A model generated the notes under the pieces. It was not told where the DNA came from. It did not search any database and saw nothing but the letters and a program-made list of their open reading frames with translations. A stretch of 64,000 nt of DNA from Raphanus sativus. Lineage: Eukaryota > Streptophyta > Magnoliopsida > Brassicales > Brassicaceae. Shown piece by piece: positions 1-64,000 of this stretch. A program made the translations under genes and the position numbers. Every line of letters begins with the position of its first letter. Position 1 is the stretch's first letter. The stretch lies in assembly GCF_000801105.2 (NCBI RefSeq), contig NC_079517.1, positions 22,329,579 to 22,393,578 of the forward strand, read 5' to 3'.

Positions 1-620
1 GCTTTGTTCTGTCGCTCTTGATATAACCTCCTTTGAGTTGAGCGACACAAGCCGAATTATCTTCAAAAACTTTTGTTGGCTCTTTCTTATTAACTATTCC
101 GCTTGAATTTTGTATGTGGTGACTTATTGACCTTAACCACATACATTCTCGACATGCTTCGTGAAACGCAATAGTCTCTGCATGGTTTGAATAAGTTGCT
201 ACCAGAGTTTGTTTATGGGACCGCCAAGAGATCGCGGTTCCACCAATTGTAAAAACATAGCCGGTTTGCGATCGAGCCTTATGAGGATCTGATAAGTATC
301 CTGCATCTGCAGAACCAACCATACCAAAATCGGATTTTCTAAAATACATTAACCCTAAATCAATACGTACCTTGGAGAGAACATATTTGTTCTCGACGCC
401 GTTTTAATAGAAAACGAGCTATATCTTGCAAAGACATTAGTTTCTAAAAGTATATCTAATCAAATACCATTCGCAAGATATATAAGCTCACATATGCTTT
501 ATTACCATTAGCATCTCCAAAGTACTTATTTATATAAGATCTTACCAGGATCTTTTAAACAATATCTCTTTCAATACATGTTCATTCGTTTTGTTTCCAT
601 CAGTTTGTTCTCCAGGAACA
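1..620 (-). pseudogene. copia reverse transcriptase C-terminus and RNase H remnant
   Basis: The minus-strand translation gives the copia RNase H region: GSADAGYLSDPHKARSQTGY, then TAISWRS, KQTLVAT, a SNHAE motif, LHEACRECMWLRS and a FEDNSACVAQLKGG tail close to the window edge. The active-site D of the ADAGYLSD segment and the E of the NHAE segment are visible. Upstream, at about 400-620, pieces of the RT-RNase H linker (RFSS-like, LGLMYFRKSDFG) are recognisable but interrupted by stops and small indels. The copy continues past the left edge. It is part of the copia element whose gag lies near 5 kb and is not functional. Confidence 0.85.
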
Positions 621-2071
621 ACCACTCTTGTTGGAAAAAATTTCAAAGGGTATATATGATTTCATCACCCTTTTCGTATCTGTGAACGCATCTGGTAACT
701 GGTTTGCATAATTATGCAAATGCACAATTTTCTGAACTTCGAGTTCTCTTTAACTTGTAGGGGGATCAAGGTGTAACAAAAACTGTGTACACCATGTAAT
801 CTCTTTTAGGATATCCTCTAATTCCTCCTCCTAATGCTGGAATTCATTATTATTTAAAATGGCAATCGGCAAACCGTGCCGTTAACATATCACCAGCTAC
901 TGGTTCCAGGTATCTCATTTACTGCTTGTTCTAACTCTTTCAGAGTTTTATCGTTCCCGAGAATATCTTTAGTTCTCCAGGGAATACTAAATATCAAGAT
1001 GCAACTCAAGTCGTTTATATCCTGCCAGACATATCAATATACTGCATCTATATTAAAATTTCGGCAGTGACCTTGGAACAAGCTGTTTTTCATTCCTCAA
1101 GGTCATATTTCTTTTCATTCTCTGGACAAATATGCTTGGACTTCTAGTACAAAGCCTTCTCGTTTTTCTAACGAGCTTTATATCAAATTGATTGCCTTAT
1201 TCACTCTTTGGCTAATCAATTCACTCTTTGGCTAATCAATTCACTTTATCCTCATATATAGAGGTAGATTCAGGATCCTCATTTATAAAGCGCTTTTTCA
1301 TTTATTTACTTATTGTCGACAATCTATTTTCTCTTTGGTTCCATCTTTTTACATGTACTGATATGGTTAATCGAGATCTCTTTATCATCATCGATGATTT
1401 ACCCAGGTATCTGACTACACATTAATCCATATCAACGGTCTCTTTAAGAGATTCGTCCTCTATTCATATATTTGCTCCATTTCGAGGACTCTGTGGAACC
1501 AAAGTGGTCTATCACGTCTCTAGCGTGCCATAGACTCATATATCGTCCTTTTAAGACATATTTTCTTATTGGAGCCTTTTCAGCTGGAATATAAGATCAT
1601 TATTTTATCAAAATGTCTGGCATGCATTTTATAAATGGATTGTCCTATATAACGTTCATGATAATCCATTACTCATATCTTATTCCATCCGCTGTTTCAT
1701 ATGCTTCTAGCAACCTTGCGAGCATATTTCTAATTATTCCATATACTTTATCCTTTTTGGATTCTATATGACTCTATTACATGCACAACTGCATGTTTAA
1801 ACCAGATCATGGGAATCATCTTACTTGAATCTACTTTATCAAATTATTTTTCGAGTGAACATAATATTCTCATTGTTCCACTCAATAGGATTCTTTAACT
1901 CTCCCCCTCGAGATGATGACACTCTATGTCTAAAATCTCATACTGAATCCCACTCTAGAACCAGTAACATATTCATATTTCCTATTTGGGATGAATTATG
2001 TTTCAAATCCTTTTGAGTGAGATCCTGATTTGGGACTGTTTAAAGAAATCACATCTATTGATGATTCAACA
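621..2071 (-). other. degenerate copia pol interior
   Basis: This stretch lies between the recognisable RNase H and the hAT insertion and should hold integrase and RT of the copia element. I see no reading frame of useful length on either strand; the short open frames present are chance. It also has a local duplication of about 20 bp near 1207-1245 (the CACTCTTTGGCTAATCAATT motif twice). Confidence 0.5.
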
Positions 2072-2278
2072 CCCATGATTAGGGATGTTAAAATGGGTAA
2101 CTACCCATGGGTTTATCCAAGCCCACAAACTTTGGGTTGTATTTTTGCCTTTTAATTAACAACTGGGTTCAAATTGGGTTTTTACCTTTGAATAAATAAA
2201 TGAATTTACCCTATATGGGTAAACCCAATAAACTAAATGGGTACCCACAAGATTCACATTACGTCGTCTTCTCTTTCA

Positions 2279-2394
2279 ATCTCAGAAAGTTCGAGACGTC
2301 GATCTCAGAAAGTTCGAGACGTCGATCTCTCCGACCTCCCTCTTCGAGACGTCGATCTCTCCGATCTCTGATCTCTTCACTTCTCTCTCAGGTC

Positions 2395-2434
<40 letters not shown>
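2279..2434. repeat. 23-bp tandem repeat followed by (CT)n
   Basis: Two head-to-tail copies of a unit containing CAGAAAGTTCGAGACGTCGA are followed by partial copies. A pyrimidine run of CT dinucleotides follows from 2395 to 2434, with one interruption. The block lies in the presumed 5' untranslated region of the hAT derivative's gene. CT-rich leaders are common near plant transcription starts, so it may mark the promoter or leader; this is an inference. Confidence 0.7.
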
Positions 2435-2435
<1 letters not shown>

Positions 2436-3295
2436 GATCTCTCGATCTCAAATTCTGTTTTTTCTGCAGCAAACCCATCATCAGGTTTTGAGACGGATCT
2501 CTGCAGCAAACCCATCAAGGATATCTGATTGCAACTGTCTCCTTGTCCTCGCTTCACCATCTTTTGATTTCATGCTCCAGTCACCTTTCAGTTTCTATTC
2601 AGGTATAAAGTTGGGTCTGTTCTTGTTGCTTTTCCTGCTTTGAGCATCGTATAAATTGAACTTAGAATCAAATTTTGGACACTGACGCTGGATGCTTGTT
2701 TTTTTTTATCTGTGATGGGTTTTGTCAGTGAAGAATCGTATAAAGTTTTGGTTCTTGTGAACTTATGAACTCTTATGATCTCCTCAGAACTGTGATGGAT
2801 TAATTTTTAATCTTGCTTCTTACTTAGACATCAGTAGCATTTTTAGTCTTGTGCTTGTGTATTGGTTGGAGACAGATGTGCAGATTCATGTTGCTATTTA
2901 CTACTTGAGTAAGCTGAGCGTTCCATTTTACAGGTTTTGAAGAGACAGCAAAGATGAGTGAAAATCTTATGCACAAAGTAGTCCAGTAGCAGTCCAGTAG
3001 CCAGTAGTAGTAGGTGTCACGAGGAAAGCATCTGCTTTATATATTAGTCCAGTACCAGTAGCAGGCCGGTTAATATTATTAGGTAAGCATCTGCGAGTGT
3101 TTCGTAGTGCCTTTAGAGATCAAGTAGAGCTCTTATTATGAATGTCTAGTAACTGTAGTTCTTATTATGAGTTGTTGTCATATTATATTTTTTAAAAAAT
3201 TGTATTATGGTCTTACTTTATTTCAGTGTCTAAAAGTAAAAGTGATGGCAAATGATGTTTATCTCTGATTCTCTTCTTGCTTTTTGTATTTGTAG

Positions 3296-3922
3296 ATGGA
3301 TTCCCAGTTAGTGAGACTACTTGCAGAGCTTGAAAATGAGGAAATGGATGTGGACAGAGAGGAGAATGAAGCTGAACTTCCAGCAGCCCACAGTGAAACT
3401 CAAGTGACTCAACCAACAAAAACGGTATTTCAGTCTAACAAACGCTTAAAGTCTGATGTTTGGAAGGAATACATACCGATAGGTGTAGGGCTAGATGGAA
3501 AGAACAGAGGCCGTTGCATCTATTGTAGTAAGGAGTTAGTAATAGAAGTTAGGAATGGAACATCATCTTTGAAACGGCATTTAGAAATCTGTCCAGTGAA
3601 GCCTGAAAGTGATGGCAGTGCTGAAAGGAAGTATGATCAGAGAGTAGATCGCGAAATGACTAGTGAGCTTATTATCTATCACGATTTGCCTTTTCGGTAT
3701 GTGGAGTATGAGAAGGTTAGGGCAAGAGATAAATATTTGAACCCAAATGTTGTGCATATATGCCGACAAACCGCTGCTGCTGATGTCTTTAGGAAGTATG
3801 AGATGGAGAAAGCAAAGCTCACTTCGAGAGCCTTAGTGCTTTGGTGTTTATACATGTTTTCTTTGTGGTCAGAAGTCAGAACAATGCATTTTGTGGTCAG
3901 AACAATGTTTCGAGAGCTTTAG
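3296..3922 (+). pseudogene. hAT transposase N-terminal fragment with BED zinc finger
   Basis: The ATG follows an intron-like TTTGTAG acceptor, so a 5' untranslated intron is likely. The first ~35 residues are acidic. Residues ~45-100 form a BED-type zinc finger: a SDVWKEY start, C-x2-C in GRCIYCSKEL, then H-x4-C in LKRHLEIC. Residues ~110-170 match the N-terminal hAT segment (a LIIYHDLPFRYVEYEK-type motif and a CRQTAAADVF stretch). The frame then runs into a direct repeat and ends at about 208 residues, against some 650-700 for complete hAT transposases. The DDE core and C-terminal dimerisation domain are absent. If expressed it could bind DNA without cutting it, but that is speculation. Confidence 0.8.
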
Positions 3923-3994
3923 TGCTTTGGTGTTTAGACATGTTTTCTTTGTGGTCAGAGCAATGCATTTTCTTTGTGGTCAGAACATATAGCT
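3823..3994. repeat. 86-bp direct repeat pair in the hAT derivative
   Basis: A segment beginning TTCGAGAGCCTTAGTGCTTT (3823) recurs at 3909 with few changes. The shared GTTTTCTTTGTGGTCAGA motif recurs a third time around 3972. The duplication replaces the point where the transposase coding sequence stops, so it probably arose with, or after, the internal deletion. Confidence 0.7.
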
Positions 3995-4938
3995 TAACGT
4001 CTCTATTGCCAGCAACATATAGCTTAACGTCTGTGTAAATATATTCAAGTTGGTGCTTTGAACTTACATATGCTTTGGTATTTAGGTGATATTGAAGATA
4101 ATTTTGATGATGAACCTACAAATGTTGCAAGTTCTTCAGGAGTATGAGAGAGATTCAAGATTCAAGAAGCTGCAAATGTTGCAAGCTACAATTATTTTTA
4201 ACTGAATAAAAATACTTTTGCTACTTCTTTACATATATTGCAAGCTATAATTTGTTTCAGTTTGAATCAAATATGAATTTATTAAAATTGTGATTTTAAT
4301 ATTTATGCATAGGTATTTAAAATATCTTTTTATTAGTATATAAAATGTATAATTTGATTTTGTATGCAAAAAGATATGAATATTTTATATAAGTTCTTTA
4401 CAACAATTAAAATGGTTTGGGTACCCATGGGTGACCATATATCCTGTTGGGTTATTTTATGGGTTTTAATTTACCCATAATGTCTCTGGGTTTTTTTTGG
4501 GCTGGGCATAAACTGGGTCGGGTTTTTTGTGGGTTAGGCTGGGCTGGGTTATTTTGCCCATTTTAACATCCCTACCCATGATGGTGTCTTTATTTTCTTA
4601 AGACATGCTATATGTGAAAAACCTATAGGTTTTCAACATTTCACAATAATGTCGATAACATTATTGAGGATGGCTATATATCAGTAAACTTCAGGTTTAC
4701 TACTCATTTATAATTTTGACATCCTTCTCTTATGCATGTCTTTTTATCATAAGCTCTAATAGAACCACTAGTAATTTTATATTACTAGATACTATACTTA
4801 TTTGTTTGAGAGAGGATAGATATTTGTTACCTTTAATAGCAATGTATGATGATCTAATATCTGCCAAGTATATCTATCTCCATCCTGAATCTTAAAATAT
4901 TATTTAGAAAAATAATTTCATGTCACATCGATATTATT

Positions 4939-5659
4939 TCATTCATCGATACTTTCTGGCTCAACCAGAAAGTCTGATACATCGAGATGAGTATCATCAT
5001 TTAAACCATGAAAGGATGGCCCGGGTTCATCAGAGATGAAATTCGTTTCACCCCCACTTTTCTCTTTTCCCTTTTGGGATTCTTTATACAGATCGGCTAA
5101 GTGTTTTGGCGTACGACAAGTACGTACCCAATGACCTTTCATGCCACATCTGTAGCAAACCTTTTCTGTTTGCCTTTTGTCATCTAGGGACGACAAGTAC
5201 GTGGACGACAAGTACGTGGAAGTTCTTATTATTTTTCTCATCATAGGGACGAAATCTTCTTCCTCGTCCTCTCCCACGACCATGATAGCGGTTTCAACCG
5301 CATCTACACCCTCGTCCTTTTCTAGTAGGACCAACTTGATGGTTTAGTATCATGATTTCCAACTTTTCAGTTTTCATGGAGGATTTACATCAACTCCAAC
5401 TATTTAGTGAATCCTTTCTTTCAAGGATTTAATTACTCAAAGATCTTTTAGATCTTTTCTTATGATACACCTTATCTTATAATCCATCATCAAATTGGTG
5501 TAAGATATCATGGCTTTTCTTTTCTCATCTGATTAACTTATCGATGATTTCTCAAAGCTCATTTTCTCTCAGGTGCATCTTTGCACCCAGTGCCCAGATC
5601 ATATAATTATTTTTCGTAATATCTAGGGCATTAATTTTTAGCTTTGTCAAATTCGACAT
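4939..5659 (-). pseudogene. copia gag remnant with CCHC zinc knuckle
   Basis: The minus-strand ATG at 5659 opens MSNLTKLKINALDI, followed by a YMIWALGAKMHL motif, the usual start of plant copia Gag. A stop follows after about 37 residues, then frameshifts. An open stretch from 5334 to 4939 carries the zinc knuckle C-x2-C-x4-H-x4-C (CYRCGMKGHWVRTC) followed by RTPKHLADLYKES, typical of the Gag C-terminus leading into protease. A short duplicated STYLSS tract lies just before the knuckle. The gene is broken and the protease downstream is unreadable. Confidence 0.85.
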
Positions 5660-5790
5660 GATTACTATATTCATAAAATAATAATATAAATATAGAAGAT
5701 AATTTAAATGCAGAAATCAAAGGCATAAAATAAAGGCAAAAATTAAATTGCGTAACATTAAATTGCAGAAATTTAAATAACATAAATAAA

Positions 5791-6110
5791 ATTGGAGGCC
5801 TAGCCTACCAAATGATCTGCGGAGTCATGGACTATCATAGTGATCATTTTTTCAAAGTCAGAGGAGGCCTAGCTTGCCATGTTGACTTTATTTTCAAGAT
5901 CCAGGACGCCTAGCCTACTATTTTGATCTTTTCCTATTTCAAGGTCCAGGAGGTCAAGCCTACCATTTTTGACCCTTTTTTTATTCACAGAGGTAAAACC
6001 TACCACGTGTTTCTCTGATCGTGGAGGCCTAGCCTACCATAACGATCAGTCGGGAAAGGCAACGCCTATCATCCCGGAAAATAAACGGAGAAGGCCTAAC
6101 CTCTCACTCC
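5791..6110 (-). repeat. tandem covarying hairpins in copia 5' leader
   Basis: Nine diverged copies of an 18-bp core (plus-strand consensus GGAGGCCTAGCCTACCAT) start near 5794, 5821, 5863, 5904, 5949, 5989, 6023, 6054 and 6087. The core can fold as a 4-bp stem with a 3-nt loop, and several copies change both sides of the stem together: AGGC/GCCT, AGTC/GACT, AGGT/ACCT. Most units are enclosed by an outer stem of unrelated sequence that is still complementary, for example AAATGATC (5810-5817)/GATCATTT (5842-5849), AAAGTCA/TGACTTT, AAGATC/GATCTT and CTGATCG (6015-6021)/CGATCAG (6043-6049). The block lies between the primer site and the gag ATG, so it would be in the genomic RNA leader. Confidence 0.8.
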
Positions 6111-6195
6111 AGAATAATAAATAAAGATTTAAATAAATTAAATATATTGAAAACATAAATTTAAACATCACCTTGCTTGCTTGGTTTAAAACCGA

Positions 6196-6421
6196 TCGGT
6201 ATAAGAGAGCTCTTCATGCTGATAACGTGTTATAAAATATAGATAAAGATTAAGTGTTTATGTGTATATGTATAATATGATTATAAAGATAAATAATATA
6301 ATAAAAGAGGAAGAGGAGAGTGACGTGAGAGAGAGATGATGTAAGTGAATTTTTATTCTTGATTCTATTATTTATGTACAACATTTGACCACTATTTATA
6401 CAAAGAGATAAGTCGGTTAAG
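6196..6421 (-). repeat. start of copia 5' LTR and adjoining primer-site region
   Basis: On the minus strand the LTR ends in ...TTATAACA at plus position 6228, followed directly by an internal sequence beginning CGTTATCAGCATGAA, which occupies the place of the primer binding site. I could not match it to a particular tRNA. LTR sequence then runs up to about 6421, where an insertion interrupts it; the remainder may resume at 8541. The outer LTR end was not located. Confidence 0.55.
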
Positions 6422-8541
6422 TTGCACAAAAAAAAAAGATTTGGTTGAATATACCCATTTAAAACACAAATTAGGGGAATACCTTCAATGATTTTTAATG
6501 GGTTTTGGACTATCTTTTTAGCTGCTTTTTGACGATATTGCCCCTGCAGAAGAGAGAAGAAAGTGTACCTGTTTGCAGACTTAGGTCTGTATCTAGGGAG
6601 TGCTTCATCTGACAATCCTCTGGTTATTGGGAAGAACCGTACTACATCTGCCAAAAAAATAATATTTCCTCTTTTTTTTCTCTGAAACAAACAATATTTA
6701 CTCTCACTTTAAATAAAGAAACATCAAGATCATATAAGTTTCACAAAATTTGTATCAGTGAAAAATCATTTAGAAAATATCTTGCAATATGGATTAACAT
6801 TATTTCTGTTTTTATTATTAAATGGAGTGAGTGAAATTCAAGATTTAAGAGAACAATAAGAGACAAACGTGGACAATCGTGGAGGTTATAGAGTTTGAAC
6901 TGATTCAAATGTGTAAAAGAAGAAGAAATAGACAAAATATGGAAAAGAAAATCGGGATATACATCATTAACGATAAGATATCATATAACAGAAAACATGT
7001 TATATTACCTATCTAATATATATTAACAGTTAATAGCTGACAAATGTTTAAACACTCTCTAACTCTATAATTTAGCGGTACACATAATATTTTCTTAAAA
7101 TTAATTTGTTCGGAATAGGGTATGGACCCTAGTCTCGATTTTGAATTTTCAACTACCATCGATTACTCTTATTTCCTTTGCATTAACCAATCTAGGTTTT
7201 GAATTTTCAACTGCCATCAATTTTTATCAGCCCAGACCTCTGTTGATCTTCTTCTTTTATTTATCTCGTCCTCGTTATTATTTCTCGAATTTTTGAAACT
7301 TTTTATTTACTCATTATTTGATATTAAACTATGAATATGCTAACAAAACATGTATCAGATAACAATCCATGTATCAGTTAATAACCATTAAACAAACAAC
7401 ATATTAAATCACAAATTATGTATCAACCCATTTGGTAGCTAGCAAACTAAGTTTCAAATAATTTATAAGCTGATAAACCATTTATCAACTACACAAACCA
7501 TGTGCCAATCAACAACAAGATTTTTGTAACACCATACAAACCATTTATCAGTTGTTTGGTAACAAACTATGTATCAGTTAACAAAACATGTATCTGATAA
7601 TAAATCATTTATCAAGTAATAAATTATTAATTAGATAATAACGAATTTGTCAAATAATATACTAGATTATGTATCAGCTAACAAAGAATGTAACATTTCA
7701 CACATTATTTATCAGATATATAAGTCATCTATCTAAACAATGTATCAATTCGCAAATCATATATCACCCAATTTATCCGCTAATAAACCATGTATGCAAC
7801 AATGTATAAGCTGACAAACTATTTATTAAAAAAATTATCTGCTAATAAAAAAAATGTATCAGTTAATGATAAGTATTTGTTATTCAACATATATGTTATC
7901 TAGATAAAACGAAACTTCACGAAACCCTCATGAAACCACCATCTGGATCATTGTTCATGACTTCGCTCAATAAGGTGAATCACTAAACCAAATATGAAAA
8001 TTCTTTTGGGTTCGCCCTATTTTCTCTGCCATCAAAGTTTTTTTCTTTGCTATTCTCTTTTCACAACACCACGATTTTTTTTATGACACTATCATAGTTG
8101 TGATTGAAAATTGAAGGTGGATTGTAATTCAAAATTTTAAACAGTGTATAAGTATGAAAAATAAAAAATTTAGTGATTAATGGAGTATGTGAGGATTTAC
8201 AATAAATTAGAACATAGGAAAAAAAATAAAAGAAAAGTAGAACAAAAGAAGAGAGAGAGAGTTTGATTTAAAAAGGAAAAAAGAGAGAGAGGGACCTAAA
8301 ATACAGAGAGAGAGAGAGAAAAAAAAAGATATTAAAATTGATTCTATGTTGGGAGGAAAGCTAGATCTAAGAGAGTAGGATATAGGAAGAGAGAGAGAGT
8401 GAAAATAATCTGACACACTTGTAAGATATCTGGATTTATGGCAGAGGGGCAAAATGGGAATGAAATTTTGGATGAAAGAGATGAGGGTAGATTTCAAATT
8501 AGATGTCCATTTAGGTGCATAGACACCAATTTATGAAAAAA
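6422..8541. mobile_element. probable non-autonomous MULE (about 2.1 kb)
   Basis: The segment is flanked by an imperfect direct repeat GATAAGTCGGTTAAG (6407-6421) and GATAAGTCGGTCAAG (8542-8556), compatible with a 9-11-bp MULE target duplication. The two ends look like long degenerate inverted repeats: each starts with a TTGGT...TAT.CACC-type motif and reaches TTTTGCCCCT about 110 bp in. There is no credible coding frame inside. Boundaries and class are by eye. Confidence 0.5.
7320..7870. repeat. degenerate interspersed repeat, TGTATCAG/TAACAAAC motifs
   Basis: Inside the presumed MULE a short phrase close to ATGTATCAGTTAACAAAC recurs more than ten times with variable spacing of about 25-45 bp. 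Copies are strongly diverged and AT-rich. No coding frame overlaps it. Confidence 0.55.
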
Positions 8542-8766
8542 GATAAGTCGGTCAAGCTCAGATATTTATGAGAAGAAATACATATAATATTATGTCAAGT
8601 CGGTTTGTCAAAGACGGTAAGAGAATGGATCATCTTTCGTATTATCTCTTAACAAGATTAAAGTTCTTGTGATATATTTGTTCACCTTACTACTGTCTTA
8701 CAATGAGTTGATTACTGTCTTAGTTTCTCTATTATTAACTTGTATCTATTACATTTTATTTTTCAG

Positions 8767-10999
8767 ATGTCAGGTTGTGAAGACAATGATGCGCTACTTG
8801 GAGATGGAATTGAATCACAAGGAAAGAAAAGATCAGCCACTGCCAGATCGAGCAGTGATGACCTTCCTCCGTTACCAAAGAAAAAACAAGCTCATAGGGC
8901 ATTGGTGTGGCAACACTTCATTCAAAAAGAAGAGGACCTGAGCCTGTGCAATTGTCGCTACTATGGTCAGGATATCGGGTGCGACACCAAAAAGAGTGGG
9001 ACTAGTGCAATGATAAATCATATTGCGCGCTGTAAGTTGTTCAAAGCTTTTGAGGAAAGTGGTAGTCAGCCGCATTTAAGAACTAGTAGCACTGGTGTAG
9101 TTACTGCGGTTAAGTATGATGCTGGGTTGTTTAGGAGATCTGTGAATGAGATGGTTGTCTTGAATGAGCTGCCATTTTCTTTTATGGAGTCAGAGGGTTT
9201 TAGGAGGTTCTGTCACAATGTATTGCCCATGTATACAGTTCACTGCAGGAGGACAGCAACAGAATATATATTTGGCATGTTTATGAAGGAGAAAGTGAGT
9301 CTGAAGTAGTTGTTTTGCTCTGAGAAGAAGATAGTCTCTTTAACCACTGACATTTGGGCCGCTCCTACAACATCCTACAGCTACATGGTGGTCACAGCGC
9401 ACTGGATTGATAGAAAATGGGATATGCAGAAGAGATTCATCAGTTTTAAGCCTGTGACAGATCACAAAGGAGAGACCATTGCTGAGCATCTCAGTCAGTG
9501 TCTAGCGGATTGGGGCATTGAGAAGGTGTTCAGAGTGACAGTGGACAATGCTAAAGGGAATGACAAGGCACTGTGTCTATTTACTGAATCTTGTAGAGAG
9601 CTAGGGCCTAATGTGCTAATTAAGGATGGTGCCTTGTTACACATGCGTTGATGTGCGCATGTACTGAACTTGATTGTCAGGGACAGTTTAGCTGAGGTGA
9701 AAGAGAGTGTAATGGTGATTAGGAATTTGGTGAAGTATGTGAGATCATCTAGTCTGCGGCTTCAGTCCTTTCAGCTTCGAGTACTTACTAGAAAGGTTAG
9801 TAGAGGAAGCTTGTCTCTCGATTGTATTACACGCTGCAACTCTACATATCTGATGTTGTCGGCTGCATTGAAATTTTGAGTTGCATTTGAGAGGTTATTG
9901 GCATAAGAAATTTTGTACAATGAGTACTTCAAGGAGACAGAAGAGAATGGACAGAAAAGGGTTGGGCCTCCAAGTTCTCAGGGATGGGATGAAGTGCATA
10001 GGTTAGTCAAGTTTCTTAAGCTGTTTTTTGGAAGCACTTTGGCATTCTCAGCATCTAAGACAGTAACCTCCACTAGCTGCTACAATGAGATCGTGATCAT
10101 TGAGAGGAACTTGATAGCTTTGAGCAATAGCAGAGATGAACTTCTAAGGATTCAAGCAACAGAGATGAGGACCAAGTTTGAGAAGTATTGGGATGGGCTG
10201 CTCAACATGAATTCGCTTGTCAGTGTTGCCAGTGTCTTTGATCCTAGAAACAAGATGCAGTTTGCATCTATTTGTTTTGATAAGCTTTATGGAAAGGACA
10301 GTGTGGAAAGTGCTCATCTCAGAACCTGCATAAAGACACTGATGAAGCAGTTGTACGATGAGTATGTGGTGAAGATTGGTCCACCATCTCAAGGTGATAG
10401 TGGTGGAAACATGAGTGAGAATGGGGAAACAGTTGCATGCGTGTTTGAGATGTCTGATGACAAGGAGGAGTATGAAGGGAGGGATTCTTTGTATTCTGAG
10501 ATAGTTTCAGAAGCTGCGAATGAAGAGGCTAGTAGTGAGCTTGACATGTATTTGATGGAAAGGCCTGTGCCAAGAAGCTCTAACAATATGGGATTTGAAT
10601 GGAATGTTCTATCATGGTGGAAGCGCAGTTCTGTGAAGTTTCCTATATTATCAGAACTTGCCAAGGATGTGCTTGCAATTCAAGTCTCTTCTGTTGCTTC
10701 AGAGTCGGCTTTCAGTACAAGCGGTCGGATTTTGGATCCATTTCGAAGTTGCCTAACACCTTACATGATTGAAGAACTTGTGTATACACAACAGTGGATT
10801 CAGAATAGCATCAGTGCAGAAAAGTTTGCAAGCTTGACGCAAATGTTTGAAGAACTTGAATTCCATGACTCACTAGGTAATCGAACTTATCTCACTCTTC
10901 CATACATATTTCTCATGTTTTAATTGTGCATTTAACTGTCTTTCTCATAATATAGAGACTCTACCAATACCAGAGTTAGAAAACGATTTGAACAATTAG
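8767..10999 (+). pseudogene. hAT (Ac-like) transposase, nearly full length, interrupted by four stops
   Basis: The ATG at 8767 follows a polypyrimidine-CAG acceptor, so a leader intron is likely. One continuous frame runs to 10876, then an intron (GT at 10877, AG at 10955) and a short last exon ending with TAG at 10997-10999. In-frame stops lie at 9307, 9649, 9877 and 9904. The N-terminus has a BED-like zinc finger (VWQHF, C-x-C, H-x4-C). The middle has the catalytic-core motif LTTDIWAAPTT and an FRVTVDNAKGND motif. The C-terminus has the hAT dimerisation domain (WWKRSSVKFPILSELAKDVL, then VASESAFSTSGRILDP). With four stops in one undisturbed frame, inactivation appears to be by point mutation. 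Confidence 0.88.
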
Positions 11000-11269
11000 A
11001 GGTAAATTATCTTGCTTTGCAGTTTTGATGTCTTTTGTGTCTTGAAGTCTCTCTGAAATAATTTTTTTTGCTATGTATAAGTTGCAGGTTCAAGTTTGAG
11101 AGACTGAGCAGATGTTGGTGTTTGGTTTTTTCCTTTCGGTCCTCATTATATTTTTTGGAAGTTCTCAATCTTTTTTGAACTATATATCTCAATGAATCTA
11201 TGCCTCTTTCAATGTGTGTTCATTGCAAAGAGTTGTAGATTCAGAATGATTTATAATGATTGAGAAATG

Positions 11270-11611
11270 ATGTATGAAAACTGTTTATTTTGTTGTTTTA
11301 AATGCATTGTGAAAACCGAAAAACCCAATATATCCGAAATAAACGAATTTTAATTTGGTTCGGTTCGGTTCGGAAATCGGGTAGTTTCGGTTTTCAATTT
11401 CCAAACCGAATATATCCAAAAAACCCGAAAATTTTTGATTTTCGGTTTAAAATCGAATTTCGGATATTTTCGGTTTGAAAACTAAAACTTAAAATACCCG
11501 ATTTACGAACCGAACCGAATTAAAATTCGGTTATTTTCGGAATTGATCTCTAAATTTCCGAGAAACCGAAAACCGACGGTTCGGTTTTGGAAAACCGAAA
11601 TCGCAGGGCTA
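11270..11611. repeat. hAT terminal region rich in CGGTT/AACCG motifs
   Basis: A dense set of short motifs in both orientations (GGTTCGGTTCGG, AACCGAAAA, TTTCGGTTTT) fills this stretch and ends in GCAGGGCTA at 11611. Such subterminal motif clusters are typical of hAT ends, where transposase binds. It probably is the 3' end of the hAT element whose transposase precedes it. The matching 5' end was not found upstream of 8767, so the target duplication cannot be tested. Confidence 0.55.
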
Positions 11612-11943
11612 CCTCAAATTTTGAGGTTGTGAATAGTGAAACCTCAAATTTGAGGTTTCACTATTCACAACCTCAAAACTATCCTTTATTTTTCTTTTGG
11701 TCCTTATGGTTATTTCTTTTAACAAATACATATACTAAACTTAATTTAGAATAACTGAAGTACACCAAAATAAATAAAATTAGACTAATGTTACATAACA
11801 GTAAAATAAAGTTCACATTATAGAAAATTACATTAATAAAAATTCACATAATAGAAAATTACATTAATAAAATTAACACAAAATAAAATACATTAAACAA
11901 ACTTAGCACAAACTAAAGCAAATTACATAAACATTCATATATT

Positions 11944-12979
11944 ACATATCTTACAAGTGGCTGTAATCGAAATTATTCGTTTATCCAGATCCTGAACCTC
12001 CAAGATAATCGAAATATGGTTGATAAATATTTGGATCAAATGATGGTTGTTGCTGCTCTTGAGTTCTTTTTTGCATGATTCTCGCTTTTTCCAATCGCAT
12101 ATACTCACGTGTATCAACATCGACAGAGTCTAAATTTGTTAATAATATCTTATCATCTCGTTCTCGTTCTTTTAAGGCTATTTTTAGCCTGATTTTGGAG
12201 ACGTAATTGTTGCAACTCGTAATTTTTATTCCTAGTTGATGCACTTTCTTTTAAAGATCAATGATTTGTTCGTTTGATGAAATCACTGAGTCAGTAGATG
12301 AATTATTACCTTCGGCCATTTTTCTCTTCAGTTTTGCTTTTTTCGATCCGATGGGGCATTGTGATGAATTTGATCCACCATCTTCACTGCTTAAGTTGAT
12401 TGAAAATGAAGACAATCCAGGAGACTGTGATGTTGGAGATCTGACCGTATCGCTTCCAGCAGTGGGAGTTTCCGGAATATTCATGTGGACATTGTCGGTA
12501 AACTTTGGAATATCTTTCATCAAATCCCACACATGTTCAAATTTAAAACCTTTTTTAAGTTTTGGATCTTGAATCAATAAGTGCTTTGCTCTGTCCATCT
12601 GCATTGATTTTTCACATAAAATAATGTTTAGTTAATATTCAAATATCATATATATATAAAATAACACACTTGTTGAATTTTAACTTACTATATCTTGTTC
12701 AGACGCTCCACTTGGATGCATATTCTCCACTTGGTGCACACAACTCGTCAAATTCCTAACAGCATAGATGATAACACTCATCCTACCTTGTTAAGATCTA
12801 CTGCACCTACTCTCCCAACTCTCAATTTTTTTTTCATTGTAGATTTCTTCTATTTGACCCCATAATTTTTTGATAGAATGGTTATTACTAGCTATTGGAT
12901 CTTGTGAAATTTCTAAATACACTCGACATAACAGCTCATCTTCTTGGTGACTGAATGATGAGCCTCTATTTTTTTCCAT
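11944..12979 (-). pseudogene. Harbinger ORF1, Myb/SANT-like DNA-binding protein
   Basis: The ATG at 12979 opens MEKNRGSSFSHQEDELLCRV, a trihelix/SANT-type start with the tryptophan in KLWGQIEEIYNEKK. The frame breaks near 12800 where the helix should continue; the motif CVHQVENMHPSGASEQDI can be found just beyond in another frame. A second exon (12599 down to 12254, after an acceptor near 12600) encodes KGFKFEHVWDLMKDIPKF followed by a Ser/Thr-rich linker and a Lys-rich stretch. A third open piece (12244-11981) encodes a charged, Gln-rich tail. In this family the protein cooperates with the transposase to bind the element ends. It lies opposite the transposase gene and carries at least two frame breaks. 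Confidence 0.75.
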
Positions 12980-13410
12980 ATTTTCTTAGAAAAAGAAAGA
13001 ATTGTTTGAAGTGTGAATTTTTCTTTAAGGTAAGTCTATTATTTATACACAAGAAATGATGGATAAGAATGCAAATACATGGACACAAATATGTTTTACA
13101 GATTTCCTTATCTACAATGTTGGATATCTTGGATACATTAATGATAAGGCTTTAATCTAATGGTGGATAACAAAAGAGATGTGATGAATGGTGTAGATGA
13201 GATTCACAGATTTTTCCTTATCTAAAATGTTAGATATCTTGGAAAGGATGATGACAGAATTTCAATCTAACCGTGTAAGTGAGATGTGATGAATGGTGTA
13301 GATGAAATTCATAGATTTCCTTATCTTTTTTAATAGTAACATTTTATCTATAAAAATACACGTATAGATGTTAGCCAAACACTCACAACTTATTCTTTTT
13401 TTTCTCAAAA

Positions 13411-14621
13411 ATGAATTTTAATATTGGAGGTCCATCTTTTTCTCAAAACTCTTCTTCTTCTTCAGACTCATCTGAGTTTGATGATTTTTTGAGAGATGAC
13501 ATCGAAGCAATGGATAAAGAAGAAAATATTGCTCTTAATTTGTTTTTCACCAAATCACTCAAGAAAATAATCAAGTAAATTTCTGAGGCTCTATTCCTGG
13601 TCACGCGGTTGTACACCGAGATAGAGAAAAGGCCCAACAAAATTTGTTCACTGATTACTTCTCGAAAAATTCTTTGTACGGTGAGAGAGAGTTCCATCGC
13701 TGATTTCGAATGTCGAAAAGGCTTTTCTTCACATTGTCGATGCTGTCAAACAACATGACAACTATTTCATTCAACGGTGTGACGGTTTAGGAAGATTAGG
13801 TATCAACCTTGCAAAAAGTAACAGCTGCCATTCGTATTTTGGCGTATGGAATGCCTGCTGATGCCACAGACGAATACATCAAAATAGGAGAGTCTATGGC
13901 AATCAAATGCATGAAGCGCTTTTTTCGAGAATTTGTCGAAATTTTCACGGAGTAGTATCTAAGGTCACCAACAGCAGAGGACGTTGCTAGGCTTCTCCAC
14001 ATTAGCCAACAACGAGGATTCCCTGGAATGTTGGGTAGTCTTGATTGTATGCATTGGAAGTGGAAAAACTGTCCAAATACTTGGGCCGGACAATTCGCAG
14101 GTCGCAGCGGCACACCCACAATCGTTCTCGAAGCAGTTGCAGATTATGATCTATGGATATGGTATGCCTACTTTGGCATGCCAGGAAGCAACAACGACAT
14201 TAACGTTTTGAAGTCATCAAATTTATTTTCAAAGCTTGCTCAAGGTACCGCTCCTCCTGCCAGTTACATTATTCAGGGAAATGAATATAATATGAGTTAT
14301 TACTTAGCCGATGGTATTTATTCAAAATGGTCAACTATTTTTCAAACTATAAGAGACCCCCAAGGTCCAAAAAAAAAGTTGTTTGCAGCAAGACAAGAAG
14401 CATGTCGGAAAGATGTCGAACGTGCATTTGGAGTTCTACAATCTAAGTTTGCTATCATAGTAGGATCTTCATGTTACTGGAAGAAAGAAGACATGCACGA
14501 TATAATGACGGCGTGTATCATAATGCATACCATGATAATCGAGGATGAGCGAGACATCAATGCACCAATTAAAGATGCAAGACCAGCGCCGGAGGCTCAT
14601 TATCAGTTTGGAATGCGTTAA
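13411..14621 (+). pseudogene. PIF/Harbinger DDE transposase
   Basis: The ATG at 13411 opens MNFNIGGPSFSQNSSSSSDS and the frame stops at 13576. Later pieces are recognisable in shifted frames: the FLHIVDAVKQHDNYF motif near 13730, a MKRFFREFVEIF segment near 13915, and an intact final stretch from 14028 to 14621. That stretch contains GSLDCMHWKWKNCP (first catalytic D), the GSNNDINVLKSS motif (second D) and RKDVERAFGVLQSKF (catalytic E). The length of about 400 residues fits the family. Several indels and one early stop prevent translation, although all three catalytic residues survive in the C-terminal part. Confidence 0.88.
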
Positions 14622-14975
14622 TTGAGCACATATGGGAGCATTAAGAAAATAATGCTTAAGTAATTTGGTATTTTATATGTAATCTTCTAAAATTTGTGTG
14701 TATGTGTGTTGTTTTATTATATATGTAATTTTATCATCTTTTATTATATAATATTGTAGTATTGTGTGTTGTATAATATAGTAATGTATGTTTTATATTT
14801 GTTTGTGAATTTTATCATTATTTAGTAACTTTTGTTAATGTTAAGGACTATAATGCAAATAAATAAACTTTTAAAGATTTTTTTGAGGTTTTATGGTTGG
14901 AGTAATCAACCCTCAAATCCTCATTTTGAAGTTTTGCTCCCTTTAAAATGAGATCTTGGGTTGGAGATGCCCTAA

Positions 14976-16525
14976 CCAACTTAGTTCCATCCATGCAAAG
15001 AGAGATTCCATTATTGGTGGAGAGGCATGATTGGGGCTTTAAACATTTCTTAAAAGTTCTGTAATTTTTCTTTTAAATTTGGAAACTATACCTTTTCCAA
15101 AACCTACAATAATTTTAGAAGACAAGACAAATATTTCATTAAACTGTGCTTAGATCGAGATTATTGGTGGTGATATTAAGCTTATAGAATACAAAGTTAA
15201 AGTTATTTCAAATACAATATATATTTTATAGAACACACAGATTAATGGACCTAAGACCATAAATAGTTGTAACATTCATCACATTTTGATACCACACGCG
15301 ACATCTATCTTATTAAATTAGAAACATCGAAACTTCTTCTAGGTGGATTTTTAAGATGGATCTAATATTTTAATTAAATGTCTCATCCCTTATGAATTAG
15401 ACGTACCATATTATTATTAAACATACCATAACTGAACCTATATCGATATCTATGTTAATACAAACTATACAGTTTCAGAATATAATCATCGACTATGTCT
15501 TATAATACTATTAAGATCGGACTGAATTTTAGAAACATAAACACAAAATAATAACCAACCACACTCGACTATGCCAAACGAACAAGAATACATTATACAT
15601 GCCCCAATTTTAATGTTTCAGCGATGTACATATAGATATCAGAACAGATGCTATAAAACTATTATCTTAAAATAATTTATTTTTGAACATCGGTTCATAC
15701 ATCATACCACAGTTCATCTCAGTTGCTCATTTTTTGTCATTTCAAACTGATCAAACACAATAGAGAAAAGAAAGATAGCAGTCAATAATCTTAAACATAG
15801 AAATTGTTGATAAAATTTACTTCTGAACATCGGTCCATACATCATACCACAGTTTAACTTAGTTACTCAATTATTTTAATTTCAAACTAATCAAGCACAA
15901 TATTTCGATTTGGAAGTTCATATATTTCTGTTAATAATTGATATTTGTATCTATACTTCCAGTATATTTCTTTACAAAACATCAATTTTTACTTAACAAT
16001 AACATCTTTTATTAAAAACCCTTCCTCCAAATCGTATCAAATATGCCTAATATCTCGGTTACCACATTTCGTGATTTCATATTATAGATTAGGAAATTGC
16101 CTTAGAGAATATATGTGTACTATATTCGATGCAATTTAATACAATAACTAACTTATATAGATATCTCAAATTTTACTTTTAAATCAAAACTTTTACAGAA
16201 ATATCCCTTTTCCAAGTCGATACAATTATACCAAATATCCCGGTGAACATATACTATGATTTGACATTTATTATAGATTACTTAATTTTAGTGAATATTT
16301 GGGTGGTACATTCGTTTCCTTTCCCTAAAATTGAACTATAAATATTGATCTTCTAAATCATCTTTACACATACACGATCAGTTCAAAAAGAAAAAGAAAG
16401 ACGAAACCAAGCACTTTTCGATTACTTAATAGTGTCAAATCATTAAAAACAATTAAGATATATATATATTGTATAGTATTATATTTATAACTTTTTCCTG
16501 AAAACAAACCAAACTAAAATATAAT
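14976..16525. other. AT-rich intergenic DNA with duplicated segments
   Basis: No coding frame stands out. Two direct duplications are visible: about 95 bp at 15668-15762 repeated at 15815-15905 (shared ACATCATACCACAGTT), and a more diverged pair at roughly 15960-16130 and 16170-16310. A TATA-like ACTATAAATATT at about 16336 precedes a CACATACAC.. leader-like stretch. This could be a gene promoter severed from its gene by the MULE that begins at 16526. Confidence 0.5.
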
Positions 16526-18076
16526 GGGAAAATTGCCAAAACAAAACAAAAATTCAGCATGATTGTCCCTATAATAAAAAATCATTATTTAGTTGTCCTT
16601 TTAGTATTATTTTTTTCATAATCCCAAAATAACCCTTAATTAATATAATTAAACACATTAAACTAATAGATTTTTTTTAAACAAAAAAACATTTTAAAAA
16701 GTGAAAATATAAATAAAAGTTTTTAAATAGTTTTTAGTAAAAATAATTTCGTAAACTTTATAAAATAAAAATAATTTACAATTTTTTAATAAAAAAACGT
16801 TTTAATTTTTTTTTATTTTTATAAAAAGCTTAAAACTTTTATGATAAAACTTTAATAAAATAAAATTTGTAAACTTTATTAAAAAATAAATAAATAAAAT
16901 AAAAAAATAAAAATAAAACTTTTTTAAAAGTTTTAATAAAAACTTTTTTTTTATTTTAATAAAAACTTTAAAAAAAACTTTATACAAAATATTTTACAAA
17001 GTTTTATTTTTCAAAAAATTTAAAACGTTTGTAAACTTTTTAATTTTATCATACTTTTAATAAAAATAAAACTTTTTAATTTTTTTTAATAAAAGTAAAA
17101 TATGTTTATTTACAAAAATTTTTAGTAAAAAACTTTAAATAAACTTTATAAAAACGTTTACAAAGTCTTTTCTTATAAAAATCTTAAATTGTTTGTAAGT
17201 TTTTTAGTTTTATTATACTTAAAAAAAAAGAATAAGAGTTTGAGAAAATCACAAGACAAACTATCGATATATCATAGATTTATAAAGAAAAAATGCAAAA
17301 TATTTTTTCACAAGTAAAATCGATCATTACACGTTTTAGGAAGTTAGAATATTTTTAGGAGATTTTTAAAATATTTTCTTAACTTAAATTTCATTAATTT
17401 AGGCGCCTTTTTCAATTTTTGATAAGTAAAATCAAAAATAACACATTTTAGGAAGTTAGAAATTTTCTAGGAGATTTTTAGAATATTTCCTTAACTGAAA
17501 CTTTCATTAATTTTCGCAAAAATCAGGTACTCTTATCTGTAGAAGGCGTTTTCTAAAAGTTTAGAAGATTGACAAAAATTCTGAACACGCTTTCTACTTT
17601 TAGTAGACGTAAGAATACATTTTAGAAAACATATTCTCCGAAATTTAGAATACTTAATAAAAGTAGAAGATGCATTCAGACGAAAAGTAGATAGCTTTAC
17701 GATTAGTAGAATGCACATTCTACTTATTTAGAAATTTAGTAAATAGTAGAATGTGTGTTCTAAAAGAAGTAGATGAACATTTTATTTTAGAAATTGTTTT
17801 CTACTATACCATTTTGCGTAGAAGACACATTCTACTTTTAGTAGAACGTATTTTCAAATTTTTATTTATCAAATTTTTGAAAAGAAAAAAAACGAGCTTG
17901 TGTATCTGAGTGTTTTATTAATTGTTTATATTTTTAATATTTTTTTTATTCACAAAAGTATTTATTTCATTAGTTTTCAGAAATACAAAGGGTAAAAATG
18001 AGAAAAATTGGACAAAAATATATTTATACTAAAGGGACAACACCCTTGTTTTTTGTTCTCTATTGGCAATTTTCCC
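16526..18076. mobile_element. non-autonomous MULE-like element, 1.55 kb
   Basis: The left end GGGAAAATTGCCAAAACAA is matched by the complement of the right end ...TTGGCAATTTTCCC; similarity continues inward with TTGTCCCT at both sides. TATAAT is directly repeated on the outside (16520-16525 and 18077-18082). The first half of the interior is almost pure A/T, with AAACTTTTAATAAAA phrases. The second half (17530-17860) is packed with short inverted repeats such as AGAATGCACATTCTA. There is no coding capacity. Confidence 0.7.
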
Positions 18077-18604
18077 TATAATAATTATATATCAGAAAAT
18101 GTTTTGAGCCATTACACACAAAATATATTAGACGTCAGAATATAATAAAATTTACTGAGCAATTATGTAATAATTCTTTTTTAAAAATTAACCTGATAAT
18201 GTACAAATATTAAAATACAATTTTTGTAGCAAATTTGCGTTACAATAAAAAAACATAACACACACTTGTAAAAGAATGAAAATCCGCCCGACCGGACGGG
18301 TCATGATCTAGTTTAGATTTAAAACACATCAACAACAACAACAAAATCCAATATAAAAATTGTACAACAACAACAAGATCCAATATAAAAATTGAAGACA
18401 TCCATAAACCATGTCTCTCTCTCAATTGTCCAAAATTAAAAAAATGAAACATAATTAAGTTATTTCTAAATATTGATATAATATTATAATAATCATGAGA
18501 AACCCAATTTTAGAGCTATGTTAGGTTTCTGTAAAACTATAAATTAATAAGAAACTAAGAGATGCTGATCAAACGCACAAACTGAAAATCTTGGTTCAGT
18601 TCGG
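18077..18604. other. 3' flank of hydrolase gene
   Basis: No gene is seen. A 34-bp unit (core ATCCAATATAAAAATTG preceded by CAACAACAACAA) occurs twice in tandem at about 18329-18396. The region just downstream of the hydrolase stop is A/T-rich and should hold its 3' untranslated region and polyadenylation signals, but no single signal is clear. Confidence 0.5.
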
Positions 18605-20221
18605 TTAAGCAGATACATTTCTTGGCTTAGATAGCCAATACAAAAGAACCTCAGCACTTTTCTCCCATGAACAATCTAGCATCATATCATGAGCAACACC
18701 TTCAATACAAACCGGTTCAACATCATAGAACCTCCCGGTTTCCTTTAGTCCTTCGTCGTCCTGCAAATCCATAACCCATCGTGGTTTAATACAAATACCA
18801 AAATTGTAAAACATTCTGGTTCAGGTAGCAAAGAGGGGGTGTTTTGTAGCTCGTACCACTATGAAATCATCTTTGGCACCTAAAACCAAAACTTTTGTCG
18901 AATTTTTCTTTGGTTTTGGTACCGGAAGTGATGCGTTTAGCTTTTTGAGATCAAACAATGGCATCCTTGAACTCTCTTTCATCAGATCCTGGTAACTGAA
19001 ATCGTAAAAAAGAGGACAAAGAACTCAAGAAGATGATTGAGGTTTCGCTTAACATTCAAGGGTACTTATGAGCTAGTTCATATACGTATATTACCGCTGC
19101 ACAAGGTGATCATCCATGGCTGAAGAAAAGAAGGTTTCCCGACAAAGAGGAATAGATGTCTGAAAACGCTTAGCGGCTAAACTGAGAGTTACCTGCTCAA
19201 AAACACAACCAAGAACCAACTTTTTTGTACCAAAATAGAACACGGCAGATTAACCTTTACAAGATCAAAGAGCGGAGAAAGAGTTTACCTTAAAGGCTGC
19301 TACGGGTTTAGAAAAGAGATAGCGTAACACTAACCCGCTGAATAAGAAAAATAGTCTCTTACATATATGAACTAAACAAAGAATAAGTTCTCAGAGCCAA
19401 TAGATACCTATTACCCGAAGGTGGCACCGAACAAACTAGTACAGCCCCTGAAAGGTCTGGATATGCATATGTAGCTCCTGTAATTGAAACGAGTTACCGC
19501 GTAGACACCTTTTTTTTACAGCTGCTCCAAGAAAACAACAAGCATTTCTATGAATTAGCCCTTACCTAACGACTTTTTATTTGAGATATTCGCCAAGTAA
19601 TATTGAACAATGAGCCCTCCAAAAGAATGACCGATAAGAACAGGAGGCGAAGAGCTAAGGTTTGATTCGATGAAGTTCGCAATATCACTTGCGTGCGTCT
19701 ACTCCACAAACAAGTAAAAAAGACTTGCTGAAAGACTATTCATATTTGTAATGAATAATCAAAGTTTCACGTACCTCAAGTGTTCCAGCAACTGTCCCCA
19801 AAGGTTCATCACTTTCACCCTGAAGAACTCAAAGATCACTTTGTCTTAACTAAACATTATAATTGAGATTTTTAAATGAGAAAGGAGTTTCTACCTGACC
19901 TAATAAGCTGATGGCATAAGAATCAAACCCAGAAGAAGAGAAGAAAGGTAACCAATGCTCAGCCCAGCACCAAGCTGCGTGGTAGCTTCCATGTACAAAA
20001 ACCAATGGTGGGTTCTCTTTCTCGCTTCTTCTTTTTTCGTCTTCCTGTTTTCTCTGCTCGATGACCTCCATTTTTAGACCAGACTGAAGCTTATGGTAAA
20101 GACGGTTCTGACCCTTCTTCAGCTCATATGTTGTGGAGGATTTGCTGAGAGCTGCCATTGGCTTGAATGTCATTTTGAGAGAGGAGAGGCATGGGAACGA
20201 GACAAGAGAAGAAGAAGCCAT
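18605..20221 (-). CDS. alpha/beta hydrolase, probably plastid-targeted
   Basis: I assembled eight exons in frame on the minus strand: 20221-19895, 19819-19775, 19698-19566, 19477-19408, 19337-19289, 19192-19095, 18995-18857 and 18760-18605. All have GT/AG borders and together give 338 residues. The N-terminus (MASSSLVSFPCLSSLK, Ser-rich, few acids) looks like a chloroplast transit peptide. The fold motifs are in order: LVFVHGSYHAAWCW with the oxyanion HG, nucleophile elbow GHSFGG (exon 3), acid in LGAKDDFIV (exon 7) and histidine in IEGVAHDMM (exon 8). Substrate is unknown; similar folds serve lipases, esterases and lyases. From memory it resembles the Arabidopsis At5g38360-type protein. It lies head to head with the ZnT5-like gene, with about 0.5 kb between coding starts. 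I see no defect. Confidence 0.9.
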
Positions 20222-20713
20222 TATCGTGCGTGAAGCTCGAGCTTTCTCAGACAGAGAGAAAGAACTACCTCTTCACCAAACTTTTTTTTGTCTGAAATTT
20301 TACGGTTTTACCCCTCATCGTTTCTGGATATTTGAAGCCAACAAAAAACGAAATATTTAACCAAACCCATATATTTAAATATGAACGGTAAAGTATCTTC
20401 GAGATAGTGGCCACTTAAAATAGGCTTCATGTAGGCCCCATAGAAAATTATGTGTCTCTTGATTGAACACTCGTCGATAGATCGATCGCTCGGCCTCAAA
20501 CCTTAGGAGGATACGCGAGATTCTTCTTCAGTTACATCGTTTTTTCCGATTATGAGCTCGAGTTCTTCGTTGAATCGAACAATATTTTCAAAATATTAGT
20601 CTAATGTTTCACATTACTAATAAACAAGAAACTCACTAAATCGTCTGAAGTCATGCTTGTTGATCTTTAAACTTAGTTCTTATAATTTGAAAGTCATGTT
20701 TTGTGTTCCTCAG
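20222..20713. promoter_or_regulatory. divergent promoter region between two host genes
   Basis: This short interval separates two genes read in opposite directions. A TATA-like ATATTTAAATATGAAC lies near 20371. A possible untranslated first exon of the plus-strand gene, with an ATG at 20552 that meets a stop after 15 codons, lies before the acceptor at 20711-20713. A bidirectional promoter is inferred from position only. Confidence 0.4.
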
Positions 20714-22690
20714 GTGTACCCCTTTCCAGATCATCCATGTCATTGGGAACTTTTGTAGGATATGGTCAGTTTATTCTATGTACCGCTACTTGAATCAGAC
20801 TGGAGCGCCTGTTGTTCTCTTCCTCTTCTGCTGTCTCATGCCGTCATCCATCATCTTCTTGATACTTCATCATCCATGGAAAGGAAGGGCACTTTCCAAT
20901 CAACAGGTTGGTTTACTTTGTTATTACCGGCACATATAAAATAATAAGAGTTTGGACTAAACTGTTACTCTCGGGAAACTTTGTTTCTTTCAGATTGTAC
21001 CTTCTCTTATCAATGGGGTCATCACAGCTCTCTACTTCATCTTGTGGGGACAAGGTCTTAAGCCTTGTGGACCGCTTAGGTATTCAAGAGTTATACTACC
21101 ATAAAATTATCCTCTATTTTGGCTTCTTTAGAACCGGAAATTTGATATTTTACCCCTGAGTTAGATGGTCCCAGTATAGTAATTTGGTTTTGAACTGTGG
21201 TCTTACAATTCTTTCTGCAGTACGCCATTAGAGCTTCATTTTTGTTCATTTGATAAAGTTGTCTTCATTGAAAACTTGGGTTCTCCTTGGTAATTCTCTT
21301 TGTATATTATTGGCAGAGCTATCTTGTCAGAGTACTCTGGTGCTGTTTTTGGAGTACTTTCTGGAGTACTATACGTACGAAGAGGCCATGTCTGGCAAAA
21401 GGTAAACATTTGTAGTCAAGGTAACCAGTTAGCTAGCATTATTACGTTGTTTATTGTGTTATGTTGTTTATTCATTTGGCATGCATCAGCTCAGTTTTCT
21501 CGCAGACAAATTATAGAGCTTTAACTTGTGGAATAGTTTGAACTTTGTAGCATTTTATGATGTTTCCTCTGGCTAATCCCTGTGCAGTGTGCTATGTAAA
21601 CGAGTAGGACAAACAAATTCTCATATTTCACAAATCGTGTCAGGTAGGTGGCCTTATTGCAATGCTGGTAGCTCTGTTTTTCTTGTCTCAAGGATGGGCG
21701 ACATCATCTCTCTCTCCGTTTTATATCCTTTTATGCAAGTTCCTCCTCTCTTATAACTATGTAGCTTTGTTTCTCTCTCTTCATCTTGTTTCATTTTTAG
21801 CTGTATATGGGTCGTTTACACGTTGGTTTGTTTAACTTAACAACAAACTACCCTCAAAAGATAGTACGGAAATCAAAGAGGAAGAAGTATTGTTAGCACA
21901 AGCACTAGGGCTGCTCGGAATGATGATGCCCGTTTTTGCTGGAATCTTATCTGCATTAAGGCGAGTTATTGCGCGGCGTGTTTCTCTTAAGGTAATACTC
22001 TCAGATTTTTTCTGTTACGCCAGTCCTATCTCCTTTCATATTTGCTTCCTTTTCGACCAACCAATTATCCGCTTTTACAGAACCAGCGGAAGAAACGACT
22101 TCATGCGATAACCATTACTTCTGCAACATGTTTCTTGTTTCCTTTGGCGATGTGGGACCTTGTCATAGTAAGTGATGCTACTATTTTGCAATGAGAAGGC
22201 CAGCTCGGGTCACTAATATCTAATTTTAACTTCAGGGGACGTCTTCAGGGAAAACAGTCGAGCTGCCATTTTCTGTGTGGGCTTTCCTTAGCACCATTGC
22301 TTTCGGGATCATTCTAATATTCTACGTTGACAATATCGCAGAACAGAGGTTTCCTTTAACCTTTACCACTTCTTTCATCTTTACATTTCATTTACACACA
22401 CAACAGCTGCTTTTATGTATTACATGTTTTTCTCTTACAGATTGCATATGGTGTTTTCTTCCCCAAGACATTTAATGGTAGCAGGAGCATGCATAATCGT
22501 CATGGAGATTGCTTACGAGATGGACTTTTCTCTTCCTGGTTTCATTGTCTGTTGCTTAGTGTTAGGGTTTGGAATATTCGAAGCAACATCTCTAGAACGA
22601 AGCAAGAAAGACTCTTCCATAAAATCAGAAGATCAGTCAAACGGAGTCCTTGATAGCGACTTTGATACTTCTCCAATTCTTCCAATATAG
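20714..22690 (+). CDS. ZnT5-like multi-pass membrane protein (zinc transporter related)
   Basis: Exons, joined in frame: 20714-20906, 20994-21079, 21317-21401, 21644-21722, 21852-21991, 22081-22167, 22236-22348 and 22441-22690. The protein has about eight or more hydrophobic segments, for example APVVLFLFCCLMPSSIIFLI, AMLVALFFLSQGWA and LSTIAFGIILIFYV, and an acidic, Ser-rich tail ending in DTSPILPI. The motif LWGQGLKPCGPLRAIL parallels a CGPLR segment that I recall from the N-terminal membrane domain of animal ZnT5. No cation-efflux HxxxD pair was seen, so a structural or regulatory role rather than transport is possible. In the first listed exon the upstream frame (MSLGTFVGYGQFILCTAT) ends at a TGA near 20796, one base out of frame with the downstream LNQTGAP. 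Either this allele is frameshifted or translation begins at the ATG at 20778. Start is therefore uncertain. Confidence 0.8.
21723..21851 (+). other. U12-type AT-AC intron
   Basis: The intron begins ATATCCTTTT, the canonical U12 5' splice site, and ends in AC. A branch-site-like TTTAACTTAAC ends at 21841, putting the likely branch adenosine about 11-12 nt before the 3' end, as U12 introns require. Joining 21722 to 21852 restores the frame exactly (PFS-SKDSTEIKEEE). No GT-AG alternative in this interval keeps the frame as cleanly. Confidence 0.85.
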
Positions 22691-23901
22691 GTTAGCTACC
22701 AATCCTCACCATGCTAACGACCTCGTACTCTTGAAATGTCATTGTCCATGACAATGTAAATCTTTATTTGTTTTTAACTCGTTCTCTGTCTTTGTACCTT
22801 CATCTTTCGTTTTCCTTGGTGGAGCATTTATGATTTTTTTTTTGTTTTGGGGTAGACAGAAGATGTAAGAAAAAAGGTTGTAAGGAAGCAGTTTATAGAT
22901 CGAAGGACGGATCAGTGAATGGGTCACCATTAGATACTCATGAAAATTGAGATGGTGATATGGACAAATAAAATTTTAGAATCATGAGGAAGGGTTGAGA
23001 ATGGGGAGAAGAAAATCATGGAAAGCAAAAAGTTAAAGGGAAAGTGATGTGATTGCGAAAATATGGTGAGAACATATGGAAGTGAACGATCCAAAGAATC
23101 AGGAGTTGTAAATCAACAGTGGAGAGTAGAAAGGAGAGTACTGCATGAGATGAAAGGCATGAGTCGAGGATGGCAACTTGAGTGGTATCATGAAGAGAAA
23201 CGGTATTTAGAGGACGTATACGTAAAGAGAAAGTAGTAGGAAAATGAGAGATTTACATTCTATGTCACTTTTTAAGTTTTTTAGGAAAATGAGAGATTTA
23301 CATTCTATGTCACTTTTTAAGTTTTTATTACAATGTAAGTCATTTATGACTGCTGAGGTACTTTTCTTTAACCAAGATAAAACCAGAAACATCTTGTTTG
23401 GTTTTTTTTTCAACGTTAGATTTTCAAATAATAATAAATTGAAACAAATCTTTTTCTCTTTTTCTTTCTCGGTGGAAAATTTGGAAAGTATTCTCCTTTG
23501 ACTTAGTTGAAAAAAAAACTATTCTCAATACCCTATCAAAATTCTAACTACCCTATTTTTTTCTCATATTTCTCTTCTCCTTCTTACTCTTAATATTATA
23601 TTATTATCCTACAACTCGCGGTCTCCACGTCTCACCCACAATATCTTCTATTTTTTTTTTAAAAAAGGACCCCACTTTCCTCATAAAATCCTAATTTAAT
23701 GGGCAAACCTAACAGACGAACCCCACAACAATCAACATCTCTCTTTTCCACAGCTGTCACTCTTGTCTTCTTTCTCCCATCTTGCTCCTTTTTTCTCAGC
23801 CACCATCGAACATCTTCTCCCCTTCTTAATAAAATTGGCGATTTTGAAACTTTTTTTAAGTAAATTCATACATTTTTTCACGAAATTTTCATAATAATAT
23901 A
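22691..23901. other. 3' flank of ZnT5-like gene and intergenic DNA
   Basis: This stretch should contain the 3' untranslated region. From about 22930 to 23220 it is purine-rich (GA-rich) without a frame. A 45-bp perfect tandem duplication follows (23238-23327), then an AT-rich stretch with pyrimidine runs. No gene is seen. Confidence 0.5.
23238..23327. repeat. 45-bp tandem duplication, two copies
   Basis: A 45-bp unit starting AGGAAAATGAGAGATTTACA occurs twice head to tail, identical except for the last base. It is too young to have diverged. Open frames on both strands here are by-products of the 45-bp (15-codon) period. Confidence 0.9.
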
Positions 23902-24162
23902 CTCCCTCCGTTTCTTAAAGAGTGTCGTTGTGACATTTTTCACACAGATTAAGAAAATTGTTGAAATATATGTAAGTTGTAATTAATTATATCTCTTTGA
24001 CCAATAGTATTTTAGATAAATAAAATTATTTATAAAATCAATGCAGTTTGCAATTAATTTTCAGCTGAAAGTTAGTATAATTTACACTGGAATTGTAAAG
24101 TGACACTCTTTATGTAACAAGAAAATGAGCTCAGAGTGACACTTATTATGAAACAGAGGGAG
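23902..24162. mobile_element. Stowaway-like MITE (Tc1/mariner)
   Basis: The ends are CTCCCTCCGTTTCTTAA and its imperfect complement ...ATGAAACAGAGGGAG, flanked by TA on both sides (23900-23901 and 24163-24164). The 261-bp length, TA target and CTCCCTCCGT terminus are the standard Stowaway signature. No coding capacity. Confidence 0.85.
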
Positions 24163-24621
24163 TACTACTTATATTCTATGTGTTATGAGTAACGAAAAAT
24201 ATAAACGTATTGCTGTAAAAATCTTGAGAGTTTTCAAAGAAAAATGAAAATAATGTTTGAAGAAGATTCTGTATTATTCTCTATTTTTAACACGGTTTTG
24301 AAAGAAAAAAACATGAAAATGGTGTTAGACAATAATGTGGGTTGTGTAACACGTTATTTGTTGATTAAAAAGACTTAAAGCGATGAGAAACTAAAGTTTT
24401 ACGTAAAAATTGAAGTTTTAGGTATATTGTTATCAAAAGGGATGTTTAAGGGCGATTTTGAATATTTCTTCTTATTTTGCATTGTTTTAAACCATAAAAA
24501 TGCATTACAATAGTGGTAGACAATATTGTGGGTTGTATAACACCCTCTTGGTCAATTAAAAGGGTTAAATCGACAAAAACAAAATTTATAAAGAACTACT
24601 GGAACTACTAGTATTACTAAA

Positions 24622-25029
24622 GTGATGCGTGTATTACTGTATCGACAATGTATCAAAGATCTTGGACAACTTAGATTCTATAAATGGTTAACTAATCATA
24701 ATTTTATTTTTTTCAGGGAATTCTATGCTTCTCCTATTACAATCATATGTTTTGACAATGGAAGAAGTTACATCAACGATGGGGCTGATATTAAGTGGAT
24801 CTTGGGAGAAGATCAAATCCACACTCTAGTGATGAAAACATATGTGGAAGAGGTTACATATTCTGAATTGGTCGAGTGTATATGTAGAAAGATTAAGGCA
24901 AATGGAGATGGGATGGTGATAATTAGTTACTTTCCATTGGTATTGTATTCAAACAAGCGTGAACAACTAGTACTGCTAGAACTACTATGTGTAATATGGA
25001 CTACTAGGAACTACTATGTACTACCCTGA
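24622..25029 (+). pseudogene. MULE transposase (mudrA) N-terminal fragment
   Basis: The frame contains GRSYINDGADIKWILGEDQI followed by HTLVMKTYVEEVTYSELVEC and a VMVISYFPL-like end, the N-terminal region common to Brassicaceae mudrA proteins. Its first ~35 residues look like chance upstream sequence, and the real segment starts near 24712. The frame then degenerates into ACTACT repeats. Zinc-finger and DDE domains are absent here. Only a fragment remains; whether the surrounding 23510-25260 segment is one MULE is not clear. Confidence 0.65.
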
Positions 25030-25543
25030 ACTACCAGAAAACTACTCCGTATTACTATTTGTTATGCATGTTTCTAAGAACCTTAATTTTCTTCTTATTA
25101 TTTATTTTTTAAAAATGTATCTCGTTTATTATGTGATTATATGTCCATGCATGTGTTTATTTGTCAAAATAGACATAAAATACTCTTAAAATCTCAAGTT
25201 GTTAGAAAATTTCTCATTTCAATAGAAAACACCCTTATACTTCCTAGTTGATGTCTTGATGGGAAGGCCATCATGAGATGAATTTCAGAAAACACATATT
25301 TTCTGAAATTTTTTTATGCCAATGTGTTATATACAACGTAAAACTGTCTAAATATATTGGTATTACTAATTAGTTTAGTTTAATGACATTGTATTACTAA
25401 AAAATGTTATAATTTGCAAAAAATATTACTATGAAGAGTGAAATATTACTACTACTTTGAGTACTACTAAGAGTAAGATAAATATTACTTTAATATTCAA
25501 ACATGTTTGTTTAATATTATCTTTTACACGTTTTAGACATGTG

Positions 25544-25586
<43 letters not shown>

Positions 25587-26472
25587 CAATGTGTTACACG
25601 ATTTAGACATGTGTCTTAAGTTTTTTTTTTTTTTTCATTAAGTGTTGACAATGTTTTTGTCTTAGTAATACCTAATAAATCTAGTAGTACAAATTTTTTT
25701 CTTAGGACATGGATTGTCTTGTCTTTAATTAAGCATGAAATTAAAAACCCAATGCTTACATATTTTTTTTTATACTTGTAAATGTTCAACATGAAAATTA
25801 AAAATTCAAAGTTTACATATTTTTATCCATAATTTTATAATGTTTACCATAAAACTAAAAACCCAAAGTTGTACTCTTCCAAGATTCCAAATCTCCAACA
25901 TGTTAGCTCTCCTCCAAGGCTTCAACATCTATTCTCACTAACTCCAAAGTCTGCAACAAACAAAATAATCACTCAACAAAGTCAAAGAACACACTTATAC
26001 ATTCGCTATAAAAACTGTTATGTTAGTGAGTCACTAACAAACAACAATAGCATAACAGAAAACTAAGAGACCACATAGCAACTTAGCTTACCATCAATAC
26101 GCCTGACTAATTCCTTTAGCTTAACAAAATAAATAAAAATGATGTTTCTGAATGCTGTTTAAAAAGAACTAAGAGACCACATAGCAACTTAGTCAGACAC
26201 TCCAAACTGCAGTCACACATTCAAATGAGACAGCAACAAGCTAGTCACAGAAAAAAAACTGAGAGAACACAGTTTGTGTTACACAGGCCAAACACAACCA
26301 TTCACGAGTCAGTGACACATTCACAAGTAATTCACAAGAAGTCAAGAACTTAAAACAGAATATTTACCACATCTTAGCAGACAAAAGGCCATGACTTATG
26401 AGTGAATGAATGTCATTAAGGCTAAAATAATACAGGGGTTGCAACATATGCTTAACAAGTCGTTACTTCATG
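25030..26472. other. AT-rich intergenic DNA
   Basis: No gene is seen. The stretch holds scattered ATTACTA/TAGTACTA motifs that continue from the MULE fragment, a (TA)n microsatellite and a duplicated AACTAAGAGACCACATAGCA phrase at about 26062 and 26167. Confidence 0.5.
25546..25583. repeat. (AT)n microsatellite
   Basis: Nineteen uninterrupted AT dinucleotides, flanked by two copies of the phrase TTTAGACATGTG about 60 bp apart. Confidence 0.95.
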
Positions 26473-26990
26473 CAAACAGAAAAAGAAAGTCACTCACAGT
26501 AAATAGACTGGAGAGTTATCAACTTATCATTCATCTCTTCGACATAAGCAAGGATATCAGGTTGCTTGGGAGGTAACAAGTCTTTTGCTTCCTGCTAATG
26601 TTTTTTTAACTGATGCTGATCTTTCGCTTCCTTGATCAGATGACCTGAGAGAACTGATTGGTGAATCCAAGCTCATGTTTGGGATCCAACCAATGAGCCG
26701 TATCTGCTCAAGCTCGTCTGCTACTTCAGTCATCGTAGGTCTCATGTCACTGTGAAAGGCTAAGCATCGGAACGCGAGATCAGCCACGCTGTGTATAGAC
26801 GAGAGAGTCCATTCGTCAAGATTCAGGTCAAGAACCGGGTCTATAATCTCGTCTCTACAACCTGACCCGATTTTGTCAACAGCAAGTGCTGCCAAGTTGA
26901 TTTCAGTATGCGGTCGAGTGAAATCGACAACTTTCAGTCCTGTAATAATATCAGCAAGAACGATTTTCAACCGGATATTCTCAACCACAA
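26473..26990 (-). pseudogene. wall-associated-kinase-like (WAKL) C-terminal fragment
   Basis: The minus strand encodes the last part of a receptor-like kinase domain: VLADIITGLKVVDFTRPHTE, then LAFRCLAFHSDMRPTMTEVA (with the conserved R of subdomain XI) and a tail with LEQIRLIGWIPNMSLDSP and Ser-rich repeats. This pattern matches the WAKL14/WAKL21 type. The ATP-binding loop, catalytic HRD and DFG motifs and the extracellular region are absent. A 1-nt frame break near 26560 separates SKRLVTSQ from a QPDILAYVEEM tail. Sequence upstream of the kinase part is unrelated, so this is a captured or truncated fragment. Confidence 0.8.
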
Positions 26991-27734
26991 TCCTTTCAAA
27001 CCCACAACAAAATCAATCAAAAATTGGAGAAAAATATACCTTTTTACACAGAGGAGCGAAAAGAGAAGATGGATTTGGGTTGGGGAAATTAAGAAATCAG
27101 AGAAAGGAAGGACAAGAGGGATTAAGGGAAGACCGGAGAAGAAGCGATGAATGCGGTGGACTTCATCATCTTCGTCGGTTCTAGGGTTTTCAGAGGAGGA
27201 GAGGAGTGGAGATTAGATTTCTAGGGAAAGAAGAAGTTGAGAACGACAGACAAAGGGGGAAAGGATAGCAACGCCCGGGTCATCCGGGTTATAGTGGGTC
27301 GGGTCAAATAGTTAGGTTGGATCTTGTAAATACTTGGTTTCATTAAGGGCAATATCGATTTTTACGCCGTTTTTCATTAAAATATAATAAAAATTATAAT
27401 GTTTTTAATTGGTGGGATAAAATAGAATGAACATGATAGTTACTAGGGCAATCCAGAATAATGTCCGGAAAACTTCTTTTTTAGAAAAAAATTGCAACTT
27501 TTGTCTTGTAATCCGTGCTCAGCTATCGTACATGTTTTGTCACAATGTCTTTTTTCCTCCTCGCCCCTGCGCAACAACTCGTCATGTCTCTTCCTTTTGA
27601 GTTTTGATTCACACCAACAGCCAAACTCAATCACCCAAGTGCTATAAAATTCCCAAATCCATGATTTGTTAATGGATTTTGACCAAATCATGAATTTTCC
27701 TCGAGACTGTTAAAATGGAATCTAGTCCAAGAGA
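26991..27734. other. non-coding flank with 5'-leader-like segment
   Basis: On the minus strand, 27184-27041 looks like a gene leader (AACCCTAGAACCGACGAAG, pyrimidine-rich) followed by a possible short GT-AG intron that would join it to the kinase fragment. No open frame results: the candidate ATGATGAAGTCCACC runs into a stop after 13 codons. The rest holds GGGTCGGGT motifs and AT-rich DNA. Confidence 0.35.
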
Positions 27735-29040
27735 ATTTTTCGATTTTGCAGCATTAGTCCCTACCATTTGTTTTAATTTTGTTTCTGCCCCAAATGTTTA
27801 TGATTTGCAAATAAATACGGTACATTGTTGTAATAATATATGTATGTAGGCATTTGTACATTCCGAAATAAATAAGGTACATATGTATGTAGGCATTTAT
27901 ACATTCTGACATGTACAAACAATTTCACTATCTACGTGTACATGATAAACATGTACAACGATACACATGTACATATGTCAACTTGAGCAATGATTCACAT
28001 GTACTGAATGAAATTTTAAATACCAGTAAAATCATAACATATCAATGGAGTATGAATCATTTCTTGTGTACGTTGTTATAATGATATATATATATATATA
28101 TTTAGTCATATGTACACAAAATTTCACTATCCACATGTACAATGATGCTTATGTACACCAGTCAACTTGTAAAAATTTTAATCAAAACCATCTCTTAGGT
28201 TTTTGGCCAGAAACATAAATTTTATTTTGCAACTTAACCAGAAGCCCAAATTTGTTCATAGAAATAAAATTGTTTATTTTATAAAAAAATTAAAAAGCAC
28301 TTCATGCGTTCCAAGAGATAATTTTCGCAATAAAATGTTTATTTTTAACTAAACTTTCAAAAATGAAAAATGATACACTGATATCTTGTATATTTACATT
28401 ATATACCTGATTAAGTTTTTAGATACATTAGTAATTTACAATTAGTACCGTAAAGTAGCATCAAGGTGTACACATGTTTTTCTCTGTCCATATGTATATG
28501 TACACAGGGTTATACATTGCACAAATTAATGATAATTGATATTTTGGATAATTTTTGATTATCTTGTTTTAGTTAATTTAGATTGTACATTTAGATATCT
28601 TATAATTTTAATTTAATTTCTACTATCTTAATTTATTTAATTTTTATACACTAAATTCATTCAATTTTAATATCTTATGGTCGTATAATATATTTAATGC
28701 ATATAGATATCTTATGATTTTAATTTAGTTTTCCCATTTCATTTAGTTAATTTAGCCTTCTTCACTGAATTATTCTCATTTTTCTTCATAATCACCAAAC
28801 CTTAATTAAGTTTCATGTGTGTATTGATGTCTTGCTATTTTAGTAGTTTTTACCATTTTTAAGTTTATATGAGTCATTTTAGGATACATTTAGATGTTTT
28901 GCATTTGACAGGGTATAGAATGTACAACTGAAATTTGGGAGAAAGAAATAGATCTTTCTGTACAATTGAAAGTTTATGGTCCAAAGTGAAAACAATTTTA
29001 ATTCAGAGGACCAGTTGTGGGAAAAGATCAGAATTGGCCA
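27735..29040. mobile_element. possible non-autonomous DNA element with AT-rich interior
   Basis: The ends resemble long diverged inverted repeats: near 27752 TAGTCCCTACCATTTGTT...CCCCAAATGTTTATG, and near 29000 the complement of TGGTCCTCTGAATTAAAATT...GACCATAAACTTTC. The interior is AT-rich, with many CATGTACA motifs at 27870-28160. No frame and no convincing target duplication; weakly supported. Confidence 0.3.
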
Positions 29041-29398
29041 TTGATGTCCCCACGATCTGAAAATTACACTATGATCACCTTTCTTTTTGGTGATCTGAAA
29101 ATATAGCTGGAGACTTCGAAAACAAAAAAAATGTTTCCAGGTTCTTTATTTTTTTAATGATGAAGAAGAAGGAAAGAGAGGTGATGGCCATTAATGTTCT
29201 GGAGCTTTTTCTTGATCACCAAAAAAAAATAGGGTCCACCAACTAATTTGTGGTTGTGTATCTCTTTTTTTTAAGTGGTCTTGTTTTAGTTAGTAATCCC
29301 AAGGAAAAGTAAGTAAAAGTTAGAAAAAGTGTCCATGTAGTGTAAAGTGACTCAGAGTGTTATTACAAAGTAGAAATGTGACATATAGTGTACAATAT
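29041..29398. other. target region of the nested retrotransposon stack
   Basis: No gene is seen. Its last bases, AGTGTACAATAT (29387-29398), are the left half of two overlapping target duplications: AATAT for the first gypsy element and AGTGTACAATATT for the LINE. The same locus continues at 59901 on the other side of the nest. Confidence 0.8.
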
Positions 29399-31356
29399 TG
29401 TAACACCCCCGAACCGTTTTTAGACATCGGTCAGCCAGCCAGACAATAATTAAAAAAAAATCATGCCCAAAAGACCTTCCTCTGCTCGGTCCAGAAATGT
29501 TACAACGGGTTAAGAATAGATTATCCAAGTCACAAAATAAGATTAAGCAACCCAGATTATCCATTTAAAACTCGTTTCCTCTAATCTTCGGTCTTAGGCT
29601 TTGCAACCCGTTCCGAGTGATAGAGTTGTGTTAGGTTGGACTAACCTAATATCAAATTCAACACGTTTCAAATATAAAACATACTTTATATCTTATATAT
29701 ATTATATTGAGTTCACAAGCCCAAAATATTATACACATGGTCCATGGACGCAGCCGAAAGTAAAACATACATTGATATAACTTTAAACGAATCTTTAGCA
29801 AAAGATGTCCAATCTACACCAGCTCCTACAGTTCCGCGAGCGCTAAGGTCTTTACTACTGGTTACCTGCAAGAATGGTGAGGAATGAGCAAACTAATTTC
29901 ACTCAGTGAGCCAGGGTTCCCAATCTAGCATATACAACTACCCGTTATCCCAAACCCAACCCCAAACACAAGCAAGACAGGTAGTTCAACAATTAATAAC
30001 AAAGCATTAAAGCAGTAAACAATAAATCAAATGCATATATATAATCTTAGGGTCCAACAGAATCATTCTTTCTCCATACAAGGGACACCGGCAATCCCTT
30101 CACTATTACACCACAAAGTCGTAGGTGCTCGGGAATTCGCCCGGTCACGGTCCTCAATGGGAATTGCCGTGCCCCGGTCCTCTATCGGACACGCCGGGGG
30201 CTGTCACATCTACGTGTGACACTCGGCCTTGGTGATCAAGCCAAGTTAAACCGAACCCACCACTTTCCGGACCACGACCGGCTTAGTGGTATCATTTGAG
30301 CAAGCAATGATCTGCAACTACTAGAACCACTACGAGGTTCTAACACAACAGTACCAACACGAGGTACGTATATACCAACAACATACAATAAACACACAAT
30401 TATAATAACCCGAGTGCTTAGACTAGTCTTGCTATCTACTTAGCACAGACATCGTCGCAAGCCCCAGAACAACAAACTGACATCTAGACCAGTCCGGCTT
30501 TCATCGCTCAGGAACCGTCTCCGATGTCAGAAACCTGTATTAAAAATTGTTAACAAACAATTAACCGTGACTCACAGTCATTAACCGAAGTGGCTTGACT
30601 CTTTAATTCCGGAAGCTGACCAAACCTTTTTTATCCACTCCAAAACTTCGTCTTGGTTCCGTATCGATAATCATGCGATCTTGCTTCTCTTGACAACTCT
30701 CTAAAAGTATTTCTCTTATTTTTTTATCTCTTGTTTTCTCTTTTCTTTCTTTTCTCTTGTTTCTTTTCTTCTCTTTTTCTCCTTTGGTCACGTTGAGATG
30801 ATGAGGAAATGGAAGAGCTGACCTTCCTTTTATAGTGGAACCAGGTGAATAGGTTTGTGACAGCTGCCCCACCATTTCTCTTTTGATGACCACGTTTCAT
30901 CATGTCTAAGCTAAATCTTCCTCTCCATAATGGCCACGTGAATATGTGATTCCACTAATGCATCTGCCTGTGACACTTCACTCACAATTTTAACTAATCA
31001 TCTCCTTCTCTCCTTATTCCCCAGGTAGCTATCAACTCTTAATTTGCCTCCCCTCCAACATGAGCACGTGGTGATGACTAAGCCAAACTGAAGATGATTC
31101 ACTCCTCTTCCTTTTTTTTTTTGGCCACGTTGATTGTAACCAAACCATAAGAAATATAAAATATTTCTTTGTCTCTTCCTCCCTTTTAATCATATGATTA
31201 ATCAATCCAAACTTAGTGACAAAAACTCCATATATTTTTGTCTTCACAAAAATTTATTTACGAGAAATAAATTACGAACTCATAATAAATTTCCAAAATA
31301 AATTATTTGAATTATTTATTTAAAAATAATTCTTTTCATGAAGACGGGGTATTACA
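29399..31356 (-). repeat. 3' LTR of gypsy element 1
   Basis: It starts TGTAACACCCCCGAACCG and ends GGGGTATTACA, 1958 bp. The same sequence recurs at 51745-53661. A pyrimidine-rich tract (30713-30786) and a GC-rich block with GTCACATCTACGTGTGAC (30204-30221, a 6-bp stem) are present in both copies. Short open frames inside are chance. Confidence 0.93.
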
Positions 31357-33624
31357 TCCTCTTCCCCTTATAAGAATTCGTCCTCGAATTCTCTAAGGTT
31401 TCGATGATTCCCCTTCTTCCATCACTACATCTTTATGGAAGAACTCTGGATGCGACACTTTGGATCTCGACTCATCCTCCCAGGTCACGACCACACGTTT
31501 CGTTTTCCCCAAAAAACTTGGATTTGAGAAATCTCTCGGTTCTTTAACTTTCGTATCCGACGTTCACCTATTCGGATCGGTCCCTCTGGATATGTGAGGT
31601 TTGTTTGCAGGTTTTCGATTTGCTCTGTCTCAATAGCATTAGGATCATAGATATGCTTTCGCAGCATTGATACGTGAAACACCGGATGTATCCGCATCTC
31701 TTCAGGTAGGTTTAGACGGTAAGCTACTTCTCCGATTTGTTCTGTAATCTGGTAAGGCCCGATGAATCTTACCGCTAGTTTCCCGACCTTCCCAAATCGA
31801 TCCTTTCCTTTCTAAGGTGATACTTTCAGATAAACCCAATCACCAATACTAAATACCACTTCTCGTCTTGATTGATCGGCGTATTTCTTTTGTCTATCCT
31901 GAGCTTTCTTCATATTGGCTTGAATGATCTCTACCTTTTTCATCGTCTCTTCTACAACTGCGGGTCCGAACTCTCTTCTCTCTCCAACTTCGGTCCAGCA
32001 TAAAGGCGTTTTGCATGGCCGACCATAAAGCGCTTCATATGGTGCCATACCTATGCTAGAATGATTTATGTTGTTGTAGGAGAATTCAATTAATGGTAAA
32101 TGTTTCTCCCAGCTTTCCGCCCAATCTAAAATACACATTCGCATCATATCTTCTATGGTGCGAATGGTCCTCTCGGTTTGGCCGTCTGTCTCAGGATGAT
32201 ACGCGGTGCTAATGAACAACTGGGTCCCCAAATGCTCTTGTAACGCCTTCCAAAAATTTGAGGTAAATCTAGGATCTCGATCGGAAACTATATCTGTTGG
32301 CACACCATGCAACTTCACAATCTGGTCTACATACATCTCTGCCAATACTTCTACTTTATCGGTCTCCTTCATAGGTAACAAGTGCGCCACTTTCGTCAAT
32401 CTGTCGACAATCACCCATATTGCATTATTTGATCTTCCTTGAGCCGTGGGTAATCCAGTAATGAAATCCATAGATATGGAATCCCATTTCCACTGAGGTA
32501 TTGGTAAGCTTTGTAACAACTCTCCTGGAATTTGATGCTCAATCTTGACTTGTTGATAGGTCTGGCACTGAGCCACCCATCGCGCCACTGATTTCTTCAT
32601 TCCTGGCCAATGATAATATCTTCAGATATCTCTGTACATCTTCGTACTCCCAGGGTGGATACTAAGTAACGAGTGATGCGCCCATTTCAAAATCTCATCT
32701 CGTAACCCTTCTCCCAGAGGTATTAAGATCTTGCCATTAAGTAGAAGTGTACCATCAGCCGCCACATGATAGCCACTTTGGTTTTGACCTTCTTGATTCT
32801 TGACTTCCTCGATGATTCTTTTTAACTTTTCATCGCGTTGTTGCTCCTGTTTGATCCGTGCAAGTAAACTCGCCTGGGTTACTGCACTCATACCCAATGG
32901 ATCACTTGGCTCTCCTTCGACGGCCCATAATGTCATCAGCTTGAGCTCACTTGATAACGCTTCCACTTCTTGTCCAACATCGGACGCCAACTTCCTACGA
33001 CTTAGTGCATCTGCGACTACATTAGCTTTGCCGGGGTGATATCGAATCTTCAGGTCGTAGTCTGCTACAAACTCCATCAATCGCCTTTGTCGGAGGTTCA
33101 GATCAGGTTATGTGAATAAGTACTTGAGACTTTTATGATCCGTGAATACTTCCACGACTTCACCATACAAGTAGGACCTCCAAATTCTTAACGCAAACAC
33201 CACTGCCGCCATTTCTAAGTCATGGGTTGGGTAGTTCTCTTCGTGCTTCCTGAGTTGACTTGATGCATAAGCAATGACTTTGCCTTCCTGCATCAGCACA
33301 CAACCCAATCCAACCCTAGAGGCATCTGCGTACATTGTATAAGGTTTACCTTGTTCAGGTAATGCCAATACCGGTGTTGTGGTCAAAGATTTCTTCAATC
33401 CTTGAAATGCTTCGTCTGTTTCATTTCCCCATATGAATGGAACTCCTTTTCCAGTCAACTTCGTCATAGGCTTCGCGATCGATGAAAAGTCCTTGACGAA
33501 CTTTCGATAGTACCCGGCCAACCCAAGGAAACTTCTTACCTCGGTTACCGTAGTTTGCCTTGGCCATTCTTCAATGGATCTCACCTTTTCTGAATCTACA
33601 GATACTCCTTCTCCAGACACTCGG
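31357..33624 (-). pseudogene. gypsy 1 Pol: RT end, RNase H, integrase, chromo-like tail
   Basis: One frame runs from 33624 to about 31410. It starts within RT ([20 protein letters not shown], then [17 protein letters not shown]). RNase H follows ([42 protein letters not shown]). A stop (TAA at 33107-33105, where a glutamine codon is expected) precedes the RH-integrase linker. The integrase zinc finger keeps both His but has Tyr for the second Cys (CQTYQQ). The integrase core keeps its three acids ([27 protein letters not shown]). Further stops lie at 32621-32619 and 31811-31809. The end holds HPVFHVSMLRKHI, a chromo-like RIRKLKNREISQIQV and the GAATTCGAGGACGAATTC box before the polypurine tract. 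Confidence 0.92.
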
Positions 33625-34684
33625 TGTGATAACCCGCCCTTAGGGGTAAAATGGTCGAGATCGACAAAGTTGGAGTTTGGAGCCAAGCTTTTGGGAATCA
33701 AAGGATGAGGAGGAATGTTGAGTTTTGATCATTTCAAACTCAACATGGTTCAGAGAAAATAGAAGATTGGTCGAGCATCAACTTGGTGGTCGAATTGCGG
33801 GCGACAACGATGGATCGAGAAGTTTCAAAGTACGAGATGGTCGAAGAATTGATCGTGAGTGAAACATGAGTCAGATAAGCTGCTCTACCATTTTTAGAAG
33901 TGTCTTAGATTGATCAGACGGTCGTTTTGGAAGCATCACATTTTTGGAAGGTTGACGGTTTAGAAGCTCGACGTTTTTGAAGACCGACGTTTCTTCATCA
34001 CGAAGTTTTCTCGGAAAATCTTCGTATATTATTCTGGAGACATTATAAGTCGGAAGCAGGACGGGAAGTAAGCAGGATGGGAAGCAAGCACGACGGGATC
34101 GAAGCACGACGGGAAAACCCAAAGTTGGCCGAAAACCCTAATTTCGGTATTGCGGAATTTCTAAGGGAAGCCGGAGGCTTGGGAAATATTTTTATTCAAG
34201 ATCAGGATTCCTATGGAGATTATTAAAAGTATTCAGAGCATCAGAACGGGAGCGGAAAAATATTCAAGATTGATCGCGGGTCGAAAATTTACCAGAAGGA
34301 CCGAAACCGCACAAATGGACCGAGAAGCTCGAGGTGGCTTGATCTAAGTGATCAGGACGTGATGTCTATCCATTAACCAGCTGAGTGTCTACACAAGCTC
34401 GAGGTGTCGCCGTGCATGAAGCCAGAATATTCAGCTTGACACCCAGAAGCACGACATGTCGCCGTATCTGCAACCTGCGCATGCTGATCGACACCAAGAG
34501 GCTCGTGTGTCGCGATGCAAGCACTCCATCCATGATGAACGCCATCTGGACTGGGATGTGTCTCTCTGCATGTGACTGAGTCATGCAGCAATACATGTGG
34601 AGCACGAGGTGTCGCCGCGCATGCAACCGGAAGCATGCGGGACGACACACAGGCGCTCGGGTGGTGCAATCTCACTGGTTGGTG

Positions 34685-34775
34685 TATCCTATATATACCC
34701 AACCCCCTCCTTCGTTTTCATTCATTCTCCACACACCAAAAATCACTCCAAAACGTTCCTAGAGAGAGAGAGAGA
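34685..34775 (+). promoter_or_regulatory. candidate LTR promoter of gypsy element 2
   Basis: The TATATATACCCAACCCC box is followed about 30 bp later by TTCATTCATTCTCCACACAC, a typical plant start-site context, then an AG-repeat leader. The same arrangement occurs at 48468-48563 in the 3' LTR, where the AG run is longer (a length difference between the two LTRs). Confidence 0.5.
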
Positions 34776-35195
34776 TAGTAGAAAAAGAAAGCAAGAGGTT
34801 TCGAGTTGTTTTGAGAGTTCTAGAGCATTTTCGAGGTCCGAAACTCTGCCGAGAAGTTCTGAAGTATTATCCAGCAGCTAGAGAAGGTTCTGTCCAAATC
34901 AATTCGTCCAAGCAAGTCATATTCTCTGGTGATCAAGTGGAGGTGCTGTCCAAGGTCAGTTCAGATCCATGGGTTCAAATCAGTCGAAGATTTGGAGCTC
35001 GATACTCTGCGAAAGTCCGAAGAAATCGTCCAGCAGCTAGGGGAGGTTCTGCTCGAGTTGAGTTCTGTCCATACCAGTATCAGGGGAGGTTCTGTCCAAG
35101 TCAAGATCAGTCCAGTCCAGTCCATTCAAGATGTGAAGGTTGGGTTTTGGCTAAGTCCTCTCCGATCAACCAGCTGCTTATCGGCAAAGAACACT

Positions 35196-35510
35196 GTGAG
35201 TTGGCTTGTTTGAATTCCACTTGGAATTTAGGATAGTTTTGTGAGTTGGCTTGTTTGAATTCCACTTGGAATTTAGGATAGTTCTGTGAGTTGGCTTGTT
35301 TGAATTCCACTTGGAATTTAGGATAGTTTTGTGAGTTGGCTTGTTTGAATTCCACTTGGAATTTAGGATAGTTCTGTGAGTTGGCTTGGTTGAATTCCAC
35401 TTGGAATTTAGGATAGTTCTGTGAGTTGGCTTGTTTGAATTCCACTTGGAATTTAGGATAGTTCTGTGAGTTGGTTTTGTTTGAGTTCCACTTGGAACTT
35501 AGGTTAGATC
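35196..35510 (+). repeat. 45-bp tandem array, seven units, in LTR of element 2
   Basis: Unit starts are spaced exactly 45 bp from 35196. Each unit contains AATTCCACTTGGAATT, an inverted repeat that can form a 6-bp stem with a 4-nt loop. The last unit is diverged, but both stem arms changed little. The matching array in the 3' LTR has the same count. A 15-residue repeat in the antisense frame is only a by-product of the 45-bp period. Confidence 0.95.
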
Positions 35511-35592
35511 GAGTATGCATATAGATTATAGATTAGAATGATCACACTATTGCATGGTAGAGTCCTTAGGGTTATTTTAGTATTGAATTGGA

Positions 35593-35618
35593 CTCAGCTT
35601 GGCACGGGCTAAGCTGAG
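35593..35618 (+). repeat. perfect 8-bp inverted repeat in LTR of element 2
   Basis: CTCAGCTT (35593-35600) and AAGCTGAG (35611-35618) enclose a 10-nt loop. It recurs identically at 49381-49406. Confidence 0.8.
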
Positions 35619-35718
35619 ATGAACGGAATTAAGACTGAGTTAATAACCTGACTAGGACTAGGGCTAGGGTGCATCATGTTTTCTATTCTTGCTTGGTTAT
35701 CTGGTTGAGTGCAGGTTC

Positions 35719-35772
35719 CCGTTATCTTTAAAGATAGTTTCATAGCAGGAGGCTTAACTATCTGGGTAACGG
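35719..35772 (+). repeat. structured hairpin copy 1 (element 2, 5' LTR)
   Basis: Outer stem CCGTTATC/GGTAACGG, inner stem GATAGTT/AACTATC, apical GC/GC around the loop AGGAG. It is preceded by GCAGGTTC. See copies at 45502 and 45828; the matching 3' LTR copy is at 49507-49560. Confidence 0.8.
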
Positions 35773-36005
35773 TTTGATTGAGTAGTTGCTTGATAGATTA
35801 GATGCTTGCTTGTTTATTTATGCTTGTTGAGGTTAGTCAGCTCTTGGTAAGGGAGTGACTAACCGGTTGATTTGATTAACATTGATATTGTTATTTAGTT
35901 TATTATATGTTACTACTCGGGGTCCTAAGCCATGTAGGCTGGACTCCTGGTACTTTTGGTATGATGTTGAGTTGTGTTGATAGCTTGCCTGATCAGCAAT
36001 GCTAC

Positions 36006-36277
36006 GCGGCAAGGAAAGTTACGTAAGCATGTCCCCACGCGGCTTGGCAGAGAGGTTGCATAAAGCATGCTCTGTACGGGGAGGTTGCTAGAAAGCATGC
36101 TCCGTCATGTGGTATCCTTTGTGGGTATTACATGTTAGTTTGCGGCAAGGAAGGTTGCTAGAGTATGTCCCTACGCGGCTGGGCAGAGAGGTTGCATAAA
36201 GCATGCTCTGTACGGAGAGGTTGCTAGAAAGCATGCTTCGTCGTGTGACACCTTATCGGGGTTACATGTCAGTTTCA
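36006..36277 (+). repeat. 136-bp tandem duplication in LTR of element 2
   Basis: A unit starting GCGGCAAGGAA at 36006 is repeated at 36142 with scattered differences. Both contain three AGCATG(C/T) phrases next to GGTTGCTAGA or GGTTGCATAA. The same pair lies near 49793-50064 in the 3' LTR. Confidence 0.85.
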
Positions 36278-36560
36278 TTGGATGTTCTAGCTCGCGTGCC
36301 TTTGTGGCTGTGAGTTAGGTGTTCTGTGGTTGAGAAAGTGAGGAGTAAGGTTGTGATATTAAGTATAGCCATAGTGAGGCATATATTTATTATTATGCTA
36401 ATAGTGGATTATATTCCGCTGCTTATCTTGTGGGAACCGAAATTCGCACTGTCGATTTTAGTTAAGTTAATCGGAGGAAAGCTAAGTAAACCTAACTTTC
36501 CCTGAAGGTCCGGATTCTCTGCGACAACCAACGACAAGTGATCAAATAAATGCGGAAAGG

Positions 36561-36978
36561 TTTTATTAAGATTTGAGACTGGACCTTAAGGAAGGCTGCC
36601 TACGTACCCCTTTCGGGGATCAAGTCGGACGTAGTTTAGTTGGAGTTGTTTGAACAAGAGATCAAACTGCCTGGCGGAGTTCGTCTAGTACGAGCGTTAG
36701 TCATAGAAACGGGCATGTCGAGAATAATGCCTAGGGTTTCTATGTGCGGAACTCTAAGTACAACAAGGGTTTTGTTAAGAGTTGGGACTGGACCTTGAGA
36801 AAGGCTGCCTACGTACCCCTTTCGAGGATCAAGTCGGACGTAGTTCAGTTAGAAAGATTTGAACAAGAGATCGAACTGCCTGACGGAGTTCGTCTAGTAC
36901 GAGCGTTTGTCATAGAAACGGGCGTGTCGAGAATAACGCCTAGGGTTTCTATGTGCGGAACTCTGAGTAAAAGAATTG
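36561..36978. repeat. 209-bp tandem duplication within LTR of element 3
   Basis: Two units (36561-36769 and 36770-36978) share GGCTGCCTACGTACCCCTTT, GTTCGTCTAGTACGAGCGTT and CCTAGGGTTTCTATGTGCGG. The second LTR has the same pair at 43721-44138, so the duplication predates this insertion. Confidence 0.9.
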
Positions 36979-37727
36979 TTAGATTCTTCCGAAGGAACAG
37001 AAGTCTGTGGACAAGATGAAGGCAGAACGAGAGGCGGCCAGACGTCCTAGGTCATGCCTTGCTAGTCTAACCACCTAAGTTCTAAGTTCCCTCAGTCTAA
37101 AATCTCGGATCTGCTTTCCCTCTAGGATTTTTGCTCTCTCTTAATGATTTTCGCTCTGCCTTTCTTCCTCTCCCAAAGCTCCTTTATATACTCCTTCTTA
37201 TGACGGTCTATTCTCCTCCTGGGCCGCAAGGCGGGCTTCTTTCCATTTTCGTCGGCTTTCATCGGGAAACTTGACATTTATCTTCGGGAAATTTGACATT
37301 TATCCTTCCGGCAATTTAGCATTTATCTCGCTATGCAAAGATAAACGTAAATCGTCGTATCTATCTCAGATAATCGTAAACGGACTGTCCGATCGTGTTT
37401 AGTCCCTTTCGGGCCGTTTCCAGGACTTCCGTGGTTTTCTACGATCTCTCCGGAAGTTCTTCATTCATTCGTAGAGTTGAGACGAGTGGTGTCTTAAGAT
37501 AACCATCGCTGTTTCGTACGAAGAATTTAAGATCTTCCTTCCGGTTGATACCTTACGAGTTTCCGAAGTGTTTCCGACGGTCTTTGATTGGAGTAAGGAC
37601 TGGAGTTTCGTACACGGAATCTCGATGATTCGTCCTGCGAGGACTTGAGAAAAACTCAAAGTACAAACTTCAGACTGCCGGGGACTGGGATTCGTGTACC
37701 GAAGATCGTTATCCGAAGACCCGAGCC

Positions 37728-38110
37728 AGCACGGGGCTAGCCGCCCGGCGGCCATGGCCAGCACGGGCGGTAGCCGCCGGCGGCCACGGCCAGCACGGGG
37801 CTAGCCGCCCGGCGGCCACGGCCAGCACGGGCGCTAGCCGCCGGCGGCCACGGCCAGCACGGGGCTAGCCGCCCGGCGGCCACAGCCAGCACGGGCGCTA
37901 GCCGCCGGCGGCCACGGCCAGCACGGGGCTAGCCGCCCGGCGGCCACGGCCAGCACGGGCGCTAGCCGCCGGCGGCCACGGCCAGCACGGGGCTATCCGC
38001 CCGGCGGCCACGGCCAGCACGGGCGCTAGCCGCCGGCGGCCACGGCCAGCACGGGCGCTAGCCGCCGGCGGCCACGGCCAGCACGGGGGCTAGCCGCCCG
38101 GCGGCTACGA
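37728..38110. repeat. GC-rich 32-bp minisatellite, alternating unit types
   Basis: About twelve 32-bp units with the core GCTAGCCGCC and spacer CACGGCCAGCACGGG. Two variants alternate for much of the array (GGGGCTAGCCGCCCGGCGGC and GGGCGCTAGCCGCCGGCGGC), giving a 64-bp higher-order period. Each unit contains GCCGCCGGCGGC-type self-complementary sequence. The partner LTR has about five units (44882-45050). Confidence 0.9.
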
Positions 38111-38494
38111 CCTGCACGTGCGTCTCGACGAGGGCTTCGATTTGATATGTTGATCGTTTTCTGGGTCCTCACGGTTTGAGAGAACGGGCTCTTTGAAGTT
38201 TCCCGGCGGCAAGGACCAGCACGGGTCTTAGCCGCCCGGCGGCCAGGACCAGCACGGGGGCTAGCCGGCGGCGGCCAGGACCAGCACGTGCGTCTCGACG
38301 AGGGCTTCGATTTGATATCTTGATCGTTCTCTGGGTCCTCACGGTTTGAGAGAACGGGCTCTTTGAAGTTTCAAGGCGGATTCCTTGTCGTTCGGCCTAT
38401 CCAAACTTAGATCACTTCCCGTTTCTTCCTTATTCTTTCGTATGACAAATAGACTTAGCCGTTGATTTCGAGATAACCGTTTTTGACCCCAACA

Positions 38495-41400
38495 GTTAGC
38501 CCCCCAGCATGCAAGATGCGGGAGCGATCTTGCGGGCGGAAGATTATGAGTTGAAAATCGAAATTTTTGGCTAAGAGTATTTCATTGCGGAAATCCACAT
38601 CACCTTTGATTGGCGATCTTGAACGTGACGTCGGGAAGACCGTGAGTTCGTTGCTCAACTTCGACTCGATTCTTGCTGGTCTGAAATCCGTGTGCACCCT
38701 TGTCCTGCATTCGGAGGGTTCGGAGGACCAGGACCACGCAGTCAAGGATCGCGAAGCCGGCGCATATGAGACATGCAGTGGTGGTGCGACCAATGGAGGC
38801 GACGGTGAGACCGTTCCTACTTTGGGTGAGTTTTGAGGATGAAGGTGATGCTCCGGGGAGCGTCTAGGTTTATCAATCCCTTTAGAGATTTTTATTTTGA
38901 TTACATTTCGGCCGTTGGTTGGCCATTATGTATGATTTCGGGACTGGCCGTTGGTGGCTTTGAGTCCCTGCCCTTTTTAGGGCGTTGTATTGAACTCGCG
39001 GTATGCATTTATAAAATATTTTGCGTTTAGAACTTCTGTTTGTCGAAGTTAGAGGGGCAGGGTGTGAGTTGTCGTCTCATTCCTGCCTCCCTGACGATCA
39101 CCGTATCCGTAGTTTGTACAAAGCGAGATTTTCCTGCGGTTTACGATTTACGCGAAAATTCGTGAAAACGTTCAGACTTGAGTGAAGAGACAAGTTTTGG
39201 GATCTCGCGTCGTTGACGCTTTGCCTATGAGATGTTAAGATACCAGCAAGGCTGGGTTTAGGGCAAGACCTAGGTTTACTCTCAGACTGAGGCTGTGCGA
39301 TGACAAATCGGCTTTCGTTTTGCCTGTTTGTGATTTTAACCTGATTCGTACCGTTTTAAAATCCGCGAAGTGGTATCGGCTTATATGATTTGTCTGGGCA
39401 CGAATCGAGCTACTTCCTTTACGAAGTGCTGAACCAAATTTGGATTTTTTGTATAGCGCGCTATGGGATCCTTGTCGGATGTAAAAGAGCCTACCCTTAG
39501 GTGGCTTGTCTGTTTAGGACGTTAGAGTTCGTTTGTTGTGATCAGCAACAACGAAATGATGCCGTTTTGAAGGCGTATGAATTTGTTATCGAAAAATGTT
39601 TATCCGAGCACGAAGCGACGTCTCGCAGTGCTGTGATTTTATTTTTCTCATGCCATAAGAGGATTATGGGCTTTCGCTTATGATTTGATTTATACTTTCG
39701 TCAAGTGTTAAAGATAGAATCCGAGTAGTCACTTCGGATTGTGATTTTGTCGCTTGGTCCGTATGCTACTTTTTAGAGAGCGATTTTAGGTGTAAGCGAT
39801 GAGAGACATGTGTCTGGATGTGATAATCGTTTCATGGATACTGGATCCGTTGTCGCAGCCGTTTAGTAGTTGGCGAATTGTGTTGAGGATTTAGGACCGA
39901 AGGGTCGCGTAAATTTTACCGGGGGGGGGGGGGGAAGCGTCTAACTTCACTATGTTTCGTGAAGTGTTGGCCTTCTGAGATTTGTTTTTGTAAGAATGAC
40001 TCGTATAGCTCTGGGAGCTTTGCTACGAGCGTTTCTTTTCGTGCCGCGTTTTATGGGGCGTATAGAACTTAATCGATTTGATGATAAGTTTAAGATTTTC
40101 CGTTTAACCATTTGGTTGTTAGGATCGAGTTTCGTTATCGTATGATTTCCGATTTTGGGTTATACGACAAACTGCTTGCATAATATCCGTTTGTCGTTTT
40201 ACGACAAATCGTGGATTGTCTTTTTTTAGCCGTTACATGGTTGGAGCGGTGGTCGCTAAGTATTGTAGACCGGCATGGAGGCTGACTTCAGCCGTTTAGC
40301 CAAGGAAGTCGTTGGTAAAAGACCAGTCCATGACCCTTTGTGTTACCGTTAAGATCGTGTTTAGTTGACGATTGTCCTTAATGGCGATGTCGAGTGCATG
40401 TTCGGGCTTTATGGAAAGACGTAGTTGGCCGAGGGCCGAATAGAGTTCGTCGAGATAGACATGCCAATCATAGAGGAGTTTTCCAAGTTATGGGTGATGG
40501 CTTTTCGAAACGATTTTCCACTTTAGGTTTCGTTTTTTTGGCGAAAGTTGCTTCGGGTTACTCATGAAGTTTTACCGAAGGTTATTTCGTTAATTTTGTA
40601 GCTCTCCGTCGTGCCATTAGTCTCACGGAAGCGGAAAGAGTATGCCAAGGATGCGCGGCGATCGTTTCTCGGTTTTTCGAGAGATTAGATCGGTTTGCGC
40701 GTTATGCCTAAACAGTCAAGGAACAATAGAACGAAACTGGAAGAAAATGCCTAAGACTTAGCTAGCTAGACTTTCCACCTAGGTCCTAAGTTCCCTAAAT
40801 TTTACGGCGGTTTACAAGACGTTCCCATTCCTTTCCTATGATAAAATTTTCTAAGTCGGACATACCTTAGTCTCATTGATTACTCGAGATTGCCTCATGT
40901 CCGTTCCTCTTTGTCTTCTAACGTTTTATTGTCAAAGGTCTTCGCCTAAGTTCATATCCTCGTTTCCTCGTACTGCTGGTTAAATCGACCATGTACCCGA
41001 AGGAATAGTGCAGAATCGTTGAAGCAAAGGGAGGAGAAGTAGGCGAAACTCGAAGAAGGCTAAGGTGGGCGGACAAGCGAAAATGATTGGCAAGACGTCA
41101 CTTGAGTGAGACTTGATATTTCGTCAAGCTATGAGTGAACTGGTCAGGTCAAGAAGCTTATGATATTGTTTTTCTTTACGAATGATATTTCGTAAAATAT
41201 TGCCGAGCTTTTACTTTACGAGAGTTTTTCAACAAAATGTTGTCGAGTTAATTTTACAGAAACTGTTTCGTAAAATGTTGTCGAGTTTAGTCGCGCAGAA
41301 GCTGTCTCGTGAAGTATTGTCTAGGATTATTTTACGAAAGGTGCAAAGTATTGGATTGGACTATCGTCGGAATAGTTTTGCGAGGATTTGCCGTGCTTGA

Positions 41401-42551
41401 CGAATGTTGTGTCGCCCGATAACCAGCGCAGTACGGGTGCGCTAGTCGTCCGGCGCCTAGAGGCAGCACGGGGGCTAGCCAACACTTGGATGTCGAGTCT
41501 TTCGGAAGATCTTCGATCCATTGCCGAGGGAAATGGTGTTTTAAGATAACCATCACCGTTTTATACGAAGTCTTCCTGTCCGTTGACGTCTTATGGATTC
41601 TTCGAAATCTTGGAGCAAGAGAAGGAGTTTTGTTTGCGGGATCTCGGAAAGTCGCAAAACACGGATTTCTGACGACCCGGGGGCCTAGAACTTACGCACG
41701 AAGACTAGCCGTCCGACGGCCCGAGCCAGCACGGGGCTAGCCGCCCGGCGACCACGGCCAGCACGGGCGCTAGCCGCCGGCCAGTGCGGGGCTAGCCGCC
41801 GGCGGCCACGGCCAGCACGGGCGCTAGCCGCCGGCGGCCATGGCTAGCACGGGGCTAGCCGCCCGGCGGCCATGGCCAGCACGGGCGCTAGCCGCCGGCG
41901 GCCACGGCCAGCACGGGGCTAGCCGCCCGGCGGCCACGCCCACGACCGGAGTCGGCTGCTCGGTTCCTTCGACTTGTGCGTGTTTTTGCGTTCTTGTTTG
42001 TTTTCCGTAGGTTTTTCCTTGTGTAGAAAATGTTTCTTAGAACGTTGTTGACCTTTTATTTTACGAGAGTTATTTCACAAAATGTTGTCGAGTTAATTTT
42101 ACGGAAACTGTTTTGTAAAATGTTGTCGAGTTTAATCATGCAAAAGTGTCTCGTGAAATATTTTCGAGAATTTATTTTACGAAAGGTGTTCCGTAAAATG
42201 TTATCGAATTTTATCATTAGAAACGATGATTGGTAACCCGATCAGTCGTGCTTTCTGTTTCATGAGTAGTTTGGGGTTTCTCCGCGATTTCCAGGAGAAA
42301 TTCTAAAAAGCATTTTCAGTCGAAACTCTACTTGGTAATCAGACCGTCATATCAGCTTTGGGCTCGATCCTTCCTAAAATCGTATGTGGGTCGTTTAGCC
42401 GTGATTCGGGCCCCTTTTGGGCTGTCTTGGGCCTTAGACGTTTTTACGATTTTTCTTTAGAAAAAGCCGTCGATGTGACGCTGGTTTTTCCGAAAGGTTT
42501 CAATTCCCCGTATAGTTAAGGCAACTGGTGTTCAAGCTAACCATAGCCGTT
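38495..42551 (-). other. non-coding 3' internal region of gypsy element 3
   Basis: No protein frame of this element is found here; open frames of 60-110 codons are unrelated to Gag-Pol and scattered over all frames. The region contains a run of 14 G (39921-39934), two related tandem blocks (41182-41345 and 42030-42225), and stretches resembling parts of its own LTR, including a minisatellite copy (41728-41940) and an AAGATAACCATC...TTTATACGAAG phrase near 41541. A long repeat-rich segment between pol and the 3' LTR is characteristic of the Tat/Ogre group. Confidence 0.75.
41182..42225. repeat. duplicated block of ~35-bp TTTTACGA/GTTGTCGAG repeats
   Basis: In each of two blocks (41182-41345 and 42030-42225), four to five diverged units carry CGTAAAATGTTGTCGAGTT. 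The two blocks are clearly related to each other and flank a minisatellite copy, suggesting a segmental duplication inside the element. Confidence 0.75.
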
Positions 42552-42857
42552 TTATACGGCAGGCAGGAATCCGTCTCCATTACCAAGTCTTTTTATGAAT
42601 TTTACCGAAGTCTTTCTTAGATAATCCCAAACGAGGGGGGTTGTGTCCATGGACGATAGGAGTTTGTTTCCTGCGGTTGTCTCGACCAGACGGTCGATGT
42701 GCGGAAGCGGAAAACAATCCTTCGGGCATGCTTTGTTGAGATCAGTAAAGTCGACGCACACTTGCCATTTAAGGTTCTTCTTGAGACATGCGGTGAGTTC
42801 TGCTTTCAATAGATTGCGGAGATTGGATTGCGGAGATTGGCTCCAATCTCCACGCAC
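42552..42857 (-). pseudogene. gypsy 3 reverse transcriptase, first third only
   Basis: The frame encodes LKKNLKWQVCVDFTDLNKAC then PKDCFPLPHIDRLVETTAGN and LLSSMD, the fingers region of a Tat-type RT. The sequence then departs from RT (TTPLVWDYLRKTS), so the catalytic DD motif, RNase H and integrase are missing. The deletion junction is near 42650. It overlaps the end of the protease open frame by about 50 bp in another frame. Confidence 0.85.
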
Positions 42858-43522
42858 CGCTCTGGGTTAGTCTCGTCGAGGCAGACCGAAATTACTGGTT
42901 CGCAAGTGGGCTCACGTTTTCCTTCCAGGACCTCAGCTCTTTGCGACTGCCAGAAGATTTCTGGAGGGTCCTGCGATGCTGGTTCGTGAGTTGCTTGCTT
43001 TTTTGGGTTAGTTTCGGACTCAGAGTTTTTTCGTTTTAACCCAGCGGCCAAGCAGACTTGCGGCGCTTTACGATCTCCTTGTATTGTTTCAACTCTGAGG
43101 AGGGTCGGAAATTTGAGGCACAGATGGAAAGTCGAGGGGATTGCTCGCAAGGAATTTAACCACGGAGTCCCGACGATCGCGTTATATGCTGCTGGACCGT
43201 CGACTACCAAAAACTCCACCATCTTCGTGACGCTCCCGGCTCTGACCGAGAGATCGACTGAGCCGAGGGTCATTGTGATGTTTCCTGAGAGTCCGATTAT
43301 TGGGTTGGGATCGTCCGTGATAGCGCTTAGGTCGATTCCCATCCTCTCGAGAGCGTTCTTATATATAATATTTGTCAAGCATCCGGTGTCGACCAATATT
43401 CTTGCTACGTCGATGTCCTGGATCGTTAGTCTGATAACGAGGAGTTCGTTGTGAGGTTTGGCTTGACCAGCCGTTGCTCTGTCCCCGAATGACACGATGT
43501 TGCGGACAGGTGATGTGGCCAT
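42806..43522 (-). pseudogene. gypsy 3 retropepsin-like protease region
   Basis: The ATG at 43522 lies only 66 bp inside the LTR, so gag has been removed. Residues ~25-150 form the retropepsin fold: LLVIRLTIQDIDVARILVDT with active-site DTG, a hydrophobic flap region, and VVDGPAAYNAIVGTPWLNSL. The usual Ser after DTG is Cys here (DTGCLT). Residues 165-238 are a charged linker leading toward RT (CVEIGANLRNP). It is a remnant of a larger polyprotein and would lack its substrate. Confidence 0.85.
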
Positions 43523-43588
43523 GCTGTTGTTACCAATCGTAGGTTTTTGAGTAAGAGAATCCGACCCCCCCTCCTTCTAGCGCCAAAC

Positions 43589-45431
43589 TGTGGGAACCGA
43601 AATTCGCACTGTCGATTTTAGTTAAGTTAATCGGAGGAAAGCTAAGTAAACCTAACTTTCCCTGAAGGTCCGGATTCTCTGCGACAACCAACGACAAGTG
43701 ATCAAATAAATGCGGAAAGGTTTTATTAAGATTTGAGACTGGACCTTAAGGAAGGCTGCCTACGTACCCCTTTCGGGGATCAAGTCGGACGTAGTTCAGT
43801 TGGAGTTGTTTGAACAAGAGATCAAACTGCCTGGCGGAGTTCGTCTAGTACGAGCGTTAGTCATAGAAACGGGCATGTCGAGAATAATGCCTAGGGTTTC
43901 TATGTGCGGAACTCTAAGTACAACAAGGGTTTTGTTAAGAGTTGGGACTGGACCTTGAGAAAGGCTGCCTACGTACCCCTTTCGAGGATCAAGTCGGACG
44001 TAGTTCAGTTAGAAAGATTTGAACAAGAGATCGAACTGCCTGACGGAGTTCGTCTAGTACGAGCGTTTGTCATAGAAACGGGCGTGTCGAGAATAACGCC
44101 TAGGGTTTCTATGTGCGGAACTCTGAGTAAAAGAATTGTTAGATTCTTCCGAAGGAACAGAAGTCTGTGGACAAGATGAAGGCAGAACGAGAGGCGGCCA
44201 GACGTCCTAGGTCATGCCTTGCTAGTCTAACCACCTAAGTTCTAAGTTCCCTCAGTCTAAAATCTCGGATCTGTTTTCCCTCTAGGATTTTTGCTCTCTC
44301 TTAATGATTTTCGCTCTGCCTTTCTTCCTCTCCCAAAGCTCCTTTATATACTCCTTCTTATGACGGTCTATTCTCCTCCTGGGCCGCAAGGCGGGCTTCT
44401 TTCCATTTTCGTCGGCTTTCATCGGGAAACTTGACATTTATCTTCGGGAAATTTGACATTTATCCTTCCGGCAATTTAGCATTTATCTCGCTATGCAAAG
44501 ATAAACGTAAATCGTCGTATCTATCTCAGATAATCGTAAACGGACTGTCCGATCGTGTTTAGTCCCTTTCGGGCCGTTTCCAGGACTTCCGTGGTTTTCT
44601 ACGATCTCTCCGGAAGTTCTTCATTCATTCGTAGAGTTGAGACGAGTGGTGTCTTAAGATAACCATCGCTGTTTCGTACGAAGAATTTAAGATCTTCCTT
44701 CCGGTTGATACCTTACGAGTTTCCGAAGTGTTTCCGACGGTCTTTGATTGGAGTAAGGACTGGAGTTTCGTACACGGAATCTCGATGATTCGTCCTGCGA
44801 GGACTTGAGAAAAACTCAAAGTACAAACTTCAGACTGCCGGGGACTGGGATTCGTGTACCGAAGATCGTTATCCGAAGATCCGAGCCAGCACGGGGCTAG
44901 CCGCCCGGCGGCCACGGCCAGCACGGGCGGTAGCCGCCGGCGGCCACGGCCAGCACGGGGCTAGCCGCCCGGCGGCCACGGCCAGCACGGGCGCTAGCCG
45001 CCGGCGGCCACGGCCAGCACGGGGGCTAGCCGCCCGGCGGCTACAACCAGCACGTGCGTCTCGACGAGGGCTTCGATTTGATATGTTGATCATTTTCTGG
45101 GTCCTCACGGTTTTGAGAGAACGGGCTCTTTGAAGTTTCCCGGCGGCAAGGACCAGCACGGGGGCTTAGTCGCCGGCGGCCAGGACCAGCACGGGGGCTA
45201 GCCGCCGGCGGCCAGGACCAGCACGTGCGTCTCGACGAGGGCTTCGATTTGATATCTTGATCGTTCTCTGGGTCCTCACGGTTTGAGAGAACGGGCTCTT
45301 TGAAGTTTCAAGGCGGATTCCTTGTCGTTCGGTCTATCCAAACTTAGATCACTTCCCGTTTCTTCCTTATTCTTTCGTATGACAAATAGACTTAGCCGTT
45401 GATTTCGAGATAACCGTTTTTGACCCCAACA
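43589..45431 (-). repeat. 5' LTR of gypsy element 3
   Basis: Same boundaries and content as the copy at 36429-38494 but 223 bp shorter. The shortfall equals seven 32-bp minisatellite units less one base. Confidence 0.93.
44882..45050. repeat. GC-rich minisatellite, short allele in second LTR of element 3
   Basis: About five 32-bp units of the same alternating types as at 37728-38110, followed by the shared CACGTGCGTCTCGACGAGG segment, which itself recurs further right. Confidence 0.9.
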
Positions 45432-45501
45432 TATCTTATTTATGTTAGTCTCGAGTGATGATTATTATTGTGATTGTGGTTGATGATTTACTTGCAGGTT
45501 C

Positions 45502-45554
45502 CCGTTACTTGAAGTTAGATCATGGCAGGAGGCCAAGTCTAACTTAGTAACTGG
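45502..45554 (+). repeat. structured hairpin copy 2 (element 2, 5' LTR)
   Basis: Outer stem GTTACT/AGTAAC (plus CC/GG with one bulged base), inner stem AGTTAGA/TCTAACT, apical TGGC/GCCA around AGGAG, preceded by GCAGGTTC. The 3' LTR copy is at 50283-50335. Confidence 0.8.
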
Positions 45555-45827
45555 TTTATTAGATAGTAGTTGTGATTGTTGATTGGATATTGTTTAGTGT
45601 AGGCCTGATGTTGGCATGTATGTGTCTGAAGGATTGCTTGTGAAGGATGGTGGATATTAAAGCTATGTGGTATCATTGGTTGGCCGATCATGTTCTTGTC
45701 TGATTGTTGGTCGACCGATTGATGATACTTGTATAGTCTAGATGTCTAACACTACACGAGTATTGAACTCAGGCGTATATATGGTTAACTAGGGGATTGG
45801 TTGTTGACTTGTTTTTCATGCAGGGTC

Positions 45828-45879
45828 CTGTTACTCGAAGTTAGGCAATGGCAGGAGGCCATGTCTAACTCAGTAACAG
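45828..45879 (+). repeat. structured hairpin copy 3 (element 2, 5' LTR)
   Basis: Outer stem CTGTTACT/AGTAACAG (8 bp), inner stem AGTTAG/CTAACT, apical ATGGC/GCCAT around AGGAG, preceded by GCAGGGTC. The 3' LTR copy is at 50609-50660. Confidence 0.8.
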
Positions 45880-46623
45880 TTTGTGTAGCCTTAGTTTAGA
45901 TTTCTTGCTAAGGCTATATTGATTGTTATTTTAGGTTGTCTGGGTTAGTTCTAGGTTGGGGTAGAGGTAGCCAGCTCACTGAGTAACATTAGGTTACTCA
46001 TCCATCTCTGTTGTCCTTTTTGCATGTTTCTTTAGTAGGACGATCGGATAGCTTGGTGCTGGACGTTAGGACCACCGGTGTAGATTTGCTTGCCTTTTGT
46101 TAAACGGTATTTTTGATTTGCGTTTAGTTGACTAGATTTTGGCGTTAGGCCGGGACCGGTCTCGAATTATTCAATGTATGAATATTTCTTTGAATCAATA
46201 AAGTAATTGTTTTATATGCGCTTCATGAGTACTCTGATATTTGACTAGTCCGGTCTAACACAACGTTAGGTCGTTGTACGGGTTGAAAAGCCTTAGGCCT
46301 CGATCTAACGGAAAACGTTAACTCTTGATACGGGTTGCAAAGCCTTATGTCTTGAGTTAGCGGGACGAGTTAGTGGATGAACTGGTCTAAGTCGTGGAGT
46401 AAATTTTGTGACTGTGACCGGATCGTCCCTAGCCCGTCACGTAGCGCTTCCGGACCATGGTGTTGGGTTGGACGGTCAGTCATGTTCTTGTTTCATTGTT
46501 GGCTGGCCGGTTGGCCTTTCATCTCCAACCCTTGGCGTTGGTCGCTCCGTCGGTCATGTTCTTGTTTGATTGTTGGCCGGTGGTTCGACCTATGTCTAGG
46601 ACGGTTCGGGGGTGTTACAGTGG

Positions 46624-46635
46624 TGGTATCAGAGC
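46624..46635 (+). other. primer binding site of gypsy element 2
   Basis: TGGTATCAGAGC lies 4 nt after the 5' LTR end and is the complement of the 3' end of plant initiator tRNA-Met. Confidence 0.9.
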
Positions 46636-47403
46636 ATGGTTACGTCCATGCTTCCGGAACTCATGATTTAATCGGTTTTCAAATATTTTATCGAGTCAAA
46701 GGAGTCACAAAAGGCATTAGGGAATCCGGTCACGTCCAGCGATAGAATTTATTGTTTTAAGAATTAGGATTAGATAGTGGAGTCTAGAATTGCTAGGTTG
46801 CTTGCTAGCATTGCGGTTAGGTTGTGGTTAGTGTTTGTTGGGTTAGTTGTTGACTAACTTGCGTGTGAGTGTTCTATTAAGTTGCAGCTTGTAAGTGCGT
46901 TCGTTGATCGGCACTTTAATGGTGAAAACCTTAAAGTGAAAGGAGTTCAAGGCCAAAAACCCAAAGCCGAAGAGATAGATTTAAGATGGTTCAGAAGACT
47001 GGACAGTGGTATTGGACTGGACAGATGGAGAGAACCGAGACTTCGTTGGAAAAAGACTTCAGCAGTATCTGGGTAAAGGAAGATCGAAAAAAGGATTGAG
47101 TAATCAGGAGCAAGAATGATCTATCCGAAGGAAAGGATAGTATCATGGGAAATCAGTGTCATGGCAGAGGCAAAGCAAGATGACGCAGTGATCATTCCAT
47201 TGAAGAGAGACAGAGACAAGTATGGAGACCAAAGAAACCGAAAAAGAGATTCCAAGGGCAAACCGATGAGAAGCACATCAAGTGATCAAGGTCGCAAGAC
47301 GAAGTGATCCAAGGAGAAATTCTCATTAAGGGAGAGCATGTTGTGAAGCTGAGCAGTTACACATCTAAGAATTCGAGGACGAATTCTATTAAGGGGGGGA
47401 GAA
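46636..47403 (+). other. short non-coding interior of gypsy element 2 with polypurine tract
   Basis: About 770 bp remain between primer site and 3' LTR. Frames are at most 65 codons and show no Gag or Pol similarity; the second half is purine-rich. It ends with GAATTCGAGGACGAATTC (47369-47386) and the polypurine tract AAGGGGGGGAGAA (47391-47403) that would prime plus-strand synthesis. Confidence 0.85.
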
Positions 47404-50400
47404 TGTGATAACCCGCCCTTAGGGGTAAAATGGTCGAGATCGACAAAGTTGGAGTTTGGAGCCAAGCTTTTGGGAATCAAAGGATGAGGAGGAATGTTGA
47501 GTTTTGATCATTTCAAACTCAACATGGTTCAGAGAAAATAGAAGATTGGTCGAGCATCAACTTGGTGGTCGAATTGCGGGCGACAACGATGGATCGAGAA
47601 GTTTCAAAGTACGAGATGGTCGAAGAATTGATCGTGAGTGAAACATGAGTCAGATAAGCTGCTCTACCATTTTTAGAAGTGTCTTAGATTGATCAGACGG
47701 TCGTTTTGGAAGCATCACATTTTTGGAAGGTTGACGGTTTAGAAGCTCGACGTTTTTGAAGACCGACGTTTCTTCATCACGAAGTTTTCTCGGAAAATCT
47801 TCGTATATTATTCTGGAGACATTATAAGTCGGAAGCAGGACGGGAAGTAAGCAGGACGGGAAGCAAGCACGACGGGATCGAAGCACGACGGGAAAACCCA
47901 AAGTTGGCCGAAAACCCTAATTTCGGTATTGCGGAATTTCTAAGGGAAGCCGGAGGCTTGGGAAATATTTTTATTCAAGATCAGGATTCCTATGGAGATT
48001 ATTAAAAGTATTCAGAGCATCAGAACGGGAGCGGAAAAATATTCAAGATCGATCGCGGGTCGAAAATTTACCAGAAGAACCGAAACCGCACAAATGGACC
48101 GAGAAGCTCGAGGTGGCTTGATCTAAGTGATCAGGACGTGATGTCTATCCATTAACCAGCTGAGTGTCTACACAAGCTCGAGGTGTCGCCGTGCATGAAG
48201 CCAGAACATGCAGCTTGACACCCAGAAGCACGACATGTCGCCGTATCTGCAACCTGCGCATGCTGATCGACACCAAGAGGCTCGTGTGTCGCGATGCAAG
48301 CACTCCATCCATGATGAACGCCATCTGGACTGGGATGTGTCTCTCTGCATGTGACTGAGTCATGCAGCAATACATGTGGAGCACGAGGTGTCGCCGCGCA
48401 TGCAACCGGAAGCATGCGGGACGACACACAGGCGCTCGGGTGGTGCAATCTCACTGGTTGGTGTATCCTATATATACCCAACCCCCTCCTTCGTTTTCAT
48501 TCATTCTCCACACACCAAAAATCACTCCAAAACGTGCCTAGAGAGAGAGAGAGAGAGAGAGAAAGTAGAAAAAGAAAGCAAGAGGTTTCGAGTTGTTTTG
48601 AGAGTTCTAGAGCATTTTCGAGGTCCGAAACTCTGCCGAGAAGTTCTGAAGTATTATCCAGCAGCTAGAGAAGGTTCTGTCCAAATCAATTCGTCCAAGC
48701 AAGTCATATTCTCTGGTGATCAAGTGGAGGTGCTGTCCAAGGTCAGTTCAGATCCATGGGTTCAGTTCAGTCGAAGATTTGGAGCTCGATACTCTGCCGA
48801 AAGTCCGAAGAAATCGTCCAGGAGCTAGGGGAGGTTCTGCTCGAGTTGAGTTCTGTCCATACCAGTATCAGGGGAGGTTCTGTCCAAGTCAAGATCAGTC
48901 CAGTCCAGTCCATTCAAGATGTGAAGGTTGGGTTTTGGCTAAGTCCTCTCCGATCAACCAGCTGCTTATCGGCAAAGAACACTGTGAGTTGGCTTGTTTG
49001 AATTCCACTTGGAATTTAGGATAGTTTTGTGAGTTGGCTTGTTTGAATTCCACTTGGAATTTAGGATAGTTCTGTGAGTTGGCTTGTTTGAATTCCACTT
49101 GGAATTTAGGATAGTTTTGTGAGTTGGCTTGTTTGAATTCCACTTGGAATTTAGGATAGTTCTGTGAGTTGGCTTGTTTGAATTCCACTTGGAATTTAGG
49201 ATAGTTCTGTGAGTTGGCTTGTTTGAATTCCACTTGGAATTTAGGATAGTTCTGTGAGTTGGTTTTGTTTGAGTTCCACTTGGAACTTAGGTTAGATCGA
49301 GTATGCATATAGATTATAGATTAGAATGATCACACTATTGCATGGTAGAGTCCTTAGGGTTATTTTAGTATTGAATTGGACTCAGCTTGGCACGGGCTAA
49401 GCTGAGATGAACGGAATTAAGACTGAGTTAATAACCTGACTAGGACTAGGGCTAGGGTGCATCATGTTTTCTATTCTTGCTTGGTTATCTGGTTGAGTGC
49501 AGGTTCCCGTTATCTTTAAAGATAGTTTCATAGCAGGAGGCTTAACTATCTGGGTAACGGTTTGATTGAGTAGTTGCTTGATAGATTAGATGCTTGCTTG
49601 TTTATTTATGCTTGTTGAGGTTAGTCAGCTCTTGGTAAGGGAGTGACTAACCGGTTGATTTGATTAACATTGATATTGTTAATTAGTTTATTATATGTTA
49701 CTACTCGGGGTCCTAAGCCATATAGGCTGGACTCCTGGTACTTTTGGTATGATGTTGAGTTGTGTTGATAGCTTGCCTGATCAGCAATGCTACGCGGCAA
49801 GGAAAGTTACGTAAGCATGTCCCCACGCGGCTTGGCAGAGAGGTTGCATAAAGCATGCTCTGTACGGGGAGGTTGCTAGAAAGCATGCTCCGTCATGTGG
49901 TATCCTTTGTGGGTATTACATGTTAGTTTGCGGCAAGGAAGGTTGCTAGAGTATGTCCCTACGCGGCTGGGCAGAGAGGTTGCATAAAGCATGCTCTGTA
50001 CGGAGAGGTTGCTAGAAAGCATGCTTCGTCGTGTGACACCTTATCGGGGTTACATGTCAGTTTCATTGGATGTTCTAGCTCGCGTGCCTTTGTGGCTGTG
50101 AGTTAGGTGTTCTGTGGTTGAGAAAGTGAGGAGTAAGGTTGTGATATTAAGTATAGCCATAATGAGGCATATATTTATTATTATGCTAATGGTGGATTAT
50201 ATTCCGCTGCTTATCTTATTTATGTTAGTCTCGAGTGATGATTATTATTGTGATTGTGGTTGATTGATTTACTTGCAGGTTCCCGTTACTTGAAGTTAGA
50301 TCATGGCAGGAGGCCAAGTCTAACTTAGTAACTGGTTTATTAGATAGTAGTTGTGATTGTTGATTGGATATTGTTTAGTGTAGGCCTGATGTTGGCATGT

Positions 50401-51400
50401 ATGTGTCTGAAGGATTGCTTGTGAAGGATGGTGGATATTAAAGCTATGTGGTATCATTGGTTGGCCGATCATGTTCTTGTCTGATTGTTGGTCGACCGAT
50501 TGATGATACTTGTATAGTCTAGATGTCTAACACTACACGAGTATTGAACTCAGGCGTATATATGGTTAACTAGGGGATTGGTTGTTGACTTGTTTTTCAT
50601 GCAGGGTCCTGTTACTCGAAGTTAGGCAATGGCAGGAGGCCATGTCTAACTCAGTAACAGTTTGTGTAGCCTTAGTTTAGATTTCTTGCTAAGGCTATAT
50701 TGATTGTTATTTTGGGTTGTCTGGGTTAGTTCTAGGTTGGGGTAGAGGTAGCCAGCTCACTGAGTAACATTAGGTTACTCATCCATCTCTGTTGTCCTTT
50801 TTGCAGGTTTCTTTAGTAGGACGATCGGATAGCTTGGTGCTGGACGTTAGGACCACCGGTGTAGATTTGCTTGCCTTTTGTTAAACGGTATTTTTGATTT
50901 GCGTTTAGTTGACTAGATTTTGGCGTTAGGCCGGGACCGGTCTCGAATTATTCAATGTATGAATATTTCTTTGAATCAATAAAGTAATTGTTTTATATGC
51001 GCTTCATGAGTACTCTGATATTTGACTAGTCCGGTCTAACACAACGTTAGGTCGTTGTACGGGTTGAAAAGCCTTAGGCCTCGATCTAACGGAAAACGTT
51101 AACTCTTGATACGGGTTGCAAAGCCTTATGTCTTGAGTTAGCGGGACGAGTTAGTGGATGAACTGGTCTAAGTCGTGGAGTAAATTTTGTGACTGTGACC
51201 GGATCGTCCCTAGCCCGTCACGTAGCGCTTCCGGACCATGGTGTTGGGTTGGACGGTCAGTCATGTTCTTGTTTGATTGTTGGCTGGCCGGTTGGCCTTT
51301 CATCTCCAACCCTTGGCGTTGGTCGCTCTGTCGGTCATGTTCTTGTTTGATTGTTGGCCGGTGGTTCGACCTATGTCTAGGACGGTTCGGGGGTGTTACA
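47404..51400 (+). repeat. 3' LTR of gypsy element 2, complete
   Basis: 3997 bp, TG...CA. This uninterrupted copy defines the LTR. It contains the 45-bp array (48984-49298), the 136-bp duplication and the three hairpins (49507-49560, 50283-50335, 50609-50660). Near its end a phrase close to GTCATGTTCTTGTTTGATTG occurs several times. Confidence 0.95.
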
Positions 51401-51744
51401 CTCGGTGCCCCAAGAACCCAATCTCTCTCTTCCAAAAAGAACATTTGCTGAACTTTGCATATAGCTTCTGCTCTCTCAACCGTTCCATTACTAGCTTCAA
51501 ATGTTCTTCGTGTTCCTCCTCCGTCTTGAGACTCTGCCTATACCCAACATCCAATCCTGTCCCCCTTCACTCATTTCCCTCCTTGCCATCTGCAATCCAC
51601 GAAAATGGGTTTCATATTTAGAAAACTTATTAAAGCGGAACCCTGCTGGTTTCCTAACACATCTTTTGCGACACATTTGACTCGATAAAACACGGAAAAC
51701 ACGTGATTGACCGCATGATCTAAACCATGCTCTGATACCACCTC
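51401..51744 (-). pseudogene. gypsy 1 leader fused to RT middle segment
   Basis: On the minus strand a leader with the initiator-Met primer site (51740-51729) runs to about 51540, then abruptly becomes [21 protein letters not shown], then [16 protein letters not shown] and [10 protein letters not shown]. The frame continues across the element 2 insertion into VSGEGVSVD at 33624, proving that both pieces belong to one copy. The fusion removes gag, protease and the RT active site. Confidence 0.9.
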
Positions 51745-53661
51745 TGTTACACAGCGAACCGTTTTTAGACATCAGTCAGCCAGCCAGACAATAATTAAAA
51801 ATAAATCATGCCCAAAAGACCTTCCACTGCCCGGTCCGGAAATGTTACAACGGGTTAAGAATAGACTATCCAAGTCACAAAATAAGATTAAGCAACCCAG
51901 ATTATCCATTCAAAACTCGTTTCCTCTAATCTTCAGTCTTAGGCTTTGCAACCCGTTCCGAGTCATAGGGTTGTGTTAGGTCGGACTAACCTAATATCAA
52001 ATTCAACACGTTTCGAATATAAAACATACTTTATATCTTATATATATTATACTGAGTTCACAAGCCCAAAATATTATACACATGGTCCATGGACGCAGCC
52101 GAAAGTAAAACATACATTCATATAACTTTAAACGAATCTTTAGCAAAAGATGTCTAATCTACACCAGCTCCTACAGTTCCGCGAGCGCTAAGGTCTTTAC
52201 TACTGGTTACCTGCAAGAATGGTGAGGAATGAGCGAACTAATTTCACTCAGTGAGTCAGGGTTCCCAATCTAGCATATACAACTACCCGTTATCCCAAAC
52301 CCAACCCCAAACACAAGCAAGACGGGTAGTTCAACAATTAATAACAAAGCATTAAAGCAGTAAACAATAAATCAAAATGCATATATATAATCTTAGGGCC
52401 CAACAGAATCATTCTTTCTCCATACAAGAGACACCGGCAATCCCTTCACTATTACACCACAAAGGCGTAGGCGCTCGGGAATTCGCCCGGTCACGGTCCT
52501 TAATCAGAATCACCGTGCCCCGGTCCTCTATCGGACTCGCCGGGGGCTGTCACATCTACGTGTGACACTCGGCCTTGGTGATCAAGCCAAGTTAAACCGA
52601 GCCCACCACTTTCCGGACCACGACCGGTTTAGTGGTATCATTTGAGAAAGCAATGATCTGCAACTACTAAAACCACTACGAGGTTCTAACACAACAGTAC
52701 CAACACGAGGTACGTATATACCAACAACATACAATAAACACACAATTATAATAACCCGAGTGCTTAGACTAGTCTTGCTATCTACTTAGCACATACATCG
52801 TCTCAAGCCCCAGAACAACAAACTGACATCTAGACCGGTCCGGTTTTCATAGCTCAGGAACCGTCTTCGATGTCAGGAACCTGTATTAAAAATTGTTAAC
52901 AAACAATTAACCGTGACTCACAGTGATTAACCAAAATGGCTTGATTCTTTAATTCCGGAAGCTGACAAAACCTTTTTTATCCACTCCAAAACTTCGTCTT
53001 GGTTCCGTATCGATAATCATGCGATCTTGCTTGGCAACTCTCTAAAACTATTTCTCTTATTTTTTTATTTCTTGTTTTCTCTTTTCTTTCTTTTCTCTTG
53101 TTTCTTTTCTTCTCTTTTTCTCTCTTGGTCACGTTGAGATGATGAGGAAATGGAGGAGCTGACCTTCCTTTTATAGTGGAACCAGGTGAATAGGTTTGTG
53201 ACAGCTGCCCCACCATTTCTCTTTGATGACCACGTTTCATCATGTGAATATGTGATTCCACTAATGCATCTGCCTGTGACATTTCACTCACAATTTTAAC
53301 TAATCATCTCCTTCTCTCCTTATTCCCCACGTAGCTATCAATTCTTAATTTGCCTCCCCTCCAACATGAGCACGTGGTGATGACTAAGCCAAACTGAAGA
53401 TGATTCACTCCTCTTCCTTTTTTTTTTTGCCACGTTGATTGTAACCAAACCATAAGAAATATAAAATATTTCTTTGTCTCTTCCTCCCTTTTAATCATAT
53501 GATTAATCAATCCAAATTTAGTGATAAAAACTCCATATATTTTTGTCTTCACAAAAATTTATTTACGAGAAATAAATTACGAACTCGTAATAAATTTTCA
53601 AAATAAATTATTTGAATTATTTATTTAAAAATAATTCTTTTTATGAAGACGGGGTATTATA
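51745..53661 (-). repeat. 5' LTR of gypsy element 1
   Basis: 1917 bp, starting TGTTACACAGCGAACCG and ending GGGGTATTATA (expected ...TTACA). It differs from the 29399-31356 copy by scattered substitutions and by deletions of up to about 30 bp. Confidence 0.92.
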
Positions 53662-54124
53662 AATATTGTCTTTGGTTTACTTGCGTTTTCTCTCTCAGAC
53701 ACTGCTTTCGAGATAGGTCCTTAACCTTCGGTTACTAAGTGGTTCCCAAAGCTGACTTTCCTCTTTTGTCTAGTAACCACTGTCCTCTTTACCGTTAGCT
53801 TTCAAATCCTTTCCCATTTTAATAATATCTAGTAGACAACTCCCTATCCTCTGACACAATCGACGTCTTCTCCGCTCATCTCGATGGAGATCTCCTCTCC
53901 CGGCGTCTAAGGTTCACATCTCGCACCGTGAGGAGGAGCTCTGCACCTATGGTGTTCCCCCCCCCCCCCCCCGGTCAGTAAAACCAACGTTCTCAGGTGG
54001 TAGAGTCGACATTTACTCCTCTACACAGCTCCGTTTCGGCTCCTGTTGACCGATTTGCTCCTTAGCCCTCTGAACCTTTTGACAACCTCTTCACTGAAAC
54101 ATTCACGCTCACCCCTCTCACACC

Positions 54125-55837
54125 ATGGCGCCAAGAAAGTTCACTGTGGAAGAAAAAGGGAAAAACATCTTAACCTCAGATACAACGCAAGTCAGACGCA
54201 TCAGAGCACCCGAGATAGACACCTTTGCACTTATCAGGGAAAATGCTCTTACCATAATTGGTAGAGTAGTAAACCCTAGAGAGCAACCCATCGGAGCCCT
54301 CTTGGCGGTCCTCTCTCGCAAATGGACTCTCCAAGGCAGAGTCACATGCTCAGATCTTGGCCTTCAATGCTTCCAGTTCAGATTTGAACTTAAAGAGGAT
54401 CTCGTTAGCGTCTTAGCTCAACGACCTTTCCACTACAACCACTGGATGGTCATACTCCAAAGATGGGAGCCGATTATCTCCCCCCAGTTCCCCTCTCAGA
54501 TCCCCTTCTGGATCCGACTTCATGGAATCCCTCTTCACTTCTGGCACCACGCTACGATCTACAACATAGGTCACGATCTAGGCACGTTAGACGACTACAA
54601 AATTACCAAAACATCAGCGAAAATTAGGGTTTTACTTGATGGACTGAAGCCACTTACCAAAGAAGCTGTCATTGAGTTCTCCTCAGGCGAGGAAACTCTA
54701 ATATCTTTGGAATATGAAGACTTGAAGTATCACTGCTTAATCTGCAACATGCTTACTCATCTCTCAAGAGCATGCCCTCTGGCGGATCCTAGACCTACAG
54801 TAGCTCAAAGACCCTACTCTGCTTCAGAACACTATGAATCCACCGCCCGTAGAGACAGCAGTATTAATCGTCCACGCTCACAAGTCCCAACTCCGGCTCC
54901 AGATACTAGCTTCAAAGCTAGAATTGATAGGCATGGGAGACCTTTTGGAGAGAGACTGCCGCCACCAGTCAGCAGAGGCCAACCTCTGGCTAATAAAATC
55001 GTTCCTGCAGAAGCTCCCACATCAAGGGCCCCTCCTCCAATACAGCAACACTCAGGCCTCTCTCCTCTCTACTCTAGAGACAGACATCAAAAGACGAGTT
55101 GTGGTGAGGGTACAAACCATCGTCACAACCAACAATGGGGAGCAAAAAGCCCTCAACAGAGAGCTCAGGGTAGATCTCCATCGAGTTCTCGACATCATAA
55201 TAGCCCCACTCCACCAGCGATGATACAAGGTCCACCTCTTGGGAGAAATCTAGACCTTTGTGATTTTCCTTCCCCAACTAATACAATTCCTTCGAGAGAA
55301 GCTGTATTGAATGAACTACGCGAGGCATCTTATCAGTACATCAACTGTGGGGACCTAGTAGAAAGCGCAGCCAGAAGACAACGAGTCCTCCAGATTGAAC
55401 ATGACGGCTCAGTGGATGAAGCTGCAGACAACATCATAGCAGCGGCAATCAGAGCTAATGTGGAGGCCTCTCCTGTAGTAGAACCAGCTATCTCGTCACC
55501 TTTGTTTCCAGTAGAATCTTCGCCTGCTATTGCTGAAACACCAGAAGCCCTGCGCACTCCAGCCTTCCTCAGAAGACCAAGCGGACACCACAGAAGCACT
55601 AGAAAGAAAACTCCAAACTCCAGATCTCTACCTGGAGCCTCTTCAAGACGTAGACTCCTGTCACAAGCGGGTCATCCTTACGCTAGACATGGCTTCCCAC
55701 ACGCTTCACCAGTTCTCCCCCTTCCGCGTCATGTCTCTCAAGGATCACCAAGAGCAGTGCTTCCACCAAGACATAGGGGGACTACTCCAAGGAGATCCTC
55801 GCCGGATTTTCGGCCCCTAAACGATCATCTCCCTTAG
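54125..55837 (+). CDS. LINE ORF1, Gag-like nucleic-acid-binding protein
   Basis: A continuous 570-residue frame starts MAPRKFTVEEKGKN. Residues ~35-190 match the DUF4283-type domain of plant L1 ORF1 (LLAVLSRKWTLQGRV, FQFRFELKEDL, WRLHGIP-like IRLHGIPLHFW). Residues ~197-215 contain a zinc knuckle C-x2-C-x4-H-x4-C in YHCLICNMLTHLSRAC. The remaining C-terminal part is Pro/Ser/Arg-rich and disordered. The protein would bind LINE RNA. Its end overlaps the presumed start of ORF2 in another frame. No break is seen, unlike ORF2; sequence composition here is less AT-rich than the flanks. Confidence 0.88.
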   Translation: MAPRKFTVEEKGKNILTSDTTQVRRIRAPEIDTFALIRENALTIIGRVVNPREQPIGALLAVLSRKWTLQGRVTCSDLGLQCFQFRFELKEDLVSVLAQRPFHYNHWMVILQRWEPIISPQFPSQIPFWIRLHGIPLHFWHHATIYNIGHDLGTLDDYKITKTSAKIRVLLDGLKPLTKEAVIEFSSGEETLISLEYEDLKYHCLICNMLTHLSRACPLADPRPTVAQRPYSASEHYESTARRDSSINRPRSQVPTPAPDTSFKARIDRHGRPFGERLPPPVSRGQPLANKIVPAEAPTSRAPPPIQQHSGLSPLYSRDRHQKTSCGEGTNHRHNQQWGAKSPQQRAQGRSPSSSRHHNSPTPPAMIQGPPLGRNLDLCDFPSPTNTIPSREAVLNELREASYQYINCGDLVESAARRQRVLQIEHDGSVDEAADNIIAAAIRANVEASPVVEPAISSPLFPVESSPAIAETPEALRTPAFLRRPSGHHRSTRKKTPNSRSLPGASSRRRLLSQAGHPYARHGFPHASPVLPLPRHVSQGSPRAVLPPRHRGTTPRRSSPDFRPLNDHLP

Positions 55838-58800
55838 TAATTCTGAGCTGGAATTGCTGTGGGCTTGGGAGTCCCATGACAATTCCTAGGCTCAAGGATC
55901 TCACCAAACAACACTCCCCTGACATTATCTTCCTCTCTGAAACGAAGAATCCAGACGCCTATGTCCTCAAGGAGCTTGCAGCTCTCAAATTTGATCATCA
56001 CTATCTCTTCTCTCCACTGTCACCGGGAGCTGGAGGACTAGCCCTCTTCTGGAAAGCAGAAACTGATATCCAAATCCTAGATGCAACGAAGAACTTTATC
56101 GAGACAAAAGCCTCCTTCAAGAACTCCTCCATTTTCAGCACATTCATATATGGAGCCCCCGAGATTCCTGATCGTCAAGGTGTCTGGGATCAACTTTCCG
56201 ACATCTCACTTGCTAGAGACTCGCCCTGATTTCTCGTCGGTGACTTTAATGAGATTGTAGGCAGCACAGAAAAATCTGGTGGGATAGCTAGACCTGAAAG
56301 CACCTTCGTGCCTTTCCGCTCCTTCCTCTCTGCTTGTGATCTCTTTGATTTGAAGCATTCTGGAAATTTCCTGTCATGGCGGGGACAGAGGCACTCTCAT
56401 CCTGTGCACTGCCGCCTTGATCGAGCTATCGCAAACAGCTCCTGCTCCGATCTCTTTCCTCGGGCCTGCTGTGAATACTTAAGCTTCGAAGCCTCGGACC
56501 ATAGACCAATTCTCTGCACCTTGGATGGCAAGAAGAGGAAACCAGCAAGAGTCTTCCGCTATGATAGACATCTACGAGACAATCCAGAGATAACGGCCTT
56601 AGTTGATAGAATCTGGCAACTGAACACCTCTGCCTCTGTCTCAGATCGAATCCGCAGTGTATGTCAAGCTATCTCTGCATGGAGCAAAGAACATTATGTC
56701 AATAGTAAAAAGGAAATAACGGAAATACAACGTTCGCTAGACGCTGCCCTCTCTAACCCAGTACCTGATAATGCAGCTATCTCACGCCTCAACAATACAC
56801 TTTTATGTGCCTACAAGGCAGAAGAAGAGTACTGGAAGCAGCGCATCTGTCTCTTGTGGCTCTCCTTAGGTGATAAGAACACCTCTTTCTTCCATGTTTC
56901 ATCCAAAGGCCGAAAAGCCCGTAATCGAATCTCTGTTTTGGAAAACGATCTGGGTCTTCCTGTATTTGAAGATGATCAGATCTTGAATATTATATCATCA
57001 TATTTCAAAGAGATCTTTACCTCCTCTGGTTCATCAGGATTGGAAGTGGTCAAAGCGGCTATATCCCCATGTATCTCAGCGCCTATGAATGAGCAGCTGA
57101 CAACCATACCCTCACATGTAGAGATTCAGGAAGCCCTCTTCGCCATACATCCTGATAAAGCTCCTGGACCCGACGGCTTCTCTGCAAGTTTCTTCCAGAC
57201 GAACTGGGAAGCGGTGGGACCCGCAATAGTATCAGAAATCCAAATCTTTTTCAGTTCAGGTACCCTCCTATTCTCAATCAACGAGACTCACATCAAGCTC
57301 ATTCCTAAGATACCGAGTCCTAAAATAGTTGCTGACTACCGACCTATAGCCCTATGCAACGTCTATTACAAAATCATATCAAAAATCCTATCTCTACGGC
57401 TCAAACCTGTTCTATCTCCGATAACGTGCTGATCACGCACGAGATGCTCCACTTCCTCAAGATCTCTGGTGCAGTCAAAAAATGCCCAATGGCTGTTAAA
57501 ACTGATATTAGTAAAGCGTATGATAGATTAGAGTGGGGATTTATACGCATGGTTTTAGAGCAGATGGGATTTTGCCAAACCTGGATTAACTGGATGATGC
57601 AGTGCGTCACGACTGTCTCCTATTCCTTTCTTCTGAATGATGAGGTCCTCGGTAAGGTCTGCCCGGAGAGGGGAATACGCCAGGGTGACCCCCTCTCTCC
57701 TTATATCTTCATCATTTGCGCGGAGGTGTTATCAGGGTTCTGCAAAAAGGCTCAGATCAGTGGTAATCTGCCAGGTATACAAATTTCAAGACATAGCCCA
57801 ATGATAAATCACCTTTTATTTGCTGATGACACCATGTTCTTCACCAACTCCGACGAACACAACTGCTCTTCACTGGTTAAGATCCTACAGGACTACGAGA
57901 ACGCGTCGGAGAAAAAGATCAATGTCCCCAAATCTTCTATCTCCTTCTCCAGCAAGACACCTCCTGAAATAAAAGCACAAGTCAAACTCATCTTGGGTAT
58001 TGAAAAGGGAAGGGGGTTTAGGCAAGTATTTAGACTTACCAGAACATTTTGGCCGGAAGAAAAAAGACCTATTCTCCTCCATAGTAGACCGTATGCACCA
58101 GAGAGCAATCAGCTGGACAACACAGTTCCTATCAACGGCAGGAAAAGCAGTTATGCTACAGTCAGTGTTATCAGCAATCCCTAATTTTGCTATGTCATGT
58201 TTTCTCCTACCAGTAAGCCTATGCAATAGAATCCAGTCGGTTCTTGCCAGATTCTGGTGGGACTCCACGCCAGGAGAGAGGAAGATATGCTGGGTCTCCT
58301 GGGATGATCTCACTAAGCCGAAAGCATGGGAGGTCTGGGTTTTCGTGAGATCCAAGCTTTCAACCATGCCCTTCTTGCCAAAATTGCTTGGAGATTGTTG
58401 ACTGCTCCCAACTGCATGTTTTCAAGGATCATTTTGGGTAAGTATTGCCACAAAACATCATTTCTAAAAGTCTCAGCAACTTCCTGCATCTCCCACGGGT
58501 GGAGAGGCATTCTTAAAGGAAGAGATCTCCTATTGCAATACCTGGGAAAGACGATTGGAAACGGGGAATCGATAAGCTTGTGGAATGACTCCTGGATTCA
58601 ACCGGAAGCTCTTGTGAAACCCATTGGCCCTGTCTTCCTGATGGACATAGATTTAATGGTGTCAGACATCTTATCGAGAGAAACGAAGGAATGGAACATG
58701 ACTAAGATTAACAACTTACTTCCAGAGCTTGCTCCCCTCATCCGATCGATTCAACCAAGCATTCTCGATGCACAGGACTCCTACATCTGGCCACTTCAGA

Positions 58801-59846
58801 AATCTGGCGTGTACACTGTGAAATCTGGCTATTACTCACTCTGCAATCCCAAAGACCAACAGATTGGCCTTATTGCTGCACACGCTCACCCAAATAACGA
58901 CACTGAGAGGAAGAAACTGATCTGGAACCCGCCCCTCCTCCCAAAGTTGAAATACTTCCTCTGGAAGATGCTGAAAAGCGCGCTGCCAACAGGGACAAAT
59001 CTCCAAATAAGAGGTCTCTTACACAACACAACGTGCTCCCACTGTGGCTCTCTGGAGACTACAGATCATATATTCCTCCACTACTCTATTGCGCAGGAGA
59101 CTTGGGAGTTAGCGAATTGGGGCTCCTCGCCACTGACGCTTCAATCATCATCGGTCCTTCCCAGCCTACGAGAGTCATACTCCTGGATTGTACCTCCCCC
59201 AGTTGGAATAAAGGGTAACCCCTTTCCCTGGATCGCATGGAGCCTTTGGATTGCATGGAACATACGCATCTTCGAGAATCGATCCACTCCTCCAAGCGAT
59301 ATCCTCTCTGCAGCCATAAGGGCCCAAAGAGAATGGGAACAGGCACAAATCGATCTCCCCTCCACCACTAACGTTGCTGCCACAAAGTTGCCACCACAGA
59401 CACAACTTCTACGATCAAGACCCCCACCTTCCTCTACGGTTTTCTGTAACACAGATGCGGCGTGGAAGCATGGATCGGCGGGGCTAGCTTGGATATTCTT
59501 CGATAACCCATCAGGCGACCCATCGGCGGAATTATACCACAATGGTATCTCCCTGCAACATGTTTCTTCACCTTGCATGGCGGAAGCCCTAGCGATCAGA
59601 GGAGCACTCCTCCACGCGGCTTCACTCAGCATCACCAATATCTGCATAAGATCAGATTCACAAGAGCTCATAGGAGCAATCAACCAGAGGAAATCGACGA
59701 CCGAGCTCCATGGAGTCTTATCTGACATCTTCTCTCTGGCTAAATCTCCATCTTCTCCGTTTTCATTTTGGCTTTTCGTTTTCATTCCCCGTCTGTCAAA
59801 CAGGCCAGCTGATAGGCTTGCGAAAGCTCATCTCTCTTTTATGTAA
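55838..59846 (+). pseudogene. LINE ORF2: endonuclease, reverse transcriptase, RNase H
   Basis: An APE endonuclease comes first (SWNCCGLGSP, LSETKNPDAY, GDFNEIVG, ASDHRPI). A stop at 56227-56229 (TGA where Trp is expected) interrupts it before GDFNE. RT follows: HPDKAPGPDGFSASFF, PKIVADYRPIALCN, then a short deletion and frame change near 57425 that removes the AFVP-type motif, then VKTDISKAYDRLEW, RGIRQGDPLSPYIF and the catalytic FADD at 57819-57830. Frame changes near 58005 and 58326 lead into a zf-RVT region (CSHCGSLETTDHIF) and a C-terminal RNase H (NTDAAWKHGSAG, MAEALAIRGAL, RSDSQEL, NRPADRLAKAH), a feature of plant L1 elements. Catalytic residues persist but no intact protein can be made. 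Confidence 0.9.
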
Positions 59847-59913
59847 AACAACTTATTAGGCCTTTGGGCTTTTAATTTGAATTTCGTTGCACCAAAAAAA
59901 AGTGTACAATATT

Positions 59914-61054
59914 CTATTATACCCTACTAACCTATTCCAAAATTCTAATATACCCCACTTTAACAATAAATTTCTTTTTCATCTAATCTATTAAAATTGA
60001 AGTACAAATAGTACTTAGTCCTAAGTTTTTCCTAATAATTACCAACCCATGCCACTAGACATAAAGCACAGACGTTGTAATACTTTTAAATCATTTATTT
60101 CTTTTGGCTCTCTCCCCTCTTCTAGAGAGAGATTTCCTCGATTTCATCTTTCTTATCAAACTATCATCTCTGAGAAGGATGAATCTGTTTTCCTTTTGGA
60201 GATTAACTCGATATACCCCATACCCCTCAATAAAATGCTTCAATCTCCCCTTATTATAATATTATTATTTTTAATGAAAAAGTGGCTAATTACTAACTAC
60301 CCCTCTAATAATTTTGATATTTACTCAATCCAACCTAAAGATCCGACCCATCCTAAGCTAACCCAAAAACCCGACCCACCCTAAACCTAAACGATGTCGT
60401 TTTGCTAGTAATCTTCTCTCCTCCATCTAACTTCTCTCATTTCTCCCATTCTTGATCTAACTCCTCGTCCCCTCCGTATCTCGTCTCTCTCTCTCTCTCG
60501 AAACCCTAAAACGAGAACCTTGGATCGAATCCGTTTCTATCTAAACGGAGAATCTATCAAACTCTCCCTCTCATTTGTCGTGTCTCACTCCGTCTCAATT
60601 CCCTCTCTCTTTGTGATTTAAAACCCGGAGCAAAGTCGAGAGCTCCAAGTCGAGAAGCGCTTTGAGTTGTGTTCGTTGTTCGTCGAAATTAAAGGTCTGT
60701 CTTGTGTTGTTTTCTGTTTGAATTGTGTTACTAGGTTGTTGTTGTATTGTGTTGTTTGCTGTTTGAATTGGATATACCGCAAACGAATTGTGTTGTTGTG
60801 TTGTTTTGCGGTTTGAGTTTAAAGGGAGTGATTGAGTTTCGATAAGTTGGGATCTAAAAGGAAAGTGATGTTTTTTGTGTGTTTCCGGGTTTGAGTTTTG
60901 CGGTTTGAGTTGTGTTGTGTTGTTTTGTGGTTTGAGTTTAAAAGAAGATGAATCGTGTTGTTGATGAAACTTAATTGAGTTGTGTTGTTGTGTTGTGTTG
61001 TGTTGTTGATGAAACTTAATTGATGTTTGTTGTAATGTCTTGTACAGGGAAGTT
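59914..61054. other. upstream region of the DUF1985-type gene
   Basis: AT-rich DNA with CCCTACTAACC/ACCCCAC phrases (59922-59960) resembling a MULE end, then a CT-rich leader at about 60400-60700 including a (TC) run near 60483-60500. A long stretch of TTGTGTTGT repeats (60700-61040) probably forms a 5' untranslated intron ending in TTGTACAG near 61047. No coding frame. Confidence 0.5.
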
Positions 61055-62440
61055 ATGAAGGGAAATCAAAGGAAAGTCTCCAATGAAAGGCGTCCGCGTT
61101 GTCAATCTCTTAGAATCAGAAAACCACCGGTCTCAAATGCAAAAGAGCGAGTAGCGCAGAAGAAAAATAAGAAGAAGAGTACACCAGTGAGAGAACCGAG
61201 TATACACTCGCTCTCAGTTTCATCTGGGTCTGAAAGTGAAGACATGTCTGCTCCATCGTTTGAGGTAAATGTATTTTGTAATCATTGTCATTGTTAGTAA
61301 TTAATAGTACTTCTTCTATTAGTAACATGTATATATGTATTTTAATTGCAGGAAATGCAACCAATGCAACCCCTTGAGTTCTCTTCAAAAGCAGTGAGTT
61401 TGCTCAGACTTGCAAGATACAAACAAAGTGCTTTGTGACCAAGACAGTAAATAAGATCAAGGAGAAGCTTAGGCCTGAGGCTGAATGGTTCAGAAGCCAT
61501 CCTCAATTTCGACATTTCTTCCACATGCCAGATGAACCAAACTTGAAGCTCCAAGGGATGTGGATGCTACTCCTGCGCACGATTTGTACTCCAGAAGATG
61601 ATGTTGCATGGTTTGCGGTTAATGGTGTACCCATCCGCTATTCTATGAGGGAGCATGCCCTCATCTCTGGCTTAGACTGCAGGGAGTATCCGAGGAACTA
61701 TGAGAAGCTCGGGAGTCATAAGTTTGTGGATTATTACTTCCATGACGTAAATAAGATCACCATCAGTGATGTGGAGCAGAAGATGTTGTCTATGGGGCCG
61801 TGTCCAGATAGATTGAAGATGACAGTCTTGTATTTCCTTGGTTGGGTTATCAGAGGGAAGCCAAACGATGCAAGACCTTTAGACTCCTTCATATTAAGGA
61901 TAGTGGAGTATTTGGAAGCTTGCATATCATTTCCATGAGGCCGTCTTACATTTGAGGATGCAATAAAGGAGATTAAGCATGTGATGAACCATCTGAAGGG
62001 TGAAGTGAATGAGACATGCGGCTTTCTGGTTTCATAATCCCTTTAGAGGTAAATCATGTAGTTTTGTGAATTTTTTATTGCTATATAATTGAATATCTGA
62101 CACTGTGACATTGGATATACTAGGTTCTTGCTTTCGAGTGTATTCCCGCTCTTGGGAAAAAGTTCAGAATCACTTCAGAGAACCCTAGTGAAGACTGTCC
62201 AAGGATGTGCAAGAGCCGATTTATAAAAACCAGTCTGACGGGTTATCCTTTGGAAGATATATATGATGCGCTTGGAGAAACAAAGGTACATGTATGCATT
62301 TATAGACTTATAGTAGAAGCTAGTAGAACAAAAAAATTAACTGCTGTTATTTATTGTTTATTTTCAGGATATTAATAGTGTGCTGGTTCCAACTTTGGGT
62401 GAGGAAATTATGCTGGCTCGTATCATTGATGTACATTCTC
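61055..62440 (+). pseudogene. DUF1985-domain protein gene, broken
   Basis: The ATG at 61055 opens a basic, Ser-rich first exon (to 61264, GT follows). The next exon starts after TTGCAG and changes frame near 61390, where the family sequence resumes as SEFAQTCKIQTKCFVTKT. The DUF1985 core is intact for about 165 residues: EAEWFRSHPQFRHFFHMP, GVPIRYSMREHALISGLDC, VLYFLGWVIRGK. A TGA at 61936 replaces the Trp expected after SFP. Later exons are visible at 62125-62286 (VLAFECIPALGKKFRI) and 62369-62432. The sequence then ends against mudrA. DUF1985 proteins in Brassicaceae are mostly MULE passengers tied to Ulp1-type protease genes; no protease domain is present here. Confidence 0.8.
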
Positions 62441-63640
62441 GCATTCTTAATAACACCATTAAAAGATTCTACTGAATTGGTGGTGTCGACATTGTACCTA
62501 TCTTCTTCAAAGTAACATCTAGCCCATTTCTTCTCTTCAACACTCTTGTCAAGATAGACCGCTGCGCTTGGATACTTCCTGCGAAAATCATCATAAAGGT
62601 ACTTGAACTCAGCCACTGTATAAGCGTATGCGCATTCTCTAAACTTGAACGCACAAGTATCTTTGTTGTTCTGGACGTGGCCTTTAACATTCTGAGACAA
62701 ATGCCATATACAATACCCATGTTCGGCCTCAGGGAATACTAGATGTACTGCCTTGATCAAGCTTCTGTTTCTATCTGAAAGAAACACCAATCCGGGGACA
62801 TCAGTTATCGCTAATTTCAACTGCTCCATAAACCATGTCCAGCTTTCATCATTCTCGCCGTCTGCTACACCAAACGCAATTGGGTAGTGGTGATGATCGG
62901 GATCCTGAGCAGTCGCGACAAGGAGAACTCCACCATGATCATTCTTGAGGTGTGTTCCATCCACAATGAGGACTTTCCGCATCGCCCAAAACCCTTCTAT
63001 GCTAGCTCCAAGGGTAAAAAACAGGTACTTGAATTTGTTTTCCTCATCCACTACCACACTACTTCTTGTGCCAATATTTTTCTCATTTAGCATGTGTAGA
63101 TAAGTTCAATAAAGTAAAACTCTCTTCTGGACTTCCTCAAACTGCATTAGCAGCTTCTCTTTTTGCTCTCCATGCCGTTGTGTATGATACTTCCACACTA
63201 ACCTTGCGATGAATCAAATCGATCAGAACTTTGGGAACTAGTGTGTCAAATATACCAGGATAATCTTTAGCCAAAACAGATGCACAGATATGTGCTGTGC
63301 CTTTTCTTCTATTACGCAGTGTTTTTGTAGTAACAACAGAACATGTATGCTGCTTGATGTAACTTCTAACCGTCCAAAGATCTGAATTATGCAAATTTGC
63401 AACTCGTACAAACCACTTACATCCTTCTTTGGCTCCTCGGCATTTAATCACAAATCTCTTAGCATCCGACTTAATGATATCAAACTCAAAACAATTCTGA
63501 TGTGCGGCCGTCTGAATATGAACTTTTGCTTCCTCTCCTTGGTTCTAAATTCTTGACCTAATTCCAAATCAATAACATCATCCCGTGGCTCATACACAGC
63601 AGCATGCACCTCAATTCCTTCTTGAAGAGTTAGCACACCA
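62440..63640 (-). pseudogene. mudrA-type MULE transposase
   Basis: Read leftwards from 63636. The zinc-binding, MuDR DNA-binding part comes first (MIKCRGAKEGCKWFVRVANL, then VRSYIKQHTCSVV). The MULE DDE domain follows (VLIVDGTHLKNDHGGVLLVA with the first D, VFLSDRNRSLIKAVHLVFPE with the second, CIWHLSQNVKGHVQNNKD, and further on VESFNGVIKNARM). A TGA in place of Arg near 63137 and a nearby frame change separate the two parts; the C-terminal SWIM zinc finger is missing. The 3' side abuts the DUF1985 gene in opposite orientation. The MULE is incomplete in this window. Confidence 0.85.
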
Positions 63641-63739
63641 CCAGTACCTTCATTATCAGTTGCATCATTCTCAGTATCATCTTTATCACCAGCCTCGATA
63701 TCAGTTGCCTATCTATCAGTAGTCTCTCTATCAGTAGCT

Positions 63740-64000
63740 TCTCTATCAAGCAGTGTTCTTGTAGTAACATCAGAACATGTATGCTGGTTGATGAAGCTTC
63801 TAACTGTCCAAAGATCTGAATTCTTTAACTTTGCAATTCGCACAAACCACTTGCAGTCTTCTTCTTTGGCTCCTCGGCATTTAACCACATATCTTTTAGT
63901 ATCTGACTTAATTATATCAAACTCAAAACATTTATGATATGAAGCAGTCTGAATATGAACCTTTGCTGCCTCCTTGGTTATAAATTCTTGACCTAAAACC
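63740..64000 (-). repeat. second copy of the mudrA DNA-binding region
   Basis: This segment repeats 63327-63552 at high similarity: AACAGAACATGTATGCT / ACATCAGAACATGTATGC, GTCCAAAGATCTGAATT, CACAAACCACTT and GGCTCCTCGGCATTTAA are shared. Between the copies lies a run of diverged TATCAGT(A/T)GC units (63654-63750). It looks like a tandem duplication of the N-terminal zinc-finger exon; the window ends inside it. Confidence 0.8.

Follow-up and report, generated by a model that had tools for sequence, protein, structure and literature searches.

A covarying array of hairpins in the leader of a Ty1/copia retrotransposon family of Raphanus sativus: a candidate packaging or dimerisation signal

Introduction

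What would keep nine similar hairpins in a row between the primer site and the gag gene of a retrotransposon? The question is raised by a stretch of 64,000 nucleotides from Raphanus sativus (the window; C7:22329579-22393578 of the searched assembly), in which a tandem hairpin array, located by an 18-nt core scan and a pair table, occupies 5794..6111 of the minus strand and runs in RNA order from H9 (6111) to H1 (5794). A first-pass annotation of the window had listed packaging, dimerisation, translation control and escape from silencing as its possible functions. Packing signals matter, since LTR retrotransposons fill plant genomes, and an excerpt of one account states that little is known about which RNA is packed in LTR retrotransposons other than BARE (PMC3735527).

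Materials and methods

One genome of 433 Mb was searched with two array queries, which gave at least 63 and at least 61 matches; 40 of 78 and 40 of 79 candidates were scored, and copy numbers are therefore lower bounds. Every copy was recovered by an array query, so that relatives without the array would be missed. The searches returned 60 loci. Seventeen from the second query lay at the same places as first-query loci and were not used, and the other 43 were oriented. Omission of L103 (same place as L062) left 42 leaders, and omission of L065 and L082 (broken arrays) left 40. The window copy is L054. The pairs L083/L112 and L107/L108 may each be assembly duplicates of one locus.

Statistics were calculated on 27 representatives at 97% identity, with 338 columns and 98 model pairs. 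Covariation was tested with our own scripts in the style of R-scape (not R-scape itself) against a tree-based null, for which a single tree is an approximation, since leaders seem to have been exchanged between classes. The class-split test used 10 gag-deleted and 13 other representatives, with L070, L078, L098 and L110 in neither group. L083, whose contig ends early, was placed in the gag-deleted class by two shared stops.

Results

On the minus strand of the window, the end of an LTR (...AACA) is followed by a primer site, the leader, a gag ATG and a CCHC knuckle. The primer binding site (PBS) at 6214..6227 directly follows the 5' LTR end and the gag start codon lies at 5657..5659, both on the minus strand, so the array does stand where it had been annotated, as a structured leader of a copia element. 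The gag frame is closed after 35 codons, likewise in seven other copies. A gag remnant with the CCHC knuckle (4939..5343, minus strand) scores just below the Pfam cut-offs, and a Brassica napus protein is 94% identical to this piece across 59% of the length. The related element L117 aligns to the window in three pieces (6239-4573, 2079-580 and 456-1), which indicates that the copia element continues past a nested insertion at 2080-4572 and is resumed at 580..2079 on the minus strand. The window copy is a decayed, gag-defective element. The insertion that splits it is 2.5 kb long and contains an ORF (3296-3922) that looked BED-finger-like by eye; in L117, the two flanking copia pieces share 10 nt, which is what a target duplication would produce. 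Fragmented ORFs resembling a hAT-type transposase were seen by eye at 8707-10923 of the window.

Both the PBS and the gag start were located in 37 of the 43 oriented copies (L103, the same locus as L062, among them), with 509 to 598 nt between the two. Ty1/copia domains were sought in pieces of the relative L114 rather than in the decayed window copy, and these pieces gave Retrotran_gag_2 (1.4e-7), Pol_BBD (1.2e-9), gag_pre-integrs (2.1e-12) and RVT_2 (7.5e-54). LTR pairs that were 96 to 100% alike adjoined the PBS in seven of ten fetched stretches, and the same seven had matching 5-nt flanks by eye. By these domains and LTR pairs, the host element is a Ty1/copia LTR retrotransposon, and its family is probably of the Bianca type. 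In L114 and L116, gag and pol are stop-to-stop ORFs that occupy different frames and are separated by about 68 nt. This arrangement fits the Bianca two-ORF layout and requires pol to have an expression route of its own. Read as its reverse complement, the PBS resembles an anticodon arm carrying (G or I)AU, and the PBS of the array family may fit half of plant tRNA-Ile; a tRNA scan found no tRNA-Ile. For the Bianca lineage, an excerpt of PMC6317226 gives separate ORFs for gag and pol, divided by a spacer averaging 172 bp, and a PBS complementary to half of tRNA-Ile, features that appear to fit the array family in part.

In the RNA sense, a typical unit of the array has an outer stem and two middle pairs, then a bulged base (U in 71%), and four inner pairs that close a 3-nt loop. 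H8 and H9 were modelled without middle pairs and H1 without an outer stem. Over 232 unit copies, four inner bases are near-fixed (A 90%, G 93%, C 92%, U 90%). The third pair of the inner stem varies, as does the second of the middle pairs. All hairpins are on the minus strand. H9 (6086..6111) and H8 (6051..6076) are followed by H7 (6015..6049), whose outer pair 6044/6020 is C-G in 22, U-G in two and U-A in one of the 27 representatives, and the ancestor of L095 and L096 is inferred to have gone from C-G to U-A; at its middle pair 6037/6024, A-U, G-U and G-C were all observed. The loop-closing pair 5998/5994 of H6 (5986..6009) occurs as U-A, C-G and U-G. The states G-C, A-U and G-U were found both at pair 5959/5953 of H5 (5941..5977) and at pair 5914/5908 of H4 (5896..5930), a hairpin with letters in 16 of the 27 representatives. 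Pairs 5873/5867 and 5875/5865 of H3 (5854..5889) are individually significant in the structure-restricted test described below, as is pair 5806/5796 of H1 (5794..5809), which is A-U or G-C. Pair 5831/5825 of H2 (5810..5849) is U-A or A-U.

In the window copy, agreement with the 18-nt core ranged from 12 to all 18 positions in nine units (core matches at 5794, 5821, 5863, 5904, 5949, 5989, 6023, 6055 and 6090). When the whole window was scanned with up to three mismatches allowed, five matches were obtained, all with at most two mismatches, and none was obtained in 100 window shuffles. The claim of nine units with a shared core was borne out. The annotation had also described inner 4-bp stems kept by paired changes. 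The stems that it quoted are present, but it omitted the imperfect ones: only five of the nine inner stems (units 1, 2, 6, 7 and 8) are fully Watson-Crick by eye, and in plus-strand letters unit 3 has a G-T pair, unit 5 a T-G pair, unit 4 a C-C mismatch and unit 9 a C-A mismatch. The quoted outer stems, complementary and of differing sequence, are likewise present in the window copy. An 18-mer at 45528 of the window and another at 50309 are identical to each other and agree with the core at 14 of 18 positions; they may belong to a duplicated region and match by chance.

Within the window copy alone, cognate outer arms paired better than re-dealt arms, the observed score being reached by 2764 of 100000 permutations, or by 4109 of 100000 when G-U was allowed. 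The fold of the whole array gave z values of -1.9 for the minus strand and -1.6 for the plus strand. The evidence for covariation from this copy alone is modest. A loose unit scan of the 42 leaders found 5 to 10 units (mean 8.6, some counts including matches outside the array) compared with 2.4 in shuffles; by eye, the array proper holds about 7 to 9 units per copy.

The other copies gave much of what the window copy could not. Among the 27 representatives, the 98 predicted pairs were formed in 90.7% of cells, a percentage favoured by a structure model drawn on the window copy, compared with 78.6% (sd 1.9) under the null, and the summed G was 336 compared with 177 (sd 32); none of 1000 replicates reached either value. 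When the partners were slid by 1 to 3 columns, 38 to 49% of cells were paired and the summed G fell to between 97 and 176. Double changes on the same branch from one Watson-Crick pair to another numbered 23, while the null gave 3.8 with a maximum of 10 in 500 replicates. The true pairs underwent 26 double changes in all, 23 of which kept Watson-Crick pairing; pairs slid by 1 to 3 columns, less often Watson-Crick at the start, underwent 8 to 14, of which 0 to 2 kept it. Recombination of leaders was also considered as the sole cause of linked column changes, but the 0 to 2 Watson-Crick double changes of the slid pairs do not bear this out. Two Watson-Crick types were seen at 23 pairs, a count that is not unusual by itself and was reached by 174 of 1000 null replicates. 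Compensation between copies was found in the inner as well as the outer stems, so the two-layer compensatory change that had been proposed holds.

When all column pairs were ranked, the top two were the model pairs 5806/5796 and 5873/5867, whose E values were 0.047 and 0.02 for the first and 0.11 and 0.04 for the second (R-scape-like and per-column null, respectively). The third-ranked, 5875/5865, is also a model pair; it was tied with two other column pairs and was not significant (E 13 and 3.6). In the structure-restricted test, these three of the 98 pairs had E values of 0.05 or less under both nulls. RNAalifold gave the 27 representatives an energy of -128.4 compared with -71.3 (sd 4.6) in 60 column shuffles, a z of -12.4. 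RNAalifold and an R-scape-type analysis of related copies were the checks that the annotation had proposed, and within this one genome both supported it. Taken together, the sequences of the other copies provide strong evidence that the array is real and confirm that its structure is kept by matched changes.

If sense RNA were the selected molecule, G-U intermediates would be expected to exceed A-C intermediates. On internal branches there were 13 of each, distributed by layer as 9 G-U and 2 A-C in the inner and middle stems, 2 and 9 in the outer stems, and 2 and 2 at closing pairs; at the tips the numbers were 79 and 68. The RNAalifold z was -12.4 on either strand. The sense consensus contained 58 of the 98 model pairs and missed H9, H6 and H4, while the antisense consensus contained 74 and missed H4. 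With equal numbers of intermediates and equal z values, the data do not single out the sense strand.

The copies fall into two main groups by the state of gag. An open gag of 331 codons was found in 13 of the 43 oriented copies. A second class, without part of gag, comprises 14 copies recognised by alignment, to which L083 was added on account of its stops. A set of four stops, after codons 35, 44, 60 and 76, is common to five of the 15 copies examined, L054 (the window copy), L061, L069, L079 and L112, which lie at different loci; of the remaining copies some have part of the four-stop set, while others carry different stops. The interiors of L117 (the L079 element) and L120 (the L097 element) are 80% alike over 2 kb. 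L117 also resembles the gag-competent L114, by 90% in the leader and gag start, 96% in the last 2.4 kb and 96.8% in the leader alone. With an interior like that of L120 and ends like those of L114, L117 suggests that the gag-defective class is coherent and that its ends seem to have been exchanged with those of gag-competent elements. The LTRs of L117 are 96.2% alike and have matching 5-nt flanks, which indicates that it moved as an element. One further element, L122 (leader L078), has lost about 1.1 kb of the gag region right after the leader; its LTRs are 99.3% alike and its array is kept. An origin of this deletion as a splice product was dropped because no GT was seen by eye at the break.

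The gag-defective class was then analysed alone. Its 10 representatives showed 18 double changes compared with 1.7 in the null (maximum 7 in 500), some of which may have arisen in gag-competent donors, since ends are exchangeable. Slid pairs gave 0 to 2 double changes. Pairs were formed in 89.2% of cells compared with 80.8% in the null. The letters of the stems were no more conserved than dead gag among 45 class pairs (0.804 compared with 0.859), nor among the 19 diverged ones (0.798 compared with 0.802). In the arrays of this class it is the shape that is kept, not the letters.

The LTRs of the family were more diverse than its leaders. Seven elements (L114-L118, L122 and L123) have leaders that are 96-98% alike and a last 1.5 kb that is also 96-98% alike. 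Their LTRs measure 234 to 421 nt and are only 66-82% alike with many gaps in 20 of 21 pairs, and 98% alike in one. The LTR of the window copy gave no match to that of L115. Over the 40 copies, which form 20 LTR groups, an LTR match of 80 nt was found in 27 of 780 pairs and a match of that length in the array in 778 of 780 (L065 and L096 having no recognised PBS). Interiors and LTRs seem to be decoupled, as by recombination.

Discussion

Our main reading, to which we give a probability of about one half, is that the array acts in cis on the genomic RNA of this Ty1/copia family as an element for packaging or dimerisation. The structure itself is a row of about seven to nine bulged hairpins joined by A-rich linkers, each with near-fixed core pairs around a variable third one and most with an outer stem whose sequence is free but whose arms remain complementary. 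The hairpins would probably serve as repeated binding sites for Gag, as sites of RNA-RNA pairing, or as both, and through such contacts the genomic RNA would dimerise and enter particles. Relatives with a defective gag would carry this tag too and be packed in trans by the Gag of their partners. Structure that is kept in copies unable to make Gag argues for a cis-acting RNA signal recognised by proteins that other copies provide in trans, in packaging, dimerisation or reverse transcription. Two features looked for in a packaging or dimerisation signal were found, namely a conserved structure in the leader of the genomic RNA and its retention in elements that would be packed in trans, the latter qualified by the exchange of leaders between classes.

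The first of the alternatives, an unlikely one, is control of translation, in which the hairpins and upstream AUGs would steer ribosomes to gag by shunting or reinitiation. Upstream ATGs number 12 to 20 in each of the 27 leaders (the highest count belongs to L098 and L110, whose 3' ends are uncertain), and several of these stand at the foot of a unit by eye. The shunt plan of caulimoviruses, in an excerpt of PMC5902531, combines a structured leader, preceded by a short uORF, with a landing site rich in UA. However, the first uORF of the 27 leaders varies from 2 to 44 codons, which departs from a caulimovirus-type shunt with its short 5'-proximal uORF that terminates just ahead of the stem, and the model is one of many small hairpins rather than a single long stem. 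The array is, moreover, kept with compensation where gag is defective, and for this reason a role in packaging or dimerisation is preferred to one in the control of gag translation. Of the functions that had been listed for the array, the first two thus gain as candidates and translation control loses.

A facultative leader intron is a little less probable still. Splicing would take the array out of the gag mRNA, leaving the unspliced RNA as the genome, and would at the same time remove the upstream ATGs and so solve how gag is reached. An AG|GTRA site at leader nt 54-71 was present in all 22 copies without the shared gag deletion, and a YAG just before the gag ATG in 20 of them. The gag-deleted class had fewer such sites (AG|GTRA in 8 of 15, YAG in 8 of 15), and the five other copies had 3 and 0. 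The 22 copies are close relatives, however, which weakens the contrast. The intron can also be joined to the packaging element. As a rather speculative extension, which we hold to be unlikely, the array would be a shared "boarding pass" within a facultative leader intron, carried by unspliced RNA only, with which gag-competent, gag-defective and LTR-diverse relatives would co-dimerise in one particle. If true, this would explain interiors that are about 97% alike between LTRs that align poorly.

Mutation without selection must also be weighed, since template switching or turnover of units during reverse transcription might keep palindromes near perfect. The differing number of units between arrays, the mosaic look of the elements and the likeness of both strands in the intermediate test and in RNAalifold would all agree with it. 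On the other hand, no branch has more than one of the 23 double changes within a given stem layer, several of the covarying pairs show G-U intermediates, and the near-fixed bases of the core are retained; we regard this explanation as quite improbable. The hairpins might instead guard the RNA against silencing or decay, or act in single-stranded DNA. Either would fit the symmetry of the strands but is very improbable, with no positive support and hairpins of 24 to 40 nt, which seem short for Dicer substrates.

A role in packaging or dimerisation is therefore the reading that we carry forward, and the array offers a concrete, testable candidate for a signal that marks genomic RNA, with a natural set of variants for mapping. 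A search of Rfam with 5600-6700 of the window matched no family; its one hit (E 0.5) was far below the gathering score and outside the array. In viral contigs, the core 14-mer was found in 53 stretches with a single match each, which was read as chance, and the LTR/PBS junction and protein P0001 gave no match, nor was any match obtained in the plasmid collection. In the literature covered here, no description of the array was found. The published Brassica-trans motif, known to us by its text description alone, is in an excerpt of PMC12218528 confined to Brassicaceae (9 species), with many copies per genome, no consistent context and an R-scape E of 0.0036. It resembles the array in that description (Brassicaceae, many copies) and may or may not be the same hairpin, so that the earlier statement that no named feature matches holds for Rfam families but is qualified by this motif.

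Several known systems resemble the array in part. The leader of caulimoviruses, in the excerpt cited above (PMC5902531), is also structured, contains upstream ORFs, belongs to a plant reverse-transcribing element and serves packaging too; it differs in forming one large stem-loop, and its shunt layout is not constant in the array family. The 5' domain of Ty1 genomic RNA likewise places cis packaging signals at the 5' end of the RNA of an LTR retrotransposon (excerpts of PMC5454406 and PMC4974528), but in the former account dimerisation is by kissing loops in one domain, not by a repeat array. In barley, BARE2 is without Gag and yet is packed by BARE1, and the excerpt of PMC3735527 mentions conserved dimerisation and packaging signals. 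There, too, elements without gag have survived alongside competent ones; the same excerpt describes no hairpin array, and BARE-1 belongs to the Angela lineage (excerpt of PMC6317226).

A further parallel is that of MoMuLV, in which the packaging hairpins lie near gag and Gag has a zinc knuckle. Packaging there uses a tandem hairpin, SL-C/SL-D, and shares with our reading hairpins that are important for the packaging of genomic RNA (excerpt of PMC7599994). The array described here differs in having about 7 to 9 similar bulged units and in belonging to a Copia element of a plant.
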